From: Candidatus Aphodenecus pullistercoris
GTDB lineage: Bacteria > Spirochaetota > Spirochaetia > Sphaerochaetales > Sphaerochaetaceae
Reading direction: 5' to 3'
NCBI GenBank assembly: GCA_017694495.1
Contig: JADIMU010000053.1
Span: 1 to 41,502 of the forward strand
Length of the DNA stretch: 41,502 nt
The translations under genes and the position numbers were made by a program. Below the pieces are notes generated by a model. It was given only the letters and a program-made list of their open reading frames with translations. It was not told where the DNA came from and did no database searches. Positions 1 to 41,502 of the stretch are shown piece after piece (the first letter of the stretch is position 1; every line of letters begins with the position of its first letter).

Positions 1-1588
1 CGGCGATGCGGCTGCGGCAGCGCGCTATCTCGGCGCGCAGGGCCTCCTCCTCTTCCGTGATCGTACGCTTCTGGGTCAGAAGGCCCTGGGGCGCGAGGAG
101 GTTGTCGATGAAGTCGGGCACAGTCGCCTTGTATGAGGAGAAGAGGGTCCGCAGGGCGTCGAGGTCCTGGACGATCTGGGTGAAGTCCGAGGCGACGAGC
201 TCCCTTATGTCGGTCTCGGCGGGCAGGCCCCTGTAGAAGCCGGCCTTGTCGCCGATGCGCCTGCGGATGGACTCGAGCTTCTCCAGGAAGGCGTCCTCGC
301 ATCCCTGGCGTCGGGCCGTCGAGTACTCGCTGCCCATCTTCTCGTCGAGCTCGAGGGCAAGGTTCTCGATGACGGTCTTGAGCTCCTCTCCGAGAGCCTG
401 GATGCGCTCCTCGCTGTGCAGGATGGCCTCCTCGTCCTTGGCGATCTGGGCATTGAGCGCCTCGATGCGTTCCTTGTCCTCGGCGATCATCGCATTGGCG
501 CGCTTGAGCTGGCGCTCCACTTCATCCAGGGAGTCCTGCTTGCGCTGCATGCTGTCCTCGCTCTCCTCGAGCTCCTTCCTGTCGCGCTCGATCATCGAGG
601 CGTAGCTCTCGAGCTTGTCCTTGTACTCGCTCTGGCTGGTGAGGTAGTCGTGGTACTGGGCCTCAAGGATGCGCACACGCTCGCTTCTGGTCGTGATCGC
701 CGCCTCAGCCTTGTTGATCGCGTTCTGGATCTCGTAGGAGCGGGCGTTGAGGGTCCTGACGCCCTCCTGGGCCTCCTCTATTCCCGCACTGTAGCTGTCC
801 ATGTTTCCCGTCAGGCCCGCAAGCTGGCGCTCATGGCTGGCCCGCTGCTCGCTCCTGACCTGCTTGAGGTTGGAGAAGGTCTGGATCTTGAGGGCCTGGA
901 GCTTGACGTCGAGCTCCAGCTGCTCCTTGACGAGGTTGTTGTAGCTTATGGCCTTCTCCGCCTGGTTCTTCAGCGTGTTGTAGGTGCGCCTCTCGCCGGC
1001 GAGGATGTTCTCGACCTGTACGATGTTCTCGTTCGTCCTGTCTATCTTGCGCTGGGCCTCGTTGCACTCGACCTTGAAGCGGGAGATGCCTGCCGCTTCC
1101 TCGAAGATGTAGCGCCTGTCCTCAGGCTTGCTGGAGAGGATCTGGTCGATCTTGCCCTGCTCGAGGATCGAGTAGGCGCTCTTGCCGATTCCCGTATCGA
1201 AGAAGAGCTCGCGGATGTTCTTCAGAAGACAGCGCTGGCGGTTGATGTAGTACTCGTTGCCCTCTCCCGTGCGGAAGGCGCGACGCTTGATCTCGATCTC
1301 GGCAAGGTCTGTCTGGAGCTTGTGCTCGCTGTTGTCGATCGTCAGGGCGACCTCGGCGTACTGCATGGGCTTGCGGCTGTCGGTGCCGTTGAAGATGACG
1401 TCCTCCATCTTGCCTGCGCGCAGCGTCTTCGTCGACTGCTCGCCCAGGACCCATTTGATCGAGTCGACGATGTTCGACTTGCCGCAGCCGTTCGGTCCAA
1501 GAAGGCTGGTGATGCCGTCCGAGAAGTCGATGTGCGTCTTGTCGGGGAAGCTTTTGAATCCGTTGATGTCGAGGCTCTTGAGGAACAT
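1..1588 (-). CDS. smc: Chromosome segregation ATPase SMC, N-terminal part (cut by window edge)
   Basis: The reverse strand reads as the N-terminal 529 residues of SMC, the ATPase that folds and segregates the chromosome as an antiparallel coiled-coil dimer with ScpA/ScpB. The head starts MFLKSLDINGFKSF, with Walker A GPNGCGKS at residues 31-38, then WVLGEQSTK and the GKMEDVIFNGT stretch. The Q-loop/RQRCLLKN region and a long Glu/Lys/Gln-rich coiled coil follow, heading into the hinge near the window edge. There is no stop before position 1, so the hinge, C-terminal coil, signature and Walker B lie outside. The start ATG at 1588 has only a distant GGGAG. It is divergent from rnhB with 67 bases between the starts. 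The family call is very secure. Confidence 0.95.
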   Translation of the reverse strand, partial: MFLKSLDINGFKSFPDKTHIDFSDGITSLLGPNGCGKSNIVDSIKWVLGEQSTKTLRAGKMEDVIFNGTDSRKPMQYAEVALTIDNSEHKLQTDLAEIEIKRRAFRTGEGNEYYINRQRCLLKNIRELFFDTGIGKSAYSILEQGKIDQILSSKPEDRRYIFEEAAGISRFKVECNEAQRKIDRTNENIVQVENILAGERRTYNTLKNQAEKAISYNNLVKEQLELDVKLQALKIQTFSNLKQVRSEQRASHERQLAGLTGNMDSYSAGIEEAQEGVRTLNARSYEIQNAINKAEAAITTRSERVRILEAQYHDYLTSQSEYKDKLESYASMIERDRKELEESEDSMQRKQDSLDEVERQLKRANAMIAEDKERIEALNAQIAKDEEAILHSEERIQALGEELKTVIENLALELDEKMGSEYSTARRQGCEDAFLEKLESIRRRIGDKAGFYRGLPAETDIRELVASDFTQIVQDLDALRTLFSSYKATVPDFIDNLLAPQGLLTQKRTITEEEEALRAEIARCRSRIA

Positions 1589-1612
1589 TCCGCTGTGCTG
1601 ATCTCCCTCGGC

Positions 1613-1640
1613 TTGACCGCCGATGTCTGTCGAATATAGC
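1613..1640 (+). promoter_or_regulatory. Putative rnhB promoter
   Basis: TTGACC (1613-1618), a 16-base spacer and TATAGC (1635-1640). Transcription would start near 1647, so the in-frame ATG at 1623 would lie upstream of the mRNA. That favours the ATG at 1656 as the true start, with a leader of about nine bases. Confidence 0.5.
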
Positions 1641-1661
1641 ATTTTGCCTCGAGATATGGAA
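1633..1661 (-). promoter_or_regulatory. Putative smc promoter
   Basis: On the minus strand TTCCAT, a 17-base spacer and TATATT (preceded by GC) precede smc. The -10 overlaps that of rnhB on the other strand (AATATAGC). The -35 is weak and overlaps the preferred rnhB start codon. The assignment is by eye. Confidence 0.4.
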
Positions 1662-2276
1662 CAGCTTGAACTTTTCGACTTCACTGCCACAGGCCTTGCC
1701 GCCGGCGTCGACGAGGCGGGCCGTGGCCCACTGGCCGGCCCTGTGTGCGCCGCCGCCGTCATCCTGGGCGAGGACTTCGACGTCTCGATCCTCGACGACA
1801 GCAAGAAGCTGAGCGTGGAAAGCCGTGAGCGGATCGCACCGATCATAAAGGAGAAGGCCATCGACTATGCGGTCGTCTTCAGGGATGTCGACGAGATCAG
1901 GAGGCTGAACATTCTTGGAGCGACGCTGGACGCGATGAGGGAGTGCATAGAAACCCTGGCTGGACGAAACGACCTGTGCCTCGTGCAGGTCGACGGCAAC
2001 AGAAGGCCACCGACCCCCTCCCTTCCCGACCTCAGTGTCCAGACCATCGTCAAGGGGGATGCGAAGATTCCTGCGATCATGGCGGCGAGCATCCTGGCCA
2101 AGACGGAGAGGGACCGCATCATGGTCGAGTACGACAGGCTCTATCCCCAGTATGGCTTTGCCGTGAACAAGGGCTATGGGACCGCGGCCCACCGCGAGGC
2201 CATCCTCCGCTACGGGCCCTGCCCCATCCACAGGCCGCTCTTCTTGAGGAAGATCCTCAGGTCAGGGCAAGAGTGA
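1656..2276 (+). CDS. rnhB: Ribonuclease HII
   Basis: A 206-residue type 2 RNase H that cuts the RNA strand of RNA/DNA hybrids and removes single ribonucleotides from DNA. The N-terminal catalytic motif is GVDEAGRGPLAGPV, followed by the LDDSKKLS motif, the second acidic block QVDGN, the IMAASILAK motif (with a preceding Lys-Gly-Asp) and the C-terminal GYGTAAHREA. An in-frame ATG at 1623 would add eleven residues, but it lies between a good -35 and -10, so I chose 1656; neither has a clear Shine-Dalgarno sequence. The 3' end overlaps the convergent metal-transporter gene by 20 bases. In Borrelia, as I remember it, smc, rnhB and bpuR are also neighbours. Confidence 0.95.
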   Translation: MEQLELFDFTATGLAAGVDEAGRGPLAGPVCAAAVILGEDFDVSILDDSKKLSVESRERIAPIIKEKAIDYAVVFRDVDEIRRLNILGATLDAMRECIETLAGRNDLCLVQVDGNRRPPTPSLPDLSVQTIVKGDAKIPAIMAASILAKTERDRIMVEYDRLYPQYGFAVNKGYGTAAHREAILRYGPCPIHRPLFLRKILRSGQE

Positions 2277-3030
2277 GGCCCATCAGGACCATACCGATTA
2301 TCACTGCATATATTACAAGATGATGGTGACCGTAGTTCTCGGCCGTCGGCAAGAGCTCGTCGAAGGCAAGGTAGACCATGATGCCTGCCACAAGGGCGTA
2401 GACCAACGAGAACGTCAAAGGCGTGAAGATGCTCCTGAGGAAGAGGAAGCCCACCAGTGCGCCAAGCGGCTCGGCCAGCCCGGATCCCAGGGCGAAGAGG
2501 AAGGCCTTCGACCGGCTCCCGGTCGAGTGGTAGATCGGGCCTGCGACCGTGATTCCTTCCGGAATGTTGTGCAAGGCGATCGCGATGGCGATCGAGATGC
2601 CGCTCACAGGATCCGAGAGGGCGCTCATGAAGCTTGCCAGGCCCTCCGGGAAGTTGTGCACCGCGATGGCGAGGGCCGAGAGGATGCCCATCTTGCCAAG
2701 CTTCCTGTCGTCCCCTCCTCCGAACTCGTGGGGGTTCTCCTCCTCAGGCACGAGGTGGTCGATCAGGGCGATGACGAGCATGCCCATGACGAAGAAGCCG
2801 AGGGCCATGAGGCCAGCCCTCCTGTCTCCATAAAGCCCGGCCAGACCATCGATGGCCTCACCCATCAGCTCCATGAAGGAAATGTAGACCATGACGCCGG
2901 CCGACAGGCCGAGCGAGAAGCACAGCACCCTCTTGTCGCTGGCCTTCGGGAAGAAGGGAAGCAGCCCTCCTATGGCCGTCGACAGTCCGGCGAAAAGTGA
3001 GATGAGGAAGGCGAAGAGGACGGGGCTCAC
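2257..3030 (-). CDS. zupT: ZIP-family divalent metal transporter (ZupT-like)
   Basis: A 257-residue inner-membrane protein with about eight hydrophobic segments and the two signature metal-binding helices of ZIP carriers, HNFPEG at residues 125-130 and HNIPEG at 154-159. A His/Glu/Asp-rich cytoplasmic loop lies near residues 93-110. ZupT-type proteins import Zn(II), with some Fe(II), Mn(II) and Co(II). Which metal is moved here cannot be read from sequence. The start is GTG at 3030 and shares GTGA with the bpuR stop codon, so translation is probably coupled. No Fur or Zur box was recognised upstream. Confidence 0.9.
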   Translation of the reverse strand: MSPVLFAFLISLFAGLSTAIGGLLPFFPKASDKRVLCFSLGLSAGVMVYISFMELMGEAIDGLAGLYGDRRAGLMALGFFVMGMLVIALIDHLVPEEENPHEFGGGDDRKLGKMGILSALAIAVHNFPEGLASFMSALSDPVSGISIAIAIALHNIPEGITVAGPIYHSTGSRSKAFLFALGSGLAEPLGALVGFLFLRSIFTPLTFSLVYALVAGIMVYLAFDELLPTAENYGHHHLVIYAVIIGMVLMGLTLALT

Positions 3031-3302
3031 TCCTCCTCCTCTTCCATCCTTTCGGCAGGACGCATGCTCTTTCTTGCATGCATCTTGAGATAGTCCAGAC
3101 TCTTCTGCATCTCCTTGACGAACTGTCCGATGTCCTCCTGGTAGACGAGGACGGACTGCCTCAGGAAGGAGCCGCCTTCGGTCGGCTTGCTCTCGACGAT
3201 GTTCAGATAAAGGTCTCCATACATGTTCTCCTTCACATTGAAGAAATAGGTCCTGTCATTCCTGACAAGCTTCGAGGAGAACAATTCACCACGCTGTCCC
3301 AT
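3027..3302 (-). CDS. bpuR: PUR-domain nucleic-acid-binding protein (BpuR/DUF3276 family)
   Basis: A 91-residue protein beginning MGQRGELFSSKLV with RTYFFNVKEN, the hallmark of the spirochaete/Bacteroidetes PUR family (DUF3276). In Borrelia, BpuR binds DNA and RNA and modulates expression. The C-terminus is an acidic tail with five consecutive Glu. The start ATG at 3302 has a CGGAGG ribosome site. The gene has its own TTGACA/TTTAAT promoter and leads a two-gene operon with the ZIP transporter. It probably acts as a dimer on single-stranded nucleic acid in the cytoplasm. The family is secure; the targets are unknown. Confidence 0.88.
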   Translation of the reverse strand: MGQRGELFSSKLVRNDRTYFFNVKENMYGDLYLNIVESKPTEGGSFLRQSVLVYQEDIGQFVKEMQKSLDYLKMHARKSMRPAERMEEEEE

Positions 3303-3337
3303 AATTAGAACCTCCGCTATATGTACTTTGTCCCCGC

Positions 3338-3367
3338 ATTAAAGCACCGACAGAAGCGTCTTGTCAA
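3338..3367 (-). promoter_or_regulatory. Promoter of bpuR-zupT
   Basis: On the minus strand TTGACA, an 18-base spacer and TTTAAT (preceded by GC), with a 5' leader of about 30 bases to the bpuR start. Confidence 0.65.
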
Positions 3368-3414
3368 GCTATTTGCTTGCAAAAGAAGACGATAAGTAAA
3401 CTTCCACAATTCTA

Positions 3415-3443
3415 TTGACCAATTCGCCCCACTCTGCTATGTT
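3415..3443 (+). promoter_or_regulatory. Promoter of tRNA-Gly
   Basis: TTGACC, a 17-base spacer and TATGTT (preceded by GC). The tRNA begins 14 bases after the -10. Confidence 0.7.
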
Positions 3444-3456
3444 CTATCTCGTCATT

Positions 3457-3528
3457 GCGTCTGTCGTATAATGGCTATTACCCCAGCCTTCCAAGCTGGA
3501 GATGCGGGTTCGATTCCCGTCGGACGCT
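3457..3528 (+). tRNA. tRNA-Gly (TCC)
   Basis: A cloverleaf read directly. Acceptor GCGTCTG pairs with CGGACGC (one G-U), the anticodon stem CCAGC/GCTGG flanks the loop CTTCCAA with anticodon TCC, and the T arm is CGGGTTCGATTCCCG. CCA is not encoded. Confidence 0.95.
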
Positions 3529-3534
3529 CAAGAA

Positions 3535-3566
3535 GGCTTCCTCCCACAGGAAGTCTTTTTTCTTTT
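3535..3566 (+). terminator. Intrinsic terminator after tRNA-Gly
   Basis: The stem GGCTTCC/GGAAGTC (one G-U) with a seven-base loop is followed by TTTTTTCTTTT. It ends about 12 bases before the next gene, with the ribosome site between, so it may also act as an attenuator. Confidence 0.75.
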
Positions 3567-3580
3567 CCAGGGGGTCCATG

Positions 3581-4738
3581 ATGAGCGTGAGAGAGCGCTA
3601 CGCCTACTTCATCGTCCACAGGATGCTCCGCCTCGAGGAGGGCGAGCACCTTACACTCAACGTCGACGAGGACTGCCTCGACGAGGCCCATACCCTCGCC
3701 CATGAGGCTGCCAACACGAGCCAGATCGCCGTCACCATGGTGACGATCCGCCAGGGCAGAGTCGATGGCGTCGACGAGATCGAGCCGGATGGAGGGCGGA
3801 GCCTCAAGGCCAGGAGGGAGGTCCTCTTGCACCTGGCACCCTTCACGCCCAGCCGCTATGATGGCGCAGGTGAGCTCGACGCCCCCACCCTCGCCCGCCA
3901 TCGCCTGCTTGCCGACCCGATCTTCCTCGACCGCAGGCTCTCCATCCCCTACGCCGTCGCCTACATCCCAACGGCCAGCTGGGCGGAGTTCGTCTATGGC
4001 CCGGGAGAGAGCGTCGACAGGCTCTACCTGGACCTCGCCGACTTCATGAACATGGACGACGAGATCAGGGACGACCTCAGCCTGACGACACACCGCAGCC
4101 TGAGCATGACTGCCAAGCGCCTCGAGGAGCTTGATGTCGAGCGCTACAGCATCGTCGGCGAGGGAATCGAGCTGACCGTCTACCCTGCCTCTGGAGCCGC
4201 ACCCGGACCATCGTCCATCGCACTTGAGGGCGGCCGTTTCTTCTACCCCAGCCTGCCTTGTCAGGACATTGCGATTCCTCTCGACTCGAGGAGGGGTGAA
4301 GGCCACATCAGGTCGACCCGCCCCTTCCGCTTCTTCGACCGCCTCGTCGAGGATGTCGAGATGGGCATCGAAGGAGGACGGATGAAGTCCTTCAGTGGAC
4401 CTGACGCTCAGCTCGTCAACAGCTACATCAACATAGACGACCAGGCAAGCGCCCTGGGCGAGCTCGTGCTGTGCGAGGAGCTGACGAGGGCCGCCGGCTT
4501 CCGCTCGGCCTTTGGCATCCCCATCCTCGACAGGATGAGGACGACAGGCCTCGTCTTCGGCGGCGCAAGTCCCGAGCGCATCACCCTCTGTGACGAGTCG
4601 AAGCTCGAGGAGAATGGACTCAACACTTCCTTCGCCCGCCTTGAAGTCCCTGTGGGCAGCCGGAAGATGACAGTCACCGCCCATACGAAGGACGGTCGCC
4701 TTGTCACCGTCATGGAGGACGGACGCTTCAGGATCTGA
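3581..4738 (+). CDS. M29 aminopeptidase-like protein with altered metal site
   Basis: A 385-residue protein that resembles thermophilic M29 aminopeptidases (AmpS/AmpT) along its length. It has an N-terminal ERYAYFIVHRML block, a central RRGEGHIRSTRPF block and the ALGELVLCEE motif that carries one metal-binding Glu. By-eye alignment places Asp where the first metal Glu sits, Gly where the next His sits and no HxD pair near the C-terminus. It is therefore probably not a classic two-metal aminopeptidase. NicX-type ring-cleaving dioxygenases belong to the same superfamily, so a non-peptidase role is possible. There are two adjacent ATGs, at 3578 and 3581; CAGGGGG is better spaced for 3581. It lies 52 bases behind tRNA-Gly and 114 bases ahead of the permease operon, on the same strand. 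Confidence 0.7.
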   Translation: MSVRERYAYFIVHRMLRLEEGEHLTLNVDEDCLDEAHTLAHEAANTSQIAVTMVTIRQGRVDGVDEIEPDGGRSLKARREVLLHLAPFTPSRYDGAGELDAPTLARHRLLADPIFLDRRLSIPYAVAYIPTASWAEFVYGPGESVDRLYLDLADFMNMDDEIRDDLSLTTHRSLSMTAKRLEELDVERYSIVGEGIELTVYPASGAAPGPSSIALEGGRFFYPSLPCQDIAIPLDSRRGEGHIRSTRPFRFFDRLVEDVEMGIEGGRMKSFSGPDAQLVNSYINIDDQASALGELVLCEELTRAAGFRSAFGIPILDRMRTTGLVFGGASPERITLCDESKLEENGLNTSFARLEVPVGSRKMTVTAHTKDGRLVTVMEDGRFRI

Positions 4739-4744
4739 GCTTCT

Positions 4745-4764
4745 CTTTGTCCATCTGGACAAAG
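4745..4764. promoter_or_regulatory. Perfect 20-bp palindrome, candidate operator
   Basis: CTTTGTCCA-TC-TGGACAAAG starts six bases after the M29-like stop and lies about 90 bases upstream of the permease start. The two-base loop and absent T tract argue against a terminator; the symmetry suits a dimeric regulator. Confidence 0.45.
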
Positions 4765-4822
4765 ACAGGCCTGAACAATTTGTAGCTTTTGCTGATGAAA
4801 GAGCCTTCCCTTTGCCCCTAGA

Positions 4823-4842
4823 CTTTGGTCATTCAACCAAGG
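4823..4842 (+). promoter_or_regulatory. Hairpin covering the permease ribosome site
   Basis: CTTTGGT pairs with ACCAAGG (one G-U) around a six-base loop. The right arm contains the first two Gs of the GGGGG Shine-Dalgarno (4841-4845), and CCCC at 4815-4818 could pair the rest. Translation of the operon could be controlled by opening this stem. Confidence 0.35.
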
Positions 4843-4852
4843 GGGTATCAAT

Positions 4853-6106
4853 ATGGAGGAAAGGTTCGAAATCAAGGAATCGGAGAGGCAGAGCTGGCTC
4901 TCCCTCGCCTTCGTCTGGACGGGGAGCATGATTTGCATCCCTTGCCTCATGATCGGAGGCATCGTCGGCACGGGACTCAGCCTATGGCAGGTCGTCCTGG
5001 CCGTCCTCGTCGGCTACGGCATCGTGTGCACCTACATGTGTCTTGTCGGAATGGAAAGCTGCGACACGGGACTGCCGACAGTCTCGATGGCCGCATCCGT
5101 CCTTGGACGCAGGGGCGCCCAGTTCATCATCAGCCTCATGCTCGCCATTGCGTGCATCGGCTGGTTCGGCATCCAGAGCGCCGTGTGCGGCGAGTCGTTC
5201 TCAGCCATGGTCGCCGACTTCACAGGCTTCGAGATTCCAGTCTGGCTGTCCAGCGTCTTCTGGGGCATCATCATGCTGCTTACGGCCGTCTACGGCTACA
5301 ACGGTCTGAAGATCCTCAACTACATCGCTGTTCCCGCGCTTGTCATCGTCCTCGTCTACAGTATGGTCCTCGCCTTCTCGGGAGGCGGATTTGCGACGGT
5401 GGCGTCATACGTCCCGGCAAGCCGCATGAGCTTCATCAGCGCAGTGAGCATGGTCGTCGCCTCCTTCGCCCTGGGTGGTGTCATCAGCGGAGACTACTCG
5501 CGCTACGCAAGAAGCCGCAAGGACGTCGTCAAGAGCACATTGCTTGGAGTCTTCCCTTCCGGCCTTGTAATGATGCTCGTCGGCTCCATCCTCTCGATCG
5601 TCACAGGACAGTATGACATCTCGCTCGTCCTGGCGGCCGTAGGTGTTCCCGCCCTCGGCCTCGTGGCCCTTGTCCTGGCAACTTGGACGACGAACGTCAC
5701 GAACGCATACAGTGGAGGGCTCGCAGTGTCCAACCTCCTGGGCTTCGGCGAGGACAAGTTCAAGATCTCGTGCTCAGTCGCCGGACTGGTCGGTACAGTC
5801 CTTGCCGCAGTCGGGCTGCTCTCCCGCTTCGAGTTCTTCCTCAACATCCTAAGCGCCCTCATACCGCCGATCGCAGGCGTCATGATCGCAAGCTACTGGA
5901 TTGTCGGAAAAGGAAGGAGGGAGAATCTCGTCGAGAAGGAAGGCTGGTACCTGCCTGGCATCCTGGCCTTCGCCATCGGTGCGCTTGTCGCCTACATCAC
6001 TGGAAACATCGTGGTCCTCTTCATCGGACCCGTCAATGGAATAGTCACTGCCATGCTCGCCTTCATCATCCTGGAGCGCGTCATGGCGAAAGGAGGAAAA
6101 GCATGA
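4853..6106 (+). CDS. NCS1-family permease (CodB-like)
   Basis: A 417-residue, very hydrophobic inner-membrane protein with about twelve transmembrane segments, matching nucleobase:cation symporters of the CodB/cytosine permease branch. Visible family features are the early W-x-F-V-W-T-G-S segment (residues 14-24), GGVISGDYSRYARSRKD in the middle (a conserved NCS1 loop) and the NVTNAYSGGLAVSN helix. NCS1 members move cytosine, purines, allantoin, hydantoins or thiamine precursors. The two hydrolase-like genes behind it favour a cyclic amide or hydantoin-type substrate, by inference only. The ATG is at 4853 with AAGGGGG upstream. The stop overlaps the next start (ATGA). Confidence 0.85.
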   Translation: MEERFEIKESERQSWLSLAFVWTGSMICIPCLMIGGIVGTGLSLWQVVLAVLVGYGIVCTYMCLVGMESCDTGLPTVSMAASVLGRRGAQFIISLMLAIACIGWFGIQSAVCGESFSAMVADFTGFEIPVWLSSVFWGIIMLLTAVYGYNGLKILNYIAVPALVIVLVYSMVLAFSGGGFATVASYVPASRMSFISAVSMVVASFALGGVISGDYSRYARSRKDVVKSTLLGVFPSGLVMMLVGSILSIVTGQYDISLVLAAVGVPALGLVALVLATWTTNVTNAYSGGLAVSNLLGFGEDKFKISCSVAGLVGTVLAAVGLLSRFEFFLNILSALIPPIAGVMIASYWIVGKGRRENLVEKEGWYLPGILAFAIGALVAYITGNIVVLFIGPVNGIVTAMLAFIILERVMAKGGKA

Positions 6107-7188
6107 GGAAAATCTCCAAAGCGGAGATCAACGACATCGCCCTCGGTGCCAGCCTGCTCGGCGCTGGTGGTGGCGGCGACCCCTACATCGGCCGCCTGAT
6201 CGCGCTGGACGCCATCGAGGAATGCGGACCTGTGACATTGCTGTCACCGGACGAAGTGCCTGACGATGCCTTCATCGTCCCCATCGCGATGATGGGTACA
6301 CCGACCGTATTGTGCGAAAAGGCGATCAACGGCGGTGAGTACAAGGCCCTGGCCGAGATGGTCGAATCATATTTCAAGAAGAAGATCTTCGCCTTCATGC
6401 CCATCGAGGCGGGGGGAGTCAACAGCATGCTTCCCTTCGCCGCGGCGGCGAGGTTGGGCCTGCCCCTTGTCGACTGCGACGGCATGGGACGCGCCTTCCC
6501 GGAGCTGCAGATGGTGACCTTCACCATTGGAGGCATGTCGGCCACACCCATGGCCCTGACGGACGAGAAAGGCAACAGCTGCATCTTCAACACCATCACG
6601 AACAAGTGGACCGAGGAGCTGGCAAGGGCTGTCACCATGGCCTGCGGCGGATCCGTCTCCGTCAGCCTCTATACGATGACGGGTGCCCAGATGAAGAAGT
6701 ACGCAGTGCGCGACATCGTCACGCGCAGCGAACGCCTCGGAAAGGCCCTCAGGCTGATCAAGGAGGCGGGCCAGGAGGATACCGAGGCGAAGTTCCTCGA
6801 GATTACTGAAGGCTTCAAGCTCTTCAAGGGCAAGATCGTCGACGTCAAGCGTGAGGTCAGGGGCGCCTTCAACTTCGGCACCGTCGTCCTTGAGGGGATT
6901 GCGGAGTGCAAGGGACGCTCTGCCTATGTCGAGTTCCAGAACGAGAACCTCTCGGCCGTCGTCGACGGGAAGATCGTCGCGACTGTCCCGGACCTGATCT
7001 GCCTCGTCGACAGCGGCACCTACACTCCTGTGCCGACCGATGCCCTGAAGTACGGCAAGAGGGTCCTCGTCGTCGGCCTCAAGTGCTTCGAGCGCTGGAG
7101 GACTGATGAAGGACTCAAGCTCGTCGGTCCGCGCTACTTCGGCATCGAGACGGACTACATCCCAATCGAGGAGAGGTGCAAAGCATGA
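6103..7188 (+). CDS. DUF917 family protein
   Basis: A 361-residue cytoplasmic protein of the DUF917 family, beginning MRKISKAEINDIALGASLLGAGGGGDPYIG with the glycine-rich GAGGGGDP motif typical of the family. No reaction has been firmly assigned to the family. It is usually found next to hydantoinase/oxoprolinase subunits, as here, so it is probably a partner or second catalytic unit in cyclic amide metabolism (inference). AGGAGG at 6091-6096 is well placed for the ATG at 6103, which overlaps the permease stop. Its own stop overlaps the hydantoinase start (ATGA at 7185-7188), indicating tight translational coupling. Confidence 0.85.
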   Translation: MRKISKAEINDIALGASLLGAGGGGDPYIGRLIALDAIEECGPVTLLSPDEVPDDAFIVPIAMMGTPTVLCEKAINGGEYKALAEMVESYFKKKIFAFMPIEAGGVNSMLPFAAAARLGLPLVDCDGMGRAFPELQMVTFTIGGMSATPMALTDEKGNSCIFNTITNKWTEELARAVTMACGGSVSVSLYTMTGAQMKKYAVRDIVTRSERLGKALRLIKEAGQEDTEAKFLEITEGFKLFKGKIVDVKREVRGAFNFGTVVLEGIAECKGRSAYVEFQNENLSAVVDGKIVATVPDLICLVDSGTYTPVPTDALKYGKRVLVVGLKCFERWRTDEGLKLVGPRYFGIETDYIPIEERCKA

Positions 7189-8738
7189 AATACAGACTTG
7201 GAATTGATGTGGGCGGCACGAACACTGATGCCGTCATCATAGACGAGAAGCTCAATGTCCTGTGCCAGACGAAGACGCCGACGACTGGGGACGTGCATAC
7301 GGGAATCATGAAGGCCGTCAGGACCGTCCTGGAGGAAGGCAAGGTCGACAGAAGGGACATCACGATGGCCATGCTTGGCACGACCCAGTGCACCAACGCC
7401 ATCGTCGAAAGGCGCGGCCTCGTGCCTGTGGCCGTACTTCGCATCGGCGCTCCGGCCACGGCAGGTATCCAGCCAATGACTGACTGGGCAGAGGATCTGA
7501 AGAGGATCGTATACGCGAGCACGATCGTCGCAGGTGGCTATGAGTATGACGGCAAGGAGCTGGCCCCACTCGACGAGGCGGCCTGCCTCGCCTTCTTCGA
7601 ATCGGTCAAGGGCCATGTCGAGTCCATCGCCATCTCAGGCGTCTTCTCGACGCTGCGCGACGAGCAGGAGAAGCGTGCCCGCGAGCTGGCACGGCAGGTG
7701 CTCGGTGATGATGTACACATCTCGCTGTCCAGCGAGATCGGCTCGATGGGACTGATCGAGCGCGAGAACGCGACCATACTGAACGCTGCCCTGGACAGGG
7801 TCGCCAGGACCTTCACCGAAGGCTTCGAGAGGAGCCTCAGGGAGGAGGGGCTTGAGAATGTCAGCCTCTACCTTTCGCAGAACGATGGCACCCTGATGGA
7901 CATTGAGGAGGCGCGACGCCACCCTGTGCTCACGATCGCATGCGGTCCTACAAACAGCATCAGGGGCGCAAGCTACCTGTCGAAAGTGTCCAACGCCATC
8001 GTCGTCGACGTCGGCGGAACCACGACCGACGTGGGCGCCTTGCAGAACGGTTTTCCAAGGGAGAGCGGAGTTGCCGTCACGATTGGCGGCGTGAGGACGA
8101 ACTTCAGGATGCCAGACGTCATCTCGATCGGCCTAGGAGGTGGCAGCATCGTGCGCCAGAAGCCGGATGGAAGCGTCACGGTCGGTCCTGACAGCGTCGG
8201 CTACCGCATCACGGATGAAGCCCTCGTCTTCGGAGGTTCGACGCTGACTGCGACTGATATCGCTGTCCGTCTGGGCATGGCCAGAATCGGGGATCCTGCC
8301 AAGGTCGCCAAGCTCGATGAAGGTCTCGCCAGAAAAGCGATGGAAAGGATCGTCGACATGGTCGAGGAGGCCATCGACTCGATGAAGCTCTCGGCAAGCG
8401 ACGTCACAGTCATCCTTGCCGGAGGCGGCTCGATCATAGTCCCGGCCTCGCTCAAGGGGGCGAAGGAAGTCATAGTACCCTCCCACAGCGACTGTGCCAA
8501 TGCCATAGGCAGCGCGATCAGCAAGGTCAGCGGCAACTATGAGAAGCTAGTCTCCTACGACGAGATCGACAGGGACAAGGCGCTCAAGCTCGCGACGAAC
8601 GAGGCTGTGCTCGCCGCCATGAAGGCTGGTGCGAAAGTCGACAGCGTCGAGGTCGTCGAGATGGAGGACGTTCCCTTGCAATACTATCCTGGCAACATGG
8701 TCAGGATCAGGATCAAGGTCGCAGGAGACCTGGCCTAG
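7185..8738 (+). CDS. Hydantoinase/oxoprolinase family protein (HyuA-like, short form)
   Basis: A 517-residue protein of the ASKHA-fold hydantoinase A/oxoprolinase family. The N-terminal phosphate-binding loop is GIDVGGTNTDAVI (residues 6-18), the second nucleotide motif VVDVGGTTTDVG is near residue 270, and GLGGGS lies further on. Members hydrolyse cyclic imides such as 5-oxoproline or hydantoins, often with ATP. This short form has no HyuB partner in the window; DUF917 appears to take that place. A longer start at 7176 is possible, but ATG 7185 gives the usual MKYRLGIDVGG start. The stop codon shares CTAG with that of the convergent regulator. The substrate is unknown. Confidence 0.85.
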   Translation: MKYRLGIDVGGTNTDAVIIDEKLNVLCQTKTPTTGDVHTGIMKAVRTVLEEGKVDRRDITMAMLGTTQCTNAIVERRGLVPVAVLRIGAPATAGIQPMTDWAEDLKRIVYASTIVAGGYEYDGKELAPLDEAACLAFFESVKGHVESIAISGVFSTLRDEQEKRARELARQVLGDDVHISLSSEIGSMGLIERENATILNAALDRVARTFTEGFERSLREEGLENVSLYLSQNDGTLMDIEEARRHPVLTIACGPTNSIRGASYLSKVSNAIVVDVGGTTTDVGALQNGFPRESGVAVTIGGVRTNFRMPDVISIGLGGGSIVRQKPDGSVTVGPDSVGYRITDEALVFGGSTLTATDIAVRLGMARIGDPAKVAKLDEGLARKAMERIVDMVEEAIDSMKLSASDVTVILAGGGSIIVPASLKGAKEVIVPSHSDCANAIGSAISKVSGNYEKLVSYDEIDRDKALKLATNEAVLAAMKAGAKVDSVEVVEMEDVPLQYYPGNMVRIRIKVAGDLA

Positions 8739-10267
8739 CCGCCCAGGCCTATGATGCGGCGCATCATCAAGGCTCTGTAGAGCATCACGTTCTGCGGAGC
8801 CTTCATTATGTCCGCATGGAGGATGGATGAGATCCTCTTCAGCCTGTACTTGACCGTGTTGTTGTGCACACCAAGCATCCTCGAAGTCTGGATCGTGCTC
8901 ATGTCGGCGTCGAGGAGGAAGGCTTCCAGCGTGTCCGTGAGGACAGTCCCCTCCTCCATCTCCTCGAGCACGGCCAGGGGAGAGAGGACGGAGGCGATCT
9001 CGTCCTCGCCCTTGGCCAGGACGGACAGGAAGTAGTCGACGAGCTGGACGTCGACAAGGTCAAGCACCTTCCTCCTGTAGACCTTGCTGGCAAGGTCGGC
9101 CGACGACTTGACCAGCAGGAAGGCCTTGCGTACTGCAGACGTGTCCTTCAGGTTGAAGGCCCTGACCAGGAGCCTGTCGCCATCATAGGCCAGGAGGGAG
9201 CTGACGGCCTCCAGAACATCCCCACCCATGGATGAGGCGAGGAAGAGGACGATGCTGTCCTGGTAAAGGTCGACGATTGGGCGCGCTATGTAGGGCTCGA
9301 GGCGCGACTTCACTTCATCCAGGCTTTCTTCCAGCCCTTCCCCCTTGACTGTGAACATCGTATCAATGCTCTTCACGTCGATCGAGAAGAGGTCCGCAAG
9401 CCGCCTCATCTTCAGGCTCTCGTCCTGGAGGATGGCCCTGACGAGCTCAGCGATCACGGCCTGGCCATGCTTGGGCGACCAGATCACAAGGAAGAGGTGG
9501 AGCGTCTCGACTGTCATGGCGAGCTGGTCATCGGTCAGTCCAGTCCCATTCTCCCTGACCACAGTCAGCATCAGGCTGCCCATTCCCCTCTCATGGATCC
9601 TTGCCTTGTCTACATGCCAGGCACTATCCAGTGAACCGGACTCGAAGAGACGTCCCAGCTCCTCCTCCCTGCCATGTGGAAAGGACGAGATGTTGATGAC
9701 TCTGCCCTGCGGATCGGAGAGGATCAGCGAGGCGCGCAGCCTGTCGCGGAGCATCCTGAGCACTGTCGAGACGCTGCGCAGCGACTCTGGAAGGAGGCTC
9801 ACCTCCTCCAGGATCTCGGTCACGAAACTGCTTGCATGGACTTCCTGGCGGAAGATCGCCTCGCATATGTCGCTTATCGCGTCGCTGTACCTGAGATGTT
9901 TGTCGGGGGGCATCTCTATGAGGGCGAAGGAGAGCTTGTCCGCCACTTCCTTGACCTCGTCGCTGATCTCAGGCACGAAGGTGCCTACATAGTAGAGCAT
10001 GAGGCCGACCTCGCCAGCGGCGGCCAGGCGGCGTATGACTGCGACCTGGGCCGAGCTGTCATTGCATATGTTGGCGAAGGCCGTGATGACGATCTCGCCT
10101 CCTTCGAAGCTGATCGCCTCGAAAAGCTCGCTCTGCGTCTGGCTGGGTTCGCTGTACTCGAGCACGGAGACGGATGAGACGGGACGCTCGAGCGCCCTGG
10201 CTCCTGCGACAAGGCGGGCCCCTCGCAATGAGGGAAGGTCAAGCAGCTTTCTGACAGTCAGACTCAT
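8735..10267 (-). CDS. PucR/CdaR-type transcriptional regulator
   Basis: A 510-residue cytoplasmic activator. The N-terminal PucR domain starts LTVRKLLDLPSLRGARLVAG, followed by the IVITAFANI stretch; the central part is variable and GGDEF-like in position. The C-terminal HTH is MLGVHNNTVKYRLKRISSIL, the usual PucR helix-turn-helix. PucR proteins control purine, allantoin, sugar-acid and hydantoin catabolism, so it probably senses the substrate of the permease - DUF917 - hydantoinase operon, which it faces and overlaps by four bases. An in-frame stop just upstream fixes the ATG at 10267 as the longest start. The only Shine-Dalgarno-like sequence, AGGAAGGTG, is about 20 bases away. Confidence 0.85.
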   Translation of the reverse strand: MSLTVRKLLDLPSLRGARLVAGARALERPVSSVSVLEYSEPSQTQSELFEAISFEGGEIVITAFANICNDSSAQVAVIRRLAAAGEVGLMLYYVGTFVPEISDEVKEVADKLSFALIEMPPDKHLRYSDAISDICEAIFRQEVHASSFVTEILEEVSLLPESLRSVSTVLRMLRDRLRASLILSDPQGRVINISSFPHGREEELGRLFESGSLDSAWHVDKARIHERGMGSLMLTVVRENGTGLTDDQLAMTVETLHLFLVIWSPKHGQAVIAELVRAILQDESLKMRRLADLFSIDVKSIDTMFTVKGEGLEESLDEVKSRLEPYIARPIVDLYQDSIVLFLASSMGGDVLEAVSSLLAYDGDRLLVRAFNLKDTSAVRKAFLLVKSSADLASKVYRRKVLDLVDVQLVDYFLSVLAKGEDEIASVLSPLAVLEEMEEGTVLTDTLEAFLLDADMSTIQTSRMLGVHNNTVKYRLKRISSILHADIMKAPQNVMLYRALMMRRIIGLGG

Positions 10268-10296
10268 GTTTTGATGTTAACAGCAATCACCTTCCT

Positions 10297-10325
10297 GTAT
10301 AATGGTTTGGCAAGCGGAGGTGAAA
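10297..10325 (-). promoter_or_regulatory. Putative promoter of the PucR-type regulator
   Basis: On the minus strand TTTCAC, a 17-base spacer and TTATAC, about 30 bases before the start codon. The match is moderate. Confidence 0.4.
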
Positions 10326-10328
10326 TCA

Positions 10329-10352
10329 TATCATAGTTTTACAAATATGATA
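10329..10352. promoter_or_regulatory. 24-bp dyad TATCATA-N10-TATGATA, candidate operator
   Basis: Perfect 7-base arms with partial symmetry extending inward (TTT/AAA). It lies three bases upstream of the predicted -35 of the regulator gene, a position suited to autoregulation or to an upstream activator site. Confidence 0.4.
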
Positions 10353-10396
10353 CGGAAACTTCACAGTTGAAGTATCAGGATTGAATTGAAATACAG

Positions 10397-11158
10397 TCAG
10401 TTCAGACTGCTTATCAGCGCGAGACCATTGAGCGTATGGTACTTGTCTATCGTCTCGATGCGCGGGATGAGGGGACTGATCGTCTGGCACAGTCCTCCAG
10501 TCGCCATGACGATGAGCCTTTCTCCCAGCTCGGCCTCGCTCTGGGCCACCATCTTCTCCACAAGTCCCGCATAGCCGTACATCAGGCCTGCTCGGATCGA
10601 GTCCTCGCTGCTCCGCCCAAGGACTGTGGATGGAATCTTCAGCTCGACCTGTGGAAGCTGGGCCGTCGCTCCGAAGAGGGCGTGGACGGCTGTAAGCAGG
10701 CCGGGGACGATGGCGACGCCACGCACCCTCCCCTCTCCGTCAACCGTCGAGAAGGTCAGCGCAGTGCCGAAGTCGACGGTCATCACAGCCTTGTCGGGGT
10801 GGACGTGGTGGGCCCAGGCCAGGTTGCACAGCAGGTCGCTGCCAAGCTCTGCAGGAAGGCTCTCCCTGTCCAGACCGGTCCTGACATCATTGCTGACGAC
10901 AAGGGCGTCACGACCGAAGAGGCGCCTCATGTTCTTCTGGACGGAGAGTGTGAGGTTGGGCACGACGGAGGACATGACGATGCGGTCCACAGCTGCCGTA
11001 TCGACTCTGGAGGACTCAAGAAGTGAGCGGAAGATGACGTAGTACTCGTCGCCCGTCTTCCTCTGGTCGCTGTAGACGCGCCAGCTGTGCACCCAAGCTC
11101 CGCCCTCGCCCAAGGCGAGGACGATGTTGGTGTTGCCGATGTCCACAGCGGCGAGCAT
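10397..11158 (-). CDS. coaX: Type III pantothenate kinase
   Basis: A 253-residue ASKHA-fold kinase that phosphorylates pantothenate with ATP, the first step of coenzyme A synthesis. Motifs are DIGNTN at residues 6-11, the SSVVP motif, GSDLLCNLAWA (substrate pocket) and VDFGTALTF (phosphate 2 with catalytic Asp). The ATG at 11158 overlaps the ABC-F stop by one base (TAATG), so it is translated from that mRNA. No other pantothenate kinase type is in the window. The call is secure. Confidence 0.93.
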   Translation of the reverse strand: MLAAVDIGNTNIVLALGEGGAWVHSWRVYSDQRKTGDEYYVIFRSLLESSRVDTAAVDRIVMSSVVPNLTLSVQKNMRRLFGRDALVVSNDVRTGLDRESLPAELGSDLLCNLAWAHHVHPDKAVMTVDFGTALTFSTVDGEGRVRGVAIVPGLLTAVHALFGATAQLPQVELKIPSTVLGRSSEDSIRAGLMYGYAGLVEKMVAQSEAELGERLIVMATGGLCQTISPLIPRIETIDKYHTLNGLALISSLN

Positions 11159-12795
11159 TACAGGAGCACCACTGTGTGGCGGCCGGCGTAGGCCTTGTCA
11201 CGAAGCTCGTCGATGCTCTTGTCGTTGATGTAGCTCTCGAAGTTCGTGATGCGGTCAATCAGTCCGGTGGGAGTGAACTCGATGATCCTGTTTGCGATCG
11301 ACTCGACGAACTGGTGGTCATGGCTGTTGAACAGCAAGGTGCCCTTGAAGTTGATGAGTCCGTCGTTCAGGGCCTGGATCGCCTCGAGGTCGAGGTGGCT
11401 CGTCGGCTCGTCGAAGATCATGCAATTGGCACCCTCGAGCATCATCTTGGCAAGGACGACGCGGACCTTCTCGCCTCCCGAGAGGACGCGGCAGGGCTTG
11501 AGGGCCTCGTCTCCGGAGAAGAGCATGCGTCCCAGGAAGGAGCGGACGAAGGTGTCGTCATCCTCCTTGCTGTACTGCTGGAGGTAGTCGGCGATGGAGA
11601 GGTCCGTGTCGAACATCCTCGTGTTGTCCTTGGGGAAGTAGCTCAGCGAGGTCGTGACACCCCAGGTGTAGCTGCCGCTGTCAGGCTCCATCTCGCCGGC
11701 GAGGATCTGGAAGAGGACAGTCTTGGCGTAGTGGTTGGGACCGACGAAGGCGACCTTGTCGCCCGGGTTGATCGTCAGGTTCAGCTTGTCGAAGATGACC
11801 TCTCCGTCGATAGTCTTGGACAGGTCCTTGATCTCGAGGCAGTTCTTGCCGATCTCGCGCTCCGGCTTGAAGGCGACATAGGGGAAGCGGCGGCTGGAAG
11901 GCTTGATGTCGTCCAGCGTGAGCTTCTCGATAAGCTTCTTGCGGCTTGTGGCCTGCTTGGCCTTGGCGACGTTGGAGCTGAAGCGCTGGATGAACTCCTT
12001 GAGCTCGGCGATCTTGTCCTCCCTCCTCTTCTTCTCGTCCTTCAGCTGCTTGGCGGCAAGCTGGCTGGACATGTACCAGAAGTCGTAGTTGCCGACATAG
12101 AGCTGGATCTTGCCATAGTCGATGTCGCATATGTGGGTGCACACAGTGTTGAGGAAGTGGCGGTCGTGGCTGACGACGATGACCGTGTTGTTGAAGTCCG
12201 CCAGGAAGTCCTCAAGCCAGTGGACGCTCTCAAGGTCGAGGTGGTTGGTCGGCTCGTCCAGAAGCAGGATGTCCGGGTTTCCGAAGAGGGCCTGAGCCAG
12301 AAGGACGCGGACCTTGAGGTTGTCCTCGATCTCCTCCATCTTCTTCTCGTGGAGGCTTGTCGGGATGCCAAGGCCGTCGAGCATCTGGGCAGCCTCGCTC
12401 TCGGCTTCCCAGCCGCCCATTTCGGCGAACTCGCTCTCAAGCTCGGCGGCGCGGATGCCGTCCTCCTCGCTGAAGTCCGACTTCGCGTAGATCTCGTCAC
12501 GCTCCTTCATGACGCTGTAGAGCTTGTCATAGCCCATGATGACGGTCTCGAGGACACCGTACTTGTTGAAGGCGAAGTGGTCCTGCCTGAGGACCGCCAT
12601 CCTCTCGCCCGGCGTGATGATGACCTCTCCGCTGTCGGCCTCGATCTCACCAGAGAGGATCTTCATGAAGGTCGACTTGCCCGCACCGTTGGCACCGATG
12701 ATGCCATAGCAGTTGCCGGGCGTGAACTTTATGTTGACGTCCTTGAAGAGGACCTGGGTTCCGTACGAAAGCGAAATGTTGCTGGCTGTGATCAT
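11158..12795 (-). CDS. ABC-F ATPase, YbiT-like, with one degenerate composite site
   Basis: A 545-residue soluble protein with two ABC domains and the ABC-F linker (about residues 240-310, rich in Lys/Arg with SSRRFPYVAF). ABC-F proteins bind the ribosomal E site and help translation, or protect it from antibiotics. Domain 1 has an intact Walker A (residues 34-42, GANGAGKST) and LLLDEPTNHLD, but its signature reads EIEDN (155-159) instead of LSGGE. Domain 2 has an intact LSGGE (438-442) and IFDEPTSHLD, but its Walker A is GPNHYAKT (352-359), with Ala for the key Gly. GGAGAG serves the ATG at 12795. A GTG at 12828 would lie beyond the T tract of a terminator and is unlikely. It is the first gene after tRNA-Glu and is followed by coaX. 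Confidence 0.9.
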   Translation of the reverse strand: MITASNISLSYGTQVLFKDVNIKFTPGNCYGIIGANGAGKSTFMKILSGEIEADSGEVIITPGERMAVLRQDHFAFNKYGVLETVIMGYDKLYSVMKERDEIYAKSDFSEEDGIRAAELESEFAEMGGWEAESEAAQMLDGLGIPTSLHEKKMEEIEDNLKVRVLLAQALFGNPDILLLDEPTNHLDLESVHWLEDFLADFNNTVIVVSHDRHFLNTVCTHICDIDYGKIQLYVGNYDFWYMSSQLAAKQLKDEKKRREDKIAELKEFIQRFSSNVAKAKQATSRKKLIEKLTLDDIKPSSRRFPYVAFKPEREIGKNCLEIKDLSKTIDGEVIFDKLNLTINPGDKVAFVGPNHYAKTVLFQILAGEMEPDSGSYTWGVTTSLSYFPKDNTRMFDTDLSIADYLQQYSKEDDDTFVRSFLGRMLFSGDEALKPCRVLSGGEKVRVVLAKMMLEGANCMIFDEPTSHLDLEAIQALNDGLINFKGTLLFNSHDHQFVESIANRIIEFTPTGLIDRITNFESYINDKSIDELRDKAYAGRHTVVLL

Positions 12796-12812
12796 GCAGT
12801 CGTTCTCTCCAG

Positions 12813-12849
12813 AAAAAAATTGCAGCACAAGGCCGGGACCCTGTGCTGC
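12813..12849 (-). terminator. Intrinsic terminator after tRNA-Glu
   Basis: On the minus strand GCAGCACAGG, a seven-base loop and CCTTGTGCTGC (one bulge), followed by AATTTTTTT. The T tract ends 18 bases before the ABC-F start codon, with only its ribosome site between. Confidence 0.8.
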
Positions 12850-12856
12850 TCTAGTT

Positions 12857-12928
12857 TAGTTCCTAGGGGAATCGAACCCCTATTTAGAGACTGAGAATCT
12901 CCCGTCCTAACCGTTAGACGAAGGAACC
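12857..12928 (-). tRNA. tRNA-Glu (CTC)
   Basis: A cloverleaf on the minus strand. Acceptor GGTTCCT pairs with AGGAACT (G1-U72 wobble), the anticodon loop TTCTCAG gives CTC, and the T arm is AGGGGTTCGATTCCCCT. CCA is not encoded. It follows tRNA-Gln by ten bases. Confidence 0.92.
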
Positions 12929-12938
12929 ATGTTCAGAT

Positions 12939-13009
12939 CTGGGATGGAGGGATTCGAACCCCCAAAGGCAGAACCAGAATCTGCAGTGTTACCATTACAC
13001 TACATCCCA
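12939..13009 (-). tRNA. tRNA-Gln (CTG)
   Basis: Acceptor TGGGATG/CATCCCA, anticodon stem GCAGA/TCTGC around TTCTGGT giving anticodon CTG, and T arm GGGGGTTCGAATCCCTC. CCA is not encoded. It is the first gene of the tRNA-Gln/tRNA-Glu transcript. Confidence 0.93.
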
Positions 13010-13034
13010 ATCTCCTGTTTTCCAGTCCTCGAGT

Positions 13035-13063
13035 AACTTACCTGAAAGCCTGTGATATGTCAA
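13035..13063 (-). promoter_or_regulatory. Promoter of tRNA-Gln/tRNA-Glu (and perhaps ABC-F, coaX)
   Basis: On the minus strand TTGACA, a 17-base spacer and TAAGTT, with the tRNA starting about 26 bases after the -10. No separate promoter was found for the ABC-F gene. Confidence 0.65.
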
Positions 13064-13186
13064 CAGCTTTTGTAAAAAATTCTAGAAAAGTTTTCATGTC
13101 GTTACAAATCAAGGAAATGCAAATCAGAAAACCTGATCATTGGCCATAATGCCTACTGTCTGCATAGGTATGTATGGAGGTAGTTC

Positions 13187-13429
13187 ATGAGGAAGATATA
13201 CACAGGTCAGGACGGCGTCCTGAGGAGGAAGGCGAACTTCGCCTCTCTGGTGAATGCGGTGTGCTATTCGGGAAGAAGGACGATAAAGGGCGAAGAGCTG
13301 AGCCTCGTGGAGGAGGAGCTGCTCGACGGCGAGGCGCTGAGGACGATCTTCCCCCGCTACGCCGACTGCGTGACGATGCACTCGGCGAAGGGGGACATAA
13401 AGCTGATCGTGCTCTCGCCTCAGGGGTAG
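13187..13429 (+). CDS. Small protein of unknown function (80 aa)
   Basis: An 80-residue protein starting MRKIYTGQDGVLRRKANFASLVNAV and ending IKLIVLSPQG. GGAGG at 13176-13180 is correctly spaced from the ATG at 13187. It has no signal peptide, membrane segment or cysteine-rich motif; it is a mixed acidic/basic soluble protein with one Cys near residue 26 and one near 61. The codon usage matches the surrounding genes, which supports a real gene. Its last ten bases overlap the 3' end of convergent tsaD. It stands alone on this strand. I do not recognise a family and assign no function. Confidence 0.7.
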   Translation: MRKIYTGQDGVLRRKANFASLVNAVCYSGRRTIKGEELSLVEEELLDGEALRTIFPRYADCVTMHSAKGDIKLIVLSPQG

Positions 13430-14439
13430 CTGTGCTTGAAGGCGGCCACGCGGGAATGGGCTGTAAGGTCGAGCCCATCACGTACGCCGTCCATCAGATA
13501 GCGGTAGCCGAGTCCGGCGACCATGGCACCATTGTCGGTGCACAGCTTGAGCGAAGGGAAGGTGACTGTATAGCCGCCCTTCTCCAGCTCCTTGAGCTGA
13601 GCCCTGAGGAGACTATTGGCGGCGACTCCCCCACCCGCGCTGACACGCTTGAGGCCAGTGTCCTTCAGCGCCGCCTTGACGCGCTTCATGAGTATGCCTA
13701 CGGCACAGCGCTGGAAGGAGGCTGCGATGTTCTCCGCACTGGCCTCGGCATCGCCGTTGCGGAACTTGTCCAGCTGGTTGATGACTCCGGTCTTCAGCCC
13801 GCTGTATGACATGTCGTAGGGATGCTCGCCCCTGTCCAGCGTCGGACCGGGGAAGAGGAAGGCCATGTCGTCTCCCGACTTGCTCAGGCGGTCGATGACG
13901 ACGCCACCCGGGTAGCCGAGGTTGTAGAACTTCGCGACCTTGTCGAAGGCCTCTCCGATGGCGTCGTCGATCGTCGTGCCAAGGACAGTGATCTCATCGT
14001 AGCCGTCGACACGGCAGATGACTGTGTGGCCACCGGAAACGAGGACTCCGAGATAGGGATACTCGAGCGGCTGCTCGATCTGCGAAGCGTAGAGATGGGC
14101 CCTGATGTGGTCGATGCCGATCACGGGTATGCCCAGCGTGTAGGCGAAGGCCTTGGCGAAGTTGACGCCCACAAGGAGGGAGCCGAGCAGGCCAGGCCTG
14201 TTGGAAACGGCCACAGCGTCGAGATCCTCCTTCCTTACACCTGCCTGGTCGATGGCGGCCTTGACGACCTGGGCGATCCACTCAGTATGGAGTCTGCTTG
14301 CAAGCTCGGGCACCACTCCCTGATAGGGCTTGTGGAGCTCGATCTGGGTCGCGATCACATTGGACAGAATCTCATGACCATCCCTGACGAGGGCCGCGGA
14401 GCACTCGTCACAGCTGGTCTCAATACCTAGTACTAGCAT
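13420..14439 (-). CDS. tsaD: tRNA threonylcarbamoyladenosine transferase TsaD
   Basis: A 339-residue ASKHA-fold protein that, with TsaB and TsaE, transfers threonylcarbamoyl to A37 of tRNAs that read ANN codons. The N-terminus is MLVLGIETSCDECSAAL. The metal-binding HIRAH (His111, His115) and the loop VSGGHT are present, as is the C-terminal CTDNGAMVAGLG. Length and motifs are normal for the family. The ATG at 14439 lies nine bases after the stop of an unknown 86-residue protein on the same strand, so the two are probably co-transcribed. tsaB and tsaE are not in the window. tRNA-Thr, a substrate of this modification, is nearby, which may be chance. Confidence 0.95.
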   Translation of the reverse strand: MLVLGIETSCDECSAALVRDGHEILSNVIATQIELHKPYQGVVPELASRLHTEWIAQVVKAAIDQAGVRKEDLDAVAVSNRPGLLGSLLVGVNFAKAFAYTLGIPVIGIDHIRAHLYASQIEQPLEYPYLGVLVSGGHTVICRVDGYDEITVLGTTIDDAIGEAFDKVAKFYNLGYPGGVVIDRLSKSGDDMAFLFPGPTLDRGEHPYDMSYSGLKTGVINQLDKFRNGDAEASAENIAASFQRCAVGILMKRVKAALKDTGLKRVSAGGGVAANSLLRAQLKELEKGGYTVTFPSLKLCTDNGAMVAGLGYRYLMDGVRDGLDLTAHSRVAAFKHSYP

Positions 14440-14448
14440 ATGAGAAGC

Positions 14449-14709
14449 TTAATACACTTCGTCCCCGTCTTCGTCAATATCGTCGTCGAAGCCGAGGCCG
14501 CCGAGCATGCCGTCCATTCCGGCAAGATGGCTGTAGGCGTAGTAGTCGTACAGATCGTCGCTCATCATGCTCAGAGCGTAGGAAGCCACATCAGTGGTCG
14601 ATATCTGTCCAATCTCGACGGAAGGAAGCGGCTTGGAGGCCCCATAGTTCGCCGGGACGGGAATGAGGATGTCGCCAGTGAAGATTCTTCCAAAAATGTT
14701 TTCTCCCAT
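14449..14709 (-). CDS. Small acidic protein of unknown function upstream of tsaD (86 aa)
   Basis: An 86-residue protein from the ATG at 14709, which has a strong AAGGAGGG ribosome site; a longer reading frame to 14784 lacks one. It begins MGENIFGRIFTGDILIPVPANYG, has a Ser/Tyr/Met-rich middle, a Gly/Met stretch and an acidic tail FDDDIDEDGDEVY. It has no signal peptide or clear membrane span. It is separated from tsaD by nine bases and has its own TTTCCT/TATCTT promoter, so it leads the tsaD operon. I recognise no family. The acidic tail suggests a binding partner or regulator, but that is a guess. Confidence 0.7.
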   Translation of the reverse strand: MGENIFGRIFTGDILIPVPANYGASKPLPSVEIGQISTTDVASYALSMMSDDLYDYYAYSHLAGMDGMLGGLGFDDDIDEDGDEVY

Positions 14710-14752
14710 GCCATTGCCCTCCTTGTAAGTTATTCTGGTAATTCCTGCCTCT

Positions 14753-14781
14753 AAGATAGCCCATATGGAGGAAAAAGGAAA
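14753..14781 (-). promoter_or_regulatory. Putative promoter of the 86-aa gene and tsaD
   Basis: On the minus strand TTTCCT, a 17-base spacer and TATCTT preceded by GC. It closely resembles the promoters proposed for secA and the DUF368 gene. Confidence 0.45.
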
Positions 14782-14829
14782 CAATCAAAGATTGAATGCA
14801 ATGTCCGCAGCATCAGATTCTCTGACAGG

Positions 14830-14882
14830 ACAAGGAAAAGAAGAACGTCCAGCCTGACAACCACTTTGCCTTGCTGGACGTT
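14830..14882 (-). terminator. Intrinsic terminator after tRNA-Thr
   Basis: Perfect ten-base arms AACGTCCAGC/GCTGGACGTT (14844-14853 and 14873-14882) with a 19-base loop, followed on the minus strand by CTTCTTTTCCTT. It lies six bases downstream of the tRNA. Confidence 0.7.
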
Positions 14883-14887
14883 CAGCG

Positions 14888-14959
14888 AGCCGGGAAAGGG
14901 AATTGAACCCTTGACCTGCTCATTACGAGTGAGCCGCTCTACCCCTGAGCTATACCGGC
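14888..14959 (-). tRNA. tRNA-Thr (CGT) with an acceptor-stem mismatch
   Basis: Anticodon stem GCTCA/TGAGC around CTCGTAA gives CGT; the D arm is GCTC/GAGC and the T arm AAGGG/CCCTT. Acceptor GCCGGTA faces TCCCGGC and pairs at six of seven positions; position 6:67 is U opposite C. CCA is not encoded. Confidence 0.9.
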
Positions 14960-15066
14960 ATTGCCTTTTCGGCTATCTCCTTCCAACATATGAAGTTGGA
15001 TGAAACTGTACCGAAGCGACGTTCATTAGTATAGAGCTTTTGACACTCTTATGGAAGGGGTTTTCG

Positions 15067-15100
15067 AAAAAAAGTCTCACTGGCCAGCGATGGAAAGACC
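15067..15100 (-). terminator. Possible terminator overlapping the end of pmbA
   Basis: Seven consecutive T follow the pmbA stop on the minus strand (15067-15073). The upstream stem, inside the last codons, is weak: AGTGAGAC pairs only with an interrupted partner. Confidence 0.35.
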
Positions 15101-16414
15101 ATCGACGAGGACACAGGGCGAGCCGCATCGGAAGCTGGAGAGCGTGACGTCGAAGACGAGATCGTCGCCCAGCGCCCTGACATCCTTCAGCAGCTGGAAG
15201 AAGTTCCCTGCGACAGTGAAGCCTTCCAGAGGTCCTCCGATGCGCCCCTCCTGGACAAGGAAGCCTGAGGACTCGATCGAAAAGTCGCCGGAGACTGGAT
15301 CCGCGCCAGCGTGGAAGCCCTTCATCTGGGTGACGTAGATGCCCTCCCCCGCTTCGAGTGCAAGTTCGTCGAGTGTCATTATCCCGGGTCTCAGGTGGAA
15401 GCTGTACGGCATGATCGCACTGCCGGCGCTGGTGAGGACGGCATTGCCCGTCGTCTCGGCACCTGCCTTCTGGGCCCATTGCCTGTTGTACAGGAGGTTC
15501 TTCAGCACTCCATCCTCGATCACAGGCTTGGTGAAGGTCGCGCTGCAATCGGCGTCGAAGCACTTCTGGGCCGGGTAGTCCGGATAGAGGGGATCGTCCA
15601 CAAGCGTGACGATCCGGCTTGCGATGCACTGGCCAAGCTTGTCCTTGTATGGCGACAGGCCATAGAAGGCTGTCCTTCCGCTGAAGGCGGACCAGAAGGT
15701 CCTGAGGAAGAGGTTGAAGCACTCGCTTGAGAAGATGACTGGCCGCTTGCCACTCGAAGTCGTACTGGCATGGAACTTCGCGGTGGCCTTGTCGACGGCC
15801 TCGCCCATGTCAGCAGAGAGGATGTCGCCTTCGAGGAAGACTGTGGCCTCCTTCGTCTGTCCTTCCTCCTTCACTACTGCGTTCGAAGCGATGTAGCTCG
15901 AGGACCACTCGTCGCTCAGAGTGAGGCCCTTGGAGTTGACGACGAGCGTCGTCTCGCTGCCGCTTGAGGCATCGCTGCCAGTGCCCTTCGAGACGCGACT
16001 GTCCTTCGCAAAGAGGGCCTTCTGTGTCTTCTCCAGCGTCGCCCTGATCTGGGCGGCGTCGAAGACAGGGCCTGGAGAAGCAGTCTTCTCGGGATACTTG
16101 TCGCCGGGTGCGTGGATCTCGGGGACATAGCCCGAGTCCGCCTCCTTGACGCGGCTCGCCTGGCTGGCCCTCTCGACGAGAACGGGCAGGTCATCGATGT
16201 CGACCCTGTCGCTCGAGGCTGTGCCCTCACGCCCATCGATGATGACGCGGATGACGATACTTCCGTCGATGGAAGAGGAGAACTCGACGAGCTCGTCGTC
16301 GATCATGCTGGCCGAGACGGATGTGGCATGGCCGACGACCACTTCCCAGTCCTCGATGCCACAAGCGCGGCATGCGGTCTCCATGGCCGCTTTGAGAGTC
16401 TTCACGTCAATCAT
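15077..16414 (-). CDS. pmbA: TldE/PmbA metalloprotease subunit
   Basis: A 445-residue TldE (PmbA) subunit. TldD and TldE form a heterodimeric protease that trims unfolded peptides and, in E. coli, matures microcin B17 and degrades CcdA. TldE lacks the zinc site and shapes the chamber. Family features include DDELVEFSSSIDGSIVIRV near the N-terminus, a central SSECFNLFLRTF region and the C-terminal GGPLEGFTVAGNFFQLL block. Two adjacent ATGs occur at 16417 and 16414; GGAGG is better spaced for 16414. The start overlaps the tldD stop, so the subunits are coupled one-to-one. It is the last gene of the four-gene DUF368 operon. Confidence 0.9.
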   Translation of the reverse strand: MIDVKTLKAAMETACRACGIEDWEVVVGHATSVSASMIDDELVEFSSSIDGSIVIRVIIDGREGTASSDRVDIDDLPVLVERASQASRVKEADSGYVPEIHAPGDKYPEKTASPGPVFDAAQIRATLEKTQKALFAKDSRVSKGTGSDASSGSETTLVVNSKGLTLSDEWSSSYIASNAVVKEEGQTKEATVFLEGDILSADMGEAVDKATAKFHASTTSSGKRPVIFSSECFNLFLRTFWSAFSGRTAFYGLSPYKDKLGQCIASRIVTLVDDPLYPDYPAQKCFDADCSATFTKPVIEDGVLKNLLYNRQWAQKAGAETTGNAVLTSAGSAIMPYSFHLRPGIMTLDELALEAGEGIYVTQMKGFHAGADPVSGDFSIESSGFLVQEGRIGGPLEGFTVAGNFFQLLKDVRALGDDLVFDVTLSSFRCGSPCVLVDGLSIAGQ

Positions 16415-17802
16415 CATCTTCCTCCCACTGTGATCTTCGAGACGCGGATCAGAGGCTGGCCGACATCGGTCGGAATGCTTCCCGATGAGGAGCCGCACAT
16501 GCCCTGCCCCGTCTGCATGTCGCGTCCCACCATGTCGATGTCCATGAGGATCTGGCTGCCACGGCCGATCAGGCTGGCACCGCGCACCGCCTTGCCGATC
16601 TTTCCATCCTTGACGAGGTAGGCCTCGGTGACCGCGAAGTTGAACTCGCCTGTGACAGGATTCACGGATCCTCCTCCCATCTTCGCGCAGTACAGGCCGT
16701 TGTCGATGCTCGCGATGATGTCCTCATCGCTGTCCTCTCCCGGTGCTATGAAGGTATTGGTCATGCGGCTTGTAGGCGTGAAGGAATAGCTCTGGCGGCG
16801 GGCCGAGCCGCTGGATGGCTCACCCATCCTGCGTCCGTTGAAGCGGTCCACCATGTAGCGCTTGAGGATGCCATTCTCGATGAGGACCTTGCGCTGTGTC
16901 GGTGTGCCTTCGTCGTCGATGTTCAAGCTGCCCCAGGCGTTGGGAATCGTTCCGTCATCGATTGCCGTGACGCACTCGTTCGCGATCTTCTGGCCCTTCT
17001 TTCCAGCGAACTCGGACAGTCCGTAGGCGACGCTCGTCGCCTCGAGGGAGTGTCCGCAGGACTCGTGGAAGATGACGCCTCCGAAACCGTTCTCGATCGC
17101 GACAGGATAGACGCCCGAGTCGATGTAACCCGCCTCGATGTTGACGACGGCCTGACGGGCGGCCTCGGTGCCGATCTCCTCTGGCGTCATGACGGATGTG
17201 AACATCTCGAGGCCCATGCGGCGTCCTGGAGAGCATGATCCCGTCTGGCTCTCGCCGTTTCGGCTCGCGACCGCGCTTGCCGCCATACGGGTGCGGATCT
17301 GCCTGTCACCAGTGAGAAGGCCATCACTGTTGGCGACGAGGATCTTCCTGTCCACATCGATCAAGGAGCCTGTAACCTGGCTGACGAGTGGACTGTAGGC
17401 CTTCGCCGAAGAAAGGGCACGACCAAGCAGCTCGACCTTGTCTGCCAGCGGCACACAGGATGGGACGATCTCTATTCTGTGGATGTTCGTGTTGACGCGC
17501 TCTGTCAGCCTGATTGGAGGCAGGATTCGACTGGAATCTCCGATTACGGCGGCGACGGACCTGGCTGCGCTGAGAACTGCATCCTCGCTCAGGTCGCTGG
17601 ATGAGGCGCTGGCGCTCTGCAAGCCCCTGTAGGCCCTGATGCCCACGCCACTGACAAGATGGGAGCCGACAGAGTCGACCTTGCCATCGACCATGGAGAT
17701 GCTGTTGTTCAGGCTCTCCTCGACGAAGACCTCGGCGAAGTCGGCCCCAGTCGAGAGGGCCGCATCCAGGGCCTTTATGATCAGCGATTCCTTCATAAGC
17801 AT
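16414..17802 (-). CDS. tldD: TldD metalloprotease catalytic subunit
   Basis: A 462-residue catalytic partner of TldE/PmbA. The zinc motif is HESCGH, a HExxxH motif, in VIFHESCGHSLEA, and the metal-binding Cys lies in the C-terminal GMCGSSSG segment. The N-terminal region has the family EVFVEESLNNSISMVDGKVD substrate-channel strand. The ATG at 17802 has AGGAGG seven bases upstream and gives MLMKES. It overlaps the end of the NimA-like gene by ten bases. No RiPP-type precursor peptide was seen nearby, so a general peptide-degradation role is more likely here. Confidence 0.93.
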   Translation of the reverse strand: MLMKESLIIKALDAALSTGADFAEVFVEESLNNSISMVDGKVDSVGSHLVSGVGIRAYRGLQSASASSSDLSEDAVLSAARSVAAVIGDSSRILPPIRLTERVNTNIHRIEIVPSCVPLADKVELLGRALSSAKAYSPLVSQVTGSLIDVDRKILVANSDGLLTGDRQIRTRMAASAVASRNGESQTGSCSPGRRMGLEMFTSVMTPEEIGTEAARQAVVNIEAGYIDSGVYPVAIENGFGGVIFHESCGHSLEATSVAYGLSEFAGKKGQKIANECVTAIDDGTIPNAWGSLNIDDEGTPTQRKVLIENGILKRYMVDRFNGRRMGEPSSGSARRQSYSFTPTSRMTNTFIAPGEDSDEDIIASIDNGLYCAKMGGGSVNPVTGEFNFAVTEAYLVKDGKIGKAVRGASLIGRGSQILMDIDMVGRDMQTGQGMCGSSSGSIPTDVGQPLIRVSKITVGGR

Positions 17803-18290
17803 CCGTGCGCCTCCTTCCAGCCTCTTGTCGCCTTGCATGTGAGCTCAGCCACCTCGATCTTGTAGACGAGGATGGCTTTCATTGCCCTGCGGTCGAAGTC
17901 GAAGTCCCCTCGTCCATAGTGGTCCATAAGAAGGACGAGGCAGCGCTCACGCTCAGCCTCATCCTCGACGATGGCGATCTTCCCATGCCCGATGATGGAC
18001 GCATAGTCCATGTTGCATGTGCCCTTCTCATGGTCCAGGAAGAGGCGGCTTGAGCCTTCAAGCTCGAAGGTGCACATTCCATTCATCCCAATGAGCTCTG
18101 CAAGGTGTCCATGCCTGTTCTTATGGATGTAGAAGAATCGCTTGTCATCCTTCTTCTCGTAGCCGAAGCACAGGGGAACGATGTAAGGCGAATCTCCATC
18201 GGCCAGGGCAAGCCTTATGACCTGGCTGTCCCTGATACACTCTTCGATGACGCGCTCGTCTGCGCTGCTGTCCCTGTCAATCCGTCTCAA
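17793..18290 (-). CDS. NimA-like pyridoxamine 5'-phosphate oxidase family flavoprotein
   Basis: A 165-residue split-barrel flavin-binding protein. It begins MRRIDRD and contains VIRLAL, PYIVPLCFGYE and FFYIHKNRHGHLAELI, the order seen in the NimA/5-nitroimidazole reductase-like branch of the pyridoxamine phosphate oxidase superfamily. The conserved His of that branch is present (YIH). Members bind FMN or haem and reduce small molecules; few have known substrates. It overlaps the DUF368 gene by 14 bases upstream and tldD by ten downstream. A role in nitro-compound resistance cannot be claimed from sequence alone. Confidence 0.8.
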   Translation of the reverse strand: MRRIDRDSSADERVIEECIRDSQVIRLALADGDSPYIVPLCFGYEKKDDKRFFYIHKNRHGHLAELIGMNGMCTFELEGSSRLFLDHEKGTCNMDYASIIGHGKIAIVEDEAERERCLVLLMDHYGRGDFDFDRRAMKAILVYKIEVAELTCKATRGWKEAHGCL

Positions 18291-19101
18291 GGTCGGCCTC
18301 CCTCTTCGAAACGAAGAAAATTATGACGAAGCCCAAGGCGAAGAAGAGGATCGAGAGCGGAATCTCCCAGCCCTCCGGATGGCCCGGGTAGACCGTGTAG
18401 ACGCTGCCGAGCAGGAAGCCCATGATCATGCTGTAGGTCAGCTGTGGGAAACGTTGCATGCATATTTCCAGGACCCTGGTGAGGAGTATGACGCCCAGGA
18501 CGAAGCCGAGGACGAAGGGCACGAGGGCCAGGATATCCAGATTCGAGATGGCGAGCATGATGTAGTCGTATGTGCCCAGGACGAGCAGCAGGTAGCTCGT
18601 GCTGATGCCTGGCAGGATGAAGCCGATTGCGACGACGACGCCTGTGACGATCTGCAGCATGAAGGTCGAGAAGTTCATCGTGAGCGTCGTCTCCCCTTCT
18701 CCACCCATCGGAGGCAGATAGGCCATGGAGACGACTATCGCGAGGCCGATGATGAAGCTCAGGACAAGCTTCCAGTCGACTCTGTGTATCTCGGCCTTCT
18801 TGATGAGCATTGGAACGGAGCCGAAGACGAGACCGAAGAAGAAGAACATTGAGACGACGGGAAAGAGCGTGATGATGTTAGTGATCGGGCCTGCGCACAG
18901 CACGATGCCGAGCAGGGCCGGAATGCCGAAGCTGAGAAGATAGAGGGCATTGCCCTTCCAGTCCTTGAAGAAGGAGCTTATTGAACTGATGAGGCGGTCG
19001 TAGATGCCGAGGATCATGGCCATCGAGCCGCCCGAGACTCCAGGGACCATCATGGTGCTTCCGACCACGAAGCCCTTGATCATTACTCTAGGGGAAACCA
19101 T
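18277..19101 (-). CDS. DUF368 polyprenyl-phosphate transporter (PopT-like)
   Basis: A 274-residue polytopic membrane protein with about eight hydrophobic segments. The N-terminus has GFVVGSTMMVPGVSGGSMAMILGIYD, the DUF368 signature, repeated in part as GFILPGISTSYLLLVLGTYD in the second half; this is the internal duplication typical of the family. DUF368 proteins have been shown in other bacteria to return undecaprenyl phosphate to the cytoplasmic face, recycling the carrier for peptidoglycan. The start at 19101 has no Shine-Dalgarno; a TATCTT hexamer lies six bases before it, suggesting a leaderless mRNA. It leads an operon with the flavoprotein, tldD and pmbA. Confidence 0.88.
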   Translation of the reverse strand: MVSPRVMIKGFVVGSTMMVPGVSGGSMAMILGIYDRLISSISSFFKDWKGNALYLLSFGIPALLGIVLCAGPITNIITLFPVVSMFFFFGLVFGSVPMLIKKAEIHRVDWKLVLSFIIGLAIVVSMAYLPPMGGEGETTLTMNFSTFMLQIVTGVVVAIGFILPGISTSYLLLVLGTYDYIMLAISNLDILALVPFVLGFVLGVILLTRVLEICMQRFPQLTYSMIMGFLLGSVYTVYPGHPEGWEIPLSILFFALGFVIIFFVSKREADLETD

Positions 19102-19107
19102 GGGCCA

Positions 19108-19136
19108 AAGATAGCATGAATGGAAGAGAGGGGAAA
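19108..19136 (-). promoter_or_regulatory. Putative promoter of the DUF368 operon
   Basis: On the minus strand TTTCCC, a 17-base spacer and TATCTT preceded by GC, with six bases to the ATG. The predicted RNA start would be at or next to the start codon. Confidence 0.5.
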
Positions 19137-19137
19137 C

Positions 19138-19178
19138 AAAAAATCAAGGCCCATGCCGGTAAAATCGCATGGGCCTTG
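19138..19178 (-). terminator. Intrinsic terminator after the outer-membrane protein gene
   Basis: Perfect 12-base arms CAAGGCCCATGC/GCATGGGCCTTG (19145-19156, 19167-19178) with a ten-base loop, followed on the minus strand by ATTTTTTGTTT. It separates the barrel/lipoprotein operon from the DUF368 operon on the same strand. Confidence 0.88.
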
Positions 19179-19196
19179 GATTGAAGCGTAGAAGTA

Positions 19197-20498
19197 TCAG
19201 CGCTCCCAGAGGATGTTGAATCTGATTGTCAGGGCATCCACATCCTTTCCACCGAGGACATCACCGAACTCGTTCCAGTAGTAGGAGGCCTCGAGGTGGA
19301 TCACATTGAAGAGGTTGATGCCGGCACCAAGTGAGACATAACCGCTGTTGAGACCACCGCGCAGCTCAAGGAACTTGAAGAACTGGAGCTCGGCACCGAC
19401 CTTCAGGCGTGACAGGAAGCTGTTCGTCGAAAGGTTCTCGAAGAGACCAACGACGTCGACGACATCAATTGCGACCGTCGGGTCGATGAGCCACTCCCAG
19501 CCACCAAGGTCAGGCGACCAGCCGAAGCCGACCGAGTAGCAGAAGGGCGTCTCGGCGACAAAGGAAGTCGGTCCAGTGAACACGTTCTCGAAGACGCCCA
19601 TCGGGTCGTCGATGAAGTTCTCGTAGCTGTCCTGGAAGACATAGTTGTAGCCGCCGTTGACGAGCTGGATGTTCGAGACGACGTTGGCGATCGTGAAGCC
19701 GAAGGGCATATTGATGTTCAGGCCGACGGTCAAAGGCACGGCCCAGCCGATGGCGATGGGCTTGGTGATGAAGAGGGACGCCGGGTCGAAGTTCTCATCC
19801 GCACTATTGAAGCTGTCAAGGGCATCCATGGCGTTGAAGGATTGCATGAAGGCCCTCATCTGAAGGGCGGCGCTGACACCGACATCGATGTTGAAGGCCT
19901 TGTCGCGCATGAACCTGATGCCGATGCCCATCGTGGCGGCGACATCGACCTGCGGGATGACCTGGAGGTCTGCAGTACCACCGTTGAATGGAACATAGGT
20001 GTTGAGGTTGACCTGGCTGTCCACAGCGAAGGCGAAGCGACCGGCCTTGAAGCCGACTCCAGCATCGACTGTGGCCAGTTTGTTGTTGCCGGACGCACCG
20101 AGGACTCCGATGACGCCGGGAAGGAGCTCACCGGTGAGATAGTCCATATCGGTGATGGAGTTGGGATCGTTGATCACATTCTCCAGCAGTCCAGTGTCGA
20201 CATAGGCGTCCTTGATGTTGTAAAGGGTCACTGCGACATTAGGCGTGTTGAAGACGAGGCCCTTGGCACCCAGGCTTGCCGGGTTGATGTACAGCGAGTC
20301 CTGGTTGTTGAAGACGGCCAGTCCTGCCCCACCCATGGCGCTGATGCGTGCGCTGGTCTTGGTGAAGGTCGACGAGAGGACGTTGTCATACTTGTCCTGC
20401 GTCGGCGGCGTGAAATCTTCAGGCTTTTCCTGATCGGTCGCGAAAAGTGCGCCGACTGTGCAAAGGGCGATGATAAGTACAATTGCAAACTTCTTCAT
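19197..20498 (-). CDS. Outer-membrane beta-barrel protein (FadL/OMPP1-like)
   Basis: A 433-residue exported protein. It has a signal peptide MKKFAIVLIIALCTVGALFA with likely cleavage near residue 20. A segment SARISAMGGAGLAVFNNQDSLYINPASL then matches the start of FadL/PorV/OMPP1-type barrels (small-residue plug, then an N-P-A turn). The rest alternates hydrophobic and polar residues as amphipathic strands and ends TIRFNILWER; a terminal aromatic strand is usual for barrels. It probably sits in the outer membrane and passes hydrophobic molecules or scaffolds lipoproteins, by family analogy only. GAGGGGG precedes the ATG at 20498, 11 bases after the lipoprotein stop, so the two form one operon. 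Confidence 0.75.
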   Translation of the reverse strand: MKKFAIVLIIALCTVGALFATDQEKPEDFTPPTQDKYDNVLSSTFTKTSARISAMGGAGLAVFNNQDSLYINPASLGAKGLVFNTPNVAVTLYNIKDAYVDTGLLENVINDPNSITDMDYLTGELLPGVIGVLGASGNNKLATVDAGVGFKAGRFAFAVDSQVNLNTYVPFNGGTADLQVIPQVDVAATMGIGIRFMRDKAFNIDVGVSAALQMRAFMQSFNAMDALDSFNSADENFDPASLFITKPIAIGWAVPLTVGLNINMPFGFTIANVVSNIQLVNGGYNYVFQDSYENFIDDPMGVFENVFTGPTSFVAETPFCYSVGFGWSPDLGGWEWLIDPTVAIDVVDVVGLFENLSTNSFLSRLKVGAELQFFKFLELRGGLNSGYVSLGAGINLFNVIHLEASYYWNEFGDVLGGKDVDALTIRFNILWER

Positions 20499-20509
20499 TC
20501 CACACCCCC

Positions 20510-22447
20510 TCAGTTCGTCTCTTCAAGGATTGAAGGCATGAGGTAAGTCTTGGCCCCATCGAGCTTCGAATACCCGTCCCACATGTTCTGGTACATCTCT
20601 TTGACAGCTTCCTTCATTGAATTGAAGGGAATATCACCAGTGTCACCAGTGTCGACCTGGAACATGCTCATGATGGTCTCGAGGTCGAAGCCTCCGACAA
20701 GCATCATCTTGTCAAGGACACCAGCCTTGTAGTAGAGCATGTCGTCCACATCACCCTCACTCATCGTATTATGAAGAGTGACTTTAGGACTGTTGTCGAA
20801 GCCAATGTGTCCGCTGAAGAGGATTTCAGCAAGATAGCGCCATCCATACTCTGAAGCAATACTATTGATATCAAGTCCGAAAGCATCGAGCAAAGATTTC
20901 TGGAGATAGATGCAAGTCTCGTTTTCGACAACACTGTCAGGCTCACTGATCCACGGGTTGATTCTCAGGAAATCGTTGAGCGTGGCAACAAAGTTGAAAT
21001 TATCATTAGCCTTGTCGTCAACCAGAGCGAAGAGGTTGCTCAGCACTGTCGCAAGAGCATAGTCGATTGCTGAGTTCGGCGTCGCCTTGTACTGGTCGAT
21101 GAGGAAGGAGTACTCGGAGTAAGATGTGTCATCATTAGGCTCAGGAACGACAGAGTAGATGATGTCGTAGGCTGAGCTCAGCATGCGGTATGCCTCGATG
21201 CGGCTGTTGAAGACCTTCTCAGTGACCTTATAGATGCCATTGTCCTTGGTCGCACCGAAGAGGCCTTCAAGACCATCACCTACAGCCTCCATGCTGGCAT
21301 TGTAAATTCTGATTGTGTCATTTCTGGTCTCATCGGTATCATTTTCATTGAATTCAAGGACCTTACCCAGCTTGTAAACTGCAATCGCACCAGCTGTGGA
21401 ACTTTCGTACTCAGTGACTGTACCATCAGTACCAACAACTACATACACCAGCTCAGGACCATTGGTCGTAGGAGTACCATCCTTAGTTTTATCCCCAGTC
21501 TTATCACCAGCAGTTCTTGCGAAGGACCTTGTGGCAGGCTCGCCTTCAGTACCGCTGCTGCTGTCACCGGAAGGAATCAGGCCCATGATGCTTCCAAGCA
21601 TGTCGGAGATGATGTCGAAGTCACCGGAGAGCGCCTTCGATGTGTTCGACAGCGTGACGGCATCGTTGATCAGGGTTTTGACGGGATCAAGCTCGAGAGG
21701 ATTGGCATTCTGATTCGTCCTCATTTCAGAAGCGACCTGGGCGGCTGTTGCGACCAGGTTCGTGATCATCTGGGTCTGGACGACATCAGCCTTCGTGATG
21801 TTTTTTCCATCTCCAGAGACCTTGGAGTCGAGTATACTCTGCAGCGAGCTGAGCGACTCGACAATGCCCTGGACAGTGGGATACTCAGTGTTGCCAAGCT
21901 TTTGTGTGACCGTATTGATCATAGCGCTGGCGAGGGCCATGGATCCCTTGGCGGCAGACTGCTGGCTCTCGTTGGCAGCTTCCTGCATGGTCTCGACGAA
22001 GACATCGCGCTGGGCACCATTGAGCGAGCTGTTGATGTTCGCCATGAAGTTGTTCTTCTCGGTTCCTGTCATGGTCGCAAGGACACCACCCTTGACGGCA
22101 GTCTCCTGCTCATCGGTAAGTGTGATAGTAATATCAGTCAGAGAACCGGTGGCACTCTTCAGAGCATCCGTCGCCTGCTTGATCGCGTAGAGGCCGGAAT
22201 CCTTACCAACACTGCTGAGGTCCAGCTCGTTGCTATCTTCATTCACAAGACCGTCTGTGTATTCCGGCTTGATGTTCGTAATCGCATCATTGACAGCATT
22301 TACGTTCGTCGTGTCAGCCTCGGTCCAGCCCCACTCGATGTACTTGTTGCCCCTGAGGGCGTCAAGCGCCTGGTCGAGCGTGCAGGAGGAAAGGACGAAC
22401 AGCATGACGAGGCATACTGTCAGCACGTTCACAATCGTTTTCTTCAT
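20510..22447 (-). CDS. Large lipoprotein of unknown function
   Basis: A 645-residue protein. Residues 1-22 form a lipoprotein signal with lipobox LSSC (Cys22), so it is anchored to a membrane. The first half to about 290 is rich in Ala, Ser, Thr, Asn and Gln and looks helical. A low-complexity linker at about 295-335 contains a short repeat GDKTGDKTKDGT, and a second domain runs to LMPSILEETN. The DNA is clearly richer in A and T than its neighbours, especially near 20800-21450. GGGGAAGG serves the ATG at 22447. It is co-transcribed with the barrel protein, suggesting a shared envelope role. I recognise no family. Confidence 0.8.
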   Translation of the reverse strand: MKKTIVNVLTVCLVMLFVLSSCTLDQALDALRGNKYIEWGWTEADTTNVNAVNDAITNIKPEYTDGLVNEDSNELDLSSVGKDSGLYAIKQATDALKSATGSLTDITITLTDEQETAVKGGVLATMTGTEKNNFMANINSSLNGAQRDVFVETMQEAANESQQSAAKGSMALASAMINTVTQKLGNTEYPTVQGIVESLSSLQSILDSKVSGDGKNITKADVVQTQMITNLVATAAQVASEMRTNQNANPLELDPVKTLINDAVTLSNTSKALSGDFDIISDMLGSIMGLIPSGDSSSGTEGEPATRSFARTAGDKTGDKTKDGTPTTNGPELVYVVVGTDGTVTEYESSTAGAIAVYKLGKVLEFNENDTDETRNDTIRIYNASMEAVGDGLEGLFGATKDNGIYKVTEKVFNSRIEAYRMLSSAYDIIYSVVPEPNDDTSYSEYSFLIDQYKATPNSAIDYALATVLSNLFALVDDKANDNFNFVATLNDFLRINPWISEPDSVVENETCIYLQKSLLDAFGLDINSIASEYGWRYLAEILFSGHIGFDNSPKVTLHNTMSEGDVDDMLYYKAGVLDKMMLVGGFDLETIMSMFQVDTGDTGDIPFNSMKEAVKEMYQNMWDGYSKLDGAKTYLMPSILEETN

Positions 22448-22572
22448 AGAAACCTTCCCCTGTTTTTCCCCAAAAATTGGAAAGTCTTTTCGACGATGTC
22501 AGAGGCCCTTGCGGGTCTCTCTTTCACCTTCACACAACATTAAACAACATTTCTCCAGGAAAGTCACACTCG
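22448..22572. other. Intergenic region with a hairpin at 22501-22520
   Basis: AGAGGCCC-TTGC-GGGTCTCT forms an eight-pair stem with one G-U. No T tract follows on either strand, so it is more likely in the lipoprotein leader than a terminator. No convincing promoter was picked out here. Confidence 0.35.
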
Positions 22573-22851
22573 TCAGCGGTGCGAATTGAGTATTTCCTGT
22601 ATTTTCCTCGCCTTCGTCTCCTCGTCGTACTGCTCGAGGGTCCGGATCTCGGCGTCAAGGGCGCTGAAGTCGTACATGTCCTCCATCTGGTAGTCGAGGA
22701 CTTTGGCAAGCTTGTAGGCAAGCGAGAGCGAGGGGCTGAATGTCCCCTTCTCCACCGCTATGATCGTCTGCCTTGAAACGTTGCAGCAGTAGGCGAGCTC
22801 GTTCTGCGTCATCCTACGCTTCTTGCGAAGCGCCTTGATCAGATTATCCAT
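22573..22851 (-). CDS. XRE-family helix-turn-helix regulator (92 aa)
   Basis: A compact 92-residue regulator. The N-terminal HTH reads MDNLIKALRKKRRMTQNELAYCCNVSRQTIIAVEKG, followed by SLSLAYKLAKVLDYQMEDMYDF, the pattern of small YgzD-like XRE proteins. A charged C-terminal helix (residues 70-92) may dimerise. The ATG at 22851 has no Shine-Dalgarno. A TTGACA - N17 - AAGACT promoter ends six bases before it, so the mRNA may be leaderless. A 10-base perfect palindrome, AGACTAGTCT, overlaps that -10, a natural site for self-repression. A longer in-frame start at 22926 would run through the promoter and the ppdK terminator and is rejected. The target is unknown; the lipoprotein operon is downstream. 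Confidence 0.82.
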   Translation of the reverse strand: MDNLIKALRKKRRMTQNELAYCCNVSRQTIIAVEKGTFSPSLSLAYKLAKVLDYQMEDMYDFSALDAEIRTLEQYDEETKARKIQEILNSHR

Positions 22852-22852
22852 G

Positions 22853-22898
22853 AGACTAGTCTTGTCCCCTTTCTGCGTTTTGTCAAGGACATTTGACA
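22853..22898 (-). promoter_or_regulatory. Promoter and dyads of the XRE regulator gene
   Basis: On the minus strand TTGACA (22881-22886), a 17-base spacer and AAGACT (22858-22863). The palindrome AGACTAGTCT covers the -10 (22853-22862), and TGTCAA-N6-TTGACA (22881-22898) covers the -35. Both are candidate operators. Confidence 0.5.
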
Positions 22899-22903
22899 GC
22901 AAG

Positions 22904-22931
22904 AAGGGATGCGGGTGAAACCACATCCCTT
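22904..22931 (-). terminator. Possible terminator after ppdK
   Basis: Arms AAGGGATG/CATCCCTT with a 12-base loop lie 24 bases past the ppdK stop. The T content after the stem is modest (CTTCTTGCTGT), so efficiency is doubtful. Confidence 0.5.
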
Positions 22932-22954
22932 CCTGTTTTCTGTTGCGTGGAACC

Positions 22955-25702
22955 CTACTTCCTGGCAGCTATGGCAGCCTGGGCGGCAGCGAGCCTCGCG
23001 ATGGGCACCCTGAAGGGCGAGCAGGAGACGTAGTTGAGAGGAATCTCCTGGCAGAACCTGATCGTCTTCGGGTCGCCGCCATGCTCACCGCAGATGCCAA
23101 GCTTGATGTCGGGCCTGACGGAGCGTCCGAGCTGGGCCGCCATCTTGACGATCTTGCCAACACCATCGACATCGATCGTGGCGAAGGGGTCGTACTCGTA
23201 GAACTGCTTGTCGGGGTCGTTGACGTAGTGGGTCAGGAAGCTGGCCGCATCGTCACGCGAGAAGCCGCATGTCATCTGGGTAAGGTCGTTCGTACCGAAG
23301 CTGAAGAACTCGGCCTCGCGTGCGATCTCGTCGGCCGTGATGGCGGCGCGGGGCACCTCGATCATGGTGCCGATCTTGTAGTCGACCTTCAGTCCCTGCT
23401 CGTCGAAGACGCGCTCGATGATGGCCTCGGCCTTCTCCTTGCAGAAGTGGAACTCCTTCCAGATGCCGACAAGCGGAATCATGATCTCCGGCTTGACGTC
23501 ACAGCCTTCCCTCTTGGCCTGGATGGCGGCCTCGATGATAGCCCTCACCTGCATCTCGAGGATCTCAGGGTAGACGACGGCGAGGCGGCAGCCGCGGAAG
23601 CCGAGCATGGGGTTGAACTCATGGTGGCGTGCGATCTTCTGGCTGAGCTCCTCGACGCTGATGCCCAGCTGGAGCGCCGTCTCATGGCGGGTCGTGCTGT
23701 CGTTGGGCAGGAACTCGTGGAGGGGCGGGTCGAGCAGGCGGATCGTCACAGGAAGTCCGTCGAGCGTCTTGAAGATCTCATAGAAGTCGCTGCGCTGCAT
23801 GGGAAGCAGCTCGCTGAGGGCCTGCTCCCTGGCGCCGAGCGTGTCGGCGAGGATCATCTTCCTCATCGACAGGATCCTGTTGCCTCCGAAGAACATGTGC
23901 TCAGTGCGGCAAAGTCCGATTCCCTCGGCTCCCAGGAGGACGGCGTAGCGGGCGTCCTTGGGAGTGTCGGCGTTGGTGCGCACGCCCATGGTCTTTATCT
24001 CGTTCACATAGCCCATGAACTTCTTGTAGTTCTGGTACAGAAGGCTCTCGGACTCCCTCATCGTTCCATCGAGGACCTGCATGATCTCGCTGGGGCGGAC
24101 GGGAATCTTCTGGGTGTAGACGGCGCCGGTGAAGCCGTCGATTGCCATGTAGTCGCCCTCGCACAGCTTGGTGCCGTTGACCTCGAGCGTCTTCTGGATC
24201 TCGTTGACGTGGATCTCTCCGCAGCCGGAGACGCAGGGGCAGCCCATGCCACGGGCGACGACGGCGGCGTGGCTCGTCATGCCTCCGCGGCATGTGATGA
24301 CGCCGCGGCTGACAGCCATTCCACCGATGTCCTCGGGGCTCGTCTCCTCACGCACGAGTATGACGTCCTTGCCTTCCGCAGCGGCAGCCTCCGCCTCCTT
24401 GGCAGTGAAGTAGATCTGGCCGCAGGCGCCACCGGGAGAGGCGGCCAGGCCCTTCGTCGCCACCTTGATCGAGAGGTCGCGGATGATCTTGTTGTCGAGG
24501 ATGGGGGCGAAGAGCTTGTTGAACTCCTGGGCCGGGACACGGCTGACTGCGGTCTCCTTGTCGATCAGGCCGCTGTCGACCATCTCGACCTGGCTGCGCA
24601 GCCAGGAGAAGATCGTCCTCTTGCCGCTCCTCGTCTGGAGCATGTAGAGCTTGCCTTCCTGGATGGTGAACTCGATGTCCTGCATGTCATGGTAGTGCTG
24701 CTCGAGCGTCTGGCGGATGTCGCACAGCTGCTTGTAGACCTCGGGGTTCACCTCCTCCAGCGTGCTGATCGACTGGGGTGTCCTGATACCGGCCACGACG
24801 TCCTCACCCTGGGCGTTCATCAGGTACTCGCCGAAGAAGCGGTTCTCGCCGCTGGAGGGGTCGCGCGTGAAGGCGACGCCGGTTCCGCTCGTCTCGCCCA
24901 TGTTGCCGAAGACCATCGTCTGGACGTTGACTGCGGTGCCCAGCAGGCCGCGGATGTCGTTCATGAGGCGGTACTTGATCGCCCTCTCGTTGTTCCAGCT
25001 GTTGAAGACGGCGTCGATCGTCTTGAAGAGCTGGTACTCGGGGTCGGTCGGGAAGTCCTCGCCAGTGAACTTCTTATAGACGATCTTGTAGCGCTTGATG
25101 ACCTCCTGGAGGTTGGCGACGTCAAGCTCCGTGTCGAAGGTCTTGCCATTCTCGTCCTTGACGGACTGGAGCACGCGCTCGAACTCGGCATGGGGGACAC
25201 CCATGACGACGTCGCCGAACATCTGGATGAAGCGGCGGTAGCTGTCCCAGGCGAAGCGCTCGTTGCCCGTCTTGGCGATGAGGGCCTGGAGCGAGTCGGG
25301 GTTGAGGCCCAGGTTGAGGACGGTGTCCATCATGCCGGGCATGGACTGGGCGGCGCCGGAGCGTACGGAGACGAGGAGAGGATTCTTCTTGTCTCCGAGC
25401 TTGGCGCCCTGGAGCTTCTCGAGCTTCGCGAGGTTGGCAAGGACCTCCTCCCTCAGACCCTCGGGATAGGCGCCCTTGTGCTCGTCGAAGTAGGCACATG
25501 CCTCGGTCGTGATCGTGAATCCGGGCGGGACGGGAAGTCCGATGCTCGTCATGTCCGCCAGGTTGGCGCCCTTTCCACCCAGAAGGTCCTTCATGTCCGC
25601 CCTGCCCTCGGTCTGGCCGGCGGCGAAGAAGTAGACGTATTTCTTTGCTGCTTTCTTGCTCACTGTGCTCGCATGCGCTTTTTCCGCATGCCCTCCTTTC
25701 AT
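22955..25702 (-). CDS. ppdK: Pyruvate, phosphate dikinase
   Basis: A 915-residue cytoplasmic enzyme that interconverts pyruvate + ATP + Pi and PEP + AMP + PPi. In fermentative bacteria it often works in glycolysis with PPi. The N-terminal ATP-grasp domain starts KYVYFFAAG and includes GGKGANLADM and SVRSGA. The swivelling domain carries the phosphorylated His478 in TCRGGMTSHAAVVARGMG. The C-terminal PEP/pyruvate barrel ends in LGICGEHGGDP. The start is uncertain: ATG 25702 gives a 20-residue Lys/His-rich extension, while GTG 25663 would give the more usual start SKKAAKKYVYFF; neither has a well-spaced ribosome site. It is monocistronic, with its own TTGACT/TAGAAT promoter. Confidence 0.95.
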   Translation of the reverse strand: MKGGHAEKAHASTVSKKAAKKYVYFFAAGQTEGRADMKDLLGGKGANLADMTSIGLPVPPGFTITTEACAYFDEHKGAYPEGLREEVLANLAKLEKLQGAKLGDKKNPLLVSVRSGAAQSMPGMMDTVLNLGLNPDSLQALIAKTGNERFAWDSYRRFIQMFGDVVMGVPHAEFERVLQSVKDENGKTFDTELDVANLQEVIKRYKIVYKKFTGEDFPTDPEYQLFKTIDAVFNSWNNERAIKYRLMNDIRGLLGTAVNVQTMVFGNMGETSGTGVAFTRDPSSGENRFFGEYLMNAQGEDVVAGIRTPQSISTLEEVNPEVYKQLCDIRQTLEQHYHDMQDIEFTIQEGKLYMLQTRSGKRTIFSWLRSQVEMVDSGLIDKETAVSRVPAQEFNKLFAPILDNKIIRDLSIKVATKGLAASPGGACGQIYFTAKEAEAAAAEGKDVILVREETSPEDIGGMAVSRGVITCRGGMTSHAAVVARGMGCPCVSGCGEIHVNEIQKTLEVNGTKLCEGDYMAIDGFTGAVYTQKIPVRPSEIMQVLDGTMRESESLLYQNYKKFMGYVNEIKTMGVRTNADTPKDARYAVLLGAEGIGLCRTEHMFFGGNRILSMRKMILADTLGAREQALSELLPMQRSDFYEIFKTLDGLPVTIRLLDPPLHEFLPNDSTTRHETALQLGISVEELSQKIARHHEFNPMLGFRGCRLAVVYPEILEMQVRAIIEAAIQAKREGCDVKPEIMIPLVGIWKEFHFCKEKAEAIIERVFDEQGLKVDYKIGTMIEVPRAAITADEIAREAEFFSFGTNDLTQMTCGFSRDDAASFLTHYVNDPDKQFYEYDPFATIDVDGVGKIVKMAAQLGRSVRPDIKLGICGEHGGDPKTIRFCQEIPLNYVSCSPFRVPIARLAAAQAAIAARK

Positions 25703-25737
25703 CGTCTCTACGGCCCGGTAATGGGCACGTCATGGAC

Positions 25738-25765
25738 ATTCTACCAGACTGTCCAGATAAGTCAA
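25738..25765 (-). promoter_or_regulatory. Promoter of ppdK
   Basis: On the minus strand TTGACT, a 16-base spacer and TAGAAT, with a leader of about 30 bases to ATG 25702. Confidence 0.65.
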
Positions 25766-25840
25766 TTGCTTGCCAGTCAACAAGATACAAAATGAAGATT
25801 TTTCAGTTTCCGATCTTTATCCCCTTTGACAGGAAGGATT

Positions 25841-25871
25841 TGGAAGGAATGGAACAACATTCCATTTCCAC
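25841..25871. promoter_or_regulatory. Inverted repeat upstream of ppdK
   Basis: AATGGAA-CAACA-TTCCATT (25848-25866), with outer TGGAA/TTCCA pairing across a three-base bulge. It lies about 80 bases upstream of the ppdK -35 and could be a regulator site. No terminator-like T run is next to it. Confidence 0.3.
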
Positions 25872-25880
25872 ACAGCATAC

Positions 25881-25912
25881 AAAAAGACCATGCATGAGGC
25901 TGTCATGCATGG
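25881..25912 (-). terminator. Intrinsic terminator after the sigma factor gene
   Basis: Perfect ten-base arms CCATGCATGA/TCATGCATGG with a five-base loop, followed on the minus strand by TCTTTTTG, 22 bases past the stop. Confidence 0.85.
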
Positions 25913-25934
25913 CCACAACTTGTATTGGACACTT

Positions 25935-26810
25935 TCAGGCTGTGTAGCTTTCGAGCAGGCGCGAGCGGCTGGGCTGCTTGAGCCTCTCGAGGGCCCTCTT
26001 CTCGATCTGGCGGATGCGCTCCTTGGTCAGGTTGTACAGCTCACCGATCTCCTTGAGGCTCATCGGAGCCGTGTTGTTCAGGCCGAAGCGCAGAATGATG
26101 ATCTGCCTCTCCTTCTCGCTGAGCGTGTCGAGGACTGCGTTGATGTCCTCCTTAAGGCACTTCTGCATCGCGAGCTCCTCGGGGCCGAAGCCCTCATCCT
26201 CGATGAAGTCTCCAAGCCTGCTCGTGCTCTGCTCGCCGCCGTTCGACACGGGCGTGTCGAAGGAGACGGTCTCGCGCGAGATGTTCAGCAGCTCTGTGAC
26301 GAGCTGGGGCTCAAGGCCGGCCTCCTTGGCGATGTCCTCGATCGAGACCTCGCTGCTTCCGCTGGAATGGATGAGCTTCTTCTCGGCCTTCTGGATCTGG
26401 AAGAGCTCGTTGGCCCTGTTGAGGGGCAGGCGGACGGCCCTGCTCTTCTCGCATATGGCCTTCATGATTGACTGTCTGATCCACCAGACGGCGTAGGAGA
26501 TGAAGTGGTAGCCCTTGTCGGGCTCGAACTTGTCGAGGGCGATCAGGAGTCCGATGTTGCCCTCGTCGATAAGGTCCTCCAGAGGAAGGCCTTGGCCCTG
26601 GTACTTCTTGGCCACCGCGACGACGAAGCGGAGATTGCCGTTGATCAGCCGCTCCCTGGCCTTCTCGTCGCCCTTCTGGGCCCTGACGGCCAGATCATAC
26701 TCCTCTTCGTGGTCAAGAAGGGGAACCCTGTTGATCTCCTTGAGGTAGATGGAGAGGACGTCCTTGTCCTCCTCGTTTATGGCGTTGTCGTTGAGCATTG
26801 TTGCTGACAT
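25935..26810 (-). CDS. RNA polymerase sigma-70 family factor (compact, RpoD/RpoS-like)
   Basis: A 291-residue sigma factor with regions 1.2 to 4.2 and no long region 1.1. Region 1.2 is DVLSIYLKEINRVPLL. Region 2 contains NLRFVVAVAKKYQGQGLPLEDLIDEGN and the -10 helix FISYAVWWIRQSIMKAI. Region 3 has the SIEDIAKEAGL helix. Region 4.2 is MSLKEIGELYNLTKERIRQIEKRAL. The size fits group 2 sigma factors rather than the full vegetative RpoD, although spirochaete RpoD proteins vary. AAGGAGA serves the ATG at 26810; ATG 26798 is an alternative. It is transcribed alone from a strong TTGACA/TATATT promoter with repeated motifs upstream. Confidence 0.9.
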   Translation of the reverse strand: MSATMLNDNAINEEDKDVLSIYLKEINRVPLLDHEEEYDLAVRAQKGDEKARERLINGNLRFVVAVAKKYQGQGLPLEDLIDEGNIGLLIALDKFEPDKGYHFISYAVWWIRQSIMKAICEKSRAVRLPLNRANELFQIQKAEKKLIHSSGSSEVSIEDIAKEAGLEPQLVTELLNISRETVSFDTPVSNGGEQSTSRLGDFIEDEGFGPEELAMQKCLKEDINAVLDTLSEKERQIIILRFGLNNTAPMSLKEIGELYNLTKERIRQIEKRALERLKQPSRSRLLESYTA

Positions 26811-26882
26811 GGCTTGAATCTCCTTGTGCCAATCAACATGCAAGAGGCGTGCCAAGAATGATCCTAATTGCCATTTCGTTGC

Positions 26883-26910
26883 AATATAAGAAGAACTGTG
26901 CTGTTGTCAA
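26883..26910 (-). promoter_or_regulatory. Promoter of the sigma factor gene
   Basis: On the minus strand TTGACA, a 16-base spacer and TATATT, a near-consensus promoter with a leader of about 65 bases. Confidence 0.75.
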
Positions 26911-26911
26911 T

Positions 26912-26987
26912 TCCAGCTCAAATCTGGAGTGTTTCCTTTTGACCCAGTTGGCCTTCTGGTAGCCACATTCCGGGTCATTTTGACCCA
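26912..26987. promoter_or_regulatory. Repeated motifs upstream of the sigma factor promoter
   Basis: TCCAG-N7-CTGGA (26912-26928) abuts the -35. TTTTGACCCA occurs at 26937-26946 and again at 26978-26987, 41 bases apart, with the following NNTGG also shared. The second copy is part of a palindrome GGGTCA-TTT-TGACCC (26972-26986). These are candidate regulator sites. Confidence 0.4.
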
Positions 26988-26998
26988 TCTGGAGCCCG

Positions 26999-27376
26999 TC
27001 AAGCGGTCAGAGTGGGCGACTTGAGCGAGGAGAAGTCGATCTCGACGGACTTGAGCAGGTTCCACTCGCCCTCGTCGACGATGAAGGGGGACTCGTCCAT
27101 GCTGATCCTCATCTTCTCGTAGGTCTCCCGGATCAGGGCGCAGATCTCGTCACCCTCGTCCAGCGGGAGGAGAAAGTCCGCCCTTCCAAGAAGATACACC
27201 TGGAACTGGTAGCGGAAGAAGCTTGAATACTCGATGTCTATGATGTCTGCGTCGGTGCACCTCAGCCAGAAGGCGTCGGTGAAGGCCTTGAGGCACTGTG
27301 CCCTGTCTCCACACGCGGCGGCCTGGCGCGCCTTCCTCATACAGATAAGACTGTTCAGCTTCCTCTGGTCCAACAT
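26999..27376 (-). CDS. Protein of unknown function (125 aa)
   Basis: A 125-residue soluble protein from the ATG at 27376 (an AGAGAGAAAG purine run as ribosome site). It begins MLDQRKLNSLICMRKARQAAACGDRAQCLKAFTDAFWLRCTDADI; the first 45 residues look like a helical hairpin or TPR-like pair. The rest contains aromatic FFRYQFQVYLLG and acidic segments and ends SSLKSPTLTA. Four Cys lie in the N-terminal half, without a clear metal motif. It has no signal or membrane segment. It is divergent from groES, and the promoters share a TTGCCGATT -35 region and a symmetrical A/T element, hinting at joint control. I recognise no family. Confidence 0.7.
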   Translation of the reverse strand: MLDQRKLNSLICMRKARQAAACGDRAQCLKAFTDAFWLRCTDADIIDIEYSSFFRYQFQVYLLGRADFLLPLDEGDEICALIRETYEKMRISMDESPFIVDEGEWNLLKSVEIDFSSLKSPTLTA

Positions 27377-27398
27377 CTTTCTTCTCTCTTGTGCCTTT

Positions 27399-27427
27399 GA
27401 AATAACAACATCCAGGGCAATCGGCAA
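27399..27427 (-). promoter_or_regulatory. Promoter of the 125-aa gene
   Basis: On the minus strand TTGCCG, a 17-base spacer and TATTTC. The bases TTGCCGATT match those at the groES -35. Confidence 0.45.
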
Positions 27428-27435
27428 GAGGCAAA

Positions 27436-27468
27436 GTGAAAAAAAATCACACTGTCACTTTTTTTCAC
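27436..27468. promoter_or_regulatory. Symmetrical A/T-tract element between divergent promoters
   Basis: GTGAAAAAAA and TTTTTTTCAC form ten-base inverted arms around 13 bases, with TCAC/GTCAC repeats inside and another GTCACA just after. It lies 8 bases from one -35 and 18 from the other. It could be a shared operator or a pair of UP elements. Confidence 0.5.
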
Positions 27469-27486
27469 ACCGTCACAAGACCCATG

Positions 27487-27515
27487 TTGCCGATTCTCAC
27501 GCCCTTGGCTATATT
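27487..27515 (+). promoter_or_regulatory. Promoter of groES
   Basis: TTGCCG, a 17-base spacer and TATATT preceded by GC, with a leader of about 50 bases. No CIRCE element (TTAGCACTC-N9-GAGTGCTAA) is present. Confidence 0.6.
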
Positions 27516-27570
27516 ATCTCACGGGCCAAGGCCCATGACACCAGATCAAAGCCAAGGAGAGAAGATAGAA

Positions 27571-27834
27571 ATGAAGATCATTCCTTTGAACGACAGGGTT
27601 CTCGTCAAGAGCGCGGAAGCTGAGGAGAAGACCGCAAGCGGCATCTACATTCCCCAGACCAGCCAGGAGAAGACGCAGATCGCCGAGGTCATCGCAGTCG
27701 GCGACAGCGAGGACATCAAGGTCAAGGTTGGCCAGAAGATCCTCCACGACAAGTATGCCGGAACGGCTGTCAAGGCTGATGGAAGCGACTACCTCATCCT
27801 CAGCGCCGGCGACATCCTCGCCATCATCGAGTAG
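27571..27834 (+). CDS. groES: Co-chaperonin GroES (orphan)
   Basis: An 87-residue Cpn10 subunit. It starts MKIIPLNDRVLVK, carries the mobile-loop region EEKTASGIYIPQT that docks to GroEL, and ends YLILSAGDILAIIE. The length is slightly below the usual 94-97. It caps GroEL as a heptamer in the cytoplasm. AAGGAGAG at 27554-27561 is the ribosome site; the longer frame from 27436 is upstream noise. There is no groEL beside it; a strong terminator follows directly, so groEL must be elsewhere, an arrangement known in spirochaetes. The missing CIRCE implies control by something other than HrcA, or none. Confidence 0.95.
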   Translation: MKIIPLNDRVLVKSAEAEEKTASGIYIPQTSQEKTQIAEVIAVGDSEDIKVKVGQKILHDKYAGTAVKADGSDYLILSAGDILAIIE

Positions 27835-27854
27835 GACGGTCTGCCCGTGACTTG

Positions 27855-27886
27855 AAAGGCTCCTCCGGGAGCCTTTCGCTTTTTCC
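27855..27886 (+). terminator. Intrinsic terminator after groES
   Basis: AAAGGCTCC/GGAGCCTTT with a four-base loop, followed by CGCTTTTTCC. It also lies just beyond the end of convergent dinG. Confidence 0.9.
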
Positions 27887-27888
27887 AA

Positions 27889-30024
27889 TCAGCTGTAGAG
27901 GAAGTCCTCGATCCGGCGCGGAAAGCTGTCGACGGTCAGCCCCTCCTCATCCGGGACGTAGTAGGGAGGAAGGCTTGGCAATATCGCTTCCTTGAAGCGC
28001 CTCATGCGCTCGTCGGCGATTAGGACGACGCCCCTGTCGCTCTGGCTGCGGATCAGCCGTCCCAGGCCCTGCTTCATCCTGATGACCATGTCGGGCATGT
28101 TGATCAGCATGAATGCGTTCTCTCCCCTCCTCTCCAGGTCGGCGGCCCTCGCCTTGCGGATGCAGTCCTCTACATGGGTGAAGGGCAGCTGGGTCACGAT
28201 CAGGAGCCGGAGCGCGTCGCCGGGCACGTCTATGCCTTCCCAGAAGGAGCGCTGGGCGAAGAGGACGGAATCCCTGTCCTCCAGGAAGTCCTTGCGCAGC
28301 TTCTCCGTGCTCGCCTTCTTCGTGTGGACGAGGAGGCGCTGCTTTATCCCGTCCTCGCCGATCTTCGACAGGACGAGGTCCATCATCCCATAGCTCGTGA
28401 AGAGGACGAGGGCCGCACCGCCGCTGGCCTCGATGGCAGGCACGATGAGGCGGGCAAGATAGTCCGCATAGGCCTCCCTTGCCCCTTCCCCTCCCCTGGC
28501 GCTGAAGGCCATGCCGCCACGCGCAGGATAGAGCATGAGGGCGTTGGATGCGTAGTCGAAGGGTGATGCGTAGAAGCCTGTGACGAGGTTTTCCGCCTTG
28601 TCCAGGCCCGTCTGCCTGAGGAAGTGTGAGAAGTCCTTGCCCGCCTTCACCGTCGCGCTGGTGCACACGACGGACTCGAGCTTGCTGAAGAGGTCCGTCC
28701 ACAGCCTGTCGGCGACGAACAGGGGGCTCATGACCATGGCCACTTCTCCTGTGCGCTTCCAGCGGTAGTGGAGGACGAGGTCCTCATGCTCCCTCCAGGT
28801 GAGGAAGGACGAGATCAGATTGTACCAGTCGATGTAGGTCCGCCTGATGCCCTGTGCCATGTCGATCCAGCGCCTGTCCTCCTCCCCGATGGCGCCGGAT
28901 GGGATGTTGAGGATGGATGTGAAGACGCGCAGGAAGTCCTCCAGCGCCTGGCGGCAGCGCCCAAAGTGTGGCGAGAGGACTCTGTCGAAGTCGAAGGCCG
29001 TCTCGCCGACGAGGCATTGTGATGAGAACCGTCTCCTGTCCTCATCACAGATGCACATGGCGAGGAAGTCCTCCATCTGACGGCCGAAGCTGCCGGCAAG
29101 GGAGGAGAAGGCGCCCGCCTCGTCGACGCTGACCTCCTTGTTGAGGTTCGTGATGATGTCGGCAAGGCGCATGTTGTCATGGTCCTTCTGGACGGCCTGG
29201 AAGAGGCTCACGTAAGTGTCCTGGATGGCCTGTGCGTCGATCCTCACGGAGAAGAAGTCGGTCGCCTTCTCGTCGATGTTGTGGCACTCGTCGATGATGA
29301 GGTGGCCGTAGGGCGGGATGACGACGGCCTCGTCGTAGTCCTCCCCGCTCTTGGCGCGGATCGAGCTGTCGGCGAAGAGGAGGGAGTGGTTCGTCACGAT
29401 CAGGGAGCTCTGCTTGGCCCGGGCCAGGGCGTTGTAGTAGAAGCATGAGGTGAAGTTCGGGCACTTCATGCGCAGGCAGCTCTCCTTCTGGGAGGCTATC
29501 CTGCGCACAAGCGGCTGGGCCAGGAGGGAGGGCTTGAGCTCGTCCAGTATGCCCGTCATCGTCGACTGGGCCCAGGCGTAGATGGCCTCCTCGTTCGAGT
29601 CGCCCTTGAAGAGCTCGTCCTCTTCCTGGGCACGTCGGCTGTTGACGGCCTCGAGGAGCTTCCTCAGGCACAGGTAGCGGCCACGGCCCAGGAGGAGGCA
29701 GTAGGACACGCGCCCTCCGATGGCTTCGAGGAGCCTGGGGATGTCCTTGTTCACAAGCTGGGTCTGGAGGGCGACGTTGCTCGTCGCGACGACGGTGCGC
29801 TCGTCCTTGTCCTCCATAGCCTCGAGCATGGCGACGGAAAGGTAGGCATAGCTCTTTCCGATGCCTGTGCCGGCCTCGATGACGCCGATGGCGCCCTCGT
29901 TGTAGCAGCGCATGACGTCCTTGGCCATGGACAGCTGGTCGTCACGCCGCTCATAGCCTTCGATCGACTTCTCCAGCAGTCCGCCAGAGGCGAAGATGTC
30001 CTCCAGCTGCTCCTCACTCACCAT
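27889..30024 (-). CDS. dinG: DinG/XPD-family iron-sulfur DNA helicase
   Basis: A 711-residue superfamily 2 helicase of the DinG/YoaA group that unwinds DNA 5' to 3', often at R-loops or during repair. Walker A is AGTGIGKS (51-58), with Walker B DECH at 244-247. Cys118, Cys182, Cys187 and Cys193 are spaced as the 4Fe-4S ligands of this family. C-terminal motifs include FAQRSFWEGIDVPG and GLGRLIRSQSDRGVV. No exonuclease domain is fused at the N-terminus. The start at 30024 (or GTG 30021) lies inside the last codons of the response regulator gene, an 11-base overlap, so it is the last member of the cvpA operon. Confidence 0.9.
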   Translation of the reverse strand: MVSEEQLEDIFASGGLLEKSIEGYERRDDQLSMAKDVMRCYNEGAIGVIEAGTGIGKSYAYLSVAMLEAMEDKDERTVVATSNVALQTQLVNKDIPRLLEAIGGRVSYCLLLGRGRYLCLRKLLEAVNSRRAQEEDELFKGDSNEEAIYAWAQSTMTGILDELKPSLLAQPLVRRIASQKESCLRMKCPNFTSCFYYNALARAKQSSLIVTNHSLLFADSSIRAKSGEDYDEAVVIPPYGHLIIDECHNIDEKATDFFSVRIDAQAIQDTYVSLFQAVQKDHDNMRLADIITNLNKEVSVDEAGAFSSLAGSFGRQMEDFLAMCICDEDRRRFSSQCLVGETAFDFDRVLSPHFGRCRQALEDFLRVFTSILNIPSGAIGEEDRRWIDMAQGIRRTYIDWYNLISSFLTWREHEDLVLHYRWKRTGEVAMVMSPLFVADRLWTDLFSKLESVVCTSATVKAGKDFSHFLRQTGLDKAENLVTGFYASPFDYASNALMLYPARGGMAFSARGGEGAREAYADYLARLIVPAIEASGGAALVLFTSYGMMDLVLSKIGEDGIKQRLLVHTKKASTEKLRKDFLEDRDSVLFAQRSFWEGIDVPGDALRLLIVTQLPFTHVEDCIRKARAADLERRGENAFMLINMPDMVIRMKQGLGRLIRSQSDRGVVLIADERMRRFKEAILPSLPPYYVPDEEGLTVDSFPRRIEDFLYS

Positions 30025-31375
30025 CGTCAACGACCTTGCCGTCAAGCTTGCGGTGCAGCGTCTTGCGACCGATGCCGAGGATCTCCGCGGCCCGGGTCTT
30101 GTTTCCGCGACAGTGGTCGACGGTCGCGGCTATGATGGCCTTCTCCGCCTCCTCGAGGCTGGAGCCTATGCGTATGCGCACGCACTCGTCGCCCTGGCTC
30201 TCGAGGATCTGGGGAGGCAGGCCGTCGACGTCGATGCGCTTCGTGCGCGACATGACGACGGAGCTCTCGACGGTGTTCCTCAGCTCGCGGATGTTGCCCG
30301 GCCAGCTGTAGGCCATCAGGGCCTTCATGGCGGCGGGAGTGAAGCCTTCGACGTCCCGTCCATCCTCCTTGTTGAAGGTCTCGAGGAAGGAGGAGACGAG
30401 CAGAGGTATGTCCTCCTTGCGCTCGCGCAAGGGGGGCACTTCGATGTGCACGACGTTGAGGCGGTAGTAGAGGTCCTCGCGGAAGTTCCCCTTCCTCACC
30501 TCCTCCTCCAGGTTGCGGTTCGTGGCCGCGACGATCCTCACGTCGACATGGACCGTCTCCTCGCCCCCGACGCGCTCGAAGCAGCGCTCCTGGATGACGC
30601 GCAGGATCTTGACCTGGGTGCCCTGGTCGATCTCGCCGATCTCGTCGAGGAAGATCGTGCCTCCGTCGGCCAGCTCGAAGCGGCCCTTCTTCTGGCTGAC
30701 GGCGCCGGTGAAGGCGCCCTTCTCATGGCCGAAGAGCTCGCTCTCGAGGAGGTTCTGTGACAGTGAGGCGCAATGCACCTTGATGAAGGGCCCCTTGGAG
30801 CGTGGGGAGAGGGAGTGGATGGCGTCGGCCACAAGCTCCTTGCCCGTTCCGCTCTCGCCTGTGACGAGGACGGAGGCGCGGGAGGGGGCGACCTGCTCGA
30901 TCGTCTCCATCATGCGCACGAGCCTGGCGCTCTTTCCGATGATTTCATGGTAGCCCTGCTTCTTCTTCAGAGTGTCGATCTCGGCCTTGAGGCGGCTGTT
31001 CTGCTCCTTGATCTCCTTGTTCGAGAGGGCCTTCGAGACGGTGAGGATGAGGTGGTCGAGGTCGACGGGCTTCGTGAAGAAGTCGACGGCGCCCTCCCTC
31101 ATCGCCTGTACGGCATCCTCGATGGTGCCATGTCCGGTGAGCACGATCACGGGCAGCGTGGGATAGGCTCCACTGATCTTCTTCAGCAGCTCGTAGCCTG
31201 ACATCACGGGCATGCGCAGGTCGGTGACGACGAGGTCGGCCCCCTGCTTCTGGATGATGGACCAGGCCTTCTCTCCATCTTCGGCCTGTGCCGTGTCGTA
31301 GCCTTCGTCCTCGAAGGCGATCGCCAAGCCACTGCGGATGTTCTTCTCGTCGTCTACGATGAGTATCTTAGCCAT
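30014..31375 (-). CDS. Sigma-54-dependent response regulator (NtrC/AtoC, Rrp2-like)
   Basis: A 453-residue transcription activator. The receiver domain (1-120) has the phosphorylation site Asp52 in VVTDLRMP, Lys in FFTKPVD and Thr in LTGHG. The AAA+ domain (about 145-370) has Walker A GESGTGKE, GAFTGA for sigma-54 contact and FREDLYYRLNV. The C-terminal Fis-type HTH is KTRAAEILGIGRKTLHRKL. It drives RpoN promoters after phosphorylation by the kinase encoded upstream, whose stop overlaps its ATG by eight bases. rpoN is not in the window. In Borrelia the matching gene is rrp2, which controls the RpoN-RpoS cascade; the equivalence is inferred from type and neighbours. Confidence 0.93.
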   Translation of the reverse strand: MAKILIVDDEKNIRSGLAIAFEDEGYDTAQAEDGEKAWSIIQKQGADLVVTDLRMPVMSGYELLKKISGAYPTLPVIVLTGHGTIEDAVQAMREGAVDFFTKPVDLDHLILTVSKALSNKEIKEQNSRLKAEIDTLKKKQGYHEIIGKSARLVRMMETIEQVAPSRASVLVTGESGTGKELVADAIHSLSPRSKGPFIKVHCASLSQNLLESELFGHEKGAFTGAVSQKKGRFELADGGTIFLDEIGEIDQGTQVKILRVIQERCFERVGGEETVHVDVRIVAATNRNLEEEVRKGNFREDLYYRLNVVHIEVPPLRERKEDIPLLVSSFLETFNKEDGRDVEGFTPAAMKALMAYSWPGNIRELRNTVESSVVMSRTKRIDVDGLPPQILESQGDECVRIRIGSSLEEAEKAIIAATVDHCRGNKTRAAEILGIGRKTLHRKLDGKVVDDGE

Positions 31376-32525
31376 TGGACTCCTCCAGTGCGGTGCGCTC
31401 GTCGCTGGGCACGGGCAGACTTATCGTGAAGCATGTACCCTGGCCCACAGTGCTCTCGACGCCCATGTCGCCGCCATGCTCCTTCACGATCTTGTAGGCG
31501 ACTGTCAGACCAAGTCCGGTTCCAGAGGCCTTTGTCGTGAAGTAGGGCTCGAAGATCTTGGCAAGATGCTCCTGGTCGATGCCGCAGCCCGTGTCGCGCA
31601 CCGCTATGCGCACGAAGTCTCCGTCGCTGAAGACCTCGATGTCCAGCCGGCCGCCCTTCTCCATCGCGCTCTCGCTGTTCTTGACGAGGTTCAGGAGGGC
31701 CTGGCGGAGGTAGGAGGCGTCGAGCTCCAGCTGGGGCAGGAAGGGCTCGACCTTGACGACGAGCCTGATTCCATGGTCCTCAAGCTCGGGCCTGACGAAG
31801 TCCTCGAGGGCCTTGATGACCTCCTCGATCCTCGTCTTGCGCAGCTTGACGTTCATGGGACGGACCGCGAAGAGGAAGTCGACCGCGATTCCGTTCAGGT
31901 GCTCGATCTCCTCCTGGAGGACTGACAGGTAGCGTTCGGCGTCTTCCTTGGTCAGCGTCTTCTTCCGGTCGAAGGCCTTGTTCAGCAGCTGGATGTGGAT
32001 CTGCATCGCGGCCAGGGGGTTCTTGATCTCATGGGCGATGCCTGCAGCCATCGTCGTCATCGAGGCCAGGGACTCGGACCGGCGCAGGCGTGCCCTCTCC
32101 CGCTCACGCTGGGTGACGTCCTCGACGACGAGGTCGATGCGGCCGCCGTCCAGGACACGGCAGCTGAGCTCAATGATGCGGACCTCGCTGCCCTGCTGGA
32201 AGTAGAACTCCTTCACGAGCCCGTCGCAGTGCACGTCCAGGCCCTTCACATACTCGAGGACCTCGGGATCCGTCAGGACCTCGTCGACCAGCCTCCCCTC
32301 GCAGCGGCCCAGGAACTTGCGGTTCGTCGGCAGCAGCGTCATGAAGAGTGTATTCGCGTACAGCAGTCGGCCGTCTTTCATCACGGCCTGGCCGAGATGC
32401 CCGGTCTCGAGCAGCTCCTCGAGGAGCTCACCATGCTCGATCCGTTTCTGGACGAGCCTGCGGAACTCGCTTCTGGGCATGCTGTCGATGCGCTCGAGGG
32501 CTTTGCGGAGCATCTTGTCGGTCAT
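31368..32525 (-). CDS. Soluble PAS-domain sensor histidine kinase (NtrB/AtoS, Hk2-like)
   Basis: A 385-residue cytoplasmic kinase without membrane segments. A PAS-like sensor domain spans about residues 35-140 (AVMKDGRLLYANTLFM ... IDLVVEDVTQRE). The H-box is GIAHEIKNPLAAM with His165. The N-box NLVKNSESA, G1 DTGCGI and G2 GTGLGL follow, so it is complete. It should phosphorylate the adjacent NtrC-type regulator in response to an internal signal. ATG 32525 shares ATGA with the delta-prime stop; an upstream GTG at 32537 is possible. The ligand of the PAS domain is unknown. Confidence 0.92.
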   Translation of the reverse strand: MTDKMLRKALERIDSMPRSEFRRLVQKRIEHGELLEELLETGHLGQAVMKDGRLLYANTLFMTLLPTNRKFLGRCEGRLVDEVLTDPEVLEYVKGLDVHCDGLVKEFYFQQGSEVRIIELSCRVLDGGRIDLVVEDVTQRERERARLRRSESLASMTTMAAGIAHEIKNPLAAMQIHIQLLNKAFDRKKTLTKEDAERYLSVLQEEIEHLNGIAVDFLFAVRPMNVKLRKTRIEEVIKALEDFVRPELEDHGIRLVVKVEPFLPQLELDASYLRQALLNLVKNSESAMEKGGRLDIEVFSDGDFVRIAVRDTGCGIDQEHLAKIFEPYFTTKASGTGLGLTVAYKIVKEHGGDMGVESTVGQGTCFTISLPVPSDERTALEESNG

Positions 32526-33652
32526 AGGGCAAGCCACCCCCTTTCGATGTTCTCCATCATTATCCTCCGGTTCTGGCTGTAGACCTGGGCCTCCCTGGAA
32601 CAGTGCGAGAGATGGGACAGCAGGCGCTGTGCGCGGCGGGCGGGGATCTTTGAGACGACCAGCCCGTCCTCGACGATGGCGCCCAGGCGGTCGAGGAAGA
32701 GGTCGTGGCAGTCGTAGAGCTCAAGGAAGGAGCACAGGCTGTCGAGCTCCTGGGCGCTGAGGCCTTGCCCCTTCACGACGATGCTGTGGACGAAGTCCTC
32801 GGCGAAGGCGTCCAGCTGGGCGATGTCGAGGCCCGAAGCTGTATGGAAGAAGTCTTCCAGGCTCATCGTCCCATGCTCACCGAAGACTGTGGACAGGAGC
32901 CTCGCCGTGGCCTCACTTCCCAGCGGTGGGAACTCGTACTGCCTCACACGCGAGAGGATCGTGGGAAGGATGCGTGAGACGCTGCGGCTCACGAGGATCA
33001 GGTAGGCGCCCTCGGGGGGTTCCTCGAGGACCTTGAGCAGGGCGTTCATCGCACCGACCGTGACATCCTCGATGTTCTCGAGGATGACGACCTTCCGCTG
33101 GGAAGCGTTCTGGTTGAAGAAGGCCTGGACGAGGCGGATCTGGTCGATGCTGAAGGCCGATCTCTTCCTGCGCTTGGAGATGAAGGCCTCATACTTCTTG
33201 TCGAATCCGGACAGGAAGGCCTCGAGCCCTGCCCCATCACTGGGGTCTGGAAGGCTGTACAACAGCTCGCCAAGCTCACCGGCGCGCTCGAAGAGGTCCT
33301 TGTCGCCGTTCGTGTAGAGCTCACCGCTGTAGGCCGACAGGAGGATCCTCGTCTCGTGGACGAGGTTCATCAGGCTGCGCTTCGTCTTCTGCTTCTCGAG
33401 CTGGGAACGCAGGGCGCGGATGCGCAGCTGGCTGTCGCGGTTGGCCAGGATGATCAGGCTGTTCGTCTCGAGGCTCCAGAAGGCATCCTCCTGGCCCGTC
33501 AGGCTGAGGGCGAGCTCGATGGCCGCGCTCATGCGGCTGCTTCCCTGCGGTCCGTAGAAGAGGAGCGACTGGGGAAGGCGGCCCGTCTCCAGCTCGTCAC
33601 CCAGACGCGAGGCGAGCGCGCTCTGGGTCAGCGCCAGGTGCTCAAACCGCAT
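32522..33652 (-). CDS. holB: DNA polymerase III delta-prime subunit
   Basis: A 376-residue clamp-loader stator. The AAA+ N-terminus is LPQSLLFYGPQGSSRMSAAIELA; the P-loop lacks the GKT, as is normal for delta-prime, which does not bind ATP. The diagnostic NALLKVLEEPPEGAYLILVS and RILPTILSRVRQYEF (SRC-like motif, here SRV) are present. An insertion at about residues 85-165 is rich in charged residues, and there is no Cys4 zinc module. The start at 33652 overlaps the cvpA end by 11 bases and the stop overlaps the kinase start. A gamma/tau identity is unlikely given the missing Walker A. Confidence 0.85.
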   Translation of the reverse strand: MRFEHLALTQSALASRLGDELETGRLPQSLLFYGPQGSSRMSAAIELALSLTGQEDAFWSLETNSLIILANRDSQLRIRALRSQLEKQKTKRSLMNLVHETRILLSAYSGELYTNGDKDLFERAGELGELLYSLPDPSDGAGLEAFLSGFDKKYEAFISKRRKRSAFSIDQIRLVQAFFNQNASQRKVVILENIEDVTVGAMNALLKVLEEPPEGAYLILVSRSVSRILPTILSRVRQYEFPPLGSEATARLLSTVFGEHGTMSLEDFFHTASGLDIAQLDAFAEDFVHSIVVKGQGLSAQELDSLCSFLELYDCHDLFLDRLGAIVEDGLVVSKIPARRAQRLLSHLSHCSREAQVYSQNRRIMMENIERGWLAL

Positions 33653-34199
33653 TCACGACTCCGCTGATGCCCTCCATGCCCAGGTTGACGGCCTCCTCGA
33701 GCAGTGGCGCGGCATGGGGCATGAGGGGAAGGATGATGCGCGTGATGATGGCAGAGTTCGAGACCAGTCCGCTGACGTCGAAGAGGCTCTGCCTCATCAG
33801 GAGGGAGACGATGGCGCCGACCAGAAGGAGGCTCAGCGCGAGGCCCCAGACAAAGCCGAGGATGTGGTCCAGAGGTCCAAGCTTGAAGGTCTCGAGGATC
33901 TTGGCGAGCATGCGGCCGAAGAGGAGGACAAGGATGAAGCCACACAGGGTAAGGCCTGCGAAGGTGATGACTGTCGACAGCCAGGCAGGAAAGCCCTCAG
34001 GCAGCCAGCCGGAGACTGTGGGCGACAGCGAGGAAGTGAACATGAAGCCGGCAAGCAGGCCGACGACGAGGCCGAACCACTTGCTCAGTTCCTTGACGAT
34101 GCCATTGATGCAGCAGAAGACGGCGCTGACCATGCATATGGCGAAGATGATGATGTCTATGATGGAGAAGGACAATGCTCCAATCGTGATCGGTTCCAT
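33642..34199 (-). CDS. cvpA: CvpA family membrane protein
   Basis: A 185-residue inner-membrane protein with about four hydrophobic helices. It begins MEPITIGALSFSIIDIIIFAICMVSAVFCCINGIVKEL, the usual CvpA start with a turn after the first helix. CvpA family proteins are linked to colicin V export and to envelope and bile-salt tolerance; the molecular function is unsettled. The ATG at 34199 has GGTGG six bases before it; the frame extends upstream only to a TTG. It is the first gene of the cvpA - delta-prime - kinase - regulator - dinG operon. murG lies 135 bases upstream on the same strand, a pairing also recalled in other spirochaetes. Confidence 0.85.
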   Translation of the reverse strand: MEPITIGALSFSIIDIIIFAICMVSAVFCCINGIVKELSKWFGLVVGLLAGFMFTSSLSPTVSGWLPEGFPAWLSTVITFAGLTLCGFILVLLFGRMLAKILETFKLGPLDHILGFVWGLALSLLLVGAIVSLLMRQSLFDVSGLVSNSAIITRIILPLMPHAAPLLEEAVNLGMEGISGVVNAV

Positions 34200-34334
34200 G
34201 AATTCCACCGGCAAGGTACCGTCAGGCCTGTCCTGACGTGGGGAATGCCGGCCCCCTTACATGACTGTCTCCCCTTGTGAGTGCCGCGTTGGGGCTGTCC
34301 GCCTGCCCGGCACATCCTATGCTTCCTGGACGCC
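34200..34334 (-). other. murG-cvpA intergenic region with a start-stop element
   Basis: On the minus strand AAGGGGAG is followed six bases later by ATG TAA (34262-34257), an initiation codon directly followed by a stop. A small stem GTCAGG/CCTGAC lies nearer to cvpA. No clear promoter or T-tract terminator was found. Confidence 0.35.
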
Positions 34335-35381
34335 TCACTGGCCACGGCCAGCCGTCCGCTTCTGGACGAGGAGGCCGGCGATGAGGCTGGCGGCATCCGG
34401 CATGCACAGTTTCTGTGCACGCTGCGCCAGCTGACGGCGTCTTGAATCATCTAACATCAATTGGCGCACTTTTGCAACAAAGTCCTCGCCTTCATGGAGG
34501 ACCTCGGCGGCTCCCCTCTCCTCCATCCAGGCCGCGTTCTCGACCTGGTCACCGCGGCTCGCGCTGGCAAGCGGTATGAGGAGGCTGGCCTTGCCCAGGG
34601 CCTCGATCTCCCCTATGGCACCGGCACCGGCACGGCTGACGACGAGCTGGGCCCGGCTCATGAGATCCGGCAGCTGGCTGTCGATGTACTCGTACCTCTC
34701 GTAGCCGGGATGTACAGGCCCCTGGCCGGCATCGCGCCCGCACTGGTGGACGATGTGGAAGGGCGGACAGAGCGCATCCAGCGAGGATTCGACGAGAGCG
34801 TTGACCTGGCGGGCTCCCATGCTCCCGCCAAGCACGAGGATCAGGCCCTCCTCCTCTTCACCCTTGAGTCCCACAAGCCTCCTGATGTCCGGTCTCAGTG
34901 GATTGCCTGTGTGGATGTACTTCCTCCCATCCACAAGACTGGAGTCGAAGCCGAGGCAGACGATGTCTGAAAAGCGTGCGTTGATCCGGTTGGCAAGGCC
35001 CAGCGTGAGGTCGCTCTCATGGCTTACTGTCCTTATTCCGAGGAAGCGGGCGGCCAGGACGACGGGAACCGAGACGTAGCCGCCCTTCGAGAAGAGGACA
35101 TCCGGCCGCTCGCGGCGCAGGATGGAGAGGGCCTGGAAGAAGCCCATGATGATGCGGAAGATGTCAGTGAAGTTCCTCAGCGAGAAGTAGCGCCTCAGCT
35201 TGCCTGTCGAGATGCTGAAGCATCTTAGTCCCCTGTCCTCGACGGCCTTCCTCTCGCGCTCTCCCCTGCCCCCTATGTAGAAGGCCTCGGCCGAGCTGTC
35301 CAGCGAGCGGACGGCATCCCAGACCGCAAGGGCGGGAAGGACGTGGCCAAGTGTACCTCCTCCTGTGAACGCGAGCTTCAT
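34335..35381 (-). CDS. murG: UDP-GlcNAc:lipid I N-acetylglucosaminyltransferase MurG
   Basis: A 348-residue GT-B enzyme on the inner face of the membrane that adds GlcNAc to lipid I, giving lipid II for peptidoglycan. The N-terminal lipid-site loop is [13 protein letters not shown] (7-19), a spirochaete-type variant of [22 protein letters not shown], the nucleotide-sugar motifs [13 protein letters not shown] and [23 protein letters not shown] follow. The ATG at 35381 has no Shine-Dalgarno; a TTGACA - N17 - TAGGCT promoter ends seven bases before it, so a leaderless mRNA is likely. It is divergent from secA with 89 bases between the starts. Confidence 0.95.
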
Positions 35382-35388
35382 GGCAGAA

Positions 35389-35417
35389 AGCCTACTTCAG
35401 CCACAATGGCCTGTCAA
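35389..35417 (-). promoter_or_regulatory. Promoter of murG
   Basis: On the minus strand TTGACA, a 17-base spacer and TAGGCT, then seven bases to the ATG. The RNA should start at or next to the start codon. Confidence 0.6.
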
Positions 35418-35434
35418 TTCGACTGTGCGGGCGG

Positions 35435-35463
35435 TTTTCCCTATTCGGGCTTTCTGCTATCTT
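35435..35463 (+). promoter_or_regulatory. Promoter of secA
   Basis: TTTTCC with a 17-base spacer (or TTTCCC with 16) and TATCTT preceded by GC, then seven bases to the ATG. It closely resembles the DUF368 promoter. Confidence 0.5.
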
Positions 35464-35470
35464 TTGTGGC

Positions 35471-38257
35471 ATGGCTAAGAACATACTGGCCGCCCTCTTC
35501 GGCGGCACGAAACACGACAAGGACATGAAGCGCCTGAACCCGATCGTGCAGGCAGTCAATAAGGAGTCCTCCTGGGCCGAGGGGCTCAGCGAGGAGGAGA
35601 TGAAGGCCCAGACCAAGGCCTGGAAGGCCGAGGTCGCGGCAGGCAGGACGAGTCTTGACGCCATCCTGCCCAAGGCCTTCGCCCTGGCCCGCGAGGCCAG
35701 CTTCAGGGTGCTTGGCGAGAAGCACTACGACGTCCAGATCATGGGCGCCATCGTCCTCCACCAGGGTGACATCCTCGAGATGAAGACCGGTGAGGGAAAG
35801 ACGCTCACATGCGTGCCCGCCGCCTACCTCAACGCGCTGACGGGCAAGGGTGTCCACGTCGTCACCGTCAACGACTACCTCGCCGGACGCGACGCCGCCT
35901 GGATGGGCCCCGTCTACGCCTACCTCGGCCTGACGACGGGAGTCATCAGCGCGAACCAGGACGACAGGGCGAAGAAGGAGGCCTACGCGGCCGACATAAC
36001 CTACGGCACGAACAACGAGTTCGGCTTCGACTACCTTCGCGACAACATGAAGTGGAGGCTCGAGGACAAGGTGCAGCGTGGCCACAGCTACTGCATCGTC
36101 GACGAGATCGACTCCATCCTGATCGACGAGGCCCGCACACCACTGATCATCTCAGGCCAGGCGGACGACGACTCGAGGCAGGTCAAGGCGGCCAACTCCA
36201 TCGTCCACTTCCTCAAGGAATGCGAGAAGGATCCTGAGACGGGCGAATACTACGAGCTGAGCAAGATGGACATGCTCGACCACAAGATGGTCGAGTCCTT
36301 CGACGAGAGGGGCGACTACAAGCTCGACGAGAAGACGAAGAACGTCACCTTCACCAAGCAGGGCATCAACAACCTCGAGCGCATCCTCAAGCAGCAGGGC
36401 CTGCTGATCACAAGCACCGACGCCGAGGGCAAGGACACGACGAGCATCTACGACGACGGCAACTTCGAGCTTGTCCACTACTGCACCGAGGCCGTCATCG
36501 CCCACCGCCTCTACGAGAGGGACGTCGACTACGTCGTCAACGACGGCCAGGTCGAGATCGTCGACCAGTTCACTGGCCGCATCCTGCCCGGCCGCCGCTA
36601 TTCGGGTGGACTGCACCAGGCGATCGAGGCAAAGGAGGGTGTGAAGATCCTCGGCCAGTCGAAGACCTTCGCCACGATCACCTTCCAGAACTTCTTCAGG
36701 ATGTACGGCAAGCTCAGCGGAATGACGGGAACAGCCGACACCGAGGCGGCCGAGTTCAAGCAGATCTACGACCTCGATGTCGTCGTCGTGCCGACCAACA
36801 GGCCTTGCATCAGGAAGGATCTGAGCGACCTCATCTACTACAACGAGGAGATGAAGTTCAACGCCATCGTCGAGGAGGTCAGGAAGATCCACGCCACCGG
36901 ACAGCCCGTCCTGGTGGGCACCGTCAGCATCGAGAAGTCTGAGGCCCTGTCCAAGCTCTTCCGCCGTGCCGGCATTCCCCATGAGGTCCTCAACGCGAAG
37001 AACCATGCCCGTGAGGCCTTCATCATCGGCGAGGCTGGAAGCAAGGGAGCCGTCACGATCTCGACGAACATGGCCGGCCGCGGTACGGACATCAAGCTGG
37101 GCGGCTCGCCGGAGCATCTGGCCCTCAAGCTCGTCGGCAGCGAGGCCGACGCCGAGACGCTGCGCAAGGCCACACAGGAGATCATGCCCAAGTGGAGACA
37201 GGCCTACGAGGAGGTCAAGGCCCTCGGTGGACTCTACATCATCGGCAGCGAGAGGCACGAGTCGAGGCGCATCGACAACCAGCTCCGTGGCCGCAGCGGC
37301 CGCCAGGGCGACCCGGGTACGTCCCGCTTCTTCGTCTCGCTGGAGGACAGCCTCATGAGGCTCTTCGCCTCGGACAGCATCCGCTCCATCGTCGGCCGCC
37401 TTGGCATGCAGGACGGCCAGCCCATCGAGAACAGGATGCTGACCAACGCGATCGAGAAGGCCCAGATGCGCGTCGAGGAGCGCAACTTCGAGATCCGCAA
37501 GCGCCTCCTGGACTACGACGACGTCCTCAATGAGGAGAGGAACTACATCTACGAGCAGAGGGACGAGATCATCTCGTCGGACGACCTCGTGACAAGGATC
37601 AAGGACAATTGCCGCATCTTCACAGAATCCCTCTACGAGGACTCGAAGAAGGACGGCGTCGAGAAGTACCGCGACGGCTTGCAGCGGACCTTCACCACAG
37701 CCTTCGGCCTCACTGACGAAGAGTACGCGGCCCGCCCCGTCGATACTGTCGTCGAGCGCATCGACAAGGTGCTCGACGAGAAGGAGCAGCTGATCGGCAA
37801 GGCCAACTTCAACCTCTTCATCCGCTCGGTCTACCTGAGGAACATCGACCGGCGCTGGATCGACCACCTCGACGTCCTCGACGAGCTCAAGGACGCGGCC
37901 CAGCTCAAGAGCTACGCCCAGAAGAATCCCCTCGTCGAGTACAAGAACGAGGCGAGCGACGCCTACGACCGCATGCTCGACGAGATCAGTGAGAATGTAT
38001 GCCGCACCGCAGTGGCCGCGAAGTTCGTCTTGCGCACGGCGAGCAGGATGCCCGCTGCCCAGAAGCTGACGCTCTCGGGAAGCCAGAGCCAGAAGCCCGT
38101 AAGCCCGCTCCAGAGGCCACAGGGCGAGCGCCATGTGACGGACAGCGCACTCAAGAGCGCGACGGTCGTGCGCACCACGCCGAAGATCGGACGCAACGAC
38201 CCCTGCCCCTGTGGCAGTGGAAAGAAGTACAAGAACTGCTGCGGGCGCAACGCCTGA
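35471..38257 (+). CDS. secA: Preprotein translocase ATPase SecA
   Basis: A 928-residue motor that pushes unfolded preproteins through SecYEG. Walker A is MKTGEGKT (104-111) and the DEAD-like box sits in [16 protein letters not shown]. The preprotein cross-linking domain, [14 protein letters not shown] and [12 protein letters not shown] (motifs V and VI) follow, and the C-terminal SEC-C zinc motif [13 protein letters not shown] binds SecB or ribosomes. A Gln/Ser/Pro-rich linker precedes the zinc motif. The ATG at 35471 has no Shine-Dalgarno sequence and a -10-like TATCTT seven bases before it. It is monocistronic and ends at a GC-rich hairpin shared with the convergent lipoprotein gene. Confidence 0.97.
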
Positions 38258-38263
38258 AACTGA

Positions 38264-38287
38264 TGGGGTCTCCGAAAGGAGGCCCCA
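38264..38287. terminator. Hairpin between convergent secA and nlpC-type gene
   Basis: TGGGGTCTCC-GAAA-GGAGGCCCCA, ten pairs with one G-U and a stable GAAA loop. T runs on either side are poor, so it may be a weak bidirectional terminator or an mRNA 3'-end stabiliser. Confidence 0.6.
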
Positions 38288-38288
38288 A

Positions 38289-38789
38289 TCATTTGGCGAC
38301 CAGCTCCATCACAGCGAAACCGGCAATGTCACTCCGGTCGGCGGCTATGCGGCGCACCATGACCTTGTTCGTCTCCGGCAGGCTTGATGCGTCGATGATT
38401 ACAAGCTCTCCATCCCCCTGGCCAAGGTAGATCGCGACGTGGACCATCCTCCCTTCCTCACCGCGGAAGAAGACGAGGTCTCCCGGCTGTGGATCCTCCG
38501 TCGGCCTCGAGTGGTCCCTGTAGAGTCCGTCGGCTGTCGCGTCGTCGAAGCCGAGGCTCCACACGCTGTCCAAGAGGGCTTCCTTGTACACGTTGATGAC
38601 GAAGCCTGAGCAGTCGACTGTGGCATCCTCCTGCCACCAGAAGGACTGGCCTCCCCATTCATAGGGAACTCCGAAGTAGCATTTGGCCACAGCGACGATG
38701 CTCTCCCTCAGCTCGACAGGCGTGTCTTGCGTCAATGCGCATGATGTCAGGGAGAGAAGGATGAGGGCACTCGCTATGAGGCGGGCCAT
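38289..38789 (-). CDS. NlpC/P60 family lipoprotein, probable peptidoglycan endopeptidase
   Basis: A 166-residue exported protein. The lipoprotein signal has lipobox LTSC (Cys17). The NlpC/P60 domain follows, with KCYFGVPYEWGG, catalytic Cys in VDCSGFVINVYKEA, PQPGDLVFF and catalytic His in MVHVAIYLG. Such enzymes cut peptide cross-links or stem peptides in the cell wall. The third polar residue is probably in the IIDAS segment. The ATG at 38789 overlaps the LytM-factor stop by one base (TGATG), so the two proteins are made together and may act together, with the degenerate LytM protein as binder or activator. Confidence 0.88.
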   Translation of the reverse strand: MARLIASALILLSLTSCALTQDTPVELRESIVAVAKCYFGVPYEWGGQSFWWQEDATVDCSGFVINVYKEALLDSVWSLGFDDATADGLYRDHSRPTEDPQPGDLVFFRGEEGRMVHVAIYLGQGDGELVIIDASSLPETNKVMVRRIAADRSDIAGFAVMELVAK

Positions 38790-39934
38790 CAGAAGAAGAG
38801 GGCCGGGTCGAGCTGGATGCCACCCTGCTCGATCCTGAAGTAGAGGGTCGGTCTTCCGAAGGGCGAGCTTGTTCCAATGGTTCCGATGACCTGGCCGGAA
38901 GAGACCTCGTCTCCGACGGAGGCGCTGACCGTCTCAAGTCCGGCGTAGGTCGTCTTGTAGCCCTCCTCGTGCTGGATTACGAGGGTGCGTCCCATCTGGC
39001 TGTCGCGCTGGGCGTCGACGACGACACCGTCTGCGGCCGCCATGACGGGACTGCCGGCGTTGGCCGTCATCAGGATGCCCCTGACCTCGAAGTTGTTGAA
39101 GTAGGTTCCGTTCGTGGCGTAGACGGTGCCCTCAAGAGGCCGTGAGAAGGTCAGTGAGACGGCCTGCAGGCTGGTCTCCTCCTGGGCCGGCTCCTGCGGG
39201 ATGAAGAGCTCCTGCCCCACCCTTATGTTCTCGCTGTCCAGACCGTTGATGTCCATCAGTGTCTGCCAGCCGAGGCTGGGGGAGAAGCGCTGCGCGATCG
39301 TGGAGAGCATGTCGCCCTCCTGGACAGTATAGAGGCGGCCGTCCATGTTGGGGATCTGGAGAGAGACGCCCGGCTGGATGGCAGTGAGGTTGCGAATGCG
39401 GTTGACGGAGATCAGCGTGTCGACATCGCGTCCGTAGCTGGCCGCGATCGACTGGAGGTCCTCGCCCTCCTGGACAGTATGCGTCAGGTAGACGAGCCTG
39501 TCGGTGTCGTTGAAGGAGGCGAGCTCCTGTGCGCTCATGAGGTCGACGGCCGTCGTGCGGACAGTGTCGGCGGGGCGCAGCGTGGAGGCCGTGACTGTGG
39601 CTGCAGGCTCCTCTTCGACGACAGGAGCGGCGGCTTCTGGTGTGGCGACCACTTCAGGTGCGGATTCGGCTTCCTGAGCCTCGGCCACAGTGGCTGGCGC
39701 CGTGCCCTCCTCCTGCCTCGCGATCACTTCGGGCTCGCGGACAGTGACGCTCACGCTTTCGGCATCCTCAGCTTCTGCTGTTGGAGCCGGGGCGGGATTC
39801 ATGATGAGGATCACCAGGACTATTATCGCGCAGATGAGGACGCCGAGGACTGCTATGAGGCCGACTCTGGCACCACCAGCCTTCCTTCTCGGCCTCTCGG
39901 GGCCAATCATGTCGTCATAAGATTCACGTCCCAT
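38789..39934 (-). CDS. Membrane-anchored LysM/degenerate M23 (LytM) factor
   Basis: A 381-residue protein with a short cytoplasmic N-terminus, one membrane span (24-45) and an Ala/Glu/Pro-rich linker (50-120). Two LysM peptidoglycan-binding domains follow (about 152-196 and 202-246), then a C-terminal M23 domain (about 285-375). The M23 metal ligands are gone: the H/D of HxGxD is replaced (EVRGILM), the TYxHL position reads TYAGLE, and HLHF reads TLYF. It therefore cannot be a normal zinc endopeptidase and resembles EnvC/NlpD-type amidase activators. GAGGTGAGG serves the ATG at 39934; the longer frame would run into the ftsI region. It is divergent from ftsI by 38 bases and overlaps the NlpC/P60 gene. 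Confidence 0.87.
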   Translation of the reverse strand: MGRESYDDMIGPERPRRKAGGARVGLIAVLGVLICAIIVLVILIMNPAPAPTAEAEDAESVSVTVREPEVIARQEEGTAPATVAEAQEAESAPEVVATPEAAAPVVEEEPAATVTASTLRPADTVRTTAVDLMSAQELASFNDTDRLVYLTHTVQEGEDLQSIAASYGRDVDTLISVNRIRNLTAIQPGVSLQIPNMDGRLYTVQEGDMLSTIAQRFSPSLGWQTLMDINGLDSENIRVGQELFIPQEPAQEETSLQAVSLTFSRPLEGTVYATNGTYFNNFEVRGILMTANAGSPVMAAADGVVVDAQRDSQMGRTLVIQHEEGYKTTYAGLETVSASVGDEVSSGQVIGTIGTSSPFGRPTLYFRIEQGGIQLDPALFF

Positions 39935-39935
39935 A

Positions 39936-39964
39936 TTCCTCACCTCGCCTTTGTCAAATATAAT
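39936..39964 (+). promoter_or_regulatory. Putative promoter of ftsI
   Basis: A consensus TATAAT (39959-39964) lies eight bases before the ftsI ATG. The -35 (TTCCTC with a 17-base spacer) is weak and overlaps the ribosome site of the divergent gene. Confidence 0.5.
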
Positions 39965-39984
39965 ACCATGCCATGGCGCAAGAA
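39957..39984 (-). promoter_or_regulatory. Putative promoter of the LytM-factor operon
   Basis: On the minus strand TTCTTG, a 16-base spacer and TATATT (39957-39962). The -10 overlaps the ftsI TATAAT on the other strand (AATATAAT), the same geometry as at smc/rnhB. Confidence 0.4.
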
Positions 39985-41502
39985 TCCAGAAACAGGACCC
40001 CTCTGATCTACCTGGGCGTGGCAGTCTTCCTTTTTCTCCTTTTCGCAGTGAGGATAGCATACTTGGTCATCGTTGAGAAGGACGGAAGCCGGGACTACCA
40101 GGACCCGGTCGTCGCCCATACCGTCGTGCGCGGCACGATAAGCGACCGCAACGGCCAGGTGCTGGCGAGCCAGACGGGCAAGTGGGCGCTCTACTTCCGC
40201 CTGAGCGTCATGGATGACATCAACCAGGCGGCCATGGTCGTCTCACCCCACATAGGCATGGGCGTCGACGAGATCCTCGCCCAGGCGGGGAAGTACACGA
40301 CCTACGCCCTGATCAAGGACAATCTGACGATGGACGAGGCTTCTTCCCTCACAAACGCGATAGAAGAGGCCGGAATGCAGAACTGCATCAACGTCGACAA
40401 GAGGGAGGGACGCAGCTACGCTTCGCTCTTCCATGCGTGCCAGCTCATCGGCTTCGTCAACCGCGAGGGAGTGGGCTCCGAAGGTATTGAGTACCAGTAC
40501 GACGACATCCTCTCCCCCTACCCGGGCCTCGGCGAGGAGGTCACATACGGCGACGACATCACGCTGACGCTCGACATGGGCATCCAGTACCTCGTCGACG
40601 TCGAAGTCCAGAACATCGCATACGAGCACGATCCCGACTACATCATGGCCCTCGTAGCCGACGCCTCCACAGGCGAGGTCCTCGCCATGTCCAGCTACCC
40701 CTGGTACGACCTGAACCACTACAACGTCTCGACGGCCGACGAGAGGCTGAACCGCACACTGGCCTACAACTACGAACCGGGATCCGTCTTCAAGATCTTC
40801 ACCCTCGCCAAGTGCATCGAGGAGGGCATCGACGTCACGACACCCTTCGTGTGCGACGGAAGCGAGACCTTCACAGTCGACGGCTCGACCTTCACGATCT
40901 CATGCCACACGAGCCACGGCGAGGTTGATGGACGTGGCATGATCGCACAAAGCTGCAACGGCGCCATAGCAAACTGGTGCCTCCAGCTGTCAGACGAGGA
41001 TTTCTACGACTATCTGAGGCTGCTCGGCTTCGGCTCACGTCCCGACCTCGCCCTGCCTGCAGTCAGCTCAGGCTTTCTCGCACCACCTTCCGCCTGGAGC
41101 GCGAGGAGCAAGGCGACGATCGCCTTCGGCCAGGAGATAGGCGTGAACGCATTGCAGATCGTCTGTGCCGCCACCGCCCTGGCCAACGGCGGACTCGAGA
41201 TGCCGCTGTCGGTGGTCAAGGAGATCCGGGAGCCGGATGGAACTGTAGTGTATCAGAATGGAGATGGGATTGAGGGACGGCGTGTCATGGACGCCAGGAC
41301 GGCGGCCACCATCATCGACTACATGGAGAGCGCCGTGGCTGAAGGCACTGCCGTGAAGGCGGGACTGGACAATGTGCGCGTCGCGGCCAAGACGGGAACC
41401 GCCGAGATTATAAACCCTGAGACGGGAAGCTACGCCGACGGCACGAACCTGGCGAGCACGCTTGCCATCGTGCCGGCCGACAGTCCACGCTACGTGGTCT
41501 AC
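39973..41502 (+). CDS. ftsI: Penicillin-binding protein, FtsI/PBP3-like transpeptidase (cut by window edge)
   Basis: The first 510 residues of a class B penicillin-binding protein that cross-links septal peptidoglycan. A cytoplasmic tail is followed by one membrane span (10-34) and the pedestal domain with VRGTISDRNGQVLA. The transpeptidase then has SxxK at 271-274 (EPGSVFKIF), SxN at 327-329 (QSCNG) and KTG at 473-475 (AAKTGTAE). The pattern and length fit FtsI better than the elongation PBP2. Its stop lies outside. The ATG at 39973 has no Shine-Dalgarno; TATAAT eight bases upstream suggests a leaderless mRNA. The neighbouring divergent LytM factor and amidase-like gene fit a cell-division context. 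Confidence 0.9.
   Translation, partial: MAQESRNRTPLIYLGVAVFLFLLFAVRIAYLVIVEKDGSRDYQDPVVAHTVVRGTISDRNGQVLASQTGKWALYFRLSVMDDINQAAMVVSPHIGMGVDEILAQAGKYTTYALIKDNLTMDEASSLTNAIEEAGMQNCINVDKREGRSYASLFHACQLIGFVNREGVGSEGIEYQYDDILSPYPGLGEEVTYGDDITLTLDMGIQYLVDVEVQNIAYEHDPDYIMALVADASTGEVLAMSSYPWYDLNHYNVSTADERLNRTLAYNYEPGSVFKIFTLAKCIEEGIDVTTPFVCDGSETFTVDGSTFTISCHTSHGEVDGRGMIAQSCNGAIANWCLQLSDEDFYDYLRLLGFGSRPDLALPAVSSGFLAPPSAWSARSKATIAFGQEIGVNALQIVCAATALANGGLEMPLSVVKEIREPDGTVVYQNGDGIEGRRVMDARTAATIIDYMESAVAEGTAVKAGLDNVRVAAKTGTAEIINPETGSYADGTNLASTLAIVPADSPRYVVY

Follow-up and report, generated by a model that had tools for sequence, protein, structure and literature searches.

We analysed a stretch of 41,502 nucleotides from the gut spirochaete Candidatus Aphodenecus pullistercoris, here called the window. 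Five open reading frames were confirmed at 3578-10267 (Table 1). An earlier note on this DNA had placed an M29-like gene and the genes for an NCS1 permease, a DUF917 protein and a HyuA-like protein on one strand, with a PucR-type regulator converging on them; these gene calls were right. The locus had been drawn out to 10352, yet the regulator ends at 10267. The claimed 4-nt ATGA overlaps are both real (NCS1/DUF917 at 6103-6106, DUF917/HyuA at 7185-7188). The stops of the convergent HyuA and PucR genes overlap as well (8735-8738). All five genes had been taken as one unit. This holds for permease, DUF917, HyuA and PucR, which are conserved and apparently regulated together, but the M29-like gene lies outside. 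By comparison with other genomes the conserved unit is a cassette of four genes. In eight congeneric genomes the stops of the M29-like gene and of CoaX overlap or abut, with no genes in between; in the window the two are 5,658 bp apart. The cassette was therefore inserted between M29-like gene and CoaX. The gap of 114 bp which separates the M29-like gene from the permease gene contains the probable operator.

Table 1. Features of the cassette and its insertion site (window coordinates).
Feature	Position	Strand	Description
M29-like protein, outside the cassette	3578-4738	+	386 aa; PF02073, 113 bits
Insertion carrying the cassette, between M29-like gene and CoaX	4739-10396		congener synteny
Probable PucR operator	4744-4765		perfect 9-bp inverted repeat
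NCS1 permease	4853-6106	+	417 aa; PF02133, 120.6 bits
DUF917 / S-Me-THD-like protein	6103-7188	+	361 aa; PF06032, 190 bits, and PF20906, 221 bits
Short HyuA	7185-8738	+	517 aa; only PF05378 and partial PF01968
PucR-type regulator	8735-10267	-	510 aa; PF07905, 86.7 bits, and PF13556, 49.5 bits

The cassette recurs in distant taxa

A genome search for co-occurrence of the genes, proposed in the earlier note, bore out the core of the set. HyuA adjoins DUF917 in 92 of 93 assessable loci, an NCS1 permease is near DUF917 in 75 of 86, and PucR accompanies the cassette in 59 of 79, in three orientations. The same gene order was found again in dozens of genera. The linkage of the gene set is far above chance. 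Cassettes are present in Firmicutes, Spirochaetes, Coriobacteria and archaea and on plasmids, as in Lactiplantibacillus plantarum, and a single scan confirmed at least 569 stretches of this type. Protein distances of DUF917 correlate with those of HyuA at r=0.94 vs r=0.85 with those of NCS1. In Rhizobium and Mesorhizobium the DUF917-HyuA pair sits with an ABC importer; thus, HyuA and DUF917 form the enzyme unit and the importer is exchangeable. An Asp/Glu/hydantoin racemase is a neighbour in 13 of 74 loci. For these racemases the broad Pfam family PF01177 was the sole match, and a search of NCBIfam returned no specific racemase model. The distribution is best explained by a self-contained, horizontally mobile utilisation module. 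Our literature search found no paper on the cassette and no experiment on any of its members. In Clostridioides difficile R20291 the permease, DUF917 and hydantoinase genes (1615-1617), putative counterparts of the cassette, vary in concert in an RNA-seq table (PMC12915319).

A palindrome tracks the PucR gene

Upstream of the permease gene, at a distance of 106 bp from its start, lies a 22-bp palindrome, TCTTTGTCC-ATCT-GGACAAAGA, with the core TTGTCC-N4-GGACAA at 4747-4762. In an upstream alignment of nine congeners it is invariant save for one mismatch in a single genome (G005). Within the genus, exact copies were confined to cassette-bearing congeners (0 of 7 others). With up to one mismatch allowed, the palindrome precedes 42 of 60 cassettes which carry PucR and none of 29 which lack it (Fisher value 3e-11, for loci that are related and with a figure that is not corrected for phylogeny). 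Because PucR presence tracks the palindrome across cassettes, the two are linked, and the palindrome probably is the PucR operator. A terminator of the M29-like gene was considered and rejected; the palindrome stays before the cassette whatever lies upstream. A second exact copy in the same genome (C33:21395) falls inside a TnpB ORF and was rejected as a further regulon member, and sites with one mismatch on contigs C30 and C43 had no clear target gene. The palindrome has one evident target in the genome. The literature yielded no description of an operator TTGTCC-N4-GGACAA; the palindrome upstream of the permease is new here. The regulator carries both domains of the PucR type, PF07905 and PF13556. 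It probably regulates the cassette, and the direction of regulation would be induction.

The permease has a Mhp1-type substrate site

Apart from PF02133 the permease possesses the aromatic sandwich and Na2 threonines of NCS1 carriers (W104, F205, T279, T280). W104, Q108 and N284 align with W117, Q121 and N318 of Mhp1. In 82 cassette permeases W104, N281 and N284 are invariant and Q108 is conserved in 81. The W117/Q121/N318 set is present in other NCS1 carriers, too, according to the Mhp1 paper, and so these residues do not single out hydantoins. The closest solved relative is CodB. Among NCBIfam models cytosine permease scores highest, with 222 bits where its cut-off asks for 326. The position of CodB Gln105 is Cys101 here and Cys in 69 of the 82. 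The permease probably is a Na+-coupled importer of a hydantoin- or ureide-type ring.

A short HyuA is paired with DUF917 instead of HyuB

The ATP-site residues of HyuA, D8, GGTN(T)D, D275 and GGTT, are fully or almost fully conserved across 91 homologues, as is expected of an ATP-dependent cyclic-amide hydrolase. D8 and D275 align with D11 and D295 of the caprolactamase subunit CapA, residues whose mutation lowers activity (PMC8453981). The top fold matches of an AF2 model (pLDDT 90.1) include N-methylhydantoinase 9h03 and CapA 6yra. HyuA is likely to be the ATP-dependent, substrate-activating subunit. A HyuB partner (PF02538) was absent from all 16 genomes of the genus that were searched, i.e. 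the own genome and 15 congeners, and none was found elsewhere in the own genome. DUF917 occupies the HyuB position, which agrees with the proposal in the earlier note. HyuC/hydantase (TIGR01879) had no match in the window genome and only sub-cut-off matches in congeners; consequently, if the product were an N-carbamoyl amino acid, it would lead nowhere without a further enzyme. The own genome has four CN_hydrolase matches. As a carbamoylase they were rejected: the stand-alone nitrilase-like one adjoins a carB-like gene and not the cassette, and it is present in only part of the clade.

Both DUF917 domains score far above the cut-off of 27. The PF06032/PF20906 family is now named S-Me-THD. The AF2 model (pLDDT 91.9) has a sole PDB match, 2o3i (TM 0.80), and no HyuB chain was matched in this fold search. 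HyuB's Asp-His-Asp-His metal tetrad is lacking, and the clade has no invariant His. The earlier statement that DUF917 proteins have no agreed substrate is outdated. NCBIfam holds two equivalogs in the family, thiohydantoin desulfurase (NF058529) and S-methyl thiohydantoin desulfurase (NF058532), so the family has ceased to be wholly uncharacterised, its distant members being thiohydantoin desulfurases. The window protein is far below both cut-offs, with 93.1 of 440 bits and 89.8 of 450 bits, respectively. As a positive control, the thiohydantoin desulfurase of Burkholderia arboris reached 608 bits against the cut-off of 440, and its gene adjoins thiourocanate hydratase. The window protein and the Burkholderia enzyme share a GGGG loop, D124, R130, N280-E281 and P296-D297; E102 and D126, invariant in the window clade, are Gln and Val in the latter. 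No genes for thiourocanate hydratase or ergothioneine catabolism were present in the window or among the recurrent neighbours of cassettes. We infer that DUF917 serves as the hydrolytic subunit in HyuB's place.

Discussion

The reading which we favour, with some reserve, is that the cassette encodes an inducible importer and an ATP-dependent cyclic-amide hydrolase in which DUF917 takes the role of HyuB. The import and ring-opening proposed earlier fit the intact ATP site of HyuA and the hydantoin-type site of the permease. A small cyclic amide or ureide would be available outside the cell and be imported by NCS1, probably with Na+, the ring stacked on Trp104 and its amide face hydrogen-bonded to Gln108 and Asn284. 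HyuA, with its ASKHA/HyuA fold, would phosphorylate a ring carbonyl with ATP to a phospho-imidate. DUF917, presumably in direct contact with HyuA, would then add water at the activated carbon and the ring would open. Its distant relatives would use similar carbon chemistry to release sulfide or methanethiol from (S-methyl)thiohydantoins. PucR may sense the compound or its product and act at the 22-bp palindrome. Our first guess at the substrate would be a hydantoin, which may carry a substituent at position 5, and our second a lactam such as 5-oxoproline.

Possibly two successive reactions take place instead: DUF917 alone would act as a hydrolase similar to (thio)hydantoin desulfurases on a ring derived from ergothioneine or a thiohydantoin, and HyuA with another partner would then open the ring. 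The named equivalogs, the Burkholderia enzyme beside thiourocanate hydratase and the residues shared with it speak for this. However, the window protein scores far too low in both models and differs at E102 and D126, the genus has no HyuB with which HyuA could partner, and DUF917 of this clade virtually never occurs without HyuA. We consider this unlikely.

Still more doubtful is a 5-oxoproline (pyroglutamate) system, in which NCS1 imports and HyuA and DUF917 hydrolyse the lactam with ATP to glutamate, so that no further enzyme is needed. HyuA does resemble ATP-dependent lactamases. Since PxpA is missing from the genus and hydantase from the window genome, a reaction that yields an amino acid straight away would suit this organism. 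Yet among 12 genomes of other taxa with the cassette, 5 carry PxpA, hence the cassette is not a simple PxpA replacement, and most relatives without the cassette lack PxpA as well. Furthermore, the permease site would accommodate a planar ureide more readily than a lactam with a carboxyl group, and the occasional racemase argues against this reading, too.

The database label 'cytosine permease' points to plain salvage of cytosine or nucleobases, which is very improbable: CodB is the nearest solved relative and the label is the top model, but the Gln105 contact is mostly Cys, the Gln and Asn of the Mhp1 type vary hardly or not at all, no deaminase recurs among the cassette neighbours, and the partners are HyuA and DUF917. 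Hardly credible is the five-gene pathway of the earlier note with the M29-like protein as downstream or accessory enzyme, for which its adjacency on the same strand in this one genome can be cited; the comparative genomic data already refute it. Of 73 assessable loci, none has an M29 gene near the cassette. The M29-like gene belongs to an older syntenic block, RnhB-ZupT-M29-CoaX-ABCF-TsaD, and is kept in congeners whether or not they have the cassette. Compared with canonical M29 peptidases (AmpS/PepS and canonical paralogues) its metal-ligand positions are changed from Glu to Arg, His to Gly and HxD to RxE, i.e. the catalytic metal ligands of an M29 metallopeptidase are lost. With the abutting CoaX and M29 stops in eight congeners, this marks the M29-like protein, by all appearances a degenerate M29 peptidase homologue, as a bystander of the cassette.

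Returning to the reading which we favour, we see about an even chance that a widespread, undescribed catabolic module encodes a second type of ATP-dependent cyclic-amide hydrolase, in which HyuB is replaced beside a minimal HyuA by DUF917, a protein with a fold unrelated to that of HyuB. On this reading the module is passed among gut bacteria, lactic acid bacteria and archaea, in many cases along with an importer of its own and a dedicated PucR that acts at TTGTCC-N4-GGACAA. If this is true, an inducible pathway for an unnamed ring compound would exist in hundreds of bacteria from gut and soil. DUF917 and the short hydantoinase/oxoprolinase proteins, two common 'unknown' labels, would then merge into a single enzyme whose reaction can be tested. 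With a reporter, the operator offers a direct route to the inducer, which would reveal the substrate.

Comparison with known systems

The HyuA-HyuB hydrolases, such as CapAB of Pseudomonas jessenii (PMC8453981) and 9h03, have the same HyuA fold with intact ATP motifs and two subunits encoded side by side, as are HyuA and DUF917 here; ATP-dependent opening of a cyclic amide is expected in both. In contrast, CapA has 696 aa and the window HyuA is much shorter, and HyuB with its Zn tetrad is missing, its place being taken by a protein with 2o3i as its only fold match. The desulfurases NF058529 and NF058532 belong to the same two-domain family, share the conserved loop and the Arg130, Asn280-Glu281 and Pro296-Asp297 residues with the window protein, and act on a hydantoin-like ring. 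They differ from it at E102/D126, and the near-obligate HyuA neighbour and the lack of thiourocanate hydratase nearby set the cassette apart. Mhp1, the hydantoin carrier, and CodB, the cytosine carrier, are NCS1 proteins with Na2-site threonines like the cassette permease. CodB is nearer in overall sequence yet its Q105 contact is missing from the cassette permease, which matches the substrate contacts of Mhp1. The cassette regulator is far below every cut-off of the PucR-type equivalogs in NCBIfam; with PucR, PmfR and AdeR it shares the domain architecture and the role of controlling a set of catabolic genes nearby.

The conserved unit comprises four genes

The five ORFs and overlaps described in the earlier note were all found in the window, which is an entire contig (C41); the genome totals 2.07 Mb in 70 contigs. 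The five-gene unit proposed there was, however, not borne out: the conserved unit consists of the genes for the NCS1 permease, DUF917, HyuA and PucR.

Features of the cassette region (window positions)
Feature	Position	Pfam
M29-like protein	3578-4738	Peptidase_M29
Inverted repeat (perfect, 9 bp)	4744-4765	
NCS1 permease		Transp_cyt_pur
DUF917		S-Me-THD_N + S-Me-THD_C (former DUF917)
HyuA		Hydant_A_N + Hydantoinase_A (latter partial)
PucR regulator		PucR + HTH_30

Co-occurrence was examined in 94 non-duplicate loci, each count being restricted to loci with room to judge. HyuA was beside DUF917 in 92 of 93; the sole 'miss' (L138) has HyuA past a second DUF917 copy. NCS1 accompanied DUF917 in 75/86 and PucR in 59/79 loci. 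A PF01177 racemase was nearby in 13/74, M29 in 0/73. The order NCS1-DUF917-HyuA was repeated in genus and family; PucR converges on these genes, precedes them in the same direction or diverges from them. Among the matches listed, the closest named relatives of the window DUF917 were uncultured Spirochaetales, and one same-family locus was labelled Sphaerochaetaceae. The distance correlation of DUF917 and HyuA was 0.94 versus 0.85 and 0.84 for either with the permease. Because rhizobial plasmids join the DUF917/HyuA pair to ABC importers, this pair is considered the enzymatic core.

The cassette is carried by the 27-kb plasmid pSG2 of the tsetse-fly symbiont Sodalis glossinidius (L185; NCS1-DUF917-HyuA, 4629-8561) and, with PucR, by Lactiplantibacillus plantarum plasmids (L186). 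A copy in a same-family genome is decayed, stops and frameshifts interrupting NCS1, DUF917 and HyuA (L056; G087:C20, about 8100-13300). At six loci (L105, L114, L117, L126, L133, L045) a second, divergently oriented set directly adjoins the cassette, in which a remote DUF917 (25-30% identity) is joined by a HyuA-like protein and a regulator-sized neighbour. In L105, the sole one scanned, the HyuA-like protein had no Pfam match; the neighbour there is a sigma-54 activator.

The cassette is already visible in published annotations. In C. difficile R20291, 1615-1617 (permease, DUF917, hydantoinase) rose jointly when hcpR was mutated (PMC12915319). Strains of L. rhamnosus were separated by a cytosine permease, DUF917 and hydantoinase whose accessions follow one another (PMC7513527). 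A hydantoinase role for DUF917 proteins was suggested from sequence (PMC11055893). A literature search covering few subscription papers found no functional study of the cassette, a weak negative.

A candidate PucR operator

Upstream alignment of nine congeners revealed TTGTCC-N4-GGACAA in otherwise diverged DNA; in the window the site forms the perfect 9-bp inverted repeat at 4744-4765. With at most one mismatch tolerated, the 320 bp preceding the first cassette gene contained the site at 42/60 PucR-bearing loci versus 0/29 without PucR (Fisher 3e-11, which overstates independence as the loci are related). Loci starting with DUF917 (L066, L073, L086, L096) likewise had it. Within the genus, all nine cassette genomes have it next to the cassette, exact in eight and with one mismatch in the other (L036); seven congeners lacking the cassette have no exact copy anywhere in the genome. 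The sole further exact copy in the window genome falls within a TnpB-like ORF. TnpB-like and TnpA-like genes of IS200/IS605 type are present in this genome (G000:C33, L179 6369-8118). We read the palindrome as a single-target operator to which the linked PucR would bind.

Paenibacillus and Listeria cassettes (L107, L112, L119, L120, L132, L136) have diverged palindromes in the operator position, TTGTCGAATYAGACAA, TTGTCCAATAAGACAA and TTGTCACTTWTGACAA, which suggests that regulator and operator changed together. In methanol-evolved cultures of Eubacterium limosum B2, variants include a 1-base deletion in the PucR-DUF917 intergenic region (PMC9503626).

The M29-like gene is a bystander

The earlier note had made the M29-like protein a pathway member; besides its absence near DUF917, synteny and changed metal-ligand residues speak against this. 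RnhB-ZupT-M29-CoaX-ABCF is kept in eight congeneric genomes, with TsaD within the extracted stretch in seven. In seven of the eight the cassette is on a different contig; G012 has none. In these congeners, the stop codons of the M29-like gene and CoaX either overlap or directly adjoin each other, whereas 5,658 bp separate them in the window. The protein is alignable with AmpS, PepS and AmpT, but carries Arg, Gly and RxE in place of the Glu, His and HxD of canonical paralogues.

This M29-like protein with lost catalytic metal ligands is conserved across the genus. In several relatives (G003, G006, G010, G034) a further M29 protein lies in tandem with it; in G006 and G010 that protein retains the canonical ligands. 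The M29-like protein may be a pseudo-enzyme partner.

Transport, substrate and enzymatic core

CodB is the closest solved relative of the window permease (1.9e-40), followed by Mhp1, yet the binding-site residues resemble those of Mhp1. There, hydantoin is bound by Trp117, Gln121 and Asn318 (PMC4195764), with which Trp104, Gln108 and Asn284 of the window permease align; these three show little or no variation among 82 cassette permeases. In contrast, the position of Gln105, essential in CodB (PMC9379551), is occupied by Cys101. Therefore, the label 'cytosine permease' is probably wrong for the cassette carriers. The Trp/Gln/Asn set also occurs elsewhere among NCS1 carriers and is no proof of hydantoin as the substrate.

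The substrate may be a hydantoin, in line with the permease site, family chemistry and occasional racemases. However, a hydantase was not found in the window genome, thus an N-carbamoyl amino acid would need another hydrolase. A lactam such as 5-oxoproline may be used instead: the product would directly be an amino acid, and PxpA is absent from the genus, but it was found in 5/12 other cassette genomes.

HyuA keeps the phosphate motifs D8-GGTN-TD and D275-GGTT-D (91 homologues). Its AlphaFold2 model (pLDDT 90.1) best matched N-methylhydantoinase, with caprolactamase CapA and carboxylases close behind. No HyuB was found in the genus. Judged by its model (pLDDT 91.9), DUF917 is not HyuB in disguise, because the sole match was structural-genomics entry 2o3i (TM 0.80). 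Distant DUF917 proteins are named thiohydantoin desulfurase and S-methyl thiohydantoin desulfurase in NCBIfam. The window protein scored 93 and 90 bits against these models (cut-offs 440 and 450), whereas a Burkholderia control, adjoining thiourocanate hydratase, reached 608 bits. Both share D124, R130, N280-E281 and P296-D297; E102 and D126 are specific to the cassette subfamily. These residues point to a chemistry related to, yet distinct from, that of the desulfurases.

For CapAB, it was proposed that the ATP subunit makes an activated lactim which the metal subunit then hydrolyses (PMC8453981). HyuA might similarly make a phospho-imidate on which DUF917 would act, filling the role of HyuB. 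The analogy suggests such a replacement, since a phospho-imidate is electronically similar to the S-methyl-thioimidate which, from its name, is the presumed target of S-methyl thiohydantoin desulfurase.
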